A DNA stretch of 64,000 nt from Candidatus Bathyarchaeota archaeon. Lineage in GTDB: Archaea; Thermoproteota; Bathyarchaeia; Bathyarchaeales; Bathycorpusculaceae. The DNA is taken from positions 1 through 64,000 of the forward strand of contig JAGTQZ010000001.1 of assembly GCA_018396705.1 (NCBI GenBank), written 5' to 3'. Positions within the stretch are counted from its first letter, which is position 1. Every line of letters begins with the position of its first letter. Below are positions 1 through 64,000 of this stretch, in pieces. A model generated the notes under the pieces. It did not search any database and was not told the DNA's origin. It saw only the letters and a list, made by a program, of their open reading frames with translations. The translations under genes and the position numbers were made by a program.

Positions 1-7
1 TTTACCC

Positions 8-277
8 ATGACAACTTTGAAAAAGGCGATATTATTAAAACGGAACCCGGAAGACAAGTCAGTTCTAAACAAGCTTTCACCGGAAGAAGCCTCCCGCTAC
101 ATAGAATCTGTTGACTTTTGCAATCCCCACATGCTTGTGAAAGACGAACGAAAGACAAATTTAAGAAAACAGTTTTTCAAAGAGTTATTTAATTCTCTTG
201 AAATCTACATTGTGAACACTGCTGCTCCAATAATCCAAAGCCATAAAGCCGTAAAAGAAGAAATTTTAGGACTATAG
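8..277 (+). CDS. Unrecognised protein, possibly the C-terminal part of a longer gene
   Basis: Eighty-nine residues, hydrophilic and mixed alpha/beta in character, with no motif I recognise. The reading frame is already open at the left edge of the window, so the ATG at 8 may be internal and the gene may begin upstream. Codon use looks like the neighbouring genes through to the TAG at 277. It ends 26 bp before the phosphofructokinase start, on the same strand, so the two may be co-transcribed. I cannot assign a function. Confidence 0.5.
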   Translation: MTTLKKAILLKRNPEDKSVLNKLSPEEASRYIESVDFCNPHMLVKDERKTNLRKQFFKELFNSLEIYIVNTAAPIIQSHKAVKEEILGL

Positions 278-303
278 GCTAATTGCCAATAGGACGGCTC
301 TAT

Positions 304-1266
304 ATGGAAAAAATTGGTGTTATAACAGCGGGCGGCGACGCTCCAGGGATGAATGCAGCGATCCGCTCTATTGTTAGAACTGCCATATTCCATGGACTGA
401 AGGTAGTAGGAGTAGAGCGAGGTTATGCTGGACTTATTAAAGGAAAGATCCGTTCTTTGGATGCGCGTTCCGTGAGCGGGATAATTAACCTCGGAGGAAC
501 AATGCTGAAGACTGCACGATGCGAAAAAATAAAAACAGAAGAAGGAATTAGAAAAGCTGCTGACACTTTAAAATCTAACAAAATTGACGGTCTCATAGTA
601 ATCGGGGGAGACGGTTCCTTTAGAGGAGCAAGCGAAATCTACAAAGCCAGCGGGATACCAGTGGTGGGAGTTCCTGCAACCATTGATAACGACGTCGCTG
701 GCACCGATACCACCATAGGCTTTGACACAGCCGTCAACACCGCTTTGTTCACCATTGACAGAATCCGTGACACCGCAACCTCTCATGAAAGAGTGTTCCT
801 TGTCGAAGTCATGGGACGAAAAAGAGGATTCCTCGCCCTTGCAGTTGGATTTGCCGAAGGAGCTGAATTTATTCTCATTCCGGAAATAAAATTTGACATA
901 GAAGCCATCTGTAAAAAGCTAAAACAAGGGCGCAAAAAAGGAAAAACTTCAGAAATAATCGTTATGGCTGAAGGTGCAGGGGATTCTTCACAAATTGTTA
1001 AAGAAATAAAGGAGCGAACAAGATATGATGTCCGTTTGACGGTTCTCGGCCACGCATTAAGGGGCGGGCCGCCCACAGCGCAAAGTAGGGTTCTCGCTAA
1101 TCAGTTTGGAGCTTATGCTGTGGAGCTTCTATTGAGGGGAACTAAGAAGAGGATGGTTGGCATTAAAGGAGGAAAAATAATTTCAGTAGATTTGGAATAC
1201 TCTTGGCAGAAGACAAAGGAAATAGATGAAAAGTTGTATCGTTTAGCTGAAATTCTATCATTTTAA
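304..1266 (+). CDS. pfkA: ATP-dependent 6-phosphofructokinase (bacterial PfkA type)
   Basis: Phosphorylates fructose 6-phosphate to fructose 1,6-bisphosphate, the committing step of glycolysis. About 320 residues, the normal length of bacterial PfkA. The N-terminal GVITAGGDAPGMN loop, the GGDGS nucleotide-binding motif (the Gly form usually marks ATP rather than pyrophosphate use) and the catalytic PATIDND segment with GTDTTIGFDTA are all present, as is the MGR substrate loop (VEVMGRKRGFLAL). I chose the ATG at 304 because the family begins MxKIGVxTxGGD; an in-frame start at 283 would add a poorly supported heptapeptide. The next gene is a glucan phosphorylase 14 bp downstream, so the pair would carry storage glucan into glycolysis. 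Many archaea use ADP-dependent or PfkB-type kinases instead, which makes this family noteworthy here. Confidence 0.93.
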   Translation: MEKIGVITAGGDAPGMNAAIRSIVRTAIFHGLKVVGVERGYAGLIKGKIRSLDARSVSGIINLGGTMLKTARCEKIKTEEGIRKAADTLKSNKIDGLIVIGGDGSFRGASEIYKASGIPVVGVPATIDNDVAGTDTTIGFDTAVNTALFTIDRIRDTATSHERVFLVEVMGRKRGFLALAVGFAEGAEFILIPEIKFDIEAICKKLKQGRKKGKTSEIIVMAEGAGDSSQIVKEIKERTRYDVRLTVLGHALRGGPPTAQSRVLANQFGAYAVELLLRGTKKRMVGIKGGKIISVDLEYSWQKTKEIDEKLYRLAEILSF

Positions 1267-1280
1267 AGATGTGAAGGAAA

Positions 1281-2957
1281 ATGACTCAAATGGGAGGAAG
1301 TCTGCTAAAACAGAGAATTGCTTACTTTTCTATGGAGATCGCCTTATCTAATGATATCCATACCTACAGCGGAGGCTTAGGGGTTCTTGCAGGCGACACT
1401 ATACGGTCAAGCGCGGATCTGAACATTCCCTTAGTTGCAGTTACGCTGATAAGTAAAAAGGGATACTTTCGACAAGAGCTAACATGCGATGGAAGACAGA
1501 TAGAACATCCAGAACCATGGGATCCCTCGCGATTTATGCAACAATTACCTGAGGAAGTTACCGTTCAAATTGAAGGCAGAAATGTCCACATTAAGGCTTG
1601 GCTATACACTGTAAAAAGTCCAATAGGTGGATCCATCCCAGTATATTTCCTCGATACTGATGTGGAGGGAAACAGTCCCGAAGACAGAGAAATTACTTCA
1701 TTTCTATATGGTGGTGATGAGAGATACCGCATTAAACAAGAGATTGTTTTAGGAATAGGCGGTGTTAGGATGCTAGAGAAACTACGAATCGACGTCCGCA
1801 AATACCACATGAACGAGGGGCACTCCAGTTTCTTGGCACTCGAACTCTTACGGAAGCATGAAATGAACGTCGATAAGGTCAGGAATATGTGTATCTTTAC
1901 TACGCACACACCCGTTGAAGCTGGGCATGACAAATTTTCATACAACCTTGTCCAAGAGGTTTTGGGAGAATTTATTCCGTTTAGCGTTTTGCGAAGTTTG
2001 GGTGGGCATGACAGATTAAACATGACTCTTCTTGCATTAAATCTAAGCAATTACATCAACGGTGTAGCGAAAAGGCATAAAATGGTTTCCAAAGAAATGT
2101 TTCCAAGCTATGAAATTCATGCAATAACAAACGGGATTCACTCTTACACTTGGACTTGTGAAAGCTTCAAGCGATTATATGACAAGTATCTTCCAGGATG
2201 GGCACATGAACCAGAACTGCTTGTGAGGGTAGACATTATTCCTGACGATGAAATTTGGCAAGCTCACCTTGAAGCGAAAAAGAATCTAATCAATTATGTT
2301 AATTCAGCGACAAACGCTGGCATGGATTATGACACGTTAACAATAGGATTTGCACGAAGAGCCACAGAATATAAAAGGCATACTTTATTGTTTTCAGATC
2401 TAGAAAAGTTAAAGAAAGTCACTAGAAGAGGCAGGATTCAGCTAATTTTCGCTGGGAAAGCACATCCCAAAGATTATGCTGGAAAAATGCTGATTAAACA
2501 AATATTTGACTATAAAGAAATTTTAAAAGATACCATCAAAATCGCTTATCTGGAAAATTATGATATGCACCTTGCAGCCAAACTAGTATCAGGAGTTGAC
2601 GTTTGGCTAAACACACCTCTGCCGCCCATGGAAGCATCAGGAACGAGCGGAATGAAAGCAGCCCACAACGGAGTAATAAACTTCAGCGTACTAGATGGAT
2701 GGTGGATCGAAGGATGGATAGAAGGCGTTACCGGATGGGCGATAGGGCCGGCTCCCGAAGAATACATGCCGATGGAAGAGCGGAAAACCAAAGAGCTTGA
2801 GGATCTTTATGGAAAATTGGAGTATGTAATTATTCCATTGTATTACCAACGTAGAGGAGAATGGATAAGAATGATGAAAAACTCAATAGGAAAAATCGCA
2901 AGCCACTTCAACAGCCACCGAATGATGCACAGATACGTGACCGAGGCATATTTGTAA
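1281..2957 (+). CDS. glgP: Alpha-glucan (glycogen/maltodextrin) phosphorylase, short form
   Basis: Releases glucose 1-phosphate from alpha-1,4-glucan by phosphorolysis. It is 558 residues, matching the short archaeal and thermophile branch (GT35) rather than the 800-residue animal/bacterial form. Recognisable blocks are the N-terminal IAYFSMEIALSNDIHTYSGGLGVLAGD, the substrate-site block YHMNEGHSSFLALE, FTTHTPVEAGHD, the ITNGIH segment, and the pyridoxal-phosphate lysine in EASGTSGMKAAHNG near residue 460. Start ATG 1281 has a weak AAGGA upstream. A start at 1302 after GGAGG would use a CTG codon and is less likely. It lies 14 bp after pfkA and is probably in one transcript with it. Confidence 0.93.
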   Translation: MTQMGGSLLKQRIAYFSMEIALSNDIHTYSGGLGVLAGDTIRSSADLNIPLVAVTLISKKGYFRQELTCDGRQIEHPEPWDPSRFMQQLPEEVTVQIEGRNVHIKAWLYTVKSPIGGSIPVYFLDTDVEGNSPEDREITSFLYGGDERYRIKQEIVLGIGGVRMLEKLRIDVRKYHMNEGHSSFLALELLRKHEMNVDKVRNMCIFTTHTPVEAGHDKFSYNLVQEVLGEFIPFSVLRSLGGHDRLNMTLLALNLSNYINGVAKRHKMVSKEMFPSYEIHAITNGIHSYTWTCESFKRLYDKYLPGWAHEPELLVRVDIIPDDEIWQAHLEAKKNLINYVNSATNAGMDYDTLTIGFARRATEYKRHTLLFSDLEKLKKVTRRGRIQLIFAGKAHPKDYAGKMLIKQIFDYKEILKDTIKIAYLENYDMHLAAKLVSGVDVWLNTPLPPMEASGTSGMKAAHNGVINFSVLDGWWIEGWIEGVTGWAIGPAPEEYMPMEERKTKELEDLYGKLEYVIIPLYYQRRGEWIRMMKNSIGKIASHFNSHRMMHRYVTEAYL

Positions 2958-3179
2958 AAACGCTTTTCATTTTCAAGTACCTTTTTTGACTCTTTAACAG
3001 TGGAGGGGACAGAAAACAACATCGCTGAAAGAATTATGCTTTTAGGAGTGTGCTCTATCGAGCGCGCCCTATACTACATTAATTCCATTGAGTTGCTTAT
3101 CTTATTCTTTGCAAATACCAAAGAAAAACTTCCTCAACCCAGTTTTAAAGCTAAACGGCTTTCTGTTAGTGTCTCCTAA
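2958..3179 (+). pseudogene. Possible transposase C-terminal remnant
   Basis: The stretch after the phosphorylase stop contains an open frame that reads VEGTENNIAERIMLLGV followed by a hydrophobic run and a TAA at 3177. The EGTxNNxAER pattern resembles the block near the C-terminus of DDE transposases of the IS66-like kind (NNxAERAI). No start codon with a ribosome site precedes it and the rest of the transposase is absent, so if the assignment is right this is a decayed fragment. The frame is by chance continuous with the phosphorylase stop. The remainder of this intergenic gap up to 3309 holds an A/T-rich stretch that may carry the subtilase promoter, but nothing else I can name. Confidence 0.3.
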
Positions 3180-3309
3180 CGGAAATTTGGGTGGCGATTG
3201 TTTTAGGTTTGTTCGTTTTACGGCTTAGATTGCTAATTCTGATTGTTGTTTCATAATTTTAAAATTTGACTTTGGAAGCAAAAATCAATAACTTTTGGAA
3301 GGAGTTTAA

Positions 3310-6300
3310 ATGAGGAAAAAGTTCAAGCGGGCCTTTTGTTCGTTTGTGGTAGTCTTTCTAATGTTAGCTGTTTGCAGCCAAGTTTTACTCGGGTTAAAGA
3401 ATATTCCCAATGTATCAAAATTAGTGAGTGACGCAGAGGACTTGAGCCATTCTGGAGCTGTCTTGCTTCTAGATGCCAATGGCAATAAGATTGTTGATTC
3501 TCTGGAACGGGAAATCCAGGAGAAGCCTTCGCAGATTATTCGAGTTCTAATACAGTATCGCAAGGAAGGAGGCTTCAGCAATTTTATCAGCGAGTTAAAC
3601 AGCCTCTTCCCCACTGTGAATGTTAAATATAGGTATACCTTAGTGAGCGCAATTGTTGTAGATGTGCCAGCTGAAGCTGTTTCTCAAATAGCAAAGCTTT
3701 CGAGTGTTTTGCGTATTGAACCGGATACTCAAGTTCAGATCACTTTGGATACTGCTGTGCCAGTGATTAACGCGGATAGGGTTTGGACTGATTATGGCTT
3801 TCATGGCGAAAGCCAGACAATAGCAATTTTGGATACGGGTATTTGGCCTGAACACCCAGACTTTCAAGGCAAAATTGTCGGGTGGGTTGACTTCATTAAT
3901 AGCAATCCAACGCCATACGACGATAATGGACATGGCACTATGGTTGCTAGCATAGCGGCCGGAGCCGGCGCTGGTTCTAACGGGACATATAAGGGCGTTG
4001 CTTACATGGCTAACATAGTTGCCGTTAAAGTGTTAGATGCTAAGGGCAGAGGCTACACAAGCACAATAATTATGGGACTTGAATGGGTTGCAGCGAAAAG
4101 AAACACATACAATATTACGGTTACTAATCTAAGCCTAGGCTCCATAGGTCCATCAGACGGCAAGGACGCCCTAAGCTTGGCCTGCAACTATCTTGTTGAT
4201 GAAGGAATAGTAGTTGTGGTTGCGGCTGGCAACTTCGGACCAAGACCATACACGGTTGGCTCTCCAGCTGCAGCGGAAAAAGTCATAGCTGTTGGAGCAG
4301 TTGACAGATCCTCAGATATAGCGAGCTTCTCTAGCAGAGGGCCAACACTAGACGATAGGTTTAAGCCAGACATATGTGCCGTGGGTGTAGCCGTAACAGC
4401 GGGTTCGCTACCATACCTAAAATATCCGGAGATGCAATGGCAAATTTACCGATCCGTGAGTGGAACATCAGCAGCAGCACCCATGATAGCCGGAGCTGCA
4501 GCCCTACTAAGACAAGCTCACCCAGACTGGCCTCCGGAAAAAGTTAAGGCGGCTTTACTGACCCGAACTGTTCAAAAAGGAGGTGGCATAAACAATGACT
4601 ACGGCTATGGAATCGCGAATGTATTCGAAGCCTTACAAGGGCCTAAGCCAACTTTGACGATAAACACGTGGAAGTTTATTAACGGTGTGCCAACATTCGC
4701 AGAAGCAAGAGCCTATGGACAAAGAAGCCCAGAGCCTTACGTTCTGGTGAGGGGAACGTGGTTTACGCCGAATTCACTGCTTACTTTAAAATGGGATAAT
4801 ACAACGATTCTTGCCGAGAACGTTCAAGTAGATGAAAATAGAGTCTTTGCGGTGAACGTTACAATTCCACGTTCAACATGGGGCATTCACTATGTAAGCG
4901 TTTGGAGGTCAGAAAACTTCATAACGCAGCATGTTTACGAAATCCTCAGACCAACTCTTGCATTTTCAGCGTCGGAACTTTTCCAGACAACGATTGACTT
5001 CGGAAGACCGGGAGTAACAATATGGGCGAGGGGAGAATACTATGACCCCAATGGTTCTGTAACAGTAAAATGGGATAACACAACAATCCTTGCTGCTGAC
5101 GTTTCAACAGATTCTAGTGGGATATTCAAAACGTCAATAACTATTCCGCTAGATGCAAGCGCGGGCATACACTATATCAGTATATGGAATGAAACTGAAT
5201 TTGCAACCCAAAAATTAATTCACATATTGAAGGTTACACCGGTAAGCGGAGTAATAAGCGAAAACACCACATGGACAAAATACGGCAGCCCCTATAATCT
5301 AACAGGACACCTAATTATTGACGAGTTTGCATCATTAACCATAGAGCCAGGGGTTGAGATAAAGGCAAACGGTTATAGAATATGGGTTAATTCAAACGCC
5401 AAACTTAACGCAACCGGAACGCCGTCTGAACCAATAATCTTTAACGGTACTGGAATTCAACTTCGAGATGTCGCAGAAAACGCTAGCATAACTATTAAAA
5501 ACTGTATAATCACCAAGGCTCAATATGGATTCTATGCTCCATCCACGCCATGCCGGCTTGTAAACGTAAACATATCAATTGAAAACTCCGTCTTTACGAA
5601 AAATGGCAAAGCCATATCCATGGAGGTGATCAATATACCTGTCGCTACCGTCTCGTTTTACATAGTTAACAATAAGATAGTAGAGAATTACGGTGACGCA
5701 ATAAAAATAGGATCTGGCGGGGGATTATCATTCAATGAAATTCGCATAGTGAATAATACTATTGTTTCAAACGATGGTAATGGAATTGTATTTTGGGTTT
5801 ATGGGATAAGTGGTGTGCTTGAAATAGCTGGAAACACCATAAGATCTAACGGTGGAGATGGCTTACGAATTTGCTGGTATAATTTTCCACCTATGCCCAT
5901 AACCAGAAATCACATAGCTTACAACAGCGGAGCAGGAATATTCATGTCAATACCTGGAACAACTTTTGGTGGAGATACAACACCTTTGATAACGCAAAAC
6001 TACATTACACGAAATGCTTATGGCATCGTAGTTTATAGAGGGGCTGCATCGGATGTCCCTGAACACATCCCAACAATCTTCTTTAACGACATTCACTCTA
6101 ATGCGTACTATGACCTTGAAATATTGAATACCGGGGATCGAAAGTACAATGCAACTTATAATTATTGGGGGACTCTAAGTGCTAACGAAATAAGCCAGAA
6201 GATATGGGATTTCTACGATGACTTCAGCTTGGAAAGGGTAGTTTACATGCCGTTCCTTAATATGTCCACTAGGGCTTCAGTGTTTGGATACTTAACAGAC

Positions 6301-6930
6301 TTTGCAACAGGATTTTCAATAGCGAACGCCACTATAGAAGCAGAAGGTCCAATCTACGTTTACAGCTACAGCAACGGCACCGGATACTTTATGATCGATG
6401 GACTGCTGCCCGGAGAATATGTAATCAAAATATCAAAGGAGGGCTATGAAACCGTAACATGGTTTGAAAGCGTTGGGGCAGCGCAGGCTTTTGAATCAAG
6501 CATAAGCATGAGAAGACTTGAAGGTTACGGTGAAGCAACAGTCGTTTTCGACGTGATTGTAGATGGAGAAACCTATCCTGTTGCCGTTACAACAAATTCC
6601 ACTGTTTCAGACTTCAACTTTAGCCTCGAACATATGCAAATAAGCTTCAAGGTTGCCGGCATTGATGGAACAACAGGCTTCTGCAATGTGTCGATTCCAA
6701 ACAGGCTTCTAGGAGGACCATACACGGTATTTGTCAACGACACTCCAATAACGCCCACAATAACAAGCAACAGCACCCACACATTCATCAAATTCACCTA
6801 CAACCACAGCGAAAAGACAATAAAAATCGTCGGAACATCAGTAATCCCAGAATTCCCCATGGCACTATACCTACCGATTTTCATAGCTCTTTCATTTATA
6901 GCCATAACCTTCAGTAAAAACCGTAAATGA
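3310..6930 (+). CDS. Secreted multidomain subtilisin-like serine protease (S8) with C-terminal membrane anchor
   Basis: A 1206-residue surface protease. Residues 1-28 form a basic-hydrophobic signal peptide; 60-145 look like an I9-type inhibitory propeptide. The S8 domain follows with catalytic D175 (ILDTGIW), H208 (NGHGT) and S387 (SGTSAAAP). Two tandem Ig-like repeats share the block KWDNTTILA (about residues 475-545 and 570-640), then comes a right-handed beta-helix region with many Asn/Gly turns (about 680-960), then a carboxypeptidase-regulatory-like beta domain (about 995-1060). The tail is VIPEFP, a hydrophobic helix and a short basic end (KNRK), like archaeal PEF-type sorting tails. 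The ATG at 3310 is preceded by GGAGT. The gene stands alone between a transposase scrap and a nuclease. It probably degrades extracellular protein. Confidence 0.92.
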   Translation: MRKKFKRAFCSFVVVFLMLAVCSQVLLGLKNIPNVSKLVSDAEDLSHSGAVLLLDANGNKIVDSLEREIQEKPSQIIRVLIQYRKEGGFSNFISELNSLFPTVNVKYRYTLVSAIVVDVPAEAVSQIAKLSSVLRIEPDTQVQITLDTAVPVINADRVWTDYGFHGESQTIAILDTGIWPEHPDFQGKIVGWVDFINSNPTPYDDNGHGTMVASIAAGAGAGSNGTYKGVAYMANIVAVKVLDAKGRGYTSTIIMGLEWVAAKRNTYNITVTNLSLGSIGPSDGKDALSLACNYLVDEGIVVVVAAGNFGPRPYTVGSPAAAEKVIAVGAVDRSSDIASFSSRGPTLDDRFKPDICAVGVAVTAGSLPYLKYPEMQWQIYRSVSGTSAAAPMIAGAAALLRQAHPDWPPEKVKAALLTRTVQKGGGINNDYGYGIANVFEALQGPKPTLTINTWKFINGVPTFAEARAYGQRSPEPYVLVRGTWFTPNSLLTLKWDNTTILAENVQVDENRVFAVNVTIPRSTWGIHYVSVWRSENFITQHVYEILRPTLAFSASELFQTTIDFGRPGVTIWARGEYYDPNGSVTVKWDNTTILAADVSTDSSGIFKTSITIPLDASAGIHYISIWNETEFATQKLIHILKVTPVSGVISENTTWTKYGSPYNLTGHLIIDEFASLTIEPGVEIKANGYRIWVNSNAKLNATGTPSEPIIFNGTGIQLRDVAENASITIKNCIITKAQYGFYAPSTPCRLVNVNISIENSVFTKNGKAISMEVINIPVATVSFYIVNNKIVENYGDAIKIGSGGGLSFNEIRIVNNTIVSNDGNGIVFWVYGISGVLEIAGNTIRSNGGDGLRICWYNFPPMPITRNHIAYNSGAGIFMSIPGTTFGGDTTPLITQNYITRNAYGIVVYRGAASDVPEHIPTIFFNDIHSNAYYDLEILNTGDRKYNATYNYWGTLSANEISQKIWDFYDDFSLERVVYMPFLNMSTRASVFGYLTDFATGFSIANATIEAEGPIYVYSYSNGTGYFMIDGLLPGEYVIKISKEGYETVTWFESVGAAQAFESSISMRRLEGYGEATVVFDVIVDGETYPVAVTTNSTVSDFNFSLEHMQISFKVAGIDGTTGFCNVSIPNRLLGGPYTVFVNDTPITPTITSNSTHTFIKFTYNHSEKTIKIVGTSVIPEFPMALYLPIFIALSFIAITFSKNRK

Positions 6931-6984
6931 ACCACCATTTTATAAACAAGCAAACCTCGCTTCCCTGTAATAAAAGGAAATACT

Positions 6985-7006
6985 GTTAGTCATCGTTAAC
7001 AGAAAA
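6985..7006 (+). repeat. Imperfect direct repeat, left copy (flanks nuclease gene)
   Basis: Twenty-two bases ending GTTAACAGAAAA match 8096-8117 at 18 of 22 positions. It lies 54 bp after the subtilase stop and upstream of the nuclease gene; the second copy lies 17 bp after the nuclease stop. It may be an insertion footprint, or a shared 3' processing or termination signal. Confidence 0.45.
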
Positions 7007-7055
7007 GATTAGTTGATGAAAATTTTTATCTGTAGTAGGTATTTTAGTTGTAATT

Positions 7056-8078
7056 ATGCCTCAGGAAATTCGGTTATGGGAAGTGAAGGATAGGGGATTG
7101 GTGGAGATTCCGAGGGATAGGCTCAGTTTTGAGGAGCGTTTGGAGGAATGGCTTGAGAATGACATTTCAATAATATCTGATGATTTGCTTGTTATCGGCC
7201 GGCAAGTAAAGACGGCTTTTGAGAAATACATTGATCTTTTATGTATCAAACGAAACGGCGATTTGGTCATAGTAGAGTTAAAGAGGGATAAGGCTCCGCG
7301 GGAAGTGATCGCCCAAATTCTGGAATACGCGTCATGGGTTGACGACTTATCCTATGATGAAATTGTTGACATTGCAAATAATTATCTTAAAGATAAGGAG
7401 GGAATTACTTTTGAAGAGGCTTTTGAAAGGAAATTTGAGGAACAGCTTCCAGATGTTTTAAATGAGTCCCATGAAATGCTTATAGTGGCTTCGGATTTAG
7501 ACGATCAAGGGGAAAGGGTAATCCGCTATCTTTCTGAATATGGAATTCGAATCAACGCCGTGACATTCAATTACTTTAAGAAAGGCGAACAGGAGTTCGT
7601 AGCAAGAGCTATGTTAATTCCGAAAAGTGCTGAAGAAGTACGGAAAACAAAAAGGAGGTACTATCTAACAGAGGAGGAGTTAAGAAAGATAGCCCAAGAA
7701 AATGGTGTTGGTGAACTGTATTCCATCTTAGTTAAGGGTCTTGAGTTGCTGTTTGACGATTGGGGGACAACCTTAAGTTCAGTAGCTTTTATTGGACGAC
7801 AAAATGGAAGAATGAACACAATATTTAGCATAGTGCCAGGTCAAAGCAGCCAGCAAGATGGATTAAAATTCCAAGTATACCTGAAGAGATTTGCAAGATA
7901 CTTTAATATACCCGAGGCTGAAGCTGAAAACATACTGCCTCAAAACAAAAGAGAATGGAAATTCTACAAAAACGCCCCACCAGAGTATACAGGATATGAA
8001 GGCTTCTTCAAAAATAAAGAAGAGATCGAAAGATTCCTAAACAAATTGCGAGAATTAAAAACAAAAGTTATGGCTTAA
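7056..8078 (+). CDS. PD-(D/E)XK nuclease-domain protein (NucS/DUF91-like)
   Basis: Predicted nuclease of 340 residues. The N-terminal third shows the restriction-endonuclease core: D60 in the YIDLLCI strand, E74-L-K76 in VIVELKR, and Q87 in the following helix (EVIAQILEYASWVDDL). This block is close to that of the archaeal NucS/EndoMS mismatch nuclease, but there the nuclease domain is C-terminal, whereas here it is N-terminal and is followed by about 230 residues I do not recognise, so it is not a canonical EndoMS. A TATA-like run (about 7022-7029) sits some 28 bp before the ATG, consistent with a leaderless message. The gene is solitary and bracketed by an imperfect direct repeat. Repair or defence roles are both possible. 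Confidence 0.8.
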   Translation: MPQEIRLWEVKDRGLVEIPRDRLSFEERLEEWLENDISIISDDLLVIGRQVKTAFEKYIDLLCIKRNGDLVIVELKRDKAPREVIAQILEYASWVDDLSYDEIVDIANNYLKDKEGITFEEAFERKFEEQLPDVLNESHEMLIVASDLDDQGERVIRYLSEYGIRINAVTFNYFKKGEQEFVARAMLIPKSAEEVRKTKRRYYLTEEELRKIAQENGVGELYSILVKGLELLFDDWGTTLSSVAFIGRQNGRMNTIFSIVPGQSSQQDGLKFQVYLKRFARYFNIPEAEAENILPQNKREWKFYKNAPPEYTGYEGFFKNKEEIERFLNKLRELKTKVMA

Positions 8079-8095
8079 AAACGCGCACCACCTCT

Positions 8096-8117
8096 GCTAG
8101 TCGCTGTTAACAGAAAA
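8096..8117 (+). repeat. Imperfect direct repeat, right copy (flanks nuclease gene)
   Basis: Second copy of the 22-base repeat seen at 6985-7006, again containing GTTAACAGAAAA, placed just after the nuclease stop codon and upstream of the mannosyl-3-phosphoglycerate synthase promoter. Confidence 0.45.
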
Positions 8118-8156
8118 AATAATCAGAAAAAGGCATATAGCAATTAATCTAAAACG

Positions 8157-8170
8157 TTTTTAAATTATTT
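8157..8170 (+). promoter_or_regulatory. TATA-like box for mannosyl-3-phosphoglycerate synthase
   Basis: The A/T run TTTTTAAATTATTT is centred about 25 bp before the ATG at 8188, and no Shine-Dalgarno sequence precedes that ATG. This is the arrangement expected for a leaderless archaeal transcript, and it supports choosing 8188 as the start. Confidence 0.5.
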
Positions 8171-8187
8171 TGAACACAATATTCCTC

Positions 8188-9384
8188 ATGATCTTGGAAT
8201 TAGCTAGGCGTATGGAGCATTTTGGCTCTGTTCGATTTTATGATGTGCAGAGAGTTTACGAGCTGGATTCTGGTATGAGGAAATTTCCCACTAAGGCTAG
8301 AGAGGCTGTGGCAACTATATCAAGTGAGGATATAGAGAAGATTAATCAGAAAATGGCGATAGTGGTTCCCGTCAAAGACGAGAGGCTTAGACTTTTGGAA
8401 GGTGTTCTAAGTGGAATCCCCCACGATTGCCATGTGATCGTGGTTTCGGGTAGCAGAAGATCTCCCGTTGACAGGTTTATGATGGAAGTGCAACTACTTA
8501 AACGGTTTAATCACTTCGTGGGCGACGAGATCCTCATAATACACCAACAGGATCCAGGACTATCGGAAACTTTCAGAAGCGCTGGTTTTGATTCTATCCT
8601 TAACAAAACTGGGTCTATTAGAAGCGGTAAGGCTGAAGCCATGGTGATAGGCGTACTTCTGGCAAAGATGCTTGGTAAAGAATATGTTGGTTTCATAGAT
8701 GCCGATAATTATTTGCCGGGCGCTGTCCACGAGTACGTTGAGATTTATGCAGCTGGCTTCAGCCAAGCCGAAAGCCCATTTTCCATGGTAAGAGTTTCAT
8801 GGGTTCACAAGCCCAAAATTACAGAGAATGGACTGTTCTTCGCCAAATTTGGAAGGGTTTCGGCGGTTTCTAATGAGTGCCTTAATTTATTGATGTCAAG
8901 TTACACTGGCTTCGAGACAGATGTTATAAAGACCGCTAACTCAGGCGAGCATGCCATGAGCATAAAGTTAGCTGAACTCCTGTATTACGCGTCTGGATTT
9001 GCTGCTGAAACATATGAGATAGTTAACCTCATGGAACAGTTTGGAGGAGTAATCCCCGCCCCTTCTCAAGCTACCTCCCAAGCTGCATCTTTAGGGGTTG
9101 ATGTTTTTCAAATAGAGAGCCGAAATCCCCATTTGCACGAAGAAAAGGGAGAAAGCCACATCAAAGAAATGCTTCTTTCATCCATAGGCGCCATATATCA
9201 CTCCCAAATCTGCCCACCACAGTTGAAAGACAATATTGTTTCCATCTGCACAAGACATGGCTTCAAAGTTAAGGAAGAAGAAATTCCATGCCCAGCAAAG
9301 ATTAGGCCTCCCTGCGAGTTAGACATGAATAAATTTGCTGTCGAAGTACAGAAAAATTCCCAAACATTAATAGAGTTGAAATAG
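8188..9384 (+). CDS. mpgS: Mannosyl-3-phosphoglycerate synthase
   Basis: Transfers mannose from GDP-mannose to 3-phosphoglycerate, the first step to the compatible solute mannosylglycerate (GT55 family). Visible blocks are MAIVVPVKDERLRLLEGVLSGIPH, the IRSGKAEAM segment, the metal/GDP motif FIDADNYLPGAVHEYV, and MVRVSWVHKPK with downstream SGEHAMS. The ATG at 8188 makes the N-terminus the same length as the Pyrococcus enzyme (M-I/L-LE, then FG-V) and sits 25 bp from a TATA box. An upstream in-frame TTG at 8170 is rejected. A HAD phosphatase follows at once and probably completes the pathway. Confidence 0.92.
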   Translation: MILELARRMEHFGSVRFYDVQRVYELDSGMRKFPTKAREAVATISSEDIEKINQKMAIVVPVKDERLRLLEGVLSGIPHDCHVIVVSGSRRSPVDRFMMEVQLLKRFNHFVGDEILIIHQQDPGLSETFRSAGFDSILNKTGSIRSGKAEAMVIGVLLAKMLGKEYVGFIDADNYLPGAVHEYVEIYAAGFSQAESPFSMVRVSWVHKPKITENGLFFAKFGRVSAVSNECLNLLMSSYTGFETDVIKTANSGEHAMSIKLAELLYYASGFAAETYEIVNLMEQFGGVIPAPSQATSQAASLGVDVFQIESRNPHLHEEKGESHIKEMLLSSIGAIYHSQICPPQLKDNIVSICTRHGFKVKEEEIPCPAKIRPPCELDMNKFAVEVQKNSQTLIELK

Positions 9385-9405
9385 CGACTGGAGGTTTAGA
9401 AAGCC

Positions 9406-10083
9406 ATATCAGGGCTTGTAGCTTTTGACATGGATGGAACCCTCCTTGATGGAAGAGTCATTTACACCATAGGCCACAAGCTTGGATTCACATCTGAAAT
9501 CGAAAAAATCGCCAAGTCCTCAAAGATTCCATACGAGAGATCACGAAAGATTGCAAAGCTCCTCAGAGGCTTGACTGTTTCCGAGTTTACTGAAATAGTT
9601 AAAGCGATACCCCTTATGAAGGGTGCATCGAAAACCGTTAAACAGTTGAAAGACAAAAACTACAAAGTTGGGATAATAAGCGACAGCTACACACTAGCAA
9701 CGGAGATTGTTGCTCGTAGGCTAAAAATGGATTTCCACGTAGCAAACATGCTAAAAGTGAAGAACAATGTCATAACAGGCTTTTTAGAAATGCCCATGGG
9801 CTGGGAAAAAATAGGCTGCCATTGCAAGCAATCAGTTTGTAAACGTTACCACTTAATCCGTCTCGCAAAGGAATACAACTTGGATCTATCTAAAACCGTT
9901 GCAGTAGGCGATTCCATCGCTGACCTTTGCATGTTAGAAAGCGCCGGAATCGGAATGCTATTCAACCCCAAAGACAACAATATGCCAACGAATGTAAATT
10001 ATATAATACACGGCAAAGACCTTCAGCTGATATTAGGTTATTTAAACACCCCCAAGGAGCCCTCCCCAACTTTAAGGCTTTGA
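9406..10083 (+). CDS. HAD-superfamily phosphatase (SerB-like), start codon anomalous
   Basis: A haloacid-dehalogenase phosphatase with motif I FDMDGTLLDG, motif II near IISDSY and motif III VGDSIADLCMLESAG; the cap region resembles the phosphoserine-phosphatase group. From its position it is the candidate mannosyl-3-phosphoglycerate phosphatase, although the classic enzyme of that name belongs to another HAD branch. The first ATG (9430) lies inside motif I and would drop the nucleophilic aspartate encoded at 9427. In-frame sequence upstream (AISGLVAF) is protein-like but is cut by TAG at 9397. A strong GGAGGT at 9390-9395 sits 10 nt before an ATA at 9406, so either AUA initiates or a base was lost from the true start. 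I placed the start at the ATA for this reason. Confidence 0.72.
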   Translation: MSGLVAFDMDGTLLDGRVIYTIGHKLGFTSEIEKIAKSSKIPYERSRKIAKLLRGLTVSEFTEIVKAIPLMKGASKTVKQLKDKNYKVGIISDSYTLATEIVARRLKMDFHVANMLKVKNNVITGFLEMPMGWEKIGCHCKQSVCKRYHLIRLAKEYNLDLSKTVAVGDSIADLCMLESAGIGMLFNPKDNNMPTNVNYIIHGKDLQLILGYLNTPKEPSPTLRL

Positions 10084-10229
10084 GCGCAGCCTTATCGATT
10101 ATTTTTTAAATTTGCTTTTTGAGTTAGGTTCGACCAGCTTGTTAATGCTGAATTTAAAGCGACTTTAGAGCGCGTAAAAACGATCACTTTAGCATTATCT
10201 TCCATTAGTTGCAGCTAAATGTTGTTTTT

Positions 10230-11000
10230 GTTATTGTGGTGGTGTTAGGTGTGGTTCTGCTTGTTGTTGGTATGTTTGTCTCCAGCTTTCTCTGCTTTTG
10301 TTTATGTAGGCGCGTAGCTGTTCCGGCAGCTTATGGCCCATCCAATATTCTATGTATAGCGGATCCACTTTATGGTCGCTTAGGAACGTGCGGAAGGCCG
10401 CCCTCAACGAGTGGGGACTGTAGGGATTTCTGCCTTCAAACGCACCTGCGTATTTCTGGGCGGTCTTGCGGTCACGTTGTAGATCGGCGATGCATTCTCG
10501 AGCCTTTGGCTTGACAAATGCTCTTTAAGGAGTTTGACAGCCCAAGCACCAAAGAATGTGACGAAACGGACCCTATTTTCCTCCTAGCTAAGTCAAGACG
10601 AAATGGCGTTATTCCTTTTTCAAATTCCTCTTTAATGTCGCGGTATGTTAAGGCTAGGAGGTCGGATAGGCTTAGGCCGCTTTGAAGGATAGAGGCGCAA
10701 TACTCCTATACATTGGCCTGTCCATGGCGGTTATAAACTCGCCCATCTCCGCTAAAGTTCAAAGGATGCTTCTTACTTACCGGTTGACTGGTGGAAGATT
10801 CACGTAAACTCTAATAGTCTTTGGCACATAGCCAAGACTTTGAATCCAAACAACAAAAACCATTCAAGACCTCAGTGGCTATACGTCTCCTTTCACCCTA
10901 GGCAAGAGTCTGTCTCTATTAACAGCGTCCAGAAAATCCTTCAAAGCCCCCCTTGACCAACGTAAAAACTGCTGGGACAGTCTTAATCCTCGACCATGAA
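10230..11000 (-). pseudogene. Decayed tyrosine recombinase (archaeal integrase)
   Basis: Reading the minus strand gives, in broken frames, the pieces of a tyrosine integrase in the right order: a possible N-terminal segment (FLRWSRGALKDFLDAV), SLGYVPKTIRVYVNLPPVNR, EMGEFITAMDRPMYRSIA, then QSGLSLSDLLALTYRDIKEEF, and finally the catalytic C-terminus with HSLRAAFRTFLSDH and WMGHKLPEQLRAYINKS. The His-x-x-Arg and Gly-His blocks with a downstream Tyr are the family hallmarks. At least three frameshifts or stops separate the pieces, so the gene is dead. It borders the Argonaute cassette, and its last codons are duplicated on the other side (14127-14180). No other gene is visible from 10084 to 11280. 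Confidence 0.75.
10271..10328 (-). repeat. Integrase 3'-tail repeat, left copy
   Basis: About 58 bases covering the end of the decayed integrase gene (codons for QLRAYINKSRESWRQTY) recur at 14127-14180 in the same orientation with a few substitutions and small deletions. The two copies lie 3.8 kb apart and bracket the Argonaute cassette. Confidence 0.65.
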
Positions 11001-11280
11001 CATTACGAATAGGTGATGTGCTTAGCCCAGCAATTAAATGGCGCTTTTTATAGGTGTAAATTGGATCACCTACACAACCACCGCTCATCAAAACAGGTAT
11101 GTGTAAAACAGGCTGAAAACAATACGTCCTTTTTGCCGATCTATCAGAAACTTTGGCTATACGGTATCGACAACTATCTTCAGGATCAAATTATAAATGA
11201 GGCAAAACTGGTTAAAATATTTAAAATAGCCTTCATAGCTATCTCTAGTGTAAAGTGTAATAACCTGTAAATTTTAAAAT

Positions 11281-12471
11281 GTGATAATGAAGCGCCTTAA
11301 GGAGCTCAAAGAAGGCACAATAATGAATGAAACAAAATCATACGAGAACGACGAAAAGATAGGTAATGTTAAAGAATTTAAGGAAGAACTCGGATATCCG
11401 CACGAGTTATTAACCCTATCTTTCAAAAAAGCTGAGGATGTTCTAAAAGGTTCATATAGAAACCGGACTAAAATTTTTGCTGCTTTATGTCTTTCTATGC
11501 GAAGTCAGCAAGTCGATTTAGAGGTCGACGTAAAAAACGAACCTTATTTGTTGGCGTTGCTATATCTTCATAAAAGATCGAGATTAAGACTAAGAAAAAT
11601 TTCTAGGGGATTAAATGACAAAATCAAAGAGTATGTTGAACAATTTGAAAATACAAAAAGCACTTCTGCATTTTCAGCGCTTAAAAACCTTGTAGTTGAT
11701 TGTACTTACTTGCATTTGGTTTCGTTAGAAATACTTAAGGTCCCGATTTTATCTGCTGAAACCATCGAACTTTGCATGAAATACTTAGGCTCTGAAGTTG
11801 AAATCGGAACAGTTCTCTCTTCTTTGAGGTTACTAGAAGAAAAGGAAGCTAATCGGACAGAAATTAAAAAGATTATTAATTCCTTTCTTTACATAAAAGA
11901 GCCCTCTCTTGTAGAAAGCACATTGTTAATTTCTTTTCTTTTAGCTTTACGTTTCCCGGACTTAAAATCTGAGCTTTTGTTTGCTCACTATTATACCCTT
12001 AGAAAATTGGCCGAGGTATATGAAAAAATTAAAGAGTATCACCAACTTGATGATCCAATACTCCAGAAACTATTCGCCACTTCAATTGTGCTATTCCTTT
12101 GCGGTTATTATAAATCGTTACGATTGCCTCATGAAGAAAAGTTAAATTACATTCGAGAGACAATTAAAGAGCCCTTCATCGAGCATGAAGTTGAAAAAAG
12201 CCTAGATTATGCATCTAAAGTTAAAATTTTGCACTTCGAATTACCACTTTGGTTCATGACATTATGCATAATCACTCTACTTCTTCTTCATGTTTTTATT
12301 GAAGTTTACACGCCTGCATCAATCGGCATAGGAATTATAAGCTTCGATCTTCCTCGAATACCCCTTTTCCTAGTTTTCTCTATCGTACTACTGATAGTTT
12401 TATTTTATAAGGCTCTAAAGTTTAAAGAAGATACTCTGAATAGAATTAGAAAAGGCGAGAGAGATGAGTAG
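11281..12471 (+). CDS. Argonaute-associated membrane protein, putative effector
   Basis: Unrecognised protein of about 390 residues. Residues 1-320 are mostly helical and charged, with no enzymatic motif I can see. Near the C-terminus are two hydrophobic helices (PLWFMTLCIITLLLLHVFI, and LFLVFSIVLLIVLFY) separated by about 20 residues and followed by a basic cytosolic tail. Its stop overlaps the Argonaute start by 8 bp, so the two are translationally coupled. By analogy with the Sulfolobus islandicus SiAgo system, where the associated protein Aga2 is a toxic membrane effector, this is the candidate effector; I could not establish homology by eye. Start is uncertain: GTG 11281, ATG 11287, or ATG 11323 (with AAGG upstream) are all in frame. 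The gene is visibly more A/T-rich than its surroundings. Confidence 0.7.
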   Translation: MIMKRLKELKEGTIMNETKSYENDEKIGNVKEFKEELGYPHELLTLSFKKAEDVLKGSYRNRTKIFAALCLSMRSQQVDLEVDVKNEPYLLALLYLHKRSRLRLRKISRGLNDKIKEYVEQFENTKSTSAFSALKNLVVDCTYLHLVSLEILKVPILSAETIELCMKYLGSEVEIGTVLSSLRLLEEKEANRTEIKKIINSFLYIKEPSLVESTLLISFLLALRFPDLKSELLFAHYYTLRKLAEVYEKIKEYHQLDDPILQKLFATSIVLFLCGYYKSLRLPHEEKLNYIRETIKEPFIEHEVEKSLDYASKVKILHFELPLWFMTLCIITLLLLHVFIEVYTPASIGIGIISFDLPRIPLFLVFSIVLLIVLFYKALKFKEDTLNRIRKGERDE

Positions 12472-13579
12472 TTATAAAACTAGTCTATACGTGTCAAAAG
12501 TTGAATTGCCTATTTTTCCGACGAGAGCGAGTGTCAGAAAAGGAGTATGGGAAAGCTTGAAGGAAATAAAATTATCAGAGAATGTCCAAGAGAGCATCAA
12601 GTTTATAGAAAAAACGCAAAACGTTATTTTCAACGACACTATCATTGCGTTCAGCGTTAGAGAGATTCCTGAGGAAAAATATTATTTAGTATCATTCTTT
12701 CCCTATGGTGAAAACACATCAATCTGGACCAAAAGAGATAATATCAAAGCGATGAATGATGTCATCAATTTTTGTGATGTTTTAGGGAACGAATTGGATG
12801 TTATTGTAGAAGAGGGGATCCTCCATTTTAATAGACAATATTTAGATTCAAAACATGTTATAGATATATCTGACTGGGACGTAAGTTTTTCGTCCATCAA
12901 CCCACCTGAAAAAAGAGATTTAAAATCAGTTTTAGAAGAATTGCGAAGAAGCGGCTATAATTACGTTATTGAAAAAGTTCCAAAAGGAAAGAATTTTCAA
13001 ATTTTTACGCAAACGTATCTTAGGGATAGAGGACCTATAGAATTATTAAAGCAATTCCTTCGAAGGTTTGGTAAAGTTGAAGGGCCTAAGTCGTTAATTA
13101 CAGCAAGAGAACTTGGAGAAAAAATCTACGATAAAGAAAATACCATATTTATCTTTGTAGAAAATGAAAAGATGCTTGAAGCATGGTACAAAAATCTAAA
13201 AATATTCTTTGATAGCAACCGTATTGCAACCCAATATGTAATGGACAGGACAATATACGAGAAAATTAAACTTCCAGGCATTCAAGCGAACTTCATTCTT
13301 GAAGTGATGACTAAATTAGGACTAAAGCCCATCCAACTTCGTCCACCTGAGAATATAATTGATAGCGATGGTTTCCTATGCTTATCGAGTATTGAAAGTA
13401 CTACGCGTAGACTTTTTGGCGCTCTTTTCACATATGCAAAAGAAGGTCTTGAAATCGAAGAGGAAGTGCAGATTTATCAAGATGTTGAGTTTAGCATCCA
13501 TGAAGGCACTCTCGAGATACCTGCAAAGGATATTGGTTTGCTTTCTGAGAAAATTTCTAAATTGATTGGGAAAGGTTAA
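12464..13579 (+). CDS. Short prokaryotic Argonaute, N-terminal part (MID and start of PIWI)
   Basis: A 371-residue piece of an Argonaute. Residues about 225-295 carry the MID guide 5'-phosphate pocket in the AfPiwi arrangement: Y242-x3-K246, then T256-Q257, N276 and K284 in TKLGLKP; these spacings (4, 11 and 27) closely match the Y-K-Q-K set of that protein. From about 297 a PIWI RNase H-like fold begins (DGFLCLSSIES, then RRLFGALFTYAKEG), but the first catalytic aspartate position is occupied by Ser. Residues 1-190 are an unassigned N-terminal region without clear PAZ features. The frame stops at 13577 after GGGAAAGGT, while the rest of PIWI continues in another frame (13567-14040). Joining the frames gives about 525 residues. 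The start ATG overlaps the membrane-protein gene by 8 bp. Confidence 0.75.
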   Translation: MSSYKTSLYVSKVELPIFPTRASVRKGVWESLKEIKLSENVQESIKFIEKTQNVIFNDTIIAFSVREIPEEKYYLVSFFPYGENTSIWTKRDNIKAMNDVINFCDVLGNELDVIVEEGILHFNRQYLDSKHVIDISDWDVSFSSINPPEKRDLKSVLEELRRSGYNYVIEKVPKGKNFQIFTQTYLRDRGPIELLKQFLRRFGKVEGPKSLITARELGEKIYDKENTIFIFVENEKMLEAWYKNLKIFFDSNRIATQYVMDRTIYEKIKLPGIQANFILEVMTKLGLKPIQLRPPENIIDSDGFLCLSSIESTTRRLFGALFTYAKEGLEIEEEVQIYQDVEFSIHEGTLEIPAKDIGLLSEKISKLIGKG

Positions 13580-13599
13580 CGATTGATATTCTACTAACT

Positions 13600-14040
13600 A
13601 TGGAATGGAATAAAGACTCTTTAAAGAGTTTGGTTGAGAATTTAAATAGGAACGGGATTAAAACAAACAGAGTTTATTATGTTTCTAGTAAGACTTCTCG
13701 ATACGTAGACAGCTGTCTGGTTGAAGGGTTCCAATATAGATGTCTTCATCCGTACTTAATAATAGGCAATACCGTGGCATTTTTGAAACCGTCAACAGAT
13801 ATTAGAATCTACGCAAATCTTTCATCTTTATTTATCAAACTAATGTGGCCTGAAGATGGTAAAATTGAAGAGAAAGATTTAGAGAAAATTTTATGGTTAG
13901 TTAAAAAGAGAATATATAGGATTCAAGAGTATCACGTATTAAAAATTCCTGAACCGGTACTTGTTTTCAAACATGTTAGAACAATGTACTTAGGTGAAAT
14001 AAAAGAAAAACTTACAATACCGCTTCGACTATTGATATGA
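13600..14040 (+). CDS. Short prokaryotic Argonaute, C-terminal part of PIWI (frameshifted from upstream gene)
   Basis: A 146-residue product that completes the PIWI domain of the gene just upstream. It has the helix and strand ending NRNGIKTNRVYYVSSK, a beta region with VEGFQ and IIGNTVAFLKPS, and the C-terminal helix plus LKIPEPVLVFKHVRTMY, matching the PIWI ending LPxPI-x-YA-xK. The frame is open upstream of the ATG back to 13567 and encodes LTIDILLTMEWN, a good fit to the PIWI strand that normally carries the second catalytic Asp, which is missing here. One base lost from the GGGAAA run at 13568-13573 would explain the split. Whether the ATG at 13600 is ever used is unknown. No DEDX tetrad is visible, as in other short pAgos. 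Confidence 0.68.
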   Translation: MEWNKDSLKSLVENLNRNGIKTNRVYYVSSKTSRYVDSCLVEGFQYRCLHPYLIIGNTVAFLKPSTDIRIYANLSSLFIKLMWPEDGKIEEKDLEKILWLVKKRIYRIQEYHVLKIPEPVLVFKHVRTMYLGEIKEKLTIPLRLLI

Positions 14041-14126
14041 AAGGCTCGAAATAGATCAATTATCTTTGTCGTGTTTAAAATTGGAATGTTCGTGGTGAGC
14101 GTTGGATGCGATTCTCTTATTAGCGA

Positions 14127-14180
14127 TATGTTTGTCCCAGCTTTTCTGTTCTTATTTATGTAGGCGTAGCTGTTCCAGCA
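14127..14180 (-). repeat. Integrase 3'-tail repeat, right copy
   Basis: Second copy of the integrase end (minus strand, codons for AYINKNRKAGTNI), in the same orientation as the copy at 10271-10328, and starting 87 bp after the Argonaute stop. No integrase body is attached, so it is either an attachment-site duplication or the stump of a second recombinase gene. Confidence 0.6.
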
Positions 14181-14272
14181 TGTTGCAATCACTAAGCCCA
14201 TAAAACCCACAGAAGATCATGAGAAAACTTTAACTTTTTATTATATAACCAAAAATATGCATGGTGCCCTAG

Positions 14273-14410
14273 ATGAAAAATGAAACTAAAGATGAAAAGA
14301 AGGGCACTAGAACTAGGGGTATAAAGCCCGGCCTCGGCCCCACACGCAAAGTTAAAAAGCGCCCATACTTGGCATGGGGAATTTATTATGGGTGTTGTGT
14401 CTGCTTTTGA
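14273..14410 (+). CDS. Possible small basic protein
   Basis: A 45-codon frame (ATG 14273 to TGA 14408) encoding a Lys/Arg/Gly-rich peptide ending in a Cys-containing hydrophobic run. A TATA-like run (TTTATTATATAACC, about 14236-14250) lies roughly 30 bp upstream. It has no recognised homolog and may be chance. The rest of the 14181-14546 gap shows nothing I can identify except the Shine-Dalgarno of the next gene. Confidence 0.2.
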   Translation: MKNETKDEKKGTRTRGIKPGLGPTRKVKKRPYLAWGIYYGCCVCF

Positions 14411-14546
14411 TGAGGTTTTGAGGCTGAGTGGTGTGTTAACTTGAAATTCTCTTTCAGTTTGAATTCTTTTTGGAATAAAATTTTCAAATAACTTATTAAG
14501 TATGGAATAACGTCTTAATAGCAAATCAACAAAATCGGAGGGATCT

Positions 14547-16043
14547 TTGCTGGAAAAGAAACGGACAGTCGAAGAAATTAACGAGAAAATTAAAAAGGGC
14601 GATGTGCAGGTTTTGACAGCCCTAGAAATGAAAAAGCTTGTTGAAAGTAGCGGCGTGGAAGTCGCCTTTAAAGAGGTTGACGTTGTTACGACAGGAACCT
14701 TCGGTGCCATGTGTTCTTCAGGGGCAGTGATAAACTTGGGCCATTCAGACCCGCCGATAAAAATCCAAAATGCGTGGATAAATGATGTACCGGTTTGCCA
14801 TCCAGGGGCTGCTGTCGACCTTTACATAGGAGCCACGTTGATGTCTGAAACTCGACCTTTTGAATATGGAGGAGGGCATGTCATCGAAGATCTAATCAGC
14901 GGTAAGGAGGTTGAGCTTAGAGCAACGGCTTACGGCACAGACTGTTATCCACGAACCCAGCTTAGGACAACGATAACTAAGGATGACTTAAACCAGTTTT
15001 ACCTCATTAATTTTAGAAACTGCTATCAACGATACGTTTGCGCAACCAACAGTCGGGACGAAACAATCTACACTTACATGGGTAAACTCTTGCCAAGATT
15101 CGGCAATGCAACTTTCTCAGGTGCTGGCGAATTAAATCCTCTGATGAATGATCCGGATTATGAAACCATTGGAATAGGCACTCGAATATTTCTAGGAGGC
15201 ACCCAGGGCTATGTAATAGGCGAGGGAACCCAGCATGACCCAAAAAACCAGCTGGGCACCATCATGGTCAGGGGAGACTGTAAAAAAATGAATCCTAAAT
15301 TCATCAGAGGCGCTGCCTTTACAAAATATGGAACAACGCTGTACGTTGGAATCGGGATACCCATACCGATACTTAACATAGGCCTGGCTAAAAAGACAGC
15401 CGTGAGAGACGAGGATATTAAGGTGCCTATAGTTGACTATGGAGTGCCGGTTAGGGATAGGCCTAAACTCGGCGTCGTCAGCTATAAAGAGTTGAGATCG
15501 GGAACAATAACGATAAACGGTAAAAAAGTTAAAGTAAGCCCACTGTCAAGTCTTAAAACTGCAGTGGAAATCGCAGAAACGTTGAAGAAATGGATTGAAG
15601 AAGGCCTCTTCTATCTTACGGCTCCTGTTGAAAGATTACCGGGTGATACAGAGTTTAAGCCTATGAAGCAGAGGGAGAAAGCCTTCCTAGTTAGAGATAT
15701 AGTGCAGAAGGCTGTCACCTGCCGGGAAGACGAAGAAATCAAAGAAGTTGCCAAAAAAATAATAGAATACTCTGTAAATCATGTTGTAGTCGTGAACGAT
15801 AAGGGAGAGTTAACAGGCATAGTTACTTCATGGGACGTGACGAAGGCTGTGGCTGATGGCAAAAGCAAACTCTCAGATATAATAACTAGGAAGGTGATAA
15901 CGGCACGTTTGGAAGAACCAATAGAGGCTGCAGCTAGAAGAATGGTTCAATATCAAATATCTGCCTTACCCGTAATAGATCATCAAAGAAAAGTGCTGGG
16001 AATCGTAACATCAGAGGATGTAACAAAAATTTTAGGGAGGTAG
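14547..16043 (+). CDS. L-aspartate semialdehyde sulfurtransferase (DUF39 + two CBS domains)
   Basis: Member of the COG1900 family (Methanosarcina MA1821 type) that makes homocysteine from aspartate semialdehyde in anaerobes lacking the usual sulfhydrylation route. Residues 1-370 form the DUF39 domain, with conserved blocks GAMCSSGA, LINFRNCYQRYVCATNSRDETIYTYMG and the glycine-rich GTRIFLGGTQGYVIGEGTQH. Residues about 385-498 are two CBS repeats (VNHVVVVNDKGELTGIVTSWDVTKA and ISALPVIDHQRKVLGIVTSEDVTKI). The start is TTG 14547 with GGAGG at 14537-14541. The next two genes are the NIL-ferredoxin and UPF0280 partners, giving the complete three-gene set, and the opposing strand carries the threonine branch from the same precursor. 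Confidence 0.9.
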   Translation: MLEKKRTVEEINEKIKKGDVQVLTALEMKKLVESSGVEVAFKEVDVVTTGTFGAMCSSGAVINLGHSDPPIKIQNAWINDVPVCHPGAAVDLYIGATLMSETRPFEYGGGHVIEDLISGKEVELRATAYGTDCYPRTQLRTTITKDDLNQFYLINFRNCYQRYVCATNSRDETIYTYMGKLLPRFGNATFSGAGELNPLMNDPDYETIGIGTRIFLGGTQGYVIGEGTQHDPKNQLGTIMVRGDCKKMNPKFIRGAAFTKYGTTLYVGIGIPIPILNIGLAKKTAVRDEDIKVPIVDYGVPVRDRPKLGVVSYKELRSGTITINGKKVKVSPLSSLKTAVEIAETLKKWIEEGLFYLTAPVERLPGDTEFKPMKQREKAFLVRDIVQKAVTCREDEEIKEVAKKIIEYSVNHVVVVNDKGELTGIVTSWDVTKAVADGKSKLSDIITRKVITARLEEPIEAAARRMVQYQISALPVIDHQRKVLGIVTSEDVTKILGR

Positions 16044-16047
16044 CTAA

Positions 16048-16485
16048 ATGGTTAGAGTTCTCTTGAGATTTCCAGAAAAAATAGTGAACCAGCCTATAAT
16101 TGCTCAAGTGTTACTTCAGCATCGGATAACCCTTAACATAATAGCGGCTCACGTAGATTTTCATGGAGGAAACGTCTTAATAGAAGTCCCGAAGGAGCAT
16201 GTGGAAAAAGCAGTAAATGCCTTTAAAGAAAGAGGAGTTTTTGTATCATTCCCAAAGCTGATAGAGGTTGACAAGGATAGATGCCTAAACTGTGGAGCAT
16301 GCTATTCATTATGCCCCGTTGGAGCAATAAGCATCGGAGAGGACTATTCCATATCCTTTGACAAGGAAAAATGCATAGGCAGTCCTTGTGGATTATGCGT
16401 TGACGCTTGTCCAGCCAGAGTTATAAAACTGACGAAGGAGCTGAACTTGTCAGTGTTGAGCGATGAAGAAAGGGGATCTAATTAA
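16048..16485 (+). CDS. NIL-domain 2[4Fe-4S] ferredoxin of homocysteine synthesis
   Basis: The N-terminal half (residues 1-70) is a NIL domain; the C-terminal half is a ferredoxin with CLNCGACYSLCP and the slightly expanded CIGSPCGLCVDACP clusters. It matches the MA1822 family, which supports the DUF39 sulfurtransferase, probably by supplying electrons for reductive sulfur transfer. It begins 4 bp after the DUF39 stop, with GGGAGG overlapping that gene's end as ribosome site, so the two are coupled. Confidence 0.88.
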   Translation: MVRVLLRFPEKIVNQPIIAQVLLQHRITLNIIAAHVDFHGGNVLIEVPKEHVEKAVNAFKERGVFVSFPKLIEVDKDRCLNCGACYSLCPVGAISIGEDYSISFDKEKCIGSPCGLCVDACPARVIKLTKELNLSVLSDEERGSN

Positions 16486-17167
16486 AAGAAGATTTCAGCT
16501 AAAGGAAACAGTGTGTACTATTATATCGGATCAAATAATGGCGGTGAATGCTGCAATCGCATCAATCATAAAAAACAGGAGAATTGTTGAGTCCTACGTG
16601 AGAAACAACCCTATTTTTCTTTATTCGCTGAAGCCTGTTCACGTTGAAGATGGACCAGAGGTGGTTAAGCGGATGGCGGAGGTTGCGGAGAAGGCGAACG
16701 TTGGACCTATGGCTGCGGTTGCGGGAGTATTAGCGGATCTAGCGGTGGAAGAAATGATTAAAACGGGATGCAATGTAGCGGTTGTTGAAAACGGAGGAGA
16801 AATCTCAGCGATTTCAAATACCCCCATCGACACTGCTCTACTTGCGGGGGATCATGTCCTCTCGAAGAGTTTTGGCTTTAGATTGACCGAGTTTCCAATA
16901 GGGGTTGCCACCAGCTCCGGGCTTTTCAGTCACGCATTAAGCTTTGGACAAGCTGAGGCAGTAACAATATTCGCAATAAACGCTGGACTCGCTGACGCTG
17001 TTGCAACGGCTATATGCAACGTAATAAAGGGAGATGACTACCGACAGGTGGCTGAGAATGGAGTGAAGAAAGCTTTAGGCATAGACGGAGTTAAAGGAGC
17101 CATAGTGATTTACAGAAACTACATAAGCATGGGTGGACGGATTCCCGAATTAATAAAGATAAGGTAA
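16463..17167 (+). CDS. UPF0280 family protein (COG2122), homocysteine-pathway partner
   Basis: A 234-residue protein of the UPF0280/COG2122 family, distantly ApbE-like. Conserved pieces are VGPMAAVAGVLADLAVE, NVAVVENGGEIS and GVATSSGLFSHALSFGQAEAVTIFA. Its precise chemistry is not settled, but family members are genetically and positionally linked to the DUF39/NIL homocysteine route. The ATG at 16463 overlaps the ferredoxin gene by 23 bp. It ends 2 bp from the converging aspartokinase gene, leaving no room for separate terminators. Confidence 0.85.
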   Translation: MKKGDLIKRRFQLKETVCTIISDQIMAVNAAIASIIKNRRIVESYVRNNPIFLYSLKPVHVEDGPEVVKRMAEVAEKANVGPMAAVAGVLADLAVEEMIKTGCNVAVVENGGEISAISNTPIDTALLAGDHVLSKSFGFRLTEFPIGVATSSGLFSHALSFGQAEAVTIFAINAGLADAVATAICNVIKGDDYRQVAENGVKKALGIDGVKGAIVIYRNYISMGGRIPELIKIR

Positions 17168-17169
17168 GC

Positions 17170-18576
17170 TTAATTTTCTCCCAGTTTAAATTCTTCGTGG
17201 ATTGCTTGCACGGCAGCCGGGCCGTCTGTTTCTTTAACGACAAACGATATATTTAGCTCGGAGGATCCTTGAGCAATCATTCTCACGTTAATGCCTCTAC
17301 GCGCGACCGCCGTGAATATTCTAGAAGCTATACCTGGGGTGTTCCGCATTCCCGCGCCGACAACCGATATCACGCATACATCATCTTCAGCGTTTATTTC
17401 CCTGATAGGTCCCCCTCCGAGAAGGGCTAATTCTAAGGCATTAACAGCCTTTTCTAAAGCATTTCTGCGAACAATGAGGGATATATTAGCCTCAGAGGCA
17501 CCTTGTGAAATCATAAGAATGTTGATCCTGTTTTTACCGAGAACTTCAAAGACTTTGGCTGCCGTTCCAGGGGCTCCCACCATGCCAGCACCACTGATGT
17601 TTATTAATGCAACATCTTTAAGTAACGTTACTGCCTTAACAGTGGTTCCGGGTTTAGACTTTACTTCTCTAATGAGGATTGTTTCAGGACCCCCGGGGTT
17701 AAAGATGTTCTTTATTCTGACTATTGTATCTCTGTCCATGATGGGCTCTAAAGCCCTTGGATGCATAGCCTTGGCCCCGAAAACAGCCATCTCTAAAGCC
17801 TCTTTAAAGGAAATTTCAGGCAAGGTTTTCGCGTTTGGCACTATTTTCGGGTCGGAAGTCATTAGTCCGTCTACGTCTGTCCATATCCAAATCTCTTCAG
17901 CTTCTAAGGCAGCGCCTATTATGGTGGCGGTGTAGTCTGAGCCTCCGCGGCCCAAAGTGGTTGTAACACCATCCTGAGTGGCGGCTATGAAACCGGTTAC
18001 TACGGGAACCATGCCCCTTTGTAGAATTGGTTCCAAGCGCTCCTTAACTTGAAGCTGAGTAACCTTCATCAGCGGATTAGCCTCACCAAAATTGTCATCG
18101 GTGACTATGCCGGCTTCTGCCCCTGTTAGGAAACATGCGTTCAGTCCAATATCCTTTAGGGCGCCATATACTATTGGGGCAGAGAGCCTTTCGCCAAAAG
18201 ATAGAATGTAATCTCTAGATCTTGGCGTAAGCTCGCCCACATACACTATTCCAGTCAAAACTTTTTCAAGCTCTTCTAGCGTAGCTGCAATCGTCACTTG
18301 AACTTCCTTTAGTATGAAAGCATTGGATATGGCTTCCTCGGCAACCTTTAGATGCCTATCTAAAAGATTCTGTTTGAACTGGTGGATAAAGCCTTTGTCA
18401 CGTTTCTCAGCTTGTTCAGCAGCTTCAATAAGTTTTTCGGTTATGCCGTCAAGAGCGGAGACGACAGCGACAACTTGACGTCCCATGTTTATGTTCGAGG
18501 CTATCAGCTTTGCTATTCTGTGGATGTTTAATCCAGTGGCTACGGAGGTTCCTCCAAACTTCATTACTATTCTCAT
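17170..18576 (-). CDS. lysC: Aspartokinase (threonine-operon copy)
   Basis: Phosphorylates aspartate, the entry to the aspartate family. It has the N-terminal MKFGGTSVATG motif, SFGERLSAPIV, the TTLGRGGSDYTA segment and DVDGLMTSDPKIVP, with two C-terminal ACT regulatory domains (NISGAGMVGAPGTAAKVF and SVVGAGMRNTPGIASRIF). At about 468 residues it is full length. I prefer ATG 18576, with AGGTGA 5 nt upstream, to a GTG at 18585. It is the third gene of a thrC-hom-ask operon, 13 bp after hom. A second aspartokinase lies in the lysine operon at 59733, so this one is probably tuned to threonine, an inference from location only. Confidence 0.92.
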   Translation of the reverse strand: MRIVMKFGGTSVATGLNIHRIAKLIASNINMGRQVVAVVSALDGITEKLIEAAEQAEKRDKGFIHQFKQNLLDRHLKVAEEAISNAFILKEVQVTIAATLEELEKVLTGIVYVGELTPRSRDYILSFGERLSAPIVYGALKDIGLNACFLTGAEAGIVTDDNFGEANPLMKVTQLQVKERLEPILQRGMVPVVTGFIAATQDGVTTTLGRGGSDYTATIIGAALEAEEIWIWTDVDGLMTSDPKIVPNAKTLPEISFKEALEMAVFGAKAMHPRALEPIMDRDTIVRIKNIFNPGGPETILIREVKSKPGTTVKAVTLLKDVALINISGAGMVGAPGTAAKVFEVLGKNRINILMISQGASEANISLIVRRNALEKAVNALELALLGGGPIREINAEDDVCVISVVGAGMRNTPGIASRIFTAVARRGINVRMIAQGSSELNISFVVKETDGPAAVQAIHEEFKLGEN

Positions 18577-18589
18577 CAAAGTCACCTAA

Positions 18590-19615
18590 TTATGCAAGCA
18601 ATTTTGCAGCAAGCTCTTGCTTTATATCTAGAAGGTCCCGCAATATAGCACTGGCGGTTTCAACTCCACCAGCGCCTCGCCCAATGATGGTCTGTTCGCC
18701 TGCAAATTCTGAATAGAAAGTCACCGCGTTAAGAGTTCCGCTGACGGATAAGGGGCTGGTTTTAGGGATTTTCTCCGGTTTAACCTCTAACTTTCCGTTA
18801 ACTGAGCCTATTAACTTAATTGTGCAATTGTCCTTTGCAGCGTCTTCAATATGTTTCATGGAAATGCCTCGAATGCCTTTAATGTTTACGTCTTTTAACG
18901 TAACTTTTTTGTTCATAACCCAGTTAGCTAAAATCACAAGCTTACATGCAGCGTCTATTCCGTCAACATCCATGGATGGGTCAGCCTCAGCATAGCCAAG
19001 CTGTCTAGCCTTCTGAAGAGCCTCTTCAAAGGGAATGCGCCGCTCAGTCATTTCTGTCAGTATATAATTTGTTGTCCCGTTAAGAATGCCCTTTAACGAT
19101 AGAATCTTGTCACCGTATAAACATCTTTTGGCGAATTCAAGTATCGGAGTCCCAGCGCCCACGGAGCCGCTGAACCTAAAATAAACTTGATTATGTTCAG
19201 CCAGTTCTGTAAGAGCGGGCAAGGCTAAAGCTAACGGCCCCTTATTTGAAGTTACAACATTTTTACCAGCCTTAAAAGCGCTTTTTATGTATGAAAGAGC
19301 TGGCTCTCCATCCTTGATGTTGGTTGGTGAAACCTCGACGAGAGCCTCAGCGTCCAAGGACTCAATTAGGTCTAAGATGGGTATCCCCAATTTTCCGTAC
19401 GCTTCATCAGCAGCTACAGTGCCCTTCTCCGCTTTTACTGATAACATCCTTTGCAAGTCTAAACCCTTCAGGTTTACGGCAACACCGCCTTTATCGGCAA
19501 TAGCGACAACTCTTGGCCGAAATCCATAGACATTAGATAGTTCCAACTCGCGTTTAATGAAGAGTTTGGCAAGACTTTGCCCGACAACACCGAACCCGAC
19601 AAGAATTATGCGCAC
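18590..19615 (-). CDS. hom: Homoserine dehydrogenase
   Basis: Reduces aspartate semialdehyde to homoserine. It shows the N-terminal Rossmann motif ILVGFGVVGQSLAKLF, the VTSNKGPLA segment, the catalytic block with LKGILNGTTNYILTEM, and QLGYAEADPSMDVDGIDAACKLVILA. No C-terminal ACT domain is present (about 340 residues), the usual short archaeal form. I selected GTG 19615 because GGAGG lies 8 nt upstream; a TTG at 19636 would add seven residues not conserved in the family. It lies in the same operon as thrC (upstream) and ask (downstream). Confidence 0.92.
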   Translation of the reverse strand: MRIILVGFGVVGQSLAKLFIKRELELSNVYGFRPRVVAIADKGGVAVNLKGLDLQRMLSVKAEKGTVAADEAYGKLGIPILDLIESLDAEALVEVSPTNIKDGEPALSYIKSAFKAGKNVVTSNKGPLALALPALTELAEHNQVYFRFSGSVGAGTPILEFAKRCLYGDKILSLKGILNGTTNYILTEMTERRIPFEEALQKARQLGYAEADPSMDVDGIDAACKLVILANWVMNKKVTLKDVNIKGIRGISMKHIEDAAKDNCTIKLIGSVNGKLEVKPEKIPKTSPLSVSGTLNAVTFYSEFAGEQTIIGRGAGGVETASAILRDLLDIKQELAAKLLA

Positions 19616-19637
19616 ATCTAAAGCCTCCAACGGCAAC

Positions 19638-20873
19638 TTATGTTAATTGTACAGTTAATCCCAATAGCTTTTCGATTGCGCTTAATTCAGCATCAACCTC
19701 GTATGGTTTCTCAAAAGTCTTTACAACAACCTCTGGATCCTTAAGGCCATGTCCCGTCGTAACGCAGACAACGACTTCATCCTTATCTATTTCTCCCCCC
19801 TCAACAAGCTTTTTTAGTCCAGCTATTGACGCCGCGCTTGCTGGCTCTACGAATATGCCTTCGGATCTGGCAAGCATTTTTTGGGCTTCTAGAATCTCGT
19901 GATCGCTAACTGTTTCAGCGGTTCCTTTTGATTCTCTTATGGCGCGTAAAGCCTTTTTCCAGCTTACGGGCGCCCCTATTCTTATAGCGGTAGCTACTGT
20001 TTCTGGTTTCTCGACTGGAACAATTTTATCTACTCCCGTTTTAACGGCTTTCGCTATCGGAGCGGCGCCCTCAGCTTGAATACCTATCATTCGCGGAAGC
20101 TTATTTATCAATCCAAGTTCGTAAAATTCGGTGAACCCCTTCCATATAGCGCTTATGTTTCCAGCGTTGCCAACTGGCAGTACAACAGCATCCGGGGCCT
20201 CTCGGTTCAGTTGGTCGCAAATTTCATAAGCAATTGTCTTCTGTCCCTCTATTCTGAAGGGGTTAATGGAGTTTAGCAAGTATATCTCCCTATGTTCTTC
20301 TGAGAGCTTCAAAACCATCTCCAAGGCTTTGTCAAAGTTGCCTCGAATTTGTACAACTTTCGCTCCGTACGCTATTGCTTGAGCTAATTTCCCAAAAGCG
20401 ATGGCGCCGGAGGGTATCAGTATTATGCAAGATAACCCTGCCTTTGCGGCGTAAGCAGCCAATGACGCAGACGTGTTGCCTGTTGATGCGCAAGCAACCA
20501 TTTTAACCCCAAGCTCCACGGCCTTAGTTACGCCGACAGTCATCCCTCTATCCTTGAAAGATCCGGTGGGATTTTCTCCCTCGTTCTTAACGTATAGAGT
20601 TTCTAGTCCCAAGATTTTTCCTAGACGGTGGCATGAATAAAGGGAAGTGCCCCCTTCGTTGAGTGAGATAACATTTGAGAAATAGCGGATTGGCATAAAA
20701 TCGCGGTAACGCCAAACCGACAAGGGTAAGCTTTGCCAATTACTTTTTTCAAGCTTCTCTTTGAGAAAGGAGTAATCATATCTTATTTCGAGAATGTCGC
20801 CGCATTTCGCACAATTGTAAATTACTTTTTCTATATCGTATTGGTCATTACAGTTAATGCATACTTGGTACAT
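19638..20873 (-). CDS. thrC: Threonine synthase
   Basis: Converts O-phosphohomoserine to threonine using pyridoxal phosphate. The first 35 residues hold a zinc-ribbon-like motif (CINCxxxY, then CAKCGD), as in archaeal ThrC. The PLP lysine is in NPTGSFKDRGMTVG, the phosphate loop is in LPVGNAGNISAIWKG and the Ser-Thr-Gly block is ACASTGNTSASLAAYAAKAG. The length of 411 is normal. It is the first gene of the minus-strand threonine operon. I see no homoserine kinase in this window, so the preceding step must be encoded elsewhere. Confidence 0.93.
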   Translation of the reverse strand: MYQVCINCNDQYDIEKVIYNCAKCGDILEIRYDYSFLKEKLEKSNWQSLPLSVWRYRDFMPIRYFSNVISLNEGGTSLYSCHRLGKILGLETLYVKNEGENPTGSFKDRGMTVGVTKAVELGVKMVACASTGNTSASLAAYAAKAGLSCIILIPSGAIAFGKLAQAIAYGAKVVQIRGNFDKALEMVLKLSEEHREIYLLNSINPFRIEGQKTIAYEICDQLNREAPDAVVLPVGNAGNISAIWKGFTEFYELGLINKLPRMIGIQAEGAAPIAKAVKTGVDKIVPVEKPETVATAIRIGAPVSWKKALRAIRESKGTAETVSDHEILEAQKMLARSEGIFVEPASAASIAGLKKLVEGGEIDKDEVVVCVTTGHGLKDPEVVVKTFEKPYEVDAELSAIEKLLGLTVQLT

Positions 20874-21073
20874 TAATCGTCATGCTCCAGCAAAGTAACA
20901 CCCTTCCCGGCTTTATATAAAAGGTTTCTGCAATTGCACTCGCAAAGTTGAAACACTTTGCGTAGGGCTTCAACCTTAGTCAAAAATTAGAGGGGAAATT
21001 GTTATTGGCCTATGTAAAATCGAATAGGAGGGAAGTGAAAATAAAACCATCACATTATTTATTTTACGGGCTT

Positions 21074-22012
21074 TTATACAACCAGCTGAATTATTATAAG
21101 TATGACGATCAGTATCACTAGTATCTTTAAGGCTTTGCTGTTGAATCTTTGGGCTTCTTCAGCTTTTTTGGCGTCCACAAGCTTCATGATATAGACTGAC
21201 ACAGAGAGGTTGTAGAGAAAGATGGCGTAAACAGAAATCATCATTCTATCCGCCAATGTCAAGTAGCCTATGGGTGGTATACCACTAAGTAGTGAAAGGT
21301 GAAACGCTGAAGCAGACATCAAAGTTGAAACCGCCAAGCCTATCCGCTGCCCGAAGTTCTGTGGAGAAATGAAGAACGTTAAAAGCGATATGGTTGTTAT
21401 AACCGATATTGGCAGCACGCTTTTAACAAAAGCTGAGAACACTGGCCGCTTTAGGTATAAGATAAAGACAAACCTCGAATAGGTTTCATCGCCATAAGAG
21501 TGCTCCACAACCATCTGTTCAAAGCCGCCTATCTCCCAACCAGCAACATTAACCGTCTCGTCCACGGCTGACTCCGAGTCTGGCCTAAAAATCAGAAGTG
21601 AAGCATTACGACTCTTATGCTCAAGTTCAATGGTAAGCATGTGAGTTTCAAATGGATATCGAGTGAAGTCAAAGGTTTTCATGAACTCTCCTCTTATGCG
21701 ATATTCAACACGGTTTTCCTCTTCAGCAACCGTTTCCGGCGTTTTTGTTGGAGCACCGTTAACGATTTCAAACTCTTTCACTTCAGCTGAACTAATTTCT
21801 GAGGAATTAAATTTGAACCATAGATAAAAGTCTAGGCGGTAACTGCTGGCGGTTAAGTCAATTTTTTCTACATTTATAAGCCAGATACCCACGTGAACCT
21901 CTGTACGGTTTTGGTTTGCGGTAGCCTGTTGCGCTCCAACTCTTCCACAAAACAGTAGCGTAAAGGCGAAAGCTGAAAGTAAGGCAATTATAATCAAACT
22001 TTTCAGTCGCAT
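21074..22012 (-). CDS. Pentameric ligand-gated ion channel (Cys-loop receptor superfamily), archaeal
   Basis: 312 residues with a signal peptide (residues 1-27), an extracellular beta-sandwich of about 180 residues and four membrane helices. The sandwich contains VGIWLINVEKIDLTASSYRLDFYLWFKF and the Pro-loop FDFTRYPFETHMLTIELE (no Cys pair, as in GLIC/ELIC-type prokaryotic channels). M1 starts near SVLPISVITTISLLTFF, M2 is RIGLAVSTLMSASAFHLSLL, M3 is DRMMISVYAIFLYNLSVSV, and M4 is the terminal hydrophobic run. The fold assignment is strong; ligand and ion selectivity cannot be read from the sequence. Members are uncommon in archaea. It is a single-gene unit between thrC and metE on the same strand. 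Confidence 0.88.
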   Translation of the reverse strand: MRLKSLIIIALLSAFAFTLLFCGRVGAQQATANQNRTEVHVGIWLINVEKIDLTASSYRLDFYLWFKFNSSEISSAEVKEFEIVNGAPTKTPETVAEEENRVEYRIRGEFMKTFDFTRYPFETHMLTIELEHKSRNASLLIFRPDSESAVDETVNVAGWEIGGFEQMVVEHSYGDETYSRFVFILYLKRPVFSAFVKSVLPISVITTISLLTFFISPQNFGQRIGLAVSTLMSASAFHLSLLSGIPPIGYLTLADRMMISVYAIFLYNLSVSVYIMKLVDAKKAEEAQRFNSKALKILVILIVILIIIQLVV

Positions 22013-22071
22013 GATCGCCCCCCATCGGAAATCTCCGCCTTTAAAAACTCTGATATTTAAGTTTTGCCAAC

Positions 22072-23118
22072 CTAATTTTCGCGAAAGAATGACTGAACAG
22101 CTTTCACAGCATTAACGGTTCTCTTCAAAACCAATTGAGCTGCTTCTTGAGTTGGCCACCCGCCTAATCCGCAATCCGGTCCAGTGAAGGTTAATCTTTC
22201 TCCAAACTTCTCCTTCGCACTTTTAAATCGTCTTTTTATGGTTTCTTCGTCTTCCACAATTTGCCATATTTGCGGTTCTTTAACTCCCATCTCGTAAAGC
22301 TCAGCCAAGATAGCGTCTATATCTGTTCTAGACACACCTACCCGAATTTGTTTATCCGCTTTTTCCAACATGCTTTTTGATACGGCTTCCAAATTTTTAG
22401 GAGAGGCAGCGCATTCCACCGAAACCACGTCCAAGTTTTTAACCCCAAGAAGTTCAGCAATCCTCGCCGTGGAGTGGAGGTGGATTTGTTTTGTTGCTCC
22501 GCTGAAGCTGAAGGCTTTCTCAAAAACTTCCAAAACCACATCTTTCGCAGCCGCCACGTCCTGAAACCCGAAACTGGGCTCATCCAAAGAAACCACTTCA
22601 GTTTTAACATGTTTAGAGTTTAAAAGCGAATTAACAGCAAACCTTCGCACAGTCTCAGCAAACATCAATAAGACATCCGTATAAGCAGCAGTTCCAACCT
22701 CTTTAATGTAAAGCTCAAATGGACCCGTTACACAGACACGAAGGGCGATTCTTTCTATACCCAGCTCCTCGCACAATTTCTTTGCTTCGCTGTTAATGAC
22801 ATAAAGTTCCGGGATGACTGCTTCTTCCTTTTCAACAATATACGTGCCTTTTTCCATGGCTCTATGAATTGACTCAATAAACTGCCGGTGTATATCATAA
22901 TGCTGTGGATAATTAACAACGTCTAAGCCTGCTTCGCATTTCATCTTGAAAGAAGCCTTAACCACGGTATAGAAGTTCCTAAACAAGAATTCATCATCTG
23001 TTAAGGCTCCACCCTCAATCACTCGATCTCTTGCCATGGCATAAGCTTTCTCAAAGTTTTTCCGCTCAACAAACTGAGGCAAGGGGAAACTTCCTATGTC
23101 ATCAACCAACGTTTGCAT
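22072..23118 (-). CDS. metE: Archaeal short-form methionine synthase (MetE C-terminal domain type)
   Basis: Methylates homocysteine to methionine. About 348 residues correspond to the catalytic barrel of MetE without the N-terminal half, as in archaea that use methylcobalamin or a corrinoid protein as donor. Zinc-site candidates are H in QIHLHSTARIAELL, C in VSVECAASPKN and C in FTGPDCGLGGWPT. DEPSFGF is the substrate-site block. I chose ATG 23118 because the family begins near TLVDDIGSFPLP and a TATA-like run (about 23146-23155) lies some 30 bp before it; ATG 23172 would add 18 hydrophobic, non-conserved residues. With the homocysteine operon at 14.5 kb it completes methionine synthesis. Confidence 0.85.
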   Translation of the reverse strand: MQTLVDDIGSFPLPQFVERKNFEKAYAMARDRVIEGGALTDDEFLFRNFYTVVKASFKMKCEAGLDVVNYPQHYDIHRQFIESIHRAMEKGTYIVEKEEAVIPELYVINSEAKKLCEELGIERIALRVCVTGPFELYIKEVGTAAYTDVLLMFAETVRRFAVNSLLNSKHVKTEVVSLDEPSFGFQDVAAAKDVVLEVFEKAFSFSGATKQIHLHSTARIAELLGVKNLDVVSVECAASPKNLEAVSKSMLEKADKQIRVGVSRTDIDAILAELYEMGVKEPQIWQIVEDEETIKRRFKSAKEKFGERLTFTGPDCGLGGWPTQEAAQLVLKRTVNAVKAVQSFFREN

Positions 23119-23216
23119 GGAAAAAATTAGGAAGGCGTACAATAATAAAGTTACCTTATCACGTTTTCGCATGAGGCTCGCGCAACATATATAAGCGCGT
23201 TTTTATTGCTTGGAAC

Positions 23217-24194
23217 ATGAGGATAAAAATGCTAAGCCTTTGGAAGTTACGCCTATCAATGGTGGCCGCTTTGGCCATAATCTTCACTTTGTCGACGCTT
23301 GTACTGGCTATTATTTTGAGTCTCCTTCAAGTTGGCTTAATCTATATTGGGATATTTGTCGTGGCCTTCAACATTCTCCAGTGGCTTATAGCACCATACG
23401 CCATTGACACCTTATACCGAGTAAAAGAAATACCTGAAAACAAAAATCCAAAGCTTCACGCAATAGTGGAAAACTTAAGCAAAAAAAGTGGCATTAAAAA
23501 ACCGAAGCTTATGTTAGCTCGTATCCCGATACCAAACGCTTTCGCATATGGCTCACCTATAGCCGGAAATCGCGTGGCGGTCACTGAAGGCTTGCTGGAG
23601 ACTTTAAATGAAGGCGAAGTTGAGGCAGTTATAGGCCACGAACTTGGCCACTTAAAGCATCGAGACGTCCAAGTTATGATGATTGTTTCACTTCTACCTG
23701 CCTTATTCTATTATGTAGGCTACATGATAATGGTTTCCTCCATGTATAGCAGAAACCGAAGAGAAGAGAGTGGTGGAATGACGTTACTAGGCATGGTTCT
23801 TGTCGCCTTCTCGCTTTTCTTAACATATGTTTGCGTCTCCTTCCTAAGTCGTGTCCGTGAATATTACGCTGACAGACACAGTGCCACCATAGTTGAAGAC
23901 GGCGCACAGAAACTTTCCCTAGGACTAGCAAAAATAGTACGTACAACCAAGAACTTGAGAAGAACTAGAAAAGAAACACAACATCTCAACGCCTTTAAAG
24001 CCCTGTTTATAGCAGATCCGGACAGAGCGGAAGCAGAGTCTATGACGCTTTCAACTTTGGCGTCTACCAGCGACCAGAAATTGGTAGAGGAAATATTATC
24101 TCAAAAGTTAACATGGATTGACAAAATAAACGAAATCTTCTCAACCCACCCCCACGTAGTTAAAAGAATCAAAGCATTACAACAATCAAGTTAG
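23217..24194 (+). CDS. htpX: HtpX-like membrane zinc metalloprotease
   Basis: M48 family protease for quality control of membrane proteins. Two N-terminal membrane helices (about residues 15-70) precede the catalytic domain; the HELGH zinc motif in VIGHELGHLKHRD is followed by two more hydrophobic helices and the third ligand region REYYADRHSA. The length of 325 is typical. It is divergent from metE, with about 100 bp between start codons that must hold both promoters. Confidence 0.93.
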   Translation: MRIKMLSLWKLRLSMVAALAIIFTLSTLVLAIILSLLQVGLIYIGIFVVAFNILQWLIAPYAIDTLYRVKEIPENKNPKLHAIVENLSKKSGIKKPKLMLARIPIPNAFAYGSPIAGNRVAVTEGLLETLNEGEVEAVIGHELGHLKHRDVQVMMIVSLLPALFYYVGYMIMVSSMYSRNRREESGGMTLLGMVLVAFSLFLTYVCVSFLSRVREYYADRHSATIVEDGAQKLSLGLAKIVRTTKNLRRTRKETQHLNAFKALFIADPDRAEAESMTLSTLASTSDQKLVEEILSQKLTWIDKINEIFSTHPHVVKRIKALQQSS

Positions 24195-24267
24195 ACTTTG
24201 CTTCTAAAGGGGAAATTCCTTAAATAATCACAGCATAAAACTACTAAACATTTTATGAGGCGGTTGA

Positions 24268-24963
24268 ATGAGGCAAACTCCACAAATAATCGCGAATGCT
24301 GTTAAAGAAGGAAGAAAGCACCTCTATGAAACAGAGGCGAAAACAATATGCATGGAATATGACATACCTGTAACAGCTTTTAAACTAGCCGAAAGCGAAG
24401 CCGAAGCCGTTAAAGCCGCAGAGGAAATAGGCTTCCCGGTTGTTTTGAAAATAGTTTCACCCGATATAATTCACAAGTCAGACGTCGGCGGAGTAATGTT
24501 AAACTTAAAAAACGCCAAAGAAGTTAAAACTGCCTACAAACGGATAATGGAAAACGTTAAAAAACATAAAAGAGATGCAAAAATAATTGGCGTAATAGTC
24601 CAAGAAATGGCTCCACCATCAACGGAAGTCATCGTCGGCGCCATAAAAGATCTCCAGTTTGGCCCAACCTTAATGTTTGGGCTTGGAGGTGTTTTTGTTG
24701 AAATCCTGAAAGATGTTACCTTCAGAGTGGTACCAATAACCGAAGAAGAAGCCCGCGAGATGCTGACCGAAATAAAGGCCTATCCACTCCTTAAGGGTTA
24801 TAGAAACCTGCCACCAGCAGACACTGAAGCGATAGTTAAAATTTTGCTAAACACTTCAAGGCTTGTAACGGAGCATCTGGAAATTAAAGAACTGGACTTA
24901 AACCCCGTAATGGTTTATGAGAAAGGCGCAAAAACGGTTGACGCAAGGATTATCCTTGAATAA
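24268..24963 (+). CDS. Acetate/acyl-CoA ligase (ADP-forming), beta (ATP-grasp) subunit
   Basis: 231 residues of the ATP-grasp subunit of ADP-forming acyl-CoA synthetase, which makes ATP from acyl-CoA during peptide or sugar fermentation. Motifs are AAEEIGFPVVLKIVSPDIIHKSDVGGV, the IVQEMAPPSTEVIVGAIKDLQFGPTLMFGLGG block and the C-terminal ELDLNPVMV. The alpha subunit is not in this window. The Thg1-like gene that follows overlaps its last codons. Confidence 0.9.
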   Translation: MRQTPQIIANAVKEGRKHLYETEAKTICMEYDIPVTAFKLAESEAEAVKAAEEIGFPVVLKIVSPDIIHKSDVGGVMLNLKNAKEVKTAYKRIMENVKKHKRDAKIIGVIVQEMAPPSTEVIVGAIKDLQFGPTLMFGLGGVFVEILKDVTFRVVPITEEEAREMLTEIKAYPLLKGYRNLPPADTEAIVKILLNTSRLVTEHLEIKELDLNPVMVYEKGAKTVDARIILE

Positions 24964-25327
24964 CTACGTATACCTAGCTAAAAATGAAGTCTTCTCAAAG
25001 GCCTCAGTTCCGCTTGGAACATGTTTCTTCGTAAGGCTTGATGGTTGGAAATCTAGAAGGCTTTCAGAGGCTGTCGGTGCTGAAAAACCCTTTGATAAAA
25101 AGTTTGTCAGATGCCTAGTCTCTTCGGAGAAGTTACTTTTTAAAGTAGGGTTTAATCCAGCTTTAGTTTACGCGGTCAGTGATGAACTGAATATTCTATT
25201 CATGAGTAGTGCACCCTTTAACGGTCGAATCGAGAAAATAGACTCAATTACGTCAAGTTTAGTTTCATCAGCCTTTGCCATTATACTTACAGAGTCTGTT
25301 TGGCAAGACAGAGATCGTAGCCTTTGA
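24956..25327 (+). CDS. Thg1-like tRNA 3'-5' polymerase, N-terminal part (frameshifted)
   Basis: First half of a tRNAHis guanylyltransferase/Thg1-like protein. Metal-binding block 1 is FVRLDGWKSRRLSE followed by KPFDKKF; block 2 is YAVSDELNILF. The strand SITSSLVSSAFAI leads into the frameshift. The TTG at 24956 gives MNNYVYLAKNEVFS, the expected family start, overlapping the preceding gene by 8 bp; an ATG at 24917 would lie deep inside that gene. After LTES the frame runs into a TGA at 25325, while the expected continuation (GKTEIVAFDSRIV) lies one base on in the +1 frame. It is therefore either a broken gene, an assembly error, or a recoded one. Confidence 0.78.
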   Translation: MNNYVYLAKNEVFSKASVPLGTCFFVRLDGWKSRRLSEAVGAEKPFDKKFVRCLVSSEKLLFKVGFNPALVYAVSDELNILFMSSAPFNGRIEKIDSITSSLVSSAFAIILTESVWQDRDRSL

Positions 25328-25739
25328 TTCAAGGATTGTTCTAGTACCAGACGAAGACACTGTAGTAAAATATATGGCTTGGAGGCAAAATAACGCTTGG
25401 AGAAATCACAATAACGCGTATGCCTATTGGTGTCTAAGAAAAATGGGTTACAAACCATCAGAAACAGCTAGGATATTGAAAGGAATGAAAACAGAAGAAA
25501 TTCATAGAACCCTATTTAGACATGGAATAAATTTGGATGAGACACCTCTATGGCAAAAAAGAGGAATCCTCCTATACAAGGAACCCATTACAAAGAAAGT
25601 TAAAGGGCTAGAAGTCACTCGGTGGAAGGTTAAGGAAGACTGGAACTTACCCCTATTCACAACAAGAGACGGAGTGAAATTAATCCATCAAATCCTTGAA
25701 TGGGCAAGAAGAAAGGAGGGCTCAATTGTCAAGGAATGA
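25275..25739 (+). CDS. Thg1-like tRNA 3'-5' polymerase, C-terminal part (frameshifted)
   Basis: Second half of the same protein in the +1 frame. It carries VAFDSRIVLVPDEDTVVKYMAWRQNNAWRNHNN, the signature after the catalytic core, then LRKMGYKPSE, LFRHGIN and PLWQKRGILLYKEP, all in the order seen in intact Thg1 homologs. The first true residues are probably at about 25300; the TTG at 25275 is only the first possible start in that frame. Thg1-like proteins add or repair nucleotides at tRNA 5' ends in the 3'-5' direction. The two halves together make a protein of about 260 residues, normal for the family. Confidence 0.78.
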   Translation: MPLYLQSLFGKTEIVAFDSRIVLVPDEDTVVKYMAWRQNNAWRNHNNAYAYWCLRKMGYKPSETARILKGMKTEEIHRTLFRHGINLDETPLWQKRGILLYKEPITKKVKGLEVTRWKVKEDWNLPLFTTRDGVKLIHQILEWARRKEGSIVKE

Positions 25740-26592
25740 GAAACTAAAAAAAATTGAAGAATTAAGCCAAAGACTTGCAGCTCTAAAAGAACAAAAGGAA
25801 AAATTAGACGCTGAAGCAAAAAAATTCGCTGAAGAAAGAGACAAGCTTAACAGTGAGTTTAAACGTTTAAGGACTGAAGCTCTAGACCTAAAAAAGGCTA
25901 GGGATGAAATAAACGCGGAAGTCAAAAAACTAAAACAGCAAAGGAACCAAATAAAAACAGAAATCAACCAGAAAGCAGGGGAATTGAAAATCTTAACGGT
26001 TAAAATCAAAGGTTTAATGGCAAAGAAACCTTCAAAAAGTTTCAGCAATCTTCAAAAGGAGGTTGAAGCTATTGAATGGAAAATTCAGACAACACCGCTA
26101 AGCCTTCAAGAGGAAAAACGGCTTATTGATCAAGTTAAACGCTTGGAAGCCCAGATAAGCATTCATAAAAAAATTGAACAATTAAACCAACGAAAGCTTG
26201 AGTTAACAACAGAGCTTAAAGCCCTTGAAGCAAGGGCAAGAAGAATTCATGAAAGCATGGTGAAAGAGGTTGAAAAAAGCCGGAGAATCCGCGAAGAAAT
26301 GATAAGAAAACACGAGGAGGCGAAAAAACTTAAGGACAAAGCTGATAACGTCCATAAACTCTTCCTGCAGGTAAAAGAAAAAATTGCGCCAGTTAAAGAG
26401 GAGCTAAAGAAAACGGTCGAAGAGATGAGAAAACTAAAAGAGGAGATGGCTGTGGAAACAGAGGAGGAACGGAAGAAAAGGGAAGAAAGCCTCCAAGAAA
26501 ATGTTGCAAAAAGTGCTATAGAAAAGCTGAAACGTGGCGAAAAATTGTCATGGCAAGAATTTAAGATTCTAGCGGAAAAAGGTTTGGCATAA
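25726..26592 (+). CDS. Coiled-coil protein (COG1340-like)
   Basis: About 288 residues, almost wholly Lys/Glu-rich heptad coiled coil (residues 5-260), with a short C-terminal segment (AIEKLKRGEKLSWQEFKILAEKGL) that is well conserved in archaeal proteins of this kind. TTG 25726 with AAGGAGG 6 nt upstream is a better start than ATG 25696. It overlaps the Thg1-like gene by 14 bp, so the two are translationally linked. Function is unknown; the family is widespread in archaea, and structural or translation-associated roles are guesses. Confidence 0.75.
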   Translation: MSRNEKLKKIEELSQRLAALKEQKEKLDAEAKKFAEERDKLNSEFKRLRTEALDLKKARDEINAEVKKLKQQRNQIKTEINQKAGELKILTVKIKGLMAKKPSKSFSNLQKEVEAIEWKIQTTPLSLQEEKRLIDQVKRLEAQISIHKKIEQLNQRKLELTTELKALEARARRIHESMVKEVEKSRRIREEMIRKHEEAKKLKDKADNVHKLFLQVKEKIAPVKEELKKTVEEMRKLKEEMAVETEEERKKREESLQENVAKSAIEKLKRGEKLSWQEFKILAEKGLA

Positions 26593-26636
26593 AATTAAAG
26601 TAGCTTCACATATTTATTGATTTGGAACAGAGACGA

Positions 26637-27809
26637 ATGACATCAAGGGACAAAAAAGAGCAGAGAAGAATTCTAATTCTATGCGTTGACAGAGATGGCG
26701 ATATAGGAACAAAAACTGAGATTAAAACACCATTGATTGGCAAGGAGGAAAACCTTAATGCCGCAGTGGCCCTAGCTTTGAAAGATCCGGAGGAACCAGA
26801 CGCAAACGCCATGTTCGAAGCTATCCGCCTCTACGATCGTTTAATCGGCGAAAACAAACCTGAAGAAGTTTTCGAAATAGCCACGATATCTGGGTTAGAG
26901 TTAGGCGGAGTTGGCGCCGACAGAAAAATAGTTGCGGAGTTAAGTGATGTTTTAAAGGTTTTCCCAGCCAATGAAGTCATTCTGGTTACTGATGGCTATT
27001 CAGACGAAGCTGTTTTGCCTCTCATAGAATCAAGGGTGCCTGTTTCCTCGGTTAGAAGGGTTATCGTGAAGCACAGCGAATCGATAGAAGAAACAGCGGC
27101 TTTGTTTACAAGATACCTCAAGATGATTATGGAGAATCCGCGCTACTCCCGCATAGCTTTGGGATTACCTGGAATTCTTCTATTAATTTTAGGCGTATTA
27201 GCCATATTTGGGATGGTTCATTATTATTTGATGGCTTTTGTTATTGTTTTAGGAGCCTACTTATTTGTGAAAGGGTTTGGAGCTGACCGGTTGGCGAAAC
27301 GGCTATACGTTTGGATAAAGGAGTATTCACCTCCACCCCTTCCAGTACAAATTTCAGCTTTCTCAACCCTTGCAGGCCTTTTATGCATCGGAATAAGCAT
27401 ATACGTTGGGTTAAGCGCTGTGGCCGATTTGGGTTTAGATTGGTCCAACTGGCTGAGCCTTCTACCTAAAACAGTGGGCGTTTTTATCACGACTTCTAAA
27501 GACCTTGTGGTTATAGGTGTATGTTTAGCCCTAACTGGAAGGGCCATAAGATGGTATTTTGAGAGAGACGCGCGACTTTTACGTAACGTTGCCTTAATAG
27601 TTTTAATTGGGTGGACTAGACAGATTCTTGAGGAAGTATCACGCATTCTAATCAATCCTCAAGGAGGCTATGAAACATTAATATTCTCCATAGTGATTGG
27701 CGTCCTGATAGGTATAGCCTCGATTTTGGTTATACTCGTTATTCACAGGTCGGCTAAGGGTTTCTTCAAGAAAATGTTGGGGGAACATAAAGAGCTTGAC
27801 GAAAGCTGA
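26637..27809 (+). CDS. DUF373 family membrane protein
   Basis: The soluble N-terminal domain (ILILCVDRDGDIGTKTEIKTPLIG, then DPEEPDANAMFEAIRLYDRL) is the hallmark of archaeal DUF373, and it is followed by six or so membrane helices from residue about 185. The ATG at 26637 lies about 25 bp after a TATA-like run (26609-26618) and has no Shine-Dalgarno, consistent with a leaderless message; a TTG at 26622 is the alternative. The biochemical role is not known. It overlaps the phosphorylase gene downstream by 14 bp. Confidence 0.85.
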   Translation: MTSRDKKEQRRILILCVDRDGDIGTKTEIKTPLIGKEENLNAAVALALKDPEEPDANAMFEAIRLYDRLIGENKPEEVFEIATISGLELGGVGADRKIVAELSDVLKVFPANEVILVTDGYSDEAVLPLIESRVPVSSVRRVIVKHSESIEETAALFTRYLKMIMENPRYSRIALGLPGILLLILGVLAIFGMVHYYLMAFVIVLGAYLFVKGFGADRLAKRLYVWIKEYSPPPLPVQISAFSTLAGLLCIGISIYVGLSAVADLGLDWSNWLSLLPKTVGVFITTSKDLVVIGVCLALTGRAIRWYFERDARLLRNVALIVLIGWTRQILEEVSRILINPQGGYETLIFSIVIGVLIGIASILVILVIHRSAKGFFKKMLGEHKELDES

Positions 27810-28584
27810 AATTGCAGTCATAGGTGGGACAGGATTCGAAAAACTTTTTGCAGAAACAGAAAAACTTCGCATCGGAACACCCTACGGCATTCTCCCTTCA
27901 GTTTCATTTGGGAAGATAGGTGGCAAAAACGTTGCCTTCATTCCAAGACACGGACCAGAACACTCAATTCCTCCTCATAAGGTGAATTATAAAGCGAACA
28001 TTTACGCATTGTATCAGCTTGGTGTCGAAAGGATCATAGCAGTAAACGCTGTAGGTGCCATAAACAAGGACTTCAAACCAGGCGACCTTGTAGTTCCACA
28101 TGATTTCGTCGATTTTACCAAACAAAGGCCTACAACTTTCTATGACGAAGCCCCGGTCACACATGTTGACATGTCTCAACCATACTGTCCAGAGATACGT
28201 GACACGCTGATTAAATGCGCTGAAGGGATTGGCTTAAACCTGTGGAGCCGCGCTGTGCTCGTTTGTACGGAAGGCCCACGCTTCGAGACCCCAGCTGAGA
28301 TTGAAATGTTTAAGCGTTTAGGCTTTGACATTGTTGGCATGACTGGTGTTCCAGAGACCGTGCTTGCCCGAGAGTTAGAAATATGCTATGCAACGGTCTG
28401 CTTTGTATCTAATATGGCTGCCGGCATGCAGGAACGTCTAACGCCAAAGGAGGTCTATGATATTTCCAGAAAAGTTCAGCCTAAAATAGAGCAACTCTTA
28501 ATTGAGGCCATTAAAGCTTTACCAGTAGAACGTAAAGGCAAGTGTTCATGCATGGATGCCTTAAAGAACGCGAGGATTAAATGA
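27796..28584 (+). CDS. mtnP: S-methyl-5'-thioadenosine phosphorylase
   Basis: Cleaves methylthioadenosine to adenine and methylthioribose 1-phosphate, recycling the by-product of polyamine synthesis. It shows IGGTGFEKLF, FIPRHGPEHSIPPHKVNY, VGAINKDFKPGDLVVPHDFVDFT, CTEGPRFETPAEIEMF and IVGMTGVPETVLARELEICYA, all classical for the family. The start is TTG 27796, inside the end of DUF373. The next gene overlaps by 4 bp (ATGA), so DUF373, this gene and the prenyltransferase form one unit. Confidence 0.92.
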   Translation: MTKAEIAVIGGTGFEKLFAETEKLRIGTPYGILPSVSFGKIGGKNVAFIPRHGPEHSIPPHKVNYKANIYALYQLGVERIIAVNAVGAINKDFKPGDLVVPHDFVDFTKQRPTTFYDEAPVTHVDMSQPYCPEIRDTLIKCAEGIGLNLWSRAVLVCTEGPRFETPAEIEMFKRLGFDIVGMTGVPETVLARELEICYATVCFVSNMAAGMQERLTPKEVYDISRKVQPKIEQLLIEAIKALPVERKGKCSCMDALKNARIK

Positions 28585-29366
28585 TGCTGAAATCCTTTCT
28601 TTCAGTTATTGGTGCCTACAAACTTTATGAGAAGTGGCTTTGGCATCAAGTCAAAAACAACGAGAAACCAGAACATATAGCAATAATTCTTGACGGCAAT
28701 AGGCGATGGGCTTCAGAAAAGGAACTTGCCCCGTGGCGTGGCCACAAAGAGGGTGCTGAGAAAGTTGAACAACTCCTAGACTGGTGTTTAAAACTTAACA
28801 TAAAGTCTATAACCCTTTATGCTTTCTCAACGGAAAACTTCCGACGCCCAAAAGAGGAAGTTGAAGAAATCATGCGGATTGCAAGCGAGAAATTGCAAAA
28901 AATTTTGACGGATGAAAGAATTCACAAAAACAAGGTATGCGTAAAGGTGATTGGCAGAAGACACCTTCTGCCGGAGCATCTGCAAAAACTTATAGAAGAC
29001 GTGGAAAAAGCCACTCAAAACTATGACAAACATTTTTTAAATGTTGCATTTGCCTATGGAGGAAGGGCTGAAATAGTTGACGCTGCAAGGAAAATCGCTG
29101 AAAAAGTGTACAGTAAAGAGCTGAAGCCAGAAGAGGTCACTGAAGAATTATTCGAGAGATACTTGTACACGTCGCACCTGCCCAAACAAGACCCAGACCT
29201 CATTATCAGGACTTCCGGCGAGGAACGGTTAAGCGGCTTTCTCCTTTGGCAGTCTGCCTACAGCGAACTCTGTTTCTTAGATGTTTACTGGCCTGATTTT
29301 AGATTAATCGATTTACTTAGAGCAGTACGTACTTTTCAAAAGCGTAAAAGACGGTTCGGTGCTTAA
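28581..29366 (+). CDS. uppS: Cis-prenyltransferase (isoprenyl diphosphate synthase, UppS family)
   Basis: Makes the long cis-polyprenyl diphosphate used as lipid carrier for N-glycans. The catalytic block IAIILDGNRRWASEKELAPWRGHKEGAEKVE, the YAFSTENFRRPKEEV segment, and the C-terminal DLIIRTSGEERLSGFLLWQSAYSELCFLDVYWPDF are all present. It is 261 residues. It ends 5 bp from the convergent GTPase gene. Confidence 0.93.
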   Translation: MMLKSFLSVIGAYKLYEKWLWHQVKNNEKPEHIAIILDGNRRWASEKELAPWRGHKEGAEKVEQLLDWCLKLNIKSITLYAFSTENFRRPKEEVEEIMRIASEKLQKILTDERIHKNKVCVKVIGRRHLLPEHLQKLIEDVEKATQNYDKHFLNVAFAYGGRAEIVDAARKIAEKVYSKELKPEEVTEELFERYLYTSHLPKQDPDLIIRTSGEERLSGFLLWQSAYSELCFLDVYWPDFRLIDLLRAVRTFQKRKRRFGA

Positions 29367-29371
29367 GCTTT

Positions 29372-30595
29372 CTAAGCTCTTTTCTTGGCACTTACTATTG
29401 AGATTATATCTCTATCTTTAAGGATGTAGTTTTCGCCGACTCTTTTGCGTTCTCTGGCCTCCACGGCGTAAATGAAGCTTTCGCCGAGCTCCGTGTGGAT
29501 CAGGTAGGCAAGTTCCCGAGCCGTCGTCCCGTAAGGCACTAGATATGCGTCAGGCAAAACTCTTCCGCTGTGATCTGATAAATGTTCCAAATCTTCTACA
29601 GGATAAACCGTGATCATGTTTAAGAGTTTGAAGTAGGCCATATTTATAGCGTCCTGAACCCCGGTGGAGCCAAACTTCAGCAGGACTTTCTCTCTTATAG
29701 TTTCTAGGGCTTTAACTTGATTTTCAGTTAATCTTCCACGGTCCAGTATTCTGAAAGTGCTGTCTCCAGGTCTGTACTCTATTAGCTTTTTCTCCGCAGC
29801 CCTTCGCAATGCCAATTCAGCTTCGGCGCAGCATGGAACCACTAAATAGTTCATTTTCTTCATTTTCTCGAAGTTTTCTTCAGCTGTTGGTATGTCCATC
29901 TTGTTAGCCGCGATTAGCATGGGTTTGGCTATCTGCCTAAGCGTGTCAATAAATCTAAGGAAGTCCTCCTCGCTCCAAGCCGTTGGTTTATCCGCATTTA
30001 ACCCTGTTCTTCTAACCGCCTCAAAAATGTGAGCTCGTTTGATGGCTAGTCCGCTAAGTCTCTCCTCCAAGATTGAAAGGAGATCCTTTGAAGCAGATTC
30101 CGCGGTTCTGGCGATCCTCGGCCAGTCTTTCTTAAGCATGTTTGCAATCCACATAGTTATTTCATGCTCAAGAAACTTCACATCCTCCAAAGGGTCATGC
30201 TCGCCCGGCTTGCAAATCCTGCCTTCAGAGTCTGTTCCACCAGAAGCGTCGACAACGTGGATCAGAACATCAGCTTTTCTTATTTCATCTAGAAACTGGT
30301 TGCCTAACCCTCTACCCTGCCACGCGCCGGGCACGAGGCCAGCGCAGTCTATGAATTCTACTGGAATAAGCCTTTCTCCCTCAATGCATATTGAGTTTAC
30401 CGGTGTGTCTTTTACGTTGAATTCTTTGCAGACGCAAGGCGTCCGTACATAGCCTACCCCCCTATTCGGCTTTATCGTCGTGAAAGGGTAATTGGCGATT
30501 TCAGCAGGTGCCAAAGTTGCAGCGCTGAAAAATGTTGATTTTCCCACATTGGGTTTTCCAACTATGCCAAGCAGCCTCGAATAAGTTTTTTGCAT
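29372..30595 (-). CDS. YchF/Obg-type GTPase with TGS domain
   Basis: Ribosome-associated P-loop NTPase. It has G1 GIVGKPNVGKSTFF at the N-terminus, G3 in FIDCAGLVPGA, and G4 as AANKMD; the long helical insertion typical of YchF lies between about 190 and 260, and a TGS domain ends the protein (LVPYGTTARELAYLIHTELGE). At 407 residues it matches the archaeal YchF-related family. It probably acts in translation, an expectation from the family. Confidence 0.9.
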   Translation of the reverse strand: MQKTYSRLLGIVGKPNVGKSTFFSAATLAPAEIANYPFTTIKPNRGVGYVRTPCVCKEFNVKDTPVNSICIEGERLIPVEFIDCAGLVPGAWQGRGLGNQFLDEIRKADVLIHVVDASGGTDSEGRICKPGEHDPLEDVKFLEHEITMWIANMLKKDWPRIARTAESASKDLLSILEERLSGLAIKRAHIFEAVRRTGLNADKPTAWSEEDFLRFIDTLRQIAKPMLIAANKMDIPTAEENFEKMKKMNYLVVPCCAEAELALRRAAEKKLIEYRPGDSTFRILDRGRLTENQVKALETIREKVLLKFGSTGVQDAINMAYFKLLNMITVYPVEDLEHLSDHSGRVLPDAYLVPYGTTARELAYLIHTELGESFIYAVEARERKRVGENYILKDRDIISIVSAKKRA

Positions 30596-30729
30596 TAGCC
30601 TCCCGTCTGCTTGATGTTTAAGTTAAAGTATATGCCTATGCCTTATATCTGGATACTGGTTGTAAAAATAAATTGCAATTTTAGAAACCATCAGCAAAAG
30701 GGTTATTGGGATAGCAAAAGCCATTATGT

Positions 30730-31338
30730 ATGATGGAAAGGTACACTGGAGTTAAGTTTAAAACGAAATTTTTGCGGAAAGAGCCGCCTGAAGATAAAAG
30801 AATTGCAGAGTTGGCTAAATGGTGCAAGATGTTCCATTTGCATGGGCTTGCACCGGTTGTTAATGGCAAATCTATGGGAAACTTGAGTTTTAGACTCATG
30901 GAAGGATCAAACGAGTTTATAATTACCGCGTCTGGGCTTGGCCCTAAAGATTCGCTCAGCCCAGAATGTTTTGTTAAAGTAGTTAGCTGTGACATGGATA
31001 GTCGAACAGTCTATGTTCACGGAGTTAGAGAACCCTCGTCTGAAAGCTTTCTACATTACAGGATTTATTTTCTGAGACGAGACGCTCAAGCAGTTTTCCA
31101 CGGTCACGACACGGCAATAACCGAGCATGCGAAAGAATTGGGGGTTGTTGAAACCAAAGAGTGGAAGCCCTATGGTAGTCTAGAGCTTGTTAGAAGCGTT
31201 GAAGAAGTGTTAAACAAGAACAACTTCTTAATTATGAAAAAGCATGGTTTTATATCAATCGGTACCTCAATGGAAGAAGCAGGAAGACTTACCTTAGAAA
31301 AGAAGAAGGTTGTTGAAGGGCTGCTAAATAAATTTTAG
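30730..31338 (+). CDS. Class II aldolase/adducin family protein
   Basis: About 202 residues of the zinc-dependent class II aldolase fold. GNLSFRL near residue 55, ITASGLGPKDSLSPE (phosphate-binding region), the metal pair in AVFHGHDTA, and the late IMKKHGFISIGTSMEEA resemble fuculose- and ribulose-phosphate aldolases. The substrate cannot be told. It stands alone; the minus-strand membrane genes start beyond it. Confidence 0.78.
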   Translation: MMERYTGVKFKTKFLRKEPPEDKRIAELAKWCKMFHLHGLAPVVNGKSMGNLSFRLMEGSNEFIITASGLGPKDSLSPECFVKVVSCDMDSRTVYVHGVREPSSESFLHYRIYFLRRDAQAVFHGHDTAITEHAKELGVVETKEWKPYGSLELVRSVEEVLNKNNFLIMKKHGFISIGTSMEEAGRLTLEKKKVVEGLLNKF

Positions 31339-31398
31339 AAGAAAGCTGAGAGCTTAAAAGTGTAAAACATTGTATATAGGCTTCCAACTTTTGCAGGG

Positions 31399-31833
31399 TT
31401 AGTCTTTTGGACTTTGCGCTGCAAACTCTATCGCTAGTAACAGTCCCCTGGCCACTTCCAGGAGATTTATTGCAATTATTAAGGCAATTAATGATGTAAA
31501 CTCAACAGTAAACATTAAATTCCCAAAATTTGCCGTTAAGACTCCCCAGTTTGTCGCGTAGGTTAAATATATCATTAAAAAGAAAGCCCTTGCAATTATT
31601 AAAATATACTTGTAAATTGTGCCTTCGGCTAGTGCAATAGTGAAGGTGAAAAATAGTAAACCCCAAGCTATTGTTGAAAAAAGTTTTGGGTATTCTGGAA
31701 AACCTGCCAAAAACATAGATGTTAAAAACCATACTATAAGCCATAAAACTGCGGAGGCCGCGGTTATAAGAACCGCCCTGGCAATTCTCGAGCTAAACTT
31801 CTGACCTCTTGGCTTAGGCTCAAGCTCGCTCAT
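31399..31833 (-). CDS. Small membrane protein, unrecognised
   Basis: 144 residues with four predicted membrane helices and a charged N-terminus (SELEPKPRGQKF). No motif is recognised. Its start overlaps the stop of the gene upstream by 4 bp (ATGA), making it the last of a three-gene membrane-protein operon on the minus strand. Confidence 0.65.
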   Translation of the reverse strand: MSELEPKPRGQKFSSRIARAVLITAASAVLWLIVWFLTSMFLAGFPEYPKLFSTIAWGLLFFTFTIALAEGTIYKYILIIARAFFLMIYLTYATNWGVLTANFGNLMFTVEFTSLIALIIAINLLEVARGLLLAIEFAAQSPKD

Positions 31834-32597
31834 GGTTTAGTCCACCATTCTTCAAGAATTTTCAATTCAGCAAAGGACAGGCAAACTAAAACCCTATCAG
31901 TCATTTTTGAAAAATCAACAACTACATCAACAGATTCTTGGAAAGCCTCCCCAGCGGGAACATTCAAATCTAGCGAGGCTATCCCAATCCTTTCATTGTT
32001 GGAGTTGTATAATTCAATTGTGAAGGGACCACTTATAGAAAAAGAGGCATGGTTATTGAAGCTCATGTAAAATGAAAAAACATGTGTTATCTCGTTGTAA
32101 TCCACCGTGTATGTTAAATCGTGGAAGGGTGCGCCCCAGCGCATGGACGAATTGTAGGCTATATTAAAGGCTAGTGTATACGCTACTCTAAAATGTAGCA
32201 TTATGTTTAAATCTAAATCGGCATCCTCTGTCAATAATGTATGGTCTTTTTGAAAAATTTCCACTATGTTTGCAGTAAAGCTGCAACTTGTGTTAACTAT
32301 TTGACCCGCTGGTATGCTGGGTAAGTTTTTTGACATAGTTGCTATGATTGTGCCTATCTTTCTGATCCTAATTTCTATGTTCACGTCTGAAATATCGTAA
32401 AAGCCTGTGTTATTCACGTATATGGGCATGTTTATGGAGATGTTCCCATTAGTAACCGTGAATGTAGGCTCTTGAACACCCACATTTCCTCCTTCAGCCA
32501 ACTTGAACAAAGAGAAAGCCACCGAGATCGGTAAAGCCAAAGTGATAATCCATAGGAGGATAATCATCCATCCAAGAGCCTTAATAGTTGGACGCAA
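31830..32597 (-). CDS. Membrane-anchored LEA-like beta-sandwich protein, unrecognised
   Basis: One N-terminal membrane anchor (GWMIILLWIITLALPISVAF) is followed by an extracellular region of about 220 residues made of beta strands, with two repeats of a LEA14-like pattern (FTVTNGNISINMPIYVNNTGFYDI, and later THVFSFYMSFNNHASFSISGPF). I prefer TTG 32597, preceded by GGTGG at a good distance, to an upstream ATG at 32666 that would overlap the previous gene by 50 bp and add a basic non-hydrophobic leader. Function unknown. Confidence 0.62.
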   Translation of the reverse strand: MRPTIKALGWMIILLWIITLALPISVAFSLFKLAEGGNVGVQEPTFTVTNGNISINMPIYVNNTGFYDISDVNIEIRIRKIGTIIATMSKNLPSIPAGQIVNTSCSFTANIVEIFQKDHTLLTEDADLDLNIMLHFRVAYTLAFNIAYNSSMRWGAPFHDLTYTVDYNEITHVFSFYMSFNNHASFSISGPFTIELYNSNNERIGIASLDLNVPAGEAFQESVDVVVDFSKMTDRVLVCLSFAELKILEEWWTKP

Positions 32598-32616
32598 AAC
32601 ATGACCACCGTGAAGT

Positions 32617-32928
32617 CTAGGCTTTTTCCGCTGGTTTTTCTCCGAGCTTTGGCGGCTGCGCCACAAGTTTAGACTCTCTGTAAAGTTGTATTCCCCTTAT
32701 TGTTGCGATGGAACCAGTCCATCCCATGATTCCAAGGAACATTATCCTTATAATGGCTTCAGCTATCGGTCCAAGTATCTCTCCAAGGGCTTTCGAAAGG
32801 TCCATGCCCGTCTTAATGTTCAATACAGATGTCAGCATAAGAAAAGCTGTGATGAACGTGAAAATCAGCAGCAGCAAACCCACAATTATCATGACGTAAG
32901 CCATTAACTCTGCCTTTTCAATTTTCAT
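32617..32928 (-). CDS. Small two-helix membrane protein, unrecognised
   Basis: About 103 residues: two hydrophobic helices (AYVMIIVGLLLLIFTFITAF, and IIRIMFLGIMGWTGSIATI) joined by a polar loop, with a Lys/Pro-rich tail. The ATG at 32928 fits a normal N-terminus; the upstream ATG 32949 would add seven residues. It is the first gene of the minus-strand trio. Confidence 0.6.
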   Translation of the reverse strand: MKIEKAELMAYVMIIVGLLLLIFTFITAFLMLTSVLNIKTGMDLSKALGEILGPIAEAIIRIMFLGIMGWTGSIATIRGIQLYRESKLVAQPPKLGEKPAEKA

Positions 32929-33037
32929 TTTACCATCGCACCTGATCAAGTTTTATGACCTAACTTCTCTATAAACTTGTATAAAAACACTATGTCCCGG
33001 TTTAGAAAAGCTCTAAAACTTACAACTCCAAGATCGT

Positions 33038-33133
33038 ATGTACGCCCCTGATTACTACGCGGAACGCGTCCGAAAAATCAGGAAGCCTTCGAGGTTCTTG
33101 CACTTCAAAACGATTAAAATAGCCTCAAGTTAA
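33038..33133 (+). other. Short open frame in an otherwise empty 345-bp gap
   Basis: The gap between 32929 and 33273 holds no clear gene. A 31-codon frame from ATG 33038 encodes a basic, protein-like peptide (PDYYAERVRKIRKP) that could be a relic or a small protein; no ribosome site or homolog is evident. The rest of the gap is A/T-rich. Confidence 0.15.
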
Positions 33134-33273
33134 GTAATTTAGCCACTCTGCCACATTGTTTTGTTAAACCTTAACCTATATAGATGTTGCATAACATTTC
33201 CACTTTTAGTTTCACCGTTTTTCACAAACATAGTTTGTAAGCGTAATACTGCAAAACATTGTTAACCTATTTC

Positions 33274-33903
33274 TCACCAAAAAGGCTGTATGTAGTCTCT
33301 AACCCTAAACTTGACACCCAGTTTTTTTGCGATTTCCTCTATTGCGTTGATGTTAACTTCTGGAATCCGCACAGCTGTTACCTCTACGTCCAAAAGTTTC
33401 TTGGCTTTTTCAATGAATTCTAAAATGCTCTCGAAAGCGTTCTCGAAGGCTGGTCTGCAGACTTGACTGTATGTTTCCTTGCTGTGGGCGTTTAGGCTTA
33501 CGCTCACCTTGTCTATGCCGGCGGTTTTCAATTCTTCTACGACGGCTCGTCCCTTGTTAAGCAGGAAAGCTTGCCCGTTTGTGTCTATTCTCAATGTCAC
33601 AATTTTCCCGTAATGACTTTTTATCCACCTACTAACCTCTAGTACGCAGTCCAGCCGTTCTAATGGCTCACCAAACCCGCAGAAAACCATCTCCCTCCAG
33701 TTTCTCCTATTCATAACATTCTCAAGTTCTGCGATCACCTCAGCAATCGTCGGCTCTCTTTCAAGTTTTAAGCTGAAACCGCCAACACCATCCCGAAAGT
33801 TCCTTAAGCAAAAGTAACAGTTGTTTGAGCATCTGTTGGTTATGTTAAAATAGAGATTTTCCCCAAGCCAATAGACTAAACTAGCCTTTTTCTTGCTGGA
33901 CAT
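33274..33903 (-). CDS. TatD-linked radical SAM protein
   Basis: About 209 residues with the radical SAM cluster CSNNCYFCLRN near residue 22, a GGEP-like CGFGEPLERLD, and RIDTNGQAFLLNKGR; the sequence matches the short radical SAM family found linked or fused to TatD nucleases. No TatD gene is present in this window. It stands alone on the minus strand, with a large gap upstream of the CTP synthase promoter region. Confidence 0.82.
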   Translation of the reverse strand: MSSKKKASLVYWLGENLYFNITNRCSNNCYFCLRNFRDGVGGFSLKLEREPTIAEVIAELENVMNRRNWREMVFCGFGEPLERLDCVLEVSRWIKSHYGKIVTLRIDTNGQAFLLNKGRAVVEELKTAGIDKVSVSLNAHSKETYSQVCRPAFENAFESILEFIEKAKKLLDVEVTAVRIPEVNINAIEEIAKKLGVKFRVRDYIQPFW

Positions 33904-34132
33904 TTTAGTTGCCTCTCCCTCGATTTAGACTGTTTCAATAAAAATCTTAAAAATTGGCGAATTTAGCCTTTGAGCTTTTTCGATAATGCTCTTTGACTTG
34001 TCGTGGATATATAACCTATTGTCACATGGAAGCTGTCAATAATATCTCGCAAGTATATCATTAAGATGAAGGTTAGAATAAGTTTAAATGCTGAAAGCTT
34101 CTAGGTTTCTGTTATTCCGGCGAGGGAGAAAC

Positions 34133-35758
34133 GTGACAAAGTATGTTTTCGTTACTGGCGGTGTTTTAAGCTCTGTAGGTAAGGGTATTGTAACCTCTTC
34201 CATCGGTAAAATGCTCCAGGCAAGGGGCTATAATGTAACGGCTATAAAAATAGATCCTTACGTGAATGTTGACGCTGGAACCATGAATCCTTACATGCAC
34301 GGCGAAGTCTACGTGACAGAAGACGGTGGCGAAACTGATTTGGATCTTGGCTGGTATGAACGTTTTCTCGATCTAAGCTTGAAAAAAGAGAATAACATTA
34401 CAACTGGAATAGTTTATAAGGCTGTTATAGAGAAGGAACGCCGTGGAGACTTTCTTGGAAGATGTGTCCAAATAGTCCCACACGTTACCAACGAGATTAA
34501 GAGTCGCATAAGGAGCGTTGCGGCGAACTCAAGCGCAGACGTTGTATTAACAGAAGTTGGTGGGACGGTTGGTGACATTGAAGGATTGCCTTTTCTAGAA
34601 GCTATACGCCAAATGCGTTTGGAGGAAGGATTTGAAAACACTTTGTATGTTCATGTGGCTCTAGTCCCGATTCTAGATGTTACAAAAGAAATGAAAACGA
34701 AACCACTGCAGCACAGCGTTAACGAGCTTCGCCGCATTGGCATTCAGCCAGATATAATTGTTGCACGGTGCTCACAAATGATAGACTCTGAAACTTTAAG
34801 AAAAATAGCATTATTTGGAACAATACCGGAAAACGCCGTTTTCTGCTCTTACAACGTCGAATCTATTTACCAAGTTCCGCTTATCCTTGACGAGCAAGGA
34901 ATGGGCAATTTCATTTGTAGGCGACTCGGGCTTCTGGAACGCATACCAGACTATAACGACTGGAAAAAATTTATTAACGCCATACTCAATCCGGAGCATG
35001 AAATTAAAATAGCGCTTGTTGGAAAATATGCGGGTTTAGTCGACAGTTACGTAAGTATGAACGAGGCGCTCCGCCATGCAGGAGCAGCATGTAGAACAAA
35101 AGTTTGCATTCACTACATTGAAGCTGAAATTTTCGAGAAGAACCCAAACAATGTTGAGATACTAAAAGATTTTGATGGAATCTTTGTTCCCTATGGTTTC
35201 GGTCCAAGAGGAGCTGAAGGAAAAATTGCGGCCATAAAATTTGCAAGGGAAAACAATATACCTTTCTTGGGGATATGCTTTGGCTTTCAGTTGGCTGTGG
35301 TGGAGTTCGCCCGCAACGTGTGCAGTTTAGAAGGAGCCAACAGCACTGAAATAGACCCTGACTCACCACATCCAGTCATTGACCTTATGCCTGAGCAGAG
35401 GGGCATAGAACTCAAAGGAGCCACGATGCGACTGGGCGCGCACAAAGTACTCATAAAGCCGGGCACTTTGGCGTATAAACTTTACCGAAGCGAGGAAATC
35501 TTTGAGCGTCACCGCCACAGATTTGAAGTGAACATAGACTACCTAAAAAAATTTGAAGAGAACGGTCTCATGTTTTCCGGCAGAAGCCCAGATGGCAAAA
35601 GGATGGAAATCCTAGAGTTGCCGAATCACTATTTCTTTCTAGCATCTCAATTCCATGGTGAGTTTAAAAGTCGACCCGGTAAGCCTAATCCAGAATATTA
35701 CGGTTTTGTGAAGGCTTGCTTAGATCGTAAGCTTGGAAAAACAAAACTAGAATTTTAA
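34133..35758 (+). CDS. pyrG: CTP synthase
   Basis: Makes CTP from UTP with glutamine as nitrogen donor. The synthetase domain begins KYVFVTGGVLSSVGKGIVTSSIGKML, with KIDPYVNVDAGTMNPYMHGEVYVTEDGGETDLDLG. The glutaminase domain starts near residue 290 (KIALVGKYAGLVDSYVS) and carries the catalytic Cys in FLGICFGFQLA and the His/Glu pair in SQFHGEFKSRPGKP. I take GTG 34133 with AGGGAG upstream; an in-frame ATG at 34088 would add 15 residues not found in the family. Normal length, about 541. Confidence 0.95.
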   Translation: MTKYVFVTGGVLSSVGKGIVTSSIGKMLQARGYNVTAIKIDPYVNVDAGTMNPYMHGEVYVTEDGGETDLDLGWYERFLDLSLKKENNITTGIVYKAVIEKERRGDFLGRCVQIVPHVTNEIKSRIRSVAANSSADVVLTEVGGTVGDIEGLPFLEAIRQMRLEEGFENTLYVHVALVPILDVTKEMKTKPLQHSVNELRRIGIQPDIIVARCSQMIDSETLRKIALFGTIPENAVFCSYNVESIYQVPLILDEQGMGNFICRRLGLLERIPDYNDWKKFINAILNPEHEIKIALVGKYAGLVDSYVSMNEALRHAGAACRTKVCIHYIEAEIFEKNPNNVEILKDFDGIFVPYGFGPRGAEGKIAAIKFARENNIPFLGICFGFQLAVVEFARNVCSLEGANSTEIDPDSPHPVIDLMPEQRGIELKGATMRLGAHKVLIKPGTLAYKLYRSEEIFERHRHRFEVNIDYLKKFEENGLMFSGRSPDGKRMEILELPNHYFFLASQFHGEFKSRPGKPNPEYYGFVKACLDRKLGKTKLEF

Positions 35759-35767
35759 AGCTAATGT

Positions 35768-36322
35768 TTATAAGCCTATCTCTTGGGCAATTCCTCTTAA
35801 ACTGTTTAAGGCTATCTCAAAAAATCTCTCCTTAGGAATTCCAATTTCCTCGCATAGGAGAATTCTTTCCCTTTCGACCCCCCTTGCAAAGTCTTTGTCT
35901 TTGAACTTTTTCACCACCGTCTCTACCTTTACTTCTGCCAATTTTTTAGAAGGCATCACGAGAGCACATGCCACCAGCAAACCTGAAACTGCGTCACTGG
36001 CGATTAATGCCTTCTCCATTCTGCTTTTCGGCTCGACACCTGTATGTTTGAAATTGTGCGCTTTTATCGCCCTCAAAAGTTCTTTAGGCACTGCTTCCTT
36101 GAGGATTTCCTCTGCAATTAGGGAGTGCTTTTCTGGTGAAGTTTCTGTCTTCTCATAGTCCACGTCGTGTAGTAGGCCTACTAGACCCCATTTTTCTTCA
36201 TTTTCCTCGAATTGTCTTGCTAGACTCCGCATTATCGCTTCCACTGCAAGCATGTGATAGAGAATGTTCCTTTTCGATACATGCTTTCTAACAATGTTTA
36301 AGGCTTCTTCTCTTGTCAGCAT
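35768..36322 (-). CDS. HD-domain phosphohydrolase
   Basis: 184 residues of the HD superfamily: H in ILYHMLAVEAIM, the HD pair in LVGLLHDVDYEK, H in EKHSLIAEEIL and D in KALIASDAVSGL. Archaeal members of this size are common and uncharacterised. It ends 9 bp after the convergent CTP synthase gene, so the two genes share a very short terminator space. Confidence 0.82.
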   Translation of the reverse strand: MLTREEALNIVRKHVSKRNILYHMLAVEAIMRSLARQFEENEEKWGLVGLLHDVDYEKTETSPEKHSLIAEEILKEAVPKELLRAIKAHNFKHTGVEPKSRMEKALIASDAVSGLLVACALVMPSKKLAEVKVETVVKKFKDKDFARGVERERILLCEEIGIPKERFFEIALNSLRGIAQEIGL

Positions 36323-36525
36323 GAGTTGCCCCTTCAGCTCGTCTTTCTAATTTTTAACCATTTAGTCTTTTCGAGTGCATTCTCCAAAATTTGACTGTCC
36401 ACTGGAGCGTAAACAGAAACGCTCGATGTGTATAAGGTATGGAAAATTAAGGAAATCGTGAATTGGACAAAGTATATAATTTGGCTTTTAAGAATTTTCT
36501 GGGTCGATGTGAGATGTAGGTGAAC

Positions 36526-37605
36526 ATGGTTTCAGCCAAGCCTAAACTCACTTGGAAAACTGTGGTCTTGCCGCTGGTGGGCATAGCGGCCTTCCTTGCG
36601 TATCTATACTTTTTCCGAGCGGATATGCCTGAAATTGTTGCAACTATTCGAACAGCTGACACGCTCATATATTTTTTGGCCGCTTTACTAATCTTTGTTG
36701 ACACTTTTCTTTACGCAATGGCTTGGCGTAGTCTTCTATTACACTTGTCCGTGAAACTTTCAGTTTTAAAGTCCTACCTATACGTTTGGTATGGAACATT
36801 TATGGACTTAATTATTCCAGCTGAATCCATAAGCGGAGAAATTTCAAGAATCTATTTGATCACGAGAGAACATGGAAGCGACGTGAGCGGTAAAGTTGTT
36901 GCCTCTCTTGTAGCTCATAGACTTATAAGTATGGGCGTCGGTTTGGCAACACTTATTGTTGGGATAAGCTTACTTTTGGCAGAATCCCATCTTAGCAGTC
37001 TAATTTTTAACTTAAGCCTATTTTTAATAAGTGCAACTGCGTTCTTTCTAGTTTTCCTTCTATTTTTGTGTATAAAGAAAGACTGGACCTTAAGGATTAT
37101 TGACCGCTTGTTAGAGATTGTTGGTCATATCATTAAAGGGAAATGGAACCTTGCAAAAGTTAGGGGAGACATCCTTAGAACTGCTGAAATGTTCCATGAT
37201 TCCATGCGGGAATTTGGGCGCGCTCCAGAGATAGTATTCTTGTCCATTTTTTTGTCAAGTCTTTCATGGCTTTCTTATTTAGCTATCTCATATATGGTTT
37301 TCGTGGCAATAAGATTTCCCACAAGTTTTCGCCTTTGGAGTGTAATTTTGGTAACACAAGCCATAGTGGCAGCTATAAAGTCTATTCCAGTGGGTATTCC
37401 ATTTGAGGTTGGTTTGCCGGAGATAACCATGACAACCATCTATGTAGTTTTAGGAGTGCCTATGGGTGTAAGTGCGACAGCAACCATACTAAGCAGGCTC
37501 TTAACAGTGTGGTTGAGATTTTTCGTAGGGTTTGCCGTCCAAGAGTGGATTGAAATTAAGGCTGTGAAAGCCTCGCTAAACGCTGGTCTAATAGAGAAAG
37601 GCTAA
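36526..37605 (+). CDS. Lysylphosphatidylglycerol synthase-like flippase-type membrane protein (UPF0104/AglD-like)
   Basis: About 359 residues with eight or so membrane helices and the signature of the UPF0104 family (MAWRSLLLHLSVKLSVLKSYLYVWYGTFMDLIIPAESISGE, and later IKSIPVGIPFEVGLPEITMTTIYVVLGVP). Archaeal relatives include the C-terminal part of AglD, tied to glycolipid or N-glycan assembly. The start may be ATG 36526 or GTG 36520, both close to AGGTGA. Confidence 0.82.
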   Translation: MVSAKPKLTWKTVVLPLVGIAAFLAYLYFFRADMPEIVATIRTADTLIYFLAALLIFVDTFLYAMAWRSLLLHLSVKLSVLKSYLYVWYGTFMDLIIPAESISGEISRIYLITREHGSDVSGKVVASLVAHRLISMGVGLATLIVGISLLLAESHLSSLIFNLSLFLISATAFFLVFLLFLCIKKDWTLRIIDRLLEIVGHIIKGKWNLAKVRGDILRTAEMFHDSMREFGRAPEIVFLSIFLSSLSWLSYLAISYMVFVAIRFPTSFRLWSVILVTQAIVAAIKSIPVGIPFEVGLPEITMTTIYVVLGVPMGVSATATILSRLLTVWLRFFVGFAVQEWIEIKAVKASLNAGLIEKG

Positions 37606-37629
37606 ATTTCGCCGTGAAACTTTTTAGTA

Positions 37630-38091
37630 ATGAAGTTTATGCCGATAATAATAGAAGACGCGTCAATCAAACACTTAGATAGGCTTTACGAAATTGAAAT
37701 GGAATGTTTTAAAAAAGAAGCTTTCACTAAACAGCAAATAGCCCAACTACTTAAAAGTCCAAATTCCATAAGCTTAATTGCAAAAGAGGATGAGCATATC
37801 GTTGGCTTTGTTATTGGCATGTTATTTATCGAAGACAGCAAACCCATTGGGCATATTTTAACGATAGATGTAGCGCAAAGCCACCGTCGAAAAGGGATCG
37901 GAATAAAACTTTTGCAAGAAATAGAAAAAATCTTCAAAAACAAGCATGCCGGAGTTTGCCGCCTTGAAGTAAGGGAGGACAACATTGCTGCGTTAAACCT
38001 CTACCATAAACTTGGATATAGAAAGACCTTGAAGTTAGAATATTACTACGGAAACGCTCACGGGATTCTTCTAGAGAAACCGCTACTCTAA
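37630..38091 (+). CDS. GNAT-family N-acetyltransferase (RimI-like)
   Basis: 153 residues with the acetyl-CoA loop in QSHRRKGIGIKLLQEIEKI (Q/RxxGxG/A pattern) and the C-terminal VREDNIAALNLYHKLGYRKTLKLEYYYG typical of N-terminal protein acetyltransferases. ATG 37630 and ATG 37639 are both possible starts. It overlaps the convergent PPC gene by 9 bp at their 3' ends. Confidence 0.85.
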   Translation: MKFMPIIIEDASIKHLDRLYEIEMECFKKEAFTKQQIAQLLKSPNSISLIAKEDEHIVGFVIGMLFIEDSKPIGHILTIDVAQSHRRKGIGIKLLQEIEKIFKNKHAGVCRLEVREDNIAALNLYHKLGYRKTLKLEYYYGNAHGILLEKPLL

Positions 38092-38508
38092 ATTCAAGAG
38101 TTTAAGCTTTGTCGTTTCATCAAAAGCTCTTTTTAGGTTTACATCTAAAGCTTCAATTATTACAAGCTCTGCTGTGGCTCCAACTCGGGAACCATTCATT
38201 AAGTGACCGCCAAACGCTTTACCTTCATTAGTTGTAACTACAATGTGGACGTGAATTGCTGTCTCACCGTTCTCTTCAACGGCGATGTTTCCCATGCATG
38301 AAGCTATCTCTAGAGGCTCATCTATGCGAATGTATTTGTACTCGCCACCTTTGTAGTAGCCCAGTGTAGCATTTTCAAGAGTACCTATAACAATCAACAA
38401 CCCAGCCTTAACTCCGCATTTTTCAGCTTTCTCTTTAATGGCCTCAATCAAGTCTTCACCCGTTTTTATTTTGGAAAAAATGATTCTCCCAATTTTTCCC
38501 TCAGCCAT
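38083..38508 (-). CDS. PPC/DUF296 domain protein
   Basis: 141 residues forming a single PPC domain (plants and prokaryotes conserved). It has the trimer-forming strand pattern AGLLIVIGTLENATLGYY, ETAIHVHIVVTTNEGKAFGGHLMNGSRVGATAELVIIEA. Archaeal members are putative DNA-binding or enzymatic proteins of unknown role; HxHxx(x)G with GGHL suggests a metal site. It is convergent with and overlaps the acetyltransferase gene. Confidence 0.85.
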   Translation of the reverse strand: MAEGKIGRIIFSKIKTGEDLIEAIKEKAEKCGVKAGLLIVIGTLENATLGYYKGGEYKYIRIDEPLEIASCMGNIAVEENGETAIHVHIVVTTNEGKAFGGHLMNGSRVGATAELVIIEALDVNLKRAFDETTKLKLLNLE

Positions 38509-38615
38509 GACTTCACCACTTATATAGGTTAAACTACAGCTGTGAATATTTCAATCTTCCGAGAACTTTTTCAAACGCAAACCCTAAAAACATCAAGTAC
38601 AATTTAAACGATTGT

Positions 38616-38882
38616 ATGTCTAGGTTTAAGGTAAAAGGGGAGAAAGGGTTCGGGCAGATCATAATAGTTTTATTAAGGAGCACTACGTGGCGTTGTGGAA
38701 AACTTGAACGCCTAATAGTTAAACATCTCATTCACAGAAAAAACGTGGGGTTTGGCGCATCCGAAATGCCTCTAAATGAAATGCTACAAAATTTCAACGT
38801 AACCGGTAAGAAAAAGAACGAGTTTTTAGATGCGTTAAAAAGGCTGGAGAGAAGGAACATAATAAAAATTTTGAAACTTTAG
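38616..38882 (+). CDS. Small winged-helix-like protein, unrecognised
   Basis: 88 residues, basic. The C-terminal half (EMPLNEMLQNFNVTGKKKNEFLDALKRLERRNIIKIL) looks like a winged-helix DNA-binding segment. No gene family is recognised by eye. It is a single gene with little room upstream, divergent from the PPC protein; a transcriptional role is a guess from the fold. Confidence 0.5.
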   Translation: MSRFKVKGEKGFGQIIIVLLRSTTWRCGKLERLIVKHLIHRKNVGFGASEMPLNEMLQNFNVTGKKKNEFLDALKRLERRNIIKILKL

Positions 38883-38904
38883 GCCTTTTTGTTAGAGGAG
38901 CTTC

Positions 38905-39342
38905 CTAAGTTTTTTCAAGGAGCTTTTTTGCGTCTTCAACCCATCTTCTAGTTATTTTTGGCGAAATCTTAAGTTTGGAGGCTAAGTCTTCTGCCGAAGC
39001 CTTTGCTAAATCTCCAACATTTGCAATGCCTAATGCTTTTAGATGCTCCGCCCGCTTTGCGCCAATACCCTTAATCTCAGTTAACTCTAGCGTCGAAATT
39101 GGGGTGGCTTCTATCGAAGTTTTCTCCTCTTCTTTAATTGTTATAACAGGTGCTGCTGGTAAGGGTGTTTTAGCTTTTGTGTTTTTTGGCCTTTGAGTGT
39201 ATCCGACCCCTATGAAAAACAATCCCAAGACTGTCGTTGTAACTATCCAAAGTTCTCTGTAATTTACTTGATAGAAGCAAATTATCCCAGTTATTATAAA
39301 AAATATTACTGCTACTGTATATAGAGCATAATCTGACCGCAT
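38905..39342 (-). CDS. Membrane protein with C-terminal helix-hairpin-helix
   Basis: 145 residues: two N-terminal membrane helices (LYTVAVIFFIITGIICFY and LWIVTTTVLGLFFIGVGY), a polar linker and a helix-hairpin-helix pair (LTEIKGIGAKRAEHLKALGIANVGDLAKASAEDLASKL). Such HhH modules bind DNA or protein; tethered to the membrane, its partner is unknown. Confidence 0.7.
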   Translation of the reverse strand: MRSDYALYTVAVIFFIITGIICFYQVNYRELWIVTTTVLGLFFIGVGYTQRPKNTKAKTPLPAAPVITIKEEEKTSIEATPISTLELTEIKGIGAKRAEHLKALGIANVGDLAKASAEDLASKLKISPKITRRWVEDAKKLLEKT

Positions 39343-39434
39343 TTTATCTTTCTCCCAGCCTAAAATATTTTAGCAAATAGCTTAAATAATTTTCCGAAAA
39401 TTCAGAAAAAGAGGTTTTTGGGTGTTTCAGCCGT

Positions 39435-40823
39435 CTATTTGAGCAACTCTTCCTCTGGGGGTGGTTGTTTTATTAAGCCTTCCCTCATTAGGATTTGCGC
39501 GCTTTCCCTAGCGTTCTTTATTATTGCAACAGCTCTTTCGTAGAGTTCCTGTCTGCTTAGCTTTACTCTGGCTACTCCTTGTTCAATCGACTTTAAGGCG
39601 CAGGCTACTGCCTCGCGGGGGAAAACTTCCCACTCCTCCATTCGTGGTAGGATGTCATCTTCATGTATGCCTCTTTCCTCTGCGAACTTTGCTAGCTCTT
39701 CTGCGGCGGCAACGCACATATCATCTGTAATAGTTTTGGCTTTGACATCTAAAACTCCGCGGAAAATACCTGGAAAGCCCAAACTGTTGTTGACTTGGTT
39801 TGGAAAGTCGCTTCTTCCAGTAGCCACTATTCTGGCTCCAGCTTCTTTAGCTTCCCAAGGCCAAATTTCAGGAATTGGATTTGCACAGGCAAAGACTATG
39901 GCGTCGTTTGCCATTGTGGATATCCACTCCTTCTTTATTGTGCCTGGCCCTGGCTTTGATGCGGCGACAACAGCATCTACACCTTTAAATGCGTCCGCTA
40001 TGTCTCCTGTTCTGCCTTCAGCGTTCGTTATCTGGGCTAACTCATACTTCCATGGATCTTCCTCTTTTGAGATATCCTTTCTTCCAGGGTATATTATGCC
40101 CTTTGTGTCTACCATGATAATGTTTCCAGGCTTTATTCCCCATTTTATTAGAACGTAGGCTGTTCGGATGTTAGCTGCTCCGGCACCAATAAGCGTTATT
40201 AAGCTTTCTTGAGGCTTTTTACCCACTATTTTGAAGGCGTTTATCAATCCGGCCAATATAACTGTGGCTGTTCCCTGCTGGTCATCATGCCAAACTGGGA
40301 TTTGCAATCTTTTACGGGCTTCTTCTAAGATGTAGAAGCATTTCGGTTTTTCAATGTCTTCAAGATTTATCCCGCCAAAGGAAGGTTCAATCAGCTCGCA
40401 TGCTCTGACGATTTCGTCTGGGTCTTTGGTTTTTAGGCATATGGGGAAAGCGTCAACTCCACCTAAATACTTGAAAAGCAGTGCTTTTCCTTCCATAACA
40501 GGCATAGCTGCCTCTGGACCTATGTCTCCTAAGCCTAAAACACGAGTGCCATCTGAAACGACTGCTACATAATTCCAACGATTTGTTAATTCGAATACTT
40601 TTTCAGGGTTTGCATTGATTTCTCGGCATGGAGCTGCGACTCCCGGCGTGTACCATATGGCAAAGTCTTCATAGCTTCTTATAACACATTTTGGCATGAC
40701 TTGAACTTTGCCTTCGTAAAATTTGTGCATGGGCGGGGCAAGTTGGGAAGGCTTTTTAGCTTTTGCGAGAAGCTCTTCAACTGTGGGTTTTCTTTTTTCC
40801 TCCTTTTTTGGTGAGCACATCAT
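39435..40823 (-). CDS. maeB: NAD(P)-dependent malic enzyme
   Basis: Decarboxylates malate to pyruvate. Markers are YTPGVAAPC, NRWNYVAVVSDGTRVLGLGDIGPEAAMPVMEGKALLFKYLGGVDAFPI, the metal block INLEDIEKPKCF and WHDDQQGTATVILAGL, and the Rossmann LITLIGAGAANIRTAYVLIKWG. It is 462 residues, the short form without a phosphotransacetylase domain. It is monocistronic on the minus strand, and supplies pyruvate or NADPH from the C4 pool. Confidence 0.95.
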   Translation of the reverse strand: MMCSPKKEEKRKPTVEELLAKAKKPSQLAPPMHKFYEGKVQVMPKCVIRSYEDFAIWYTPGVAAPCREINANPEKVFELTNRWNYVAVVSDGTRVLGLGDIGPEAAMPVMEGKALLFKYLGGVDAFPICLKTKDPDEIVRACELIEPSFGGINLEDIEKPKCFYILEEARKRLQIPVWHDDQQGTATVILAGLINAFKIVGKKPQESLITLIGAGAANIRTAYVLIKWGIKPGNIIMVDTKGIIYPGRKDISKEEDPWKYELAQITNAEGRTGDIADAFKGVDAVVAASKPGPGTIKKEWISTMANDAIVFACANPIPEIWPWEAKEAGARIVATGRSDFPNQVNNSLGFPGIFRGVLDVKAKTITDDMCVAAAEELAKFAEERGIHEDDILPRMEEWEVFPREAVACALKSIEQGVARVKLSRQELYERAVAIIKNARESAQILMREGLIKQPPPEEELLK

Positions 40824-40981
40824 TAATGTCTCCTTTTTGTAAGGATGATGTTGTTTTGCGTATTAGCCTTTAAAGATTGCGGTGAATTTTAACGGAAAAT
40901 TACAACAAGCCCTTTTAGCTTCAATCATTTAACCAAACAATTTTGGTAATTCATATTCGCTGTTCATAATTCATATTAAAG

Positions 40982-41806
40982 ATGGCCCTACTTGTCAAAT
41001 ATACCACACGACGCGCGCCGAAGCTAGCAGAGGTTCTCGGAGGGGCTGGGATGCTGAAGATTTACGGTATATGGCTATCAATAACGGTCGGTTTGGCGCT
41101 GTTATACGCTTTTCAAGGCCACTACCCGGATTTCATGTATTTCTTTTCAAATGCTTTTCCGCCGTTGGTTTCTGGTGCGGCCGTTGTTTTTTCGGGGCTT
41201 TCCTTAGAAAAATACTGGCATAAAGCTAGGGGGCGGTTTTCGACTGCTTGGCTTTATTTCACGGCTGGATTGTTCCTTTGGTTTATGGGAGAAGCCATTT
41301 GGGCTGGCTACACGCTAATATTAGGCGTTGAGACTCCCTATCCATCCGTAGCCGATGTTTTTTGGCTGGCCGGGTATGTTCCTTTCTTTATAGCGCTATA
41401 CCTATATGTTAAGCTCTTCAGCGGTGCATTGACAAAGAAAACTTTAGCCGCGTCTATGGTTGCTACTGTAATTTTGACGGTAATTGTTGTCGGTGCGCTG
41501 CTTATCCCACTTTTAAATGCTGAAGAAGATTTAATGACGCTGGTTACAGACTTTGCCTATCCCCTCTTTGACCTCGCACTCTTTTCTGTTGCACATTTAG
41601 GGCTTATCATTTTCTGGAAGGGAAAACTTGGAAGACCATGGCTTTTCATTAACGCCGCCATGACTATGGATACTTGCGCCGACGTACTTTTTAGCTATGT
41701 AACCGCCAACGGCGCATATTATTGTGGACATGTGCTTGAACTACTCTACCATTTTGGCTATCTATTCTTCATATTGGCCTTTTACATACATATAAAAGAA
41801 CTTTGA
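40982..41806 (+). CDS. Seven-helix membrane protein, unrecognised
   Basis: About 250-274 residues with seven or eight membrane helices and aromatic, Trp-rich loops (GLFLWFMGEAIWAGYT, YPSVADVFWLAGYVPFF). The layout, with a conserved YPS-x-AD-x-FW-x-GY block, resembles membrane-sensor input modules of signalling proteins, but no output domain is attached. A second possible start, ATG 41051, has a good GGAGGGG site; 40982 would add a basic N-tail. The next gene follows within 10 bp, so the two form an operon. Confidence 0.62.
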   Translation: MALLVKYTTRRAPKLAEVLGGAGMLKIYGIWLSITVGLALLYAFQGHYPDFMYFFSNAFPPLVSGAAVVFSGLSLEKYWHKARGRFSTAWLYFTAGLFLWFMGEAIWAGYTLILGVETPYPSVADVFWLAGYVPFFIALYLYVKLFSGALTKKTLAASMVATVILTVIVVGALLIPLLNAEEDLMTLVTDFAYPLFDLALFSVAHLGLIIFWKGKLGRPWLFINAAMTMDTCADVLFSYVTANGAYYCGHVLELLYHFGYLFFILAFYIHIKEL

Positions 41807-41816
41807 GGTTAAAATC

Positions 41817-42143
41817 ATGAATAAAAAAACGTTAGAGTTTGAGAGGGCTTTAATCGAAGCGGTTGATGAGGGCCTACTTATGCTTGGGGAAAGCGGGAGA
41901 GAAGTGGTCTATTTCCGCCTTCGACATTCTTACGCCATAAACAAGGAAAACATACCCTCGCATCCGGAAATTTTTATTGAATGTATACGGAAAATTTTCG
42001 GTTCAGGAGCAAAAGTTATCGAAAAAAACATAGCAAAAATCTTGTACCGCAAACTCGGATTGGAATACGTGGAAAAGAAAAATTTTGAGTTCCTTGAATA
42101 TCTAAAAGAAGCAAAAATGTTGACGAAAGCTGGGAAGTTTTAA
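41817..42143 (+). CDS. Small conserved archaeal-type protein, unrecognised
   Basis: 108 residues, mostly helical. It has the block EAVDEGLLMLGESGREVVYFRLRHSYAINKENIPSHPE and a C-terminal helix (NIAKILYRKLGLEYVEKKNFEFLEYLKEA). This looks like a one-domain sensory or adaptor protein, perhaps paired with the membrane protein encoded 10 bp upstream; that pairing is inferred from position. Its 3' end overlaps the SSB gene on the other strand by 4 bp. Confidence 0.6.
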   Translation: MNKKTLEFERALIEAVDEGLLMLGESGREVVYFRLRHSYAINKENIPSHPEIFIECIRKIFGSGAKVIEKNIAKILYRKLGLEYVEKKNFEFLEYLKEAKMLTKAGKF

Positions 42144-42652
42144 TATCTTCTTTGCCGGGCTCCGCCTCTTCGTCCGCTGAAACCTCTTCCTCTGAAGGGG
42201 CGTCTTTGTTGTTCATAAACTTTTGATGATAAGTTGTTTTGTGTGTTAACTTCGCATGTTAAGGCTTCTTTTGCTGTTTCTAGCGTGCCGTATCTTCCAA
42301 TATTTAGACGCATACTTCCTTTGAATAGAGTTACGTAGCCATTTCCTATGCTTATGGTTTCGCCTTCCTTGACTTTAGTTATATTGTCATCCCATAAAGT
42401 CAAGTATATGCACCCGGTTTCGTCACCTATCAATGCGTCACAAACTGTGTGAGACGCACCGTTTTTTCCGGAAGCTATACTTCTGACCTCGCTTTTTGAG
42501 CCAACCTTTGCCCTAACGTTCACCGCCCTCGAAGTAGGTGTTAACTCGCCGATTTTCACGTCTATAGGTTTTCTGTTTCCGTGAAAACTTTCAATAGCCA
42601 AGACTGAATCAACACCCATGTTGTTTGCAAGAAAAATATGGCGGCTACTCAC
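42140..42652 (-). CDS. ssb: Single-stranded DNA-binding protein, crenarchaeal OB-fold type
   Basis: One OB fold (KIGELTPTSRAVNVRAKVGSKSEV, then CDALIGDETGCIYLTLWDDNITKVKEGETISIGNGYVTLFKGSMRLNIGRYG), followed by a flexible tail rich in Arg and Gly (PFRGRGFSGRRGG). This matches the Sulfolobus SSB architecture with a single OB domain and a disordered C-terminus. The start of about 25 residues before the OB fold is uncertain (GTG 42652, or ATG 42616, also in frame). It protects single-stranded DNA in replication and repair. Confidence 0.88.
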   Translation of the reverse strand: MSSRHIFLANNMGVDSVLAIESFHGNRKPIDVKIGELTPTSRAVNVRAKVGSKSEVRSIASGKNGASHTVCDALIGDETGCIYLTLWDDNITKVKEGETISIGNGYVTLFKGSMRLNIGRYGTLETAKEALTCEVNTQNNLSSKVYEQQRRPFRGRGFSGRRGGARQRRY

Positions 42653-42673
42653 TTAAGGCTTTTGGTTAAATAT

Positions 42674-42922
42674 TCAGCCAAGATACTCTACTCTAGGCTT
42701 TATTTTCCCTGCTCCCTCTCCCTCTAGTTTTATACAGTGTTCACGCTTTCCACTATTGAGTTTTGGGTCCTTTGCCCTCAGTTTCACATGAAAGTTTCGT
42801 ATTCTGAAAACGACGAATTTGCCCCTAAAAGCCCCAGAGTATGCTAAAACGAATCTTTTGCCTTTTCCGTTAAAACATAAACAGGAATGACTACATTCAA
42901 CCGTTGACCGCTCGTAACTCAA
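42674..42922 (-). CDS. Small protein, unrecognised
   Basis: 82 residues, basic and beta-rich with two Cys near the N-terminus (CSHSCLCFNGKGKRF). No family is recognised. It lies between the SSB and DUF59 genes on the same strand with short gaps, and the composition is protein-like, but a chance frame cannot be ruled out. Confidence 0.35.
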   Translation of the reverse strand: MSYERSTVECSHSCLCFNGKGKRFVLAYSGAFRGKFVVFRIRNFHVKLRAKDPKLNSGKREHCIKLEGEGAGKIKPRVEYLG

Positions 42923-42939
42923 AGTATATTTATTTTCAG

Positions 42940-43242
42940 CTATTCTTTGTTAGTCGCTTCGTTGATTTGCTTCTCCATCATGTGTCCACGACAGTAGACT
43001 AGCGCCTTTTTAACACCGGCAACTTTTAACGCTTCGCGTTTAATGTCTACGGCTAGCTTGAAGGCTATGGGGCAGAAAGGACTAGATGGAATAAATTCGA
43101 TCTTGACAACACCCGGTTCCTCCTCTTTAACACTTTTAATCATCTGCATTTCAGCAAAAGTCAAGCCCGTTTCTGGATCAACAACTTTGCCAACCGCTTC
43201 AAACACTTTACTTTCTAACTCGTTCAATTCACACACTTCCAA
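42940..43242 (-). CDS. Metal-sulfur cluster assembly factor (MIP18/DUF59 family)
   Basis: 100 residues, one DUF59 domain: KVFEAVGKVVDPETGLTFAEMQMIKSV, VVKIEFIPSSPFCPIAFKLAVDIK and a C-terminal Cys (VYCRGHMM). The SSPFCP cysteine is the conserved residue of the family, which helps insert iron-sulfur clusters into target proteins. It is the first gene of a possible minus-strand run with the small protein and SSB. Confidence 0.82.
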   Translation of the reverse strand: MEVCELNELESKVFEAVGKVVDPETGLTFAEMQMIKSVKEEEPGVVKIEFIPSSPFCPIAFKLAVDIKREALKVAGVKKALVYCRGHMMEKQINEATNKE

Positions 43243-43507
43243 ATCTTCTAGAATAAAGGCTTGTATAAAGTATAAAAAGTTACGGTTTGTACCAGTATGC
43301 TTTCAAATGCATCCATAGCTCGAAGTCATGGCCTACAGAAGCTTTGCTTTAAACTCGAACAAACTCTTTCAGCAAGTTCGGCCGTTTTCTTCAAAATAAA
43401 CTCAATCATCCCGCCCAGAACCGTCTAACCCGTAATTAATACACCAAAATTTTGCATATTAACTTTTAAATACAATGGATTCTATTCATTATCTTGGAGC
43501 CATGTCA

Positions 43508-43918
43508 ATGAAATACGACTATGAAGCATTGCTCAAACGAGCGCGTTCCCAGCTGCCTGAAACTGCCCTAAAGCGGGAGAGACTGGAAATTCCAAAGCTT
43601 CAATATGTAGTTGTTGGAACACGCACGATAATCCATAATTTCATGGAAATCGCTGAAGTTTTAAACCGCGACCCGCAGCACTTGTTAAAGTTTTTGACCG
43701 GAGAGTTGGCCACAGCAGCTCTCATGCAAGAGTCAAGAGTTATTTTTCAAGGCAAGTTTCCAAGGGAAACCCTTGAAAGACTTTTACAAAGATACATGGA
43801 CACGTTTGTCACATGTCCAGTGTGCAAGCGTCCGGACACGAAAATTGTGAAGGAAAAGCGTCTATCCTTCCTCGTTTGCACGGCTTGTGGCGCCAAGTCC
43901 TCGGTAAGGCAACTGTGA
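43508..43918 (+). CDS. Translation initiation factor aIF2, beta subunit
   Basis: Part of the aIF2 heterotrimer that brings initiator tRNA to the ribosome. The family start YDYEALLKRARSQLPE, the central LKFLTGELATAALMQESRVIFQGKF block, and a C-terminal zinc ribbon (CPVC, 17 residues, then CTAC) are all present. It is about 136 residues. I prefer ATG 43508 because GGAG is 8 nt upstream; ATG 43502 and 43475 are also in frame. It is followed 11 bp later by DUF424, the order found in many archaeal genomes. Confidence 0.92.
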   Translation: MKYDYEALLKRARSQLPETALKRERLEIPKLQYVVVGTRTIIHNFMEIAEVLNRDPQHLLKFLTGELATAALMQESRVIFQGKFPRETLERLLQRYMDTFVTCPVCKRPDTKIVKEKRLSFLVCTACGAKSSVRQL

Positions 43919-43929
43919 GAGGCTGAAAA

Positions 43930-44226
43930 TTGAAGTGTTACATGAAGCTGAGAAAAATCGGCAACAACATTTTGCTTTCCATCTGTGACGCTGAGGTTCT
44001 TGGGAGAACTCTCCGCGAGGGCAAAATAGTTTTCCGTATTACTGAAGAGTTCTACAAAGGCGAAGAGGTCGAGGTTGAAGAAGCCATAGCCATGATTGAA
44101 ACCTCAACCATCGTGAACATGGTTGGCAAAAATGTCGTGGAAAAAGCTGTTGAAAAAGGCTACGTGCATCCGGAAGCGATCCTAAAAATTGAGGGCATAC
44201 CTCACGCTCAGATTGTAAAGCTGTGA
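43930..44226 (+). CDS. DUF424 family protein
   Basis: 98 residues of the archaeal COG2412/DUF424 family: a beta-rich start (MKLRKIGNNILLSICDAEVLGRTLREG) and a conserved centre (SIVNMVGKNVVEKAVEKGYVHPEAILKIEGIPHAQ in this protein's wording, around residues 55-90). It is typically next to aIF2-beta, as here, which hints at a translation role not yet proven. The start is TTG 43930 or the ATG at 43942. Confidence 0.85.
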   Translation: MKCYMKLRKIGNNILLSICDAEVLGRTLREGKIVFRITEEFYKGEEVEVEEAIAMIETSTIVNMVGKNVVEKAVEKGYVHPEAILKIEGIPHAQIVKL

Positions 44227-44293
44227 AAGTAAGCAATGCTTTTTAAAAAGCACGGTTAATTGGAAAGTAGAGCTAACTTGATGGGTTAAGAAT

Positions 44294-45319
44294 GTGAGCA
44301 TCGGCAGGTTTGCCCTCAAAACTTTCAGGAACTTTCTTAAGTTTAAGACTGGAAAAGTCTCGCCCCTTTTCGCTTCCTATAATGTGACTGGACGCTGTAA
44401 CATGCGGTGTGTCTACTGCAACTGGTGGAAAATGGAAAAGCTGGAGTTGCCAACGAATAAAGCATTAACCGTTATAGACGAGGTTTGCAGTTTGGACGTA
44501 AGCTTTTTTGATTTCAGCGGAGGTGAACCCATGCTACGCAATGACCTAACAACACTGGCTAAAAAGGCGGCATCCCACAACTGCCTCGTGAGTATAAATA
44601 CAAACGCTACCCTTTTGAAACGTGAAAACGCGTCAAGAATCGCAGATGCGTTTGACATTGTTGTGGTGTCCATTGACGGCCCAAAGGAATGTCATGACAA
44701 AATAAGAGGGGTAGCTGGAGCTTTTCAACGAGCTGTCGAAAGCATAAAAGTTTTGAGGAGTTTAGGTGTAGAAGTCGGCATAAACAGCGTTATTTCGCCA
44801 TACAACATTGACGTTTTTCCAGGGTTTGTTGAAGAGATTCGCCCTATAGCAGATTTTTTGCAAGTTCAGCCGGTTCATCCATATCCGCCGCCTTCAAAGA
44901 ATAAGCCTCCAATCGATAAAGTAGCGGCTATTCAAGAGTATTTGCTAGACTTGAAAAAGAAGGACCCCAAGTTTTTGGCAGTACCTACAGATTTTCTCCG
45001 GGGCTTACGGCTTTTCTTTGAGGAGAAAACGCCTAAAATTTGCGATGCCGGAAAGCTTTACGTTGCAATAGACCCCGCCGGAAACCTTTTGGCCTGCGCC
45101 GCTAGCGGAGACATTGTGCTTGGAAACCTTTTAGAAAGTTCTGCTGAGAATATTTTGACAAGCGATAGCGAAACTACAAAAAGAGCATGGGCTAAGGTTG
45201 CTTCATGCGATGGGTGCTGGCTTGAATGCACCGTCGGCGTCTCTGTTGCTGTCAGAAATCTTAAGGAAACTATTCAGATGGCAAGATTGTTAAAAGGCTT
45301 TCAATGTTTTAGAGCATAA
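44294..45319 (+). CDS. Radical SAM protein with SPASM-like C-terminus
   Basis: 341 residues. The radical SAM cluster is CNMRCVYCNWW, followed by DFSGGEPMLRNDLTTL and VSIDGPKECHDKIRGV. The C-terminal third holds further cysteines (CDAGKLYVAIDPAGNLLACAASGD, then CDGCWLECTVG), the SPASM-type auxiliary cluster pattern. Substrates of this group range from peptides to tetrapyrroles, and there is no neighbouring precursor peptide visible to choose between them. GTG 44294 starts the gene. Confidence 0.85.
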   Translation: MSIGRFALKTFRNFLKFKTGKVSPLFASYNVTGRCNMRCVYCNWWKMEKLELPTNKALTVIDEVCSLDVSFFDFSGGEPMLRNDLTTLAKKAASHNCLVSINTNATLLKRENASRIADAFDIVVVSIDGPKECHDKIRGVAGAFQRAVESIKVLRSLGVEVGINSVISPYNIDVFPGFVEEIRPIADFLQVQPVHPYPPPSKNKPPIDKVAAIQEYLLDLKKKDPKFLAVPTDFLRGLRLFFEEKTPKICDAGKLYVAIDPAGNLLACAASGDIVLGNLLESSAENILTSDSETTKRAWAKVASCDGCWLECTVGVSVAVRNLKETIQMARLLKGFQCFRA

Positions 45320-45374
45320 ACATGCTTTTAAGTAAGTGGCTTCATCTTTTAAAAGGAAATGATGAGGTGCTTAC

Positions 45375-45680
45375 TTGGGCAAGAAGAAGGTCATAAGCGA
45401 AGAAGAATTAAGCGAGATGGTTTATCCTACGGAGAATGATGTTTTAGGCGTAGCTGTAAAGCTTCTCGGTTTTGATCGTGTTCTTGTTAAATGTCAAGAT
45501 GGAAACGAGCGTTTGTGTCGTATAAGAGGTAAAATGAAGAGACGGGTATGGATAAGAGAAGGCGACGTTGTTCTCGTTTCGCCTTGGGACTTTCAGTCTG
45601 ACAAACGTGGGGACGTCATTTGGCGCTATACCCATGCACAGGCAGAGTGGCTTCGCAAAAAGGGCTACTTAACCATCTAA
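45375..45680 (+). CDS. Translation initiation factor aIF1A
   Basis: 101-residue S1-like OB-fold factor that occupies the ribosomal A site at initiation. It has the GVAVKLLGFDRVLVKCQDGNERLCRIRGKMKRRVWIREGDVVLVSPWDFQSDKRGDVIWRY core with the conserved basic loop. The start is TTG 45375, with GGTG upstream. First of a three-gene set with RIO1 and a KH protein, 18 bp apart, tying initiation to ribosome maturation. Confidence 0.94.
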   Translation: MGKKKVISEEELSEMVYPTENDVLGVAVKLLGFDRVLVKCQDGNERLCRIRGKMKRRVWIREGDVVLVSPWDFQSDKRGDVIWRYTHAQAEWLRKKGYLTI

Positions 45681-45698
45681 AAATGGCGAGGAAACTTT

Positions 45699-46496
45699 TT
45701 GTCTTTTCGGGAACGTGTTGAAAAAAGGCTTCGCGAGGAAGAAAAGGAATATGAAGTTGAACAGTTGATGAAAGAGAAGCGAAGCGAGGAATACGAGGTT
45801 TTAGAGGAGGTTTTTGACCGTTCAACTCTAATGATCATATACGACTTCATGAATAGCGGGGTAATCGACCGAATTTATGGCGTCGTGAAAGCCGGCAAAG
45901 AAGCCCGAGTGTACTGGGGCAAAGATAAAGAAGGCAAAGGGCTTGCCATAAAAATTTACCTAACTGTTTCTGCGGAATTCCGTAAGGGGATGCTAAAATA
46001 CATCGAAGGAGACCCGAGGTTTAGAAATGTGAAACATGACACTCGATCGCTGATTTTTGCGTGGGCTCAAAAAGAGTTCAAAAATCTTGAACAAGCGTTG
46101 GCAGCGGAAGTCAGAGTACCGAAACCTATCGCAGTCAGAAACAACGTACTTATCATGGAGTTCATCGGGAAAGATGGGGTAAGCGCACCTTCCATGAAGG
46201 AGCAACCTCCATCCAACCCGGAGAGAATTTACAAAATCCTAATAACTTACCTTGAAAGACTTTACAGGAAGGCGGGGCTTGTTCACGGAGACTTAAGCGA
46301 ATACAACATCATGATCTGGAGAGGTTTACCTGTGCTTTTTGACATGGCGCAGGCCGTTCCGATTTCGCATCCACTAGCAAACTTCCTCTTGAATAGGGAT
46401 ATCGCTAACTTAAACAGATTTTTCAATCGTTTAGGCGTGAACACCTTGTCAGCTGAAGAAGTTTACAGGAGAGTTACAGGCCATGGCTCAACCTAG
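45699..46496 (+). CDS. RIO1-type serine/threonine kinase
   Basis: 265 residues of the RIO1 family of atypical kinases needed for 30S maturation in archaea. It has a P-loop-like VVKAGKEARVYWGKD, the catalytic Lys in LAIKIYL, the HGDLSEYNIMI catalytic loop and the metal-binding VLFDMAQAV. TTG 45699 with GAGGAAA upstream. It overlaps the KH gene by 14 bp. Confidence 0.93.
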   Translation: MSFRERVEKRLREEEKEYEVEQLMKEKRSEEYEVLEEVFDRSTLMIIYDFMNSGVIDRIYGVVKAGKEARVYWGKDKEGKGLAIKIYLTVSAEFRKGMLKYIEGDPRFRNVKHDTRSLIFAWAQKEFKNLEQALAAEVRVPKPIAVRNNVLIMEFIGKDGVSAPSMKEQPPSNPERIYKILITYLERLYRKAGLVHGDLSEYNIMIWRGLPVLFDMAQAVPISHPLANFLLNRDIANLNRFFNRLGVNTLSAEEVYRRVTGHGST

Positions 46497-47055
46497 CACT
46501 TTTGTAAGGATACCTAAAGAGCGGATCGGCGTACTGATCGGGCAAGGTGGCGAAACAAAGAAAGCTATTGAAAACATGCTTTCAGTTACTCTCCAAGTAG
46601 AGAGTGACACAGGCGGCGTAACAATAATACTTTCAGAGAAGGCAGAAGACCCCTCTGTGCTTTTGAGGGCTAAAGATGTAGTGACCGCCATTGGAAGAGG
46701 TTTCTCTCCTGAACATGCGTTTAAACTCATTCACGATGAAGAAGCCATCTTAGACATAATAGACTTAAGGACAATTTTTGGAAGATCCGAATCTGACATT
46801 AGACGCGTCAAGGGACGAATTATCGGGATGGAAGGAAAAACAAGAAGGATAATAGAAGAGTTAACGGATACCCACATAGCTGTTTACGGCCACACGGCTA
46901 GCATCATTGGAAAAATCGAAAACGCCCAAATCGCAAGGGAAGCAATTCAGATGCTTATTCAAGGAAGCCAACACGCCACAGTCTACAAGTTCCTCCACAA
47001 AAAACGCAGAGAGCTCAAAAAAAGCATGCTCGAACTTTGGGAGAAACCAGAGTAA
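46483..47055 (+). CDS. KH-domain RNA-binding protein (Krr1/Dim2/Pno1 family)
   Basis: 190 residues with two KH-type domains: VRIPKERIGVLIGQGGETKKAIE at the N-terminus, and RVKGRIIGMEGKTRRIIEELTDTHIAVYGHTASIIG in the centre, with GxxG loops in both. Eukaryotic relatives bind the 3' end of small-subunit rRNA; an archaeal role in 16S maturation fits its coupling to RIO1. It overlaps the preceding gene, so their products are probably made together. Confidence 0.9.
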   Translation: MAQPSTFVRIPKERIGVLIGQGGETKKAIENMLSVTLQVESDTGGVTIILSEKAEDPSVLLRAKDVVTAIGRGFSPEHAFKLIHDEEAILDIIDLRTIFGRSESDIRRVKGRIIGMEGKTRRIIEELTDTHIAVYGHTASIIGKIENAQIAREAIQMLIQGSQHATVYKFLHKKRRELKKSMLELWEKPE

Positions 47056-47369
47056 ATTCGGAGAAATCAGAATATGGCTGGATAAGACTCTCTATTTTCT
47101 GGAGGTATGCTTCTCCTTAGGGATAATATATATTCTTCAAATACGCGGATTTCGGCGGCAATATTTTCTTCTTTTTGTTCTAGCAACCTTTACGTGTAAT
47201 TAATTGTAAGGTGGCATGAAATGTGATCATAATATGAAGCGCTTTATAAATAATGCACAAGCCCACTTGTAGTTTGGAAAATTTAGTTTAGAGAAAAGTA
47301 TGAACCCGAGAAAACCTTTTTAGAAAACTTCACCGCTATGGTTCAGTTAATGCTTCGCTGGTTGAAAAT
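47056..47369 (+). other. 314-bp gap before the nitroreductase; TATA-like run only
   Basis: No gene is visible. A TATA-like run (CTTTATAAATAATG, about 47241-47254) may be a promoter for the nitroreductase, which would give it a long leader of about 100 bases. No tRNA or stable hairpin was seen by eye. Confidence 0.25.
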
Positions 47370-47912
47370 ATGGACGTGTTCGAAGCGATAAAAGGTAGAA
47401 GAAGTGTTAGAAAGTATAAAAGTAAAAAAGTCGACAGGGAACTCATCAAAAAATTGTTAGAGGCTGCTCGATGGGCGCCTTCTGGAGGAAACATTCAACC
47501 ATGGGTATTTATAGTGATTGAAGATCCAAAGTTGCTTGATTTAGTGCGAAAAGTTTCTCCGGGATATTTTGGAGAAGCCCCTCTTGCAATACTTGTCTGC
47601 TCGAATAGGGAGAGATCCTACAAAGTCGGAGGTCCTCTTGCAAGAGATTACCTCACGATATGTGACTGCGCAATGGCTGTGCAAAATATGCTCTTGGCGG
47701 CGTATGCCCTTGGCTTAGGAACATGTGTTGTGAAATCATTTTCTCATCCGGCGATAAAGGAGTTACTGGCAATTCCAGAAGGTATAGAACCAGAACTTTT
47801 AGTAATAGTAGGTTACCCTGACCAAACGCCCAAACCACCACCTAAACTGCCACTGAAGGAAATAGTTCACCTAAACGGTTATGGCAAAAAGTTTTCAGAT
47901 TTGGAGGAGTAA
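47370..47912 (+). CDS. Nitroreductase-family FMN protein
   Basis: 180 residues of the nitroreductase fold: the FMN-phosphate block KGRRSVRKYKSKKVD at the N-terminus, ARWAPSGGNIQPWVF, and LGLGTCVVKSFSH with VGYPDQTPKPPPK at the end. Binds FMN and reduces an unknown substrate with NAD(P)H. A DUF6092-like gene follows one base after its stop. Confidence 0.9.
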   Translation: MDVFEAIKGRRSVRKYKSKKVDRELIKKLLEAARWAPSGGNIQPWVFIVIEDPKLLDLVRKVSPGYFGEAPLAILVCSNRERSYKVGGPLARDYLTICDCAMAVQNMLLAAYALGLGTCVVKSFSHPAIKELLAIPEGIEPELLVIVGYPDQTPKPPPKLPLKEIVHLNGYGKKFSDLEE

Positions 47913-47913
47913 A

Positions 47914-48225
47914 ATGGACAACCCTCAAATAAGCGGGAACGATTACTTATTTGAGATTGCAGTTTTCCTTGCTACGAGCGCTTTAAATTGCATGGACGAA
48001 CCTCACCTTTATGGGCCATTCAGACTGCTAGACGCATTAAGCAAAATCGCGGACTTACCAAAGTATGCACCATGTTTAAAGGAGGACCCGTTTCTTCAGA
48101 AGATAAAGGCTATTGTAGACGAGAAAAAGTTTCTCGTAATGTATAACGTGGAGGAGTTCAGAAAAGCATTGAACGAAATTGTAAAAATGTTCGCAGAAGA
48201 ACTTAAAAAAAGATATCTAAAATAA
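47914..48225 (+). CDS. DUF6092-like helical protein
   Basis: About 103 residues, all helical (YLFEIAVFLATSALNCMDEPHLYGPFRLLDALSKIADLP, then a charged second half). This resembles a small domain annotated as DUF6092 in other prokaryotes, but I am working from memory of the pattern. GGAGGAG lies just before the ATG at 47914. It is coupled to the nitroreductase by one base. Confidence 0.6.
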   Translation: MDNPQISGNDYLFEIAVFLATSALNCMDEPHLYGPFRLLDALSKIADLPKYAPCLKEDPFLQKIKAIVDEKKFLVMYNVEEFRKALNEIVKMFAEELKKRYLK

Positions 48226-48312
48226 CTGATGAAAAGAAATGATTACCTCTCCTTTTATTTTCATCAAGTCTTGGATAAAGAAGGTACGCGTAGTTTTAGA
48301 AGCAACAAAGGA

Positions 48313-49350
48313 TCAGTGAATATTGCCATCTTTTATTATCGTTTTTCCATCAAGCGTCAATGTTGGCTTTGGAATTATAAAATCCAGATGAATATCTGAT
48401 GAGACTTTCCCTCCAATATGGGAGTTATCTCCAATCGCCAAGTGTACGGTGCCTTTAATTTTCTCCGCCTCAAGGACGTTATCAGGTCGTCTTGCAAATG
48501 GATTTGTTCCAACTCCTAGCTCCGCTAGATTTCTGCGAGAGATAAATGGCTCGACATTCTTACTGAAGTCCAGTAAGTTCCTTAAATAGTCGCCGATTGC
48601 ACCACCTCCGATGATTTCAGCCACATAGCCGTCTTTAAAAACCAAGGTCATTTTTTCTTTTAAGTCAGGATACCAGCCCGGTTCAACAACAATTTTTCCG
48701 TTAGCTGTTCCTTCAACCGGGGCGCAAAAAGCTTCTCCGGAAGGAAGATTTCCAAAAGATCCTTTTTCTGTGAAGATTCCGGCATCAACTGTTCCATTTC
48801 TACCTTTGATGCTCAAGGTTATGTCTGTCCCACCGGGCGATATAACCTTAGCCTCATTTGCTTTCGTCAGCAAATCTGCGATTTTCCTAGTTTCCCTTTC
48901 TATTTCACGGTAATCTGCAGCCATAGGGCCTCCTGGATAAAACATTTCAGCCAAGAACATTGGCATGCTTGCGATTCGCGCCCCAGCTTTGCAGGCGTTG
49001 ACTCTTGCATCCGTATGTGTTAACGAATAGGTCGTAATTGCAACGACGACGTCTGCAGCTTTCATCCGTTCCTCAACCTCTTTTCCAGGATATGCTCCAT
49101 GCTTACCAACAGATGGATACGCAAAAAATTCAACTTTGCATTTTGGAAAACTTTCAGCGGCGATTTCACTTACAATTTTAGCTAGAAGTGCCCTCTTTAA
49201 TGCATCTAAAAGTTTGCCGCTGTTCTTTAACCTCCACTCTTCCACGGTGGGAATATCTGTAACCACTAAAATTTTTTCACCTTCTCTGACACCCATATTC
49301 ACATTAAACATGTTTATAACACCATTGACTATTTTCTCTCTTTCAATCAT
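48313..49350 (-). CDS. M29-type aminopeptidase-like metallopeptidase
   Basis: About 345 residues related to thermophilic aminopeptidase T (peptidase M29). Recognisable are TDIPTVEEWRL, the ADVVVAITTYSLTHTDAR segment, GNLPSGEAFCAPVEGTANGKIVV (a metal Glu region) and the C-terminal AIGDNSHIGGKVSSDIHLDFIIPKPTLTLDGKTI with metal His/Asp. I prefer ATG 49350, with GGTGAG upstream, to GTG 49362. It precedes the amino-acid permease on the opposite strand, suggesting joint peptide and amino-acid use. Confidence 0.85.
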   Translation of the reverse strand: MIEREKIVNGVINMFNVNMGVREGEKILVVTDIPTVEEWRLKNSGKLLDALKRALLAKIVSEIAAESFPKCKVEFFAYPSVGKHGAYPGKEVEERMKAADVVVAITTYSLTHTDARVNACKAGARIASMPMFLAEMFYPGGPMAADYREIERETRKIADLLTKANEAKVISPGGTDITLSIKGRNGTVDAGIFTEKGSFGNLPSGEAFCAPVEGTANGKIVVEPGWYPDLKEKMTLVFKDGYVAEIIGGGAIGDYLRNLLDFSKNVEPFISRRNLAELGVGTNPFARRPDNVLEAEKIKGTVHLAIGDNSHIGGKVSSDIHLDFIIPKPTLTLDGKTIIKDGNIH

Positions 49351-49588
49351 GATACTCACCAATCGAAGAGTAATGTCTTAAATTGGTTATTAAAAGTTGT
49401 GCAATGTTGGATAGAAATGCCGTGAGATCCATATGTTAGTTTATTTGTCTTTGGCCACCATGTAACGTGAAAATATGGTTACATTATGCAAGCAAATGAG
49501 GGTGAATTCGAGTTACACTTTCACCGAAAGTTTTTTAAAAACTTTAAAGCTTCAAAAGATTGGAAAATTATAAAAGGGGAAAGGAGAA

Positions 49589-51148
49589 ATGTCCGAAGAA
49601 AAACCGTTGCTATTTGTCAGAAAGGCTTCAGGACTTTCGAGGGAAATAGGCCCTTGGTCGGTTCTCTTCTTTCCATTGAAAGCCTCTCTTAATCCATGGT
49701 TTTTCCTTATGATCGGCATTTTACCCTTCCTTTACCCAGGGGTTAACATGGTGTTGTCCTTTGCCCTAGCAGGGATTCTGGTAATTATCTATGGGTTGGT
49801 CTTAGCATTTGAGCTTGTCTGTATGCCAAGGGCTGGCGGGAACTATGTGGTCATCGCTAGAGGATTACATCCGGTTTACGGTATGATGGAGGGCTGGCGT
49901 TCCGTTATCTGGAATCCTATAGCAAACGCTACATGCTCATTCTTGGCGGCAAGCTCCTTTGCAGATGGACTTAAGGCTATCGGAATTTTCACCGGCTCAC
50001 GTGGGTTAATCGATGCTGGCAGCTATTTCGCAACAGTGCAAGGGAGCCTAATAATAGCAATCATTCTGATAATTGTTGGTGGGCTCATCGACTTCTTCGG
50101 TCCAGGCACATTAAAACGATCCATGGTGATATTTAGCGGTATAACCATAATAGGCACATTAGTCATGATAGCCATTCTGGTAGCAACAGGACCGAATGGT
50201 ACACCTTCAATGTGGGATGCTGTTTGGGGTAAAGGCGCATACAACGAGATATTAAATGTAGCTAGGGCAAACGGCTGGAAGCCTGCAAGCTTCAGTTGGG
50301 CTTCAACAAGCGCTGCCATACTTACATGCAGAGGCTTCCTATATCCAGATAATGTATCCCCCTTGGCAGGAGAGATGTCTAAACCAAGAAAGACCATAAT
50401 GGTGGGCATAGGTTTCGCTGGTGTGATCTTAGCAGCCTTCGCTATGGGTGCATCTGCATCGCTAATGTATGCTTTTGGCGACTTTGTGTCCGCATACGAC
50501 TATGTTGTGATGGGTGGCTATGCAAGTCAGCTAACAATTAATCCAGGATTAGGCCCAAATCTGGCAATATTTGCAGCCTCCTTAACTACTAATGCGGCGC
50601 TATCCGGTTTCATGCTCATGATACCGTTCTTCTCAATAATAGGTCTTATACCCCACGGCTACTTCTGGACTACGAGGCCGTTTTTCGCCATGGCCCTTGA
50701 CCGATATGCTCCAAAAATATTCTCACATGTATCAGACAGGTGGCACATTCCGATTTATAGTTGGCTATACTGTTTCGTAATGCAACTGATCTTCGTATTC
50801 CTTGCCGCAACCTTCCCAATAATCCTATCAGTTAGCCTGTTTATCTTGGGTACAATGCTTGTTATCTGGTGGTCCATTACCGGAGTAACTTTACCATTTA
50901 CTCGACCGCATATATGGGAGAGGGGAGTCTACGTCCCGCTTCCACTAATGATTTCGTTAAGCCTAATATCCACAATACTGGAATACTATGTTTTGTTCAC
51001 GGGAGTTGCGACAGTGAATCTATTATCCATAGTTATAACACTGATCATAATGGCTTGGGGAATAGGAATGTACGCTGTCATGTCTTACATAAACAAGAAG
51101 AGAGGCATAGACATCAATGCAATCTTTGCTGAAGTCCCGCCAGAATAA
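49589..51148 (+). CDS. APC-family amino-acid permease
   Basis: 519 residues with about 12 membrane helices. The N-terminal SREIGPWSVLFFPLKASLNPWF and AFELVCMPRAGGNYVVIARGLHP (TM3 region), with a later GFLYPDNVSPLAGEMSKPRKT, place it in the amino acid-polyamine-cation superfamily. The substrate is not predictable. ATG 49589 has a fine AAGGAG site. It lies near the M29 peptidase and racemase genes. Confidence 0.9.
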   Translation: MSEEKPLLFVRKASGLSREIGPWSVLFFPLKASLNPWFFLMIGILPFLYPGVNMVLSFALAGILVIIYGLVLAFELVCMPRAGGNYVVIARGLHPVYGMMEGWRSVIWNPIANATCSFLAASSFADGLKAIGIFTGSRGLIDAGSYFATVQGSLIIAIILIIVGGLIDFFGPGTLKRSMVIFSGITIIGTLVMIAILVATGPNGTPSMWDAVWGKGAYNEILNVARANGWKPASFSWASTSAAILTCRGFLYPDNVSPLAGEMSKPRKTIMVGIGFAGVILAAFAMGASASLMYAFGDFVSAYDYVVMGGYASQLTINPGLGPNLAIFAASLTTNAALSGFMLMIPFFSIIGLIPHGYFWTTRPFFAMALDRYAPKIFSHVSDRWHIPIYSWLYCFVMQLIFVFLAATFPIILSVSLFILGTMLVIWWSITGVTLPFTRPHIWERGVYVPLPLMISLSLISTILEYYVLFTGVATVNLLSIVITLIIMAWGIGMYAVMSYINKKRGIDINAIFAEVPPE

Positions 51149-51156
51149 CCCCTTTT

Positions 51157-52098
51157 TTATGCTTCAACACGCATGAACTGGAACTCTTTCGGCGGTAAGT
51201 CGACAACGAAGCCCCTTAAAACCCCGGACTCGTATTCAGAGCCCGGGTTTAAGCAGAGAGTTCTGCCCAGACGTATAGTGCCTGGAGATTCGTGAATGTG
51301 ACCATGTAAGCATAACAATGGTTGATACTTTTCTATAGCTTCTCTGACCGCCTTGCTTCCAGCTGGGTAAGTTACTGGTGAACCCATTTCCCAGACTTGT
51401 TTAAGGTTTTTGTCAAGTTTTGGGCAAATATCTAACCCTGTGTTATATGGGGGGGCGTGGAAATTGCATATCAAGTTTTCGTAGTTTTTAACCTTCTTAA
51501 ACTCATCTTCCAGCTTTTTCTTAAGTTCTTTCTCTGAACACTCCCGATGAGTTCCCCACGGAGTTGGATTAGTCCACGGGCAACTTATCAGTTCGTGTCT
51601 ACTGTCTAAGTCTACAACTTTTCCAACGGGGTTAATCACTCTGTCATTTTCCTCAATAACTTTATCAATCTCGAAGGGATCATCGTTTCCCGGACTCACA
51701 ATTATCTTCACGTTTTTCGGCACTTTCTCCTCGGCTAACTTAAACCATGACTGAAGGACTTCTGACATAAGCTTTACAAACAACTCGTCCATTTTTCTCG
51801 AATCCGCTTGTAACTCCTCTACTTCTTGTGGAGTTGTCTCAAACACGTAGTAGCCTTGATTACGGTAAGTTTTTATGACCTCATCGACTTCTCTTCTGGA
51901 ATGCAAAACTTTTGTTTTACCCCACGGTGCATAGTACCATTCATTCTCCGTCCGCTTAACTATTGGGACAATAGCTTTGCCCGTTAAGTCGCCAAGCATC
52001 ATTAACACGTCAACTTTGTGAATTTCATGCATTCTAATGAACTTCCTCCAAATTACTTCACTTCCGTGAATGTCGACGGCGGCGAAGATTCTAGTCAT
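51157..52098 (-). CDS. Calcineurin-like metallophosphoesterase
   Basis: 313 residues with all five metallophosphoesterase motifs: AAVDIHGS (D-x-H), LGDLTG (GDxxx), SPGNDDPF (GND), NFHAPPYNTGLD and LHGHIHES. Several charged inserts separate the first and second halves. The family covers phosphatases, nucleases and cyclic-nucleotide hydrolases, so no substrate is claimed. It ends 9 bp from the converging permease. Confidence 0.88.
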   Translation of the reverse strand: MTRIFAAVDIHGSEVIWRKFIRMHEIHKVDVLMMLGDLTGKAIVPIVKRTENEWYYAPWGKTKVLHSRREVDEVIKTYRNQGYYVFETTPQEVEELQADSRKMDELFVKLMSEVLQSWFKLAEEKVPKNVKIIVSPGNDDPFEIDKVIEENDRVINPVGKVVDLDSRHELISCPWTNPTPWGTHRECSEKELKKKLEDEFKKVKNYENLICNFHAPPYNTGLDICPKLDKNLKQVWEMGSPVTYPAGSKAVREAIEKYQPLLCLHGHIHESPGTIRLGRTLCLNPGSEYESGVLRGFVVDLPPKEFQFMRVEA

Positions 52099-52273
52099 TT
52101 TAACTTCCCGGCCATGATCTTAATCCTTTATTGTTTATTTACGTTTCTGTTGTTATGGCGCTTTTTAGCTTAAAGGCTATTTCAAGCAAAGTCTAACTCT
52201 TTTAAACATTGCTGCTGTCAACCGGAAAATATATTTAAAGGTTCCTCAATCCCTTTTGAAAGGTAAATGGTCT

Positions 52274-53020
52274 ATGGAAAACCCAAAAATCGACTTAGTT
52301 GCTGAAGGATTAAGGATCGTAAACATGGCTAAACAACGAAATTTAGCGCTTAGGCTAATGGGTGCGGTTGCTGTTAGGTTGCATTGCCCAAAATATGCCC
52401 ATCTCCATATGGAAATGGAAAGAGAACTATCCGACTTAGACCTTGTTGGATATGCCTCTCAAGGGTCTAAAATATCAAATTTTATGCATGAGATTGGCTA
52501 TGAAAAAAGGCCGTTGCGCCCCTCTTATGGCTTGGAGATGCGGCACAAATACATAAGCAATACAAGTGGATGCATTGTAGACATTTTTTTGGACAAACTT
52601 ATAATGTGTCACACTGTTGATTTTAGGAATCGTTTAGAAATCGATTATCCAACAATTCCGCTGGCTGAATTATTGTTGACGAAGCTACAAATTGTAAACT
52701 TTACTGAAAAAGATTTCAAAGATGTTGCGATCTTATTTATGGAGCATAACGTTGGAGAAGGTGATGAGGAAACAATTAATTCTGAGTTGATATCCAAGGT
52801 TCTGTCTGAGGATTGGGGATTTTACTACACCGCCACTACAAACCTTAAGAAGATCCTTACACTCCTTTCAGCCCAAAACGGACTGAAGGAGAATAAAGAG
52901 GACATAGAACGGAAGATTAACATTTTGTTAGAGGAAATTGAAAAGAAACCAAAATCATTTAGATGGAAGATGCGTGCAAAAATCGGAACAAAGAAAAAGT
53001 GGTATAACGAAGTTTTTTAG
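52274..53020 (+). CDS. Nucleotidyltransferase-fold protein
   Basis: 248 residues with a polymerase-beta-like start: GAVAVRLHCP and the acidic pair SDLDLVG, then CIVDIFLDKL as the third strand. The rest is helical. This layout is common in AbiEii/MNT-type toxins and in uncharacterised archaeal proteins. No partner antitoxin of known family is adjacent, so a toxin role is only a possibility. I chose ATG 52274; a TATA-like run (about 52228-52240) fits a transcript starting near 52256. The next gene follows in 58 bp. Confidence 0.65.
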   Translation: MENPKIDLVAEGLRIVNMAKQRNLALRLMGAVAVRLHCPKYAHLHMEMERELSDLDLVGYASQGSKISNFMHEIGYEKRPLRPSYGLEMRHKYISNTSGCIVDIFLDKLIMCHTVDFRNRLEIDYPTIPLAELLLTKLQIVNFTEKDFKDVAILFMEHNVGEGDEETINSELISKVLSEDWGFYYTATTNLKKILTLLSAQNGLKENKEDIERKINILLEEIEKKPKSFRWKMRAKIGTKKKWYNEVF

Positions 53021-53078
53021 TTTCTGGGTAGTTTAATAATTTAATTAAAACACCAGTGATTTATCATGAGTTTATGAG

Positions 53079-53738
53079 ATGAGCAAAGTGAGCGGTTGGA
53101 GTCAAAAGGACCTTCGAATTCTAATGGAGCTTATTGAAATCCTTGACAGTTACCGAGTGCACAGATACGTAGACATACGCCCTGTGAACGGTGCGATTAA
53201 GGAGGGGAAACTGAAAAAAGAGATTGCTTCAAAGTGGGAGAAGGTTCAGCCGACCCTGATTAAAATGGCAAGTGCAACAGCATCCATACCTAGTGTTACA
53301 AAATTGGTGAAAATCCGAGATTTAATAAACTTCTTGTCGTTAGTTTTTCTAACTTCGGCGTTTGCCTTGATTGCAATGCGTCTCCTCTTTAGAAGCGTTC
53401 CAAATCCTGGTTTTGAGTTTTGGGAAGGGTTAATTTTCCCAAGTGCTCTCGCGTCAATGCTGATAGCGCTAATAGCAAGAGTCATCATCAACCGTAAAAT
53501 TGGATTCAAAATTGAAAATTTCTACGCCGAGAAAAAATCTAGAGAACTAGACAGTGACGATGCACAATTGAAAGAATGCATCCAAAATTTTATTAATATT
53601 CTTTCCACTCAAGCTAAAAAGATCCGCTTTGAGCCGGAAAGATGTATAATGCAGTTATATAAGACTGATTATAGAAAAATTAGGGTGCTTGAGGAGCCAA
53701 GTCGTTTCAGGAAGTATTATACAGTCACTATTGAGTGA
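53079..53738 (+). CDS. Two-helix membrane protein, unrecognised
   Basis: 219 residues: a helical N-terminal half, two membrane helices (LINFLSLVFLTSAFALIAMRLLF, and FPSALASMLIALIARVII), and a charged C-terminal half. No motif is recognised. Same strand as the nucleotidyltransferase-fold protein and possibly in one operon with it. Confidence 0.6.
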   Translation: MSKVSGWSQKDLRILMELIEILDSYRVHRYVDIRPVNGAIKEGKLKKEIASKWEKVQPTLIKMASATASIPSVTKLVKIRDLINFLSLVFLTSAFALIAMRLLFRSVPNPGFEFWEGLIFPSALASMLIALIARVIINRKIGFKIENFYAEKKSRELDSDDAQLKECIQNFINILSTQAKKIRFEPERCIMQLYKTDYRKIRVLEEPSRFRKYYTVTIE

Positions 53739-53742
53739 ACAT

Positions 53743-54453
53743 TTAAAGTATCCTCTTTTTCGCTGGAGGTTCTGGATATTCTAACTTGCTGTGTGCGATC
53801 TTCATGTCAACTAGGCATTCGGCCAGCTTAATCGAAGCTACTGCCGGATCGATCACAGGGATGCCTATCGCTTCTTGTAGTTCCGCAGCCATTCCTACCA
53901 TCCCTGTGCAGCCAAGTATAATAGCACCAGCTCCGTCTTCATTCACCGCCTTTTTCGATTCAGCTAGCAGTTTAGCCTTAACTTCACTTCTTTTTTCTTC
54001 AAGCTCCAGCACGGGTACTTCAACAGATCTTACTGAGGCTACTTTGGCGTCAAATCCGTACTCTTTCACTTTTCTCCAGAATAACGGTAGGAGTCTCTTT
54101 AACACTGTTACCACTGAAAACTTTTCGCAAAGTGTTGAAGCTATGGCCATGGAGGCTTGGCATGGCCCGATGACAGGGATTTTAACTATTTCTCTCGCTG
54201 CGTTTAGAGCGGGGTCTCCCATACAGTCAATTATGACAGCGTCAAACCCGCTTTTTTCAGCCTCCATTACTTTTTCCAGTATCCATGGGGCTGCCAACTC
54301 TTCGTCGTATGCGGATTCTATTGACGCTGGACCTTTTTCGATGCTTACGACGCTTAGTTCAACATCTTTCCTTTTAGCCAAACTTAGTTCTTTATATGTG
54401 GTTTTTTCGAAAACTTCATTTTTCAATATGGGTATTATAACTTGAATTTTCAT
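53743..54453 (-). CDS. Aspartate/glutamate (hydantoin)-racemase family protein
   Basis: 236 residues of the cofactor-free Asp/Glu/hydantoin racemase fold. The two catalytic cysteines are in AVIIDCMGDPALNAAR (residue about 78) and GAIILGCTGMVGMAAEL (about 186). GPCQASMAIAS lies between. I prefer ATG 54453 (GAGGAA upstream) to TTG 54468. The DUF917 gene precedes it on the same strand by about 10 bp, a pairing seen in hydantoin or amino-acid-derivative pathways. Confidence 0.85.
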   Translation of the reverse strand: MKIQVIIPILKNEVFEKTTYKELSLAKRKDVELSVVSIEKGPASIESAYDEELAAPWILEKVMEAEKSGFDAVIIDCMGDPALNAAREIVKIPVIGPCQASMAIASTLCEKFSVVTVLKRLLPLFWRKVKEYGFDAKVASVRSVEVPVLELEEKRSEVKAKLLAESKKAVNEDGAGAIILGCTGMVGMAAELQEAIGIPVIDPAVASIKLAECLVDMKIAHSKLEYPEPPAKKRIL

Positions 54454-54478
54454 GAAATTCTTCCTCAATCCTTTACCA

Positions 54479-55576
54479 TTATAGATTTGATATGGGCTTG
54501 TAGGGTCCAGTGTATCCTATCCTCTCTAATATGTGTCGCCAGATGTCAAATCCTCTTGGGTGCGCCTTCCATTTATCAGGGGCTGGAACGGCTATCACCG
54601 CCACTTCCATGCCGGTTTTTGTGTCAGCGTTCGTCAACGGCTCCCCATTTTTTGTTATGAGGCATATTAAGTCGGGCACCATTGCAACGGGTTCGTTTTC
54701 TCCACTCCAAGCAATCATATTTTCATTTTTGAAGTCTATGAAGAGTTTTTTACCAACGTATGTTCCTGTACCTTCTATCGTTGTTCTGCCAAAGTCGAAG
54801 CCTCCGACCGTTTTGGTTGCTATGTCAGAAATTGTTCCCCTTATCAGTTCTTGCCCACCAGAAACCGTGGCTGCTTCTTTCACGGGGTCTTTTCCTTCCT
54901 TGACGGCTTTTTTGATGGCTTTGCCGATGTTCTCGCACTTGCTGACACTGTTAAGGACCAGTTTTTCTCTCAATGTGCGTCCATTTACCGTCCATGTTCC
55001 AAAGGCCGCGACCATGCCTGACACAACAGCGAAACTCCGTGCTATATTTTCGCTTGCATTTGTATCCATTGGGTCTTTAGGATATCCTATGACGACGTTG
55101 CCTTTTCTGTCAGCTAAAACCAATGGTGATGCAGGTATTTCATATAGCGGATACAAACCAGTGCCCAATTCTGGAACAGCTCTGCCGTTGCCGTCACAGT
55201 CTACCACCGGAAGATTTTTGCAAGCGGCAACATACATGGGTGTTATAGTGTTAAAGCCACCGAGTTCGCCTGCCATCAGGTAGGAAAGTTTTATGCCTAC
55301 TAACGCGTATATTCTTTCTAAAGCTTCAAAAGCATAAACAGCTTCTACATCAAAGCCTTTCTCCCTAAGAGCTCTTGGTGCACCTATACCCGCAATCATG
55401 GCCACATAATCATTGTCGGCAACCTCTTCTGGACTGACAAGTTTAACGCCATTAGCTACTTCGAAAATTTTATCGACAAGCCTAAGCCCGTCTAATGGAG
55501 AACCACCACCTCCAGCACCTAAGAAAGTGGCACCCGTTACGATGTTTTCCAAACTTTCTCTGTTAAGGACTCGCAT
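54479..55576 (-). CDS. DUF917 family protein (COG3535)
   Basis: 365 residues of DUF917: the glycine-rich ATFLGAGGGGSPLDGL near the N-terminus, LMAGELGGFNTITPMYVAACKNLPVVDCDGNGRAVPELG, and MDTNASENIARSFAVVSGMVAAFGTW. The family is linked to hydantoinase/oxoprolinase genes and thiohydantoin chemistry. With the racemase it forms a two-gene operon. ATG 55576 follows GGTGG; TTG 55588 is the alternative. Confidence 0.87.
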   Translation of the reverse strand: MRVLNRESLENIVTGATFLGAGGGGSPLDGLRLVDKIFEVANGVKLVSPEEVADNDYVAMIAGIGAPRALREKGFDVEAVYAFEALERIYALVGIKLSYLMAGELGGFNTITPMYVAACKNLPVVDCDGNGRAVPELGTGLYPLYEIPASPLVLADRKGNVVIGYPKDPMDTNASENIARSFAVVSGMVAAFGTWTVNGRTLREKLVLNSVSKCENIGKAIKKAVKEGKDPVKEAATVSGGQELIRGTISDIATKTVGGFDFGRTTIEGTGTYVGKKLFIDFKNENMIAWSGENEPVAMVPDLICLITKNGEPLTNADTKTGMEVAVIAVPAPDKWKAHPRGFDIWRHILERIGYTGPYKPISNL

Positions 55577-55853
55577 GCAACCACCCAAAGCAGTTAAACT
55601 GCCTTCGCCAATCGTATTGCTTATTTGTAATCATATAAAACTTATGATAACGTCATCAAATACTGTTATTTGATGGATGATTTCCCAATAGAATTCTGCA
55701 GAACTTATGCTGTAGAAACTTCACGGTTAACGCTGAAGGACATTCTACAGACCACCTAGGAAAAAGAAAAGCCCTAAACCACGGAAATACAAAAGCTTCT
55801 AATTAAGTTTAAATTCTAGGATTATGAAACAGGACTAAACAATTAAAAACTTT

Positions 55854-55982
55854 TCAACGAGGAAGCCTTTTCTGGTAGTTTTCTCTGAAATGAGAGACTT
55901 TCATGGGAACTGGAGCGGCTTTTAAGGCGTTTTCATGGGGGTTTTCTAGTCTTATTTGTTTCTCACCGTTTTGTGGCTGGCG
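55854..55982 (-). pseudogene. Possible gene relic in the 634-bp gap between DUF917 and asd
   Basis: The 55577-56210 gap has no complete gene. On the minus strand a 42-codon frame reads protein-like (ENPHENALKAAPVPMKVSHF, then RENYQKRLPR) and ends in TGA at 55854, but begins after an in-frame TAG without a start codon, so it looks like the end of a lost gene. Its family is unknown. The rest of the gap is A/T-rich and holds nothing I can name. Confidence 0.25.
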
Positions 55983-56210
55983 CTATACAGAACAGAATAT
56001 TCTATGTATTACCGAGTAAACAATTAGAATAATCCCCATAGCGAATAAAGACGTGACAATGGTTTAAAGGCGATTATGTTTCTTTTGTTTTGGTTACATT
56101 TACCTGTTTTAATCTTTATTCTAATCCCTAACAATTGAAGCTAAATACCATTGAACAATAGGTCCAACAATAAGAAGCTTTTTGTGGAAAATTGAATAGA
56201 GGGTGATGGC

Positions 56211-57263
56211 TTAAATGTAGCCCTTTTTTGCGGCTAGTTCTGCGCTTAAAAGTCCAGCTCCAGCGGCGCCCCTTATAGTGTTGTGGCCTAAGCATAGATA
56301 CTTAATTGTTAAGACTGGGTCTCGCCTAATTCTCCCAACAACTACGCTCATTCCGTTTCCTTCGTCTCTGTCAAATCTCGGTTGAGGGCGATCTTTCTCT
56401 TCCCGCACCACTATTGGGTTTTGAGGGGCAGATGGAAGCTTTAGCCTTTGCGGTTCACCCCTAAAGTTTCTAAATGCATCTTTAATCTCTTCTAAGGAAA
56501 CGTCTTTTTCAAGTTCGACAAAAACGCATTCTAGGTGACCATCTTTAACGTCAACTCTGTTACAGCTCGCACTCACTTTAATGTTTGCTGGTTGGACTTT
56601 GCCGTTTTCAAGTTTTCCAAGAATTTTTAATGTTTCAAGCTCTATTTTTTCCTCTTCTCCGGAAATATATGGCACAACATTGTCAATTATGCTGAGAGAC
56701 GGTACTCCTGGAAAACCTGCCCCGCTGAGGGCTTGCATCGTGGACACTATTACTGTCTTTAGGCCAAAATCCATCAACGGTTTTAAAGTTATCGCCAATT
56801 GAATGGTGGAGCAGTTTGGATCCGTTGATATAAAGCCATCCCACCCTCTTCTCTTTTTTTGAGTCTCCACAAGCTCCAAATGCTCCGGGTTAACCTCTGG
56901 AATCAAAAGCGGCACGTCTTCTTTAAGCCTATGAGTACTTGCTTTGCTGAAAACTGGATATGTCTTAGCGAATTCTTCCTCCACCGGACCTGCAACATCT
57001 GAAGGCAAGGCTGAAAAAACAAAATCAATGTTTCCGGCTTTTTCAACAGATTTAACATCAGAGTGTACCACGGGCATTTCGGCTACTTCACGTGGCATCT
57101 TAGATTCTAAGATCCAGTTGCATACTTCGCGATATGGTTTTCCAGCAGACTTCTCAGAGGCCGCGAGCACTTCAATTTCAAACCATGGATGGTTATGTAG
57201 CAGTTGAATGAACCTCTGTCCCACGGCGCCAGTTGCTCCGAGAATGGCTACTTTCCACTTCAT
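56211..57263 (-). CDS. asd: Aspartate-semialdehyde dehydrogenase
   Basis: Reduces aspartyl phosphate to aspartate semialdehyde, the branch point for lysine, threonine and homocysteine. It has the Rossmann start VAILGATGAVGQRFIQLL, the active Cys in STDPNCSTIQLA, SASCNRVDVKDGHLE and the terminal GHNTIRGAAGAGLLSAEL, all of the archaeal/fungal-type enzyme. About 350 residues. ATG 57263 is chosen over GTG 57272. It is divergent from the lysine operon and follows the lrp gene on the same strand. Confidence 0.94.
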   Translation of the reverse strand: MKWKVAILGATGAVGQRFIQLLHNHPWFEIEVLAASEKSAGKPYREVCNWILESKMPREVAEMPVVHSDVKSVEKAGNIDFVFSALPSDVAGPVEEEFAKTYPVFSKASTHRLKEDVPLLIPEVNPEHLELVETQKKRRGWDGFISTDPNCSTIQLAITLKPLMDFGLKTVIVSTMQALSGAGFPGVPSLSIIDNVVPYISGEEEKIELETLKILGKLENGKVQPANIKVSASCNRVDVKDGHLECVFVELEKDVSLEEIKDAFRNFRGEPQRLKLPSAPQNPIVVREEKDRPQPRFDRDEGNGMSVVVGRIRRDPVLTIKYLCLGHNTIRGAAGAGLLSAELAAKKGYI

Positions 57264-57342
57264 TTTAAGCACGCCCCATCAATGGAGCAAGCGGGTTTTA
57301 TTTTAGCTTTTTGTTCTTTCACAAACCTAAACATGTCATGTT

Positions 57343-57753
57343 TCACCAACTTCTCAAAATTATCATAGTGTTGGTTTTAATCACTCCATCTATTTTGCGG
57401 ATTTTTTCAATGCATTCATTGACTTCGGCTATGCTCATGGCGGACACTATGGTCGCAATGTCGTATTCGCCTGTAACCTCGTAAACTGTGTCAACATTGG
57501 GTATTTCCAACAGTTTAGCGGATATTTCAGAGGTTGGAATTAAGGGGTTTATTGAAACCAGTACTATCGCCTCCGCTCCTTCAGAAAGTGAAAGCTTCAA
57601 CGTAAATCTCTTAATGATTCCAGAATTCACTAAATCCTTGATCCTTCTCCTCACAGCTCCCTCGGAGAGCCCTACAACTTTTCCAATCTCATTGTAGGTA
57701 GCTCGTCCGTTTTGCTTTAGAATTTGAATGATTTTTCTATCAATTTCATCCAT
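57343..57753 (-). CDS. Lrp/AsnC-family transcriptional regulator
   Basis: 136 residues: N-terminal winged helix (DRKIIQILKQNGRATYNEIGKVVGLSEGAVRRRIKDLVNSGIIKRF) and C-terminal RAM domain that binds an amino acid effector (VYEVTGEYDIATIV, near residues 90-105). It is divergent from dapA with about 120 bp between start codons, so a LysM-like role in lysine control is plausible. This is inferred from position. Confidence 0.88.
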   Translation of the reverse strand: MDEIDRKIIQILKQNGRATYNEIGKVVGLSEGAVRRRIKDLVNSGIIKRFTLKLSLSEGAEAIVLVSINPLIPTSEISAKLLEIPNVDTVYEVTGEYDIATIVSAMSIAEVNECIEKIRKIDGVIKTNTMIILRSW

Positions 57754-57828
57754 TTTTATCCTTTTGATACGTTTTTCGTATTTATTTTAACAAAACATTA
57801 TTATAATATTTAAGTATTTTTCCGAAAT

Positions 57829-57841
57829 TCTTATAAACTTA
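57829..57841 (+). promoter_or_regulatory. TATA-like box upstream of dapA
   Basis: The run CTTATAAACTT, in A/T-rich DNA between the Lrp and dapA genes, is about 40-48 bp before ATG 57877, a fit for a short-leader transcript of the lysine operon. The flanking A/T repeats (ATTATTATAATATTT, near 57797) could hold the Lrp-side promoter and Lrp binding sites. Confidence 0.4.
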
Positions 57842-57876
57842 GCTGATTCTTTAATACAAAGCTGGAATGGGCAATC

Positions 57877-58917
57877 ATGGAAAGGGTGTTCAAGAACTGT
57901 TACACAGCGTTAATAACTCCCATGCTTAAGAACAGGCAAATAGACGTTGAAGGTCTTCGAAGCCTAGTAGAGTTTCAAATGTCACAAGGAGTTAGCGGCA
58001 TCTTAGCAGTTGGAACAACTGGTGAGAACCCAACATTAGATCAAAATGAACAACTCCTTGTTATCGGGAAAGTTTACGAATTTTGTTCCGATAAGTTATT
58101 AACTATAGCCGGAACAGGGTGTAACTGTACCCATAAAACGTTAGAGAACACCCGGAAAGCTTACGATATGGGTGTAAGGGCATTTCTGCTAGTGGACCCA
58201 TATTATAATGGCCCTAGCTCCTTAGAGATTAGACGGGAATACATCGCCCCAGTGGCTGAAAATTTTCAAGACGCCCAAATAATCCCGTATGTTATTCCTG
58301 GAAGAACTGGGACTCAGTTGCTGCCTCATGATCTCGCTATTCTTCATAGAGATTATCCCAATGTTAGGGCTGTTAAAGAGGCTACTGGAGACTTCGATAA
58401 CATGAAATTGACGAGGAAACTTTGCGGAGAAGACTTTGACATACTATCTGGGGACGACGACAAAACCTTTAGAATGATGGCAGATGATGCGATTAAAGCT
58501 TCTGGGGTGATTTCTGTAATTTCGAACATAGCTCCAGCTGCTGTGCAAAAGATGACGAAACTTTTGTTGGAAAAGAAGTTGGATGAAGCTGCAGATATTT
58601 GCAAGAAGTTGACTCCCCTATTCCAGATAGTAACCGTGAAAACTGTTGAGGAGACAGCTTTCGGCGAAATTATGGTTAAAGCTAGAAATCCTCTTCCATG
58701 CAAGACTCTTATGAATGTTCTCGGAATGCCAGCTGGTCCCTTAAGGCCCCCTCTTGGAAGGATGACGCGGAAAGGTCTGAATGTGGTTTTGAATGCAGCA
58801 CGGGAAGTTTACGAAAAAAGCCCTGAGCTCCTAGCTCCAATTGAAAGTTTTTTTGACGTGGATTTATCCAACAGACTTTATAATGAACGATACTGGAGGG
58901 AGTTAGCTTATGACTAA
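57877..58917 (+). CDS. dapA: 4-hydroxy-tetrahydrodipicolinate synthase family protein (DapA), C-terminally extended
   Basis: Condenses pyruvate and aspartate semialdehyde. The Schiff-base lysine lies in RAVKEATGDF, the proton-relay Thr pair in GTTGENPTL, the Tyr in DPYYNGPSS and the second Tyr in PYVIPGRTG. It is 346 residues, about 50 longer than typical DapA, the extra length being at the C-terminus after LPCKTLMNVLGMPAGPLRPPLG. First gene of the lysine operon, it overlaps dapB by 8 bp. Confidence 0.9.
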   Translation: MERVFKNCYTALITPMLKNRQIDVEGLRSLVEFQMSQGVSGILAVGTTGENPTLDQNEQLLVIGKVYEFCSDKLLTIAGTGCNCTHKTLENTRKAYDMGVRAFLLVDPYYNGPSSLEIRREYIAPVAENFQDAQIIPYVIPGRTGTQLLPHDLAILHRDYPNVRAVKEATGDFDNMKLTRKLCGEDFDILSGDDDKTFRMMADDAIKASGVISVISNIAPAAVQKMTKLLLEKKLDEAADICKKLTPLFQIVTVKTVEETAFGEIMVKARNPLPCKTLMNVLGMPAGPLRPPLGRMTRKGLNVVLNAAREVYEKSPELLAPIESFFDVDLSNRLYNERYWRELAYD

Positions 58918-59701
58918 AATCTGCGTGGTTGGTGCTGCTGGAAAAATGGGTCGTGTAATTATCTCAGAAGCGGTAAGTAGGAACTTCGAAATAGTTGGGG
59001 CGATAGAGTCTCCAAATAATCCCTTATTGGGTAAAACCCTACGTGAACTGGGAATATGTGATTTGGACGTACCGCTTCAGGGGTCTTCGAAGCTTAAAGA
59101 GGCTTTGGGAAAGGCTGATGTTTACTTGAGCTTCACTACACCGGAGGCTGAGCTTATCAATATTCCCGAAGCTGTAGAAATGGGTAAAAGGATAGTTATG
59201 GGTACAACCGGGTTTACAGAAGATCAGCTAAATCAGCTTAAGATCCTTGTCTCGTCGAAAGTTCCAGCAGTTTTTGCTCCTAACTTTTCGATAGGTATGA
59301 ACTTCATGATTAAAATGCTCCATCAGTTGGCTTATCTGCCGGAAGAATACGAAATCAGCATTTTGGAGGCTCATCACTCCAAGAAAAGAGACTCTCCAAG
59401 TGGAACCGCTTTGAACATAGCCAGACTGATCTCTGATATAAGGGGATACCGCAAAATAGTGCAAGCTCGGGAAAGATTAGCTTCACGGTCACGTGAAGAA
59501 CTTGAGGTTTTATCCATAAGAGCCGGTGGGATACCAGGCATTCATGAAGTGATAATCGCTGGACCATACGACATGATTACTATAAGCCACATTTCATTCT
59601 CTAGGAACGCGTTTGCGTTGGGCGCCCTTCGCGCTGTTGAATGGGTAATGAAACAAAAGCAGCCTGGAGTATATTCAATGGAAGACGTGCTAAGCAATTA
59701 A
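58910..59701 (+). CDS. dapB: 4-hydroxy-tetrahydrodipicolinate reductase
   Basis: Second lysine-specific step. It has VVGAAGKMGRVII (NADPH loop), GTTGFTEDQL, the active-site block EAHHSKKRDSPSGTAL and the NFSIGMNFM segment. 263 residues, standard. It starts 8 bp inside dapA and precedes the operon's aspartokinase. Confidence 0.95.
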   Translation: MTKICVVGAAGKMGRVIISEAVSRNFEIVGAIESPNNPLLGKTLRELGICDLDVPLQGSSKLKEALGKADVYLSFTTPEAELINIPEAVEMGKRIVMGTTGFTEDQLNQLKILVSSKVPAVFAPNFSIGMNFMIKMLHQLAYLPEEYEISILEAHHSKKRDSPSGTALNIARLISDIRGYRKIVQARERLASRSREELEVLSIRAGGIPGIHEVIIAGPYDMITISHISFSRNAFALGALRAVEWVMKQKQPGVYSMEDVLSN

Positions 59702-59732
59702 ATGTTAATCTTTCAGTTGGAGGCAAGCATCT

Positions 59733-60911
59733 ATGGCCGAGAAAAGAGTTGTTGTAAAATTTGGTGGAGCAGAACTGCGTTCCGGAGAATCCTTTAGGCA
59801 AGCGGCGGAAATGATTAAGACTGCTGACTTTGAAGAAGTGGTCGTTGTCGTTTCTGCAATGGAAAAATCAACAGACAATCTGATTAACTGTGTCAAGAGC
59901 ATTGGAGGAATCAGCGATGCAGACTACGCAGACATTGTGTCGATGGGGGAAAGAATTAGTGCCAGAATTTTCAGCGCAGCCCTTAAGGCGCTCGGCATAA
60001 ACTCTGTATGTTTCGATCCGCAAAGCCAAAATTGGCCGGTAATAACGAACTCAAACTTTTTAGAGGCGGAGCCAAACCTTGAAGAAACAAGAAGAAGAGT
60101 CAAACTGTATGTAGAACCGCTTTTGGGAAGCTGCGTTCCAGTTGTATGTGGCTTTTTGGGTAGAGATCCAGAGGGGCGTGTAACGCTTCTCGGTAGAGGG
60201 GGGAGCGACATAACCGCAACTTTGCTAGGCAACTGTTTAAACGCTGACGAGGTTATTCTTGTAAAGAATACTGAAGGAGTCTTGTCTGCTGATCCAAAAC
60301 TCGTTCCAGAAGCCAGACCGTTAAAAAAAGTGTCTGTCGAAGAAATGTTTTCGTTAGCCCAAGGTGGAGCAAAAATAGTCCACCCAAAAGCCCTCAAATA
60401 TAAGCTCCCTCACCAGAAATTAAAGGTCGCCAGTTTTAATAACGGGTTATCTTCTGAAGGAACCGAAATTGTAGGAGCTTTTTCCAACTTGTTCGAGATC
60501 AGGAGACATAACGGCCTATGTGCCGTAACTCTTGTTGGAGAACTTAATGCAACAAGCCTTGGAAGGGCCCTAATGACCTTTGCTAATGAAAAGGTTGTCG
60601 GTCTAAGCACTGGCAGAAAATCAGTAACAATCTTTGCAAATGTAACGACAGATCAGAAAGCTTTACTTTCGCAGCTATGTCAAATAGAAGGTGTCAAAGG
60701 CGTAAGCATTAAAGAAAACATTGGCGCCATCGAAGTTCTAAGCCCAGACTTCATCGAGTCTCCAGGATGGGTTGCTAAAATATCTAGCGCTCTCGCTGAA
60801 AAGGGAATAAACATAGTGGAGATTTCCTCAAGCAAGGCTACAATCACCGTTTTTCTAGAAGAAAAAGACTTGGAAAAGGCTATGGATTCCATTAAAGCGG
60901 TTAATCATTAA
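59733..60911 (+). CDS. lysC: Aspartokinase (lysine-operon copy)
   Basis: 392 residues, shorter than the copy at 17170. The kinase domain starts VVVKFGGAELRSGE, with MGERISARIF, TLLGRGGSDITA and NTEGVLSADPKLVP. The C-terminus is an ACT pair (TLVGELNATSLGRALMTFA, and ALAEKGINIVEISSSKATITVF). Its place between dapB and lysA suggests that it feeds lysine synthesis and is probably controlled separately from the threonine-operon copy. Confidence 0.92.
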   Translation: MAEKRVVVKFGGAELRSGESFRQAAEMIKTADFEEVVVVVSAMEKSTDNLINCVKSIGGISDADYADIVSMGERISARIFSAALKALGINSVCFDPQSQNWPVITNSNFLEAEPNLEETRRRVKLYVEPLLGSCVPVVCGFLGRDPEGRVTLLGRGGSDITATLLGNCLNADEVILVKNTEGVLSADPKLVPEARPLKKVSVEEMFSLAQGGAKIVHPKALKYKLPHQKLKVASFNNGLSSEGTEIVGAFSNLFEIRRHNGLCAVTLVGELNATSLGRALMTFANEKVVGLSTGRKSVTIFANVTTDQKALLSQLCQIEGVKGVSIKENIGAIEVLSPDFIESPGWVAKISSALAEKGINIVEISSSKATITVFLEEKDLEKAMDSIKAVNH

Positions 60912-60924
60912 TGGAGGTCTAAAT

Positions 60925-62214
60925 TTGGGGATCCTAAAAAGCCCATTGGAAAATGTTGGCGGCAAACTCTATATAGATAGTGTTTCAGCTGTTAAGTTAG
61001 CGGAAACTTTCGGAACACCTCTCTATGTGATCAGCGAGAACAAAATAAGGGAGAACTATAAAAAACTGCGGGAGGCCTTTTCAAAAAGATACCCCAAGTT
61101 TAGAATACTTTACTCTGCGAAGGCAAACACTAACATTTCAGTGTTAAAAATTCTCCACAGCGAAGGAGCATATGTGGACACCGTAAGCGCAGGCGAAGTT
61201 TACCTAGCCTTGTCAGCAGGTTTTCATCCTAATGAGATTTTGTACACCGGAGTAAATGTTGGAGACAAAGAGCTAAAGTATGTTTTAAACGAAAAGGTCA
61301 TGATTAACCTTGACTCTTTGTCACAGCTTAATAGGCTTCTTAAGCTTGGCGTTCCAGAAATTTTGTCTTTCAGAATTAACCCGGAATATGGTGCTGGCCA
61401 TCATGAATATGTCGTCACAGCCAGCAAAATCGCAAAGTTTGGAATAGATGGAGATTCCGCCCTTAAAGCTTACGAAATTGCCAAAAAAGCCGGCGTCAAA
61501 AGGTTTGGCATTCATATGCACATCGGCTCAGGAATAATGGACGTGACACCCTACCTTAAATCTGGAGAACGTCTCCTTGAAATAGCCTCGAAAATCAACG
61601 CTAAGATTGGGATAAGTTTTGACTTCATCGACCTTGGCGGAGGAATCGGGGTTCCCTACAAACCGGAAGATAAAGAAGTTAATCTGGATGCTTTTTGCAG
61701 CAAACTTGTGGAAATGTTCAAGAGCAAACTAGATGAGTATGCACTGGGACAACCGGAGCTTTGGATCGAGCCTGGAAGATTTATAGTTGCCGAAGCTGGC
61801 ATTCTTCTAACAACGGTTACCACGGTAAAACACACACCCTACAGAAAGTTTGTCGGAGTGGATGCAGGGTTTAACACGCTTATAAGGCCAGCCATGTACG
61901 GGGCCTATCACCATATTCTCGTCGCGAATAGACTTGATGACCAGCCGACAGAAGTTTACGATGTCGTCGGTCCAATTTGCGAATCCGGTGATGTCCTTGC
62001 TAGAGACCGCCTCTTGCCGAAAATATGTGAGGGCGACTTGCTTGCTGTTTTAAATGCTGGGGCATACGGTTTCTCTATGAGTTCGCAATATAACTCTAGG
62101 CCTAGACCGGCTGAAGTGCTCGTTAAGGGCGGTAAATACACCCTCATAAGGGAAGCTGAAACTTTTGATGATTTAACTAGGAGACAAAGGGTTGCAGAAT
62201 GGCTAGAAGGATAA
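60925..62214 (+). CDS. lysA: Diaminopimelate decarboxylase
   Basis: Decarboxylates meso-diaminopimelate to lysine. The PLP lysine is in ILYSAKANTNISVLK. HMHIGSGI, DLGGGIGVPYKPED, the EPGRFIVAEAG block and CESGDVLARDRLLP are the expected conserved elements. 429 residues. TTG 60925 is preceded by GGAGGTCT. It overlaps dapF by 16 bp. Confidence 0.95.
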   Translation: MGILKSPLENVGGKLYIDSVSAVKLAETFGTPLYVISENKIRENYKKLREAFSKRYPKFRILYSAKANTNISVLKILHSEGAYVDTVSAGEVYLALSAGFHPNEILYTGVNVGDKELKYVLNEKVMINLDSLSQLNRLLKLGVPEILSFRINPEYGAGHHEYVVTASKIAKFGIDGDSALKAYEIAKKAGVKRFGIHMHIGSGIMDVTPYLKSGERLLEIASKINAKIGISFDFIDLGGGIGVPYKPEDKEVNLDAFCSKLVEMFKSKLDEYALGQPELWIEPGRFIVAEAGILLTTVTTVKHTPYRKFVGVDAGFNTLIRPAMYGAYHHILVANRLDDQPTEVYDVVGPICESGDVLARDRLLPKICEGDLLAVLNAGAYGFSMSSQYNSRPRPAEVLVKGGKYTLIREAETFDDLTRRQRVAEWLEG

Positions 62215-63044
62215 GTTTTTGGAAAATGCATGGCCTTGGAAACGATTACGTAGTTATCGATAATAGAAGCGGATTGCTCAATGAGGGAGAGTTGTCCAGC
62301 CTCGCTGTAAGACTATGCGAAAGAAGGTTTGGAATAGGTGCAGACGGCTTACTGCTTATTTATCCTTCACAAAAGGCTGAGGTGAAAATGAGAATCTTCA
62401 ATCCGGATGGCACGGAAGCTGAAATGTGTGGAAATGGAATCCGATGCCTTGCCAAATATTGCTTCGAGAACAGCTTAGTGCAAAGAACGTCATTTCTCGT
62501 TGAGACGCTCGCGGGTGTTAGAACATTAAATCTAAAAATAGGAAATAATAATGTTGTAGAGTACGTAAAGGTTGACATGGGTTCTCCAAACTTTGAAGCT
62601 GATAAAATTCCCATAAAATGGAATGGCGCCTTCATAAATAAGCCACTCAACGTAGGAGATAAAACATTTTATGTGACAGCCCTATCCATGGGAAACCCTC
62701 ACTGTGTAATCTTCGTTGAGGATGTTAAAAGCTATCCTGTTGCGGACATTGGACCAATATTGGAAAAACATGAACTTTTTCCAAGGAGAACCAATGTTGA
62801 ATTTGTTCAAGTAGTCTCAAATAAAAAGTTGAAAGTTAGAGTTTGGGAGAGAAGTGTAGGTGAAACCCTCGCTTGTGGAACGGGTGCATGTGCAAGTGTT
62901 GTAGCTGCAAACATTCTTGGGAAGGTGGGTGAAACAGTAGTTGTTGAACTTTTAGGGGGTGAGTTGACTGTTGAATACCACGGCGGTGTTGTTTTCATGG
63001 AGGGTCCTGCTGAAAAAGTTTTTGAGGGTGTTATAAACCTTTAA
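62199..63044 (+). CDS. dapF: Diaminopimelate epimerase
   Basis: Interconverts LL- and meso-diaminopimelate without cofactors. The two catalytic cysteines are in EMCGNGIRCLAKY (about residue 78) and TLACGTGACASVVAA (about 224). FWKMHGLGNDYVVIDN starts the enzyme and GNPHCVIFVEDV is the central block. 281 residues. ATG 62199 lies inside the end of lysA. Confidence 0.95.
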   Translation: MARRISFWKMHGLGNDYVVIDNRSGLLNEGELSSLAVRLCERRFGIGADGLLLIYPSQKAEVKMRIFNPDGTEAEMCGNGIRCLAKYCFENSLVQRTSFLVETLAGVRTLNLKIGNNNVVEYVKVDMGSPNFEADKIPIKWNGAFINKPLNVGDKTFYVTALSMGNPHCVIFVEDVKSYPVADIGPILEKHELFPRRTNVEFVQVVSNKKLKVRVWERSVGETLACGTGACASVVAANILGKVGETVVVELLGGELTVEYHGGVVFMEGPAEKVFEGVINL

Positions 63045-63057
63045 GGAGGAGGCAAAC

Positions 63058-64000
63058 ATGTTGGATTTCAATTTGTCTAAAAAACTTAAGGCTATTCCGC
63101 CATATTTGTTCGCTGAATTGGAAAAAATAGTTAGGCAAAAAAGACTGGAAGGCGCGGATTTAATTTCCCTCAGCATAGGAGACCCGGACCTTCCACCGCC
63201 GAAGATTGTTATAGATGCCCTGAGGGAGGAAATAGCTAAGCCTGAAAACCATGGCTATTCCTCTAGCGAAGGAGAATACGAATTCCGACTGGCTGTTTCA
63301 CAATGGTACAAAAGAAGATTTAATGTTGATTTAGACCCAAATAAGGAAGTCGTCACTCTCATAGGATCAAAGGAGGGCTTATGCAACATTGCAAGAGCTT
63401 TCCTCGATGAAGGGGACCGCGTACTAGTGCCGGATCCTGCTTACCCAGTGTACGCTAATGGAGGCACCGTTTTAAATGGTGGCGTACCAGTCTATTTTCC
63501 CCTCCGTGAAGATGATGGTTTTCTCCCGTGTTTCGAGGATGTTGATGTTAATGGCGTTAGAATGATGTTTGTTAACTACCCAAACAACCCTACCGGTGCT
63601 ACAGTGTCCCTTGAAGAACTTAAGGAGATAGTGGACTTTGCCTTTGAAAACAGAATAATCCTATGCTATGACAACGCCTACTCGGAAATAGCCTTTGGCG
63701 ATTATCGAGCTCCAAGCGTCCTGCAAGTGGACAAGGCGCGGGAAGTGGCTGTTGAATTCCATTCATGTTCAAAAACGTTCGGCATGACTGGAAGCCGAAT
63801 AGGCTTCGCCGTTGGCAATGAAAAATTAATCGCCGGTTTGAAGAAAATTAAGTCACAGGTGGACTCGGGGCCGCCTAAGTACATACAGTTGGCGGCGGCA
63901 AAGGCCTTGAAAATGTATGAGGAAGAAAACCCTCCGAAACCGGTGAAAGAGGCTTGCCAAACGTATTATAGACGAGTAAAAATTCTTGCAAAGGAACTAA
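63058..64000 (+). CDS. dapL: LL-diaminopimelate aminotransferase, N-terminal part (runs off the window)
   Basis: Makes LL-diaminopimelate directly from tetrahydrodipicolinate, bypassing the succinylated and acetylated intermediates. The start LSKKLKAIPPYLFAELEKIVRQ is characteristic of DapL. SLSIGDPDLPPPKIV, the NYPNNPTGA loop and the PLP lysine in SCSKTFGMTGSRIGFAVG are all visible. About 314 residues are in the window. GGAGGAGG precedes ATG 63058. With no dapC, dapD or dapE genes nearby, it makes this the DapL variant of the pathway. Confidence 0.9.
   Translation, partial: MLDFNLSKKLKAIPPYLFAELEKIVRQKRLEGADLISLSIGDPDLPPPKIVIDALREEIAKPENHGYSSSEGEYEFRLAVSQWYKRRFNVDLDPNKEVVTLIGSKEGLCNIARAFLDEGDRVLVPDPAYPVYANGGTVLNGGVPVYFPLREDDGFLPCFEDVDVNGVRMMFVNYPNNPTGATVSLEELKEIVDFAFENRIILCYDNAYSEIAFGDYRAPSVLQVDKAREVAVEFHSCSKTFGMTGSRIGFAVGNEKLIAGLKKIKSQVDSGPPKYIQLAAAKALKMYEEENPPKPVKEACQTYYRRVKILAKEL

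Follow-up and report, generated by a model that had tools for sequence, protein, structure and literature searches.

The window, by which we mean the whole 64,000-nucleotide stretch of contig JAGTQZ010000001.1, from an uncultured Bathyarchaeia archaeon, analysed here, carries on its minus strand, at 21074-22012, an open reading frame for a protein of 312 amino acids, which runs without an internal stop from an ATG at 22012 to a stop codon at 21074-21076, while the opposite (plus) strand holds many stops across the same interval. The product is identified as a pentameric ligand-gated ion channel (pLGIC) of the Pro-loop receptor kind, a true relative of the channels that serve animal synapses, with a probability of about 0.9 that covers this identity and the general mechanism only, and the frame itself, PDB and profile matches, an AF2 model and its fold matches all point to it.

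On the same strand, a methionine-synthase-like gene (NCBIfam, E = 1.6e-77, under the curated cut-off) ends 59 bases upstream of the channel frame, which is followed downstream by a thrC-hom-ask cluster of genes for threonine synthase, homoserine dehydrogenase and aspartate kinase, the whole arrangement lying within 17170-23172. The genus and a single near genome (L001-L005, L043-L045) are alone in keeping the channel next to the methionine-synthase-like gene, thrC stands beside the channel in the window genome only, and the remaining loci share almost no neighbours. The neighbourhood was accordingly rejected as evidence for the ligand. A possible archaeal TATA/BRE-like box, AAACTTAAATAT, lies upstream of the start at 22053-22064 (minus strand) and is no better than chance, the upstream search having yielded two matches with at most one mismatch against 1.4 expected. 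Elsewhere in the window, a short plus-strand frame at 25275-25739 matches the Thg1 C-terminal domain (Pfam, E = 6e-8) and possibly continues an upstream frame at 24917-25327, which would make 24917-25739 a split Thg1-like gene.

Kinship and anatomy of the protein

GLIC, the proton-gated channel of Gloeobacter violaceus, is the top PDB match when the protein is searched as a single sequence (phmmer, E = 3.3e-13), and a profile built from 28 orthologues matches it over positions 32-306 with E ~ 1e-21. The NCBIfam LIC model returns E = 2e-13 for the window protein, yet this falls under its cut-off, and the Pfam domain Neur_chan_memb is weak on the window copy (E = 2e-4, failing the curated cut-off); the same domain is found at E <= 0.01 in 27 of the 28 orthologues, and 12 of 61 related genomes, the window genome not among them, contain a match that passes that threshold of Pfam. 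Orthologues with 54-81% identity occur in many genomes, and these, together with the GLIC and LIC scores and a dN/dS of 0.06-0.08, argue that the match of the frame is not due to chance.

All features of the protein are encoded on the minus strand. Residues 1-27 (21932-22012) form a signal peptide, as the preliminary description had proposed, with MRLK as n-region, a hydrophobic stretch at 5-22 and VGAQ at the end; its probable boundary is drawn from hydropathy and from the AF2 model, in which a helix at 2-22 gives way to pLDDT < 50 at 23-34. The extracellular ligand-binding domain (residues 36-189, 21446-21907) is a beta sandwich of ten strands, and is followed by helices M1 (191-212, 21377-21442, kinked at Pro201), M2 (220-242, 21287-21355), M3 (253-280, 21173-21256) and M4 (284-311, 21080-21163). 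The four helices counted earlier from the letters are thus all in the model, including M4, on whose presence the preliminary description had staked its reading. This single-chain model has a pLDDT of 79.2 and a pTM of 0.61, with low confidence in the M2-M3 loop (246-249). Over residues 31-312 (VIA-align) it matches the folds of GluCl (Z 22.5, 2.7 A, 275 residues), GABA-A (Z 22.3, 3.0 A, 271 residues) and GLIC (Z 22.2, 2.7 A, 270 residues), scores that are tied; for the animal anion-selective receptors as a group (GABA-A, glycine, GluCl) the fold Z is ~22, and Foldseek matches the model with E = 8e-20.

Every one of the top-conserved superfamily positions taken from Table 1 of PMC4795631 is present, namely Y119, P120, E122, W159, R189, P201 and P246, plus R223 at 0' of M2. 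The Pro-loop (residues 114-131, FDFTRYPFETHMLTIELE, 21620-21673) has the core Y119-P120-F121-E122, with the Pro kept in 28 of 30 Bathyarchaeia sequences, and E122, in place of the Asp of [F/Y]PxD, is Glu in all 30, a residue found at this position in 3% of the superfamily (PMC4795631). The beta9 Trp (W159), pre-M1 Arg (R189), M1 Pro (P201) and M2-M3 Pro (P246) are likewise present in 30/30 each. Since the sole Cys, C22, lies in the signal peptide and the mature protein has none, the metazoan-type Cys bracket is missing, and the protein is a Pro-loop receptor, not a Cys-loop one, in agreement with the earlier remark on a Pro-loop without the Cys pair.

Compared with solved channels, the window protein resembles GLIC in its whole-length homology (~19% identity), its extracellular domain with four helices, its Cys-less Pro-loop and its short M3-M4 linker, and departs from it in the Pro-loop (E122 for D), in an M1-M2 loop two residues longer, in lacking its proton sensors and in having small neutral residues where GLIC has its E-2' ring. 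The nearest known kind is the Pro-loop receptors of Thaumarchaeota/Nitrososphaeria (PMC4795631), and the best Nitrososphaeria-like copies are 39-44% identical to the window protein. Both share RIG(L/I)G(V/A)(T/S)TL and a 15' His, whereas Q-1', H132-K133 and YPFE set the Bathyarchaeia clade apart nearly throughout. In a tree, the 30 Bathyarchaeia-type sequences form one supported clade (97/96); the Nitrososphaeria-type sequences make up another (100/99), and there is a third, small group besides (100/100), with the bacterial and GLIC branches long and unsure in placement. Archaeal pLGICs were known before, and the initial reading of this gene as one of them is upheld by its profile matches, by the fold predicted for it, and by the signature residues and conservation described here. 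It is a further example, from a class for which the literature searched contains no pLGIC report: Bathyarchaeota go unmentioned in PMC4795631, and a search of incomplete coverage found no such report for Bathyarchaeota or Nitrosopumilus.

While the analysis establishes homology, orthology, domain anatomy, purifying selection and the signature residues, we infer that the window protein assembles as a pentamer, is gated by an extracellular ligand and opens a pore. The gene would encode one subunit of a homopentamer in the archaeal cell membrane, and the signal peptide would direct the N-terminal beta-sandwich to the cell exterior. Between adjoining extracellular domains, near Tyr63, Glu82, Arg105, Lys133, Tyr173 and Tyr178, a small solute would bind, and the resulting movement would be relayed to M2 by the Pro-loop together with Arg189 just before M1 and Pro246 between M2 and M3, so that the pore opens.

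Pore mouth and charge selectivity

With M2 numbering fixed by GLIC (E222 as -2', H235 as 11', N239 as 15'), the window pore has Gly at -2', Gln at -1', Arg223 at 0', Ile at 1', Gly225 at 2', Ser229 at 6', Met232 at 9', Ala236 at 13', His238 at 15', Leu at 16' and Ser at 20', and no acidic residue between -5' and 20'. The preliminary description had quoted residues 223-242, a peptide beginning at the 0' Arg, and judged M2 polar enough to line a pore; the helix is indeed there, and more telling than its polarity is a charge pattern like that of anion channels of the chloride-conducting kind, with Arg at 0' and no acid at -2', -1' or 2'. Among the 30 Bathyarchaeia sequences, Arg at 0' and His at 15' are invariant, -1' is Gln in 29 and Met in one, 13' is divided evenly between Ala and Thr (15 each), and 21' is Gly in 28. 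Across M1-M2-M3 the family needs no gap to align with GABA-A beta3, with which it also has in common the 0' Arg and the pattern R-x-x-L-G-x-T-T, whereas the shorter GLIC, sTeLIC and DeCLIC leave a gap of two residues and nAChR beta2 a gap of one; this holds for a family-typical query, the window's own M2 giving a tie between nAChR beta2 and GABA-A beta3 (0.0049 vs 0.005). Unlike animal anion receptors, the window protein lacks a Cys-loop, a full aromatic box, a large M3-M4 domain and the Pro-Ala before the 0' Arg; in the family GQR, AQR or SQR stand in place of their [P]A[R/K] motif, and the extra loop residue is not their Pro. The likeness to animal anion-selective Cys-loop receptors is meant only as a claim about how the channel works.

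On these sequence features it appears about as likely as not that anions, and not cations, go through the open pore. The prediction is drawn from the invariant 0' Arg, the lack of an acid ring at -2', -1', 2', 20' or 21', the M1-M2 loop of GABA-A length and the Ala/Thr at 13', and follows the logic by which the alpha7 nAChR becomes an anion channel, a conversion that needs insertion of a loop Pro, loss of Glu and V13'T jointly (PMC6800317). The replacement E-1'A has been reported as inverting or shifting selectivity in several pLGICs (PMC8011927).

A real, if minority, chance attaches to a cation-selective pore like that of the bacterial members studied, in which the acidic vestibule and not the M2 rings would set charge selectivity. 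Every orthologue has an acidic extracellular domain, with a net charge between -4 and -13 (-5 for the GLIC fragment), which would concentrate cations and leaves anion selectivity less than secure; in a single-sequence search the closest solved membrane domains are those of the bacterial sTeLIC and DeCLIC, and the pore-mouth site alone is no predictor of selectivity in prokaryotes (PMC4795631). sTeLIC and DeCLIC have shorter M1-M2 loops than the window family, and DeCLIC has an additional N-terminal domain. Against a cation-selective pore, the acids of the cation-selective bacterial channels (GLIC E-2', sTeLIC D2', DeCLIC E2', ELIC E-1') are all missing from a family that keeps its 0' Arg ring and A/T13'.

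Variation within the archaea also bears on the choice. Nested in the Nitrososphaeria-type clade, certain paralogues form a derived group (L084, L086, L088, L090, L092 and others) with Glu/Asp at -1' in 5/7, Glu/Asp at 21' in 7/7 and an aromatic residue at 13' in 7/7, and three genomes (G368, G258, G301) hold more than one pLGIC. That the -1' and 21' rings differ together between acidic and neutral types speaks against selectivity set by the vestibule and suggests that the charge rings matter functionally, on an informal comparison of a handful of related sequences. Returning to the anion-type pore, we propose tentatively, and with somewhat less than even confidence, that the Bathyarchaeia channel and its main-type Nitrososphaeria relatives are anion-selective while some ammonia oxidisers also possess an acidic, cation-type paralogue, which would amount to a synapse-like cation/anion split in archaea. 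No prokaryotic pLGIC is reported as anion-selective in the literature searched, and none from a microbe has a known biological role (PMC4795631). An anion-conducting pLGIC in a prokaryote, if true by experiment, would be a first; the neutral, arginine-ringed archaeal set offers a direct test for such channels, the same test bears on the age of the divide that underlies excitatory as opposed to inhibitory receptors, and any orthologues confirmed to come from thermophiles could offer structural biology stable material. Specialist interest should lie mainly in the anion-type pore mouth conserved in two archaeal groups and in the paired neutral and acidic types of ammonia oxidisers.

Two further observations concern these sequences. 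One locus (L084, in G368, a Nitrososphaeria-type genome) has tandem pLGIC genes, with matches at ~488-1267 and 1541-2380, of which one bears acidic rings at -1' and 21' and the other a neutral mouth like that of the window gene, possibly forming a heteromer or a cation/anion pair. His238, at 15' of M2 (21299-21301), is His in 48 of 54 archaeal sequences and invariant in both main archaeal types; in animal receptors the 15' position is part of the anaesthetic/alcohol pocket.

The extracellular pocket and gating

Several residues of the putative binding site are conserved in a manner compatible, if weakly, with a zwitterion, for example an amino acid. A receptor for zwitterionic amino acids or amines, in which loop A Glu82 and loop E Arg105 would clamp the two charges of a ligand flanked by loop D Tyr63 and loop C Tyr178, is nevertheless a doubtful proposal. 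Among the Bathyarchaeia sequences E82 and R105 are each present in 29/30, and Y63 and Y/F178 in 30/30; the main Nitrososphaeria type has all four in 9/9, and the second type has residues of like chemistry (D82, mostly K105, W63, F178). The residues by which GLIC binds carboxylates, R77, R105 and E181 (PMC7336382), align with E82, R105 and Y178, and in the window genome the gene adjoins the methionine-synthase-like gene and the aspartate-family cluster. Against this, the positions depend on an alignment at ~19% identity, E82 and R105 may just pair with each other, the aromatic box is incomplete, with Lys133 in place of the canonical loop B aromatic, and immediate adjacency of the methionine-synthase-like gene extends no further than the genus plus one close genome, other neighbours varying. 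A plain carboxylate bound at a GLIC-like site is not favoured either, R77 being replaced by Glu and E181 by Tyr and only R105 being retained.

Gating by external acid through the GLIC mechanism is unlikely. GLIC is the closest solved full-length relative, and the invariant His238 could titrate, but GLIC E26, E35, E222, H235 (the 11' His) and E243 align with N47, S56, G221, A234 and L242 of the window protein, and D32 and H277 likewise have no counterparts. Protons, which the preliminary description had listed among candidate ligands, are on this evidence a poor first guess.

Distribution and selection

The preliminary description called such channels sporadic in archaea, and this holds for both the class and the phylum. 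An orthologue is present in 15 of 38 good genomes of near relatives and in 37 of 257 genomes sampled from the class (~14%; the count is also given as 27/120), and a pLGIC in 41 of 397 genomes of the phylum sample. The nearest named loci belong to Candidatus Bathyarchaeota metagenome-assembled genomes, and the remaining carriers in the phylum are probably Nitrososphaeria (ammonia oxidisers), judging from kinship, from their compact complete genomes and from the Thaumarchaeota clade of PMC4795631. One scan of viral contigs confirmed no viral copy, and a plasmid collection held just ~25% identical relatives from Azospirillum and Streptomyces.

The orthologues are under purifying selection, with dN/dS of 0.06-0.08 between congeners, where dS is near saturation, and of 0.08 in two pairs with dS ~0.3; the membrane domain is as constrained as the rest of the protein, and most carriers have intact frames of near-identical length. 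Interrupted copies occur in a few otherwise good genomes, with a stop in G005 (L011) and split frames in G059 (L017), G325 (L075) and G540 (L091); they reflect either decay or sequencing error, and are in keeping with a dispensable gene that is selected where retained. The patchy distribution and these broken copies might suggest that the gene is a relic in decay, or that its product is a membrane sensor that does not act as a pore, but such constraint on the membrane domain, in frames otherwise so uniform, makes a non-conducting protein very improbable.

The class also harbours a second, highly divergent pLGIC family (L020, L094, L095, L096, L097), with 22-27% identity to the window protein, an M1-M2 loop two residues longer and an M2 that starts with a sequence like LR[LI]GL[ND]TS.
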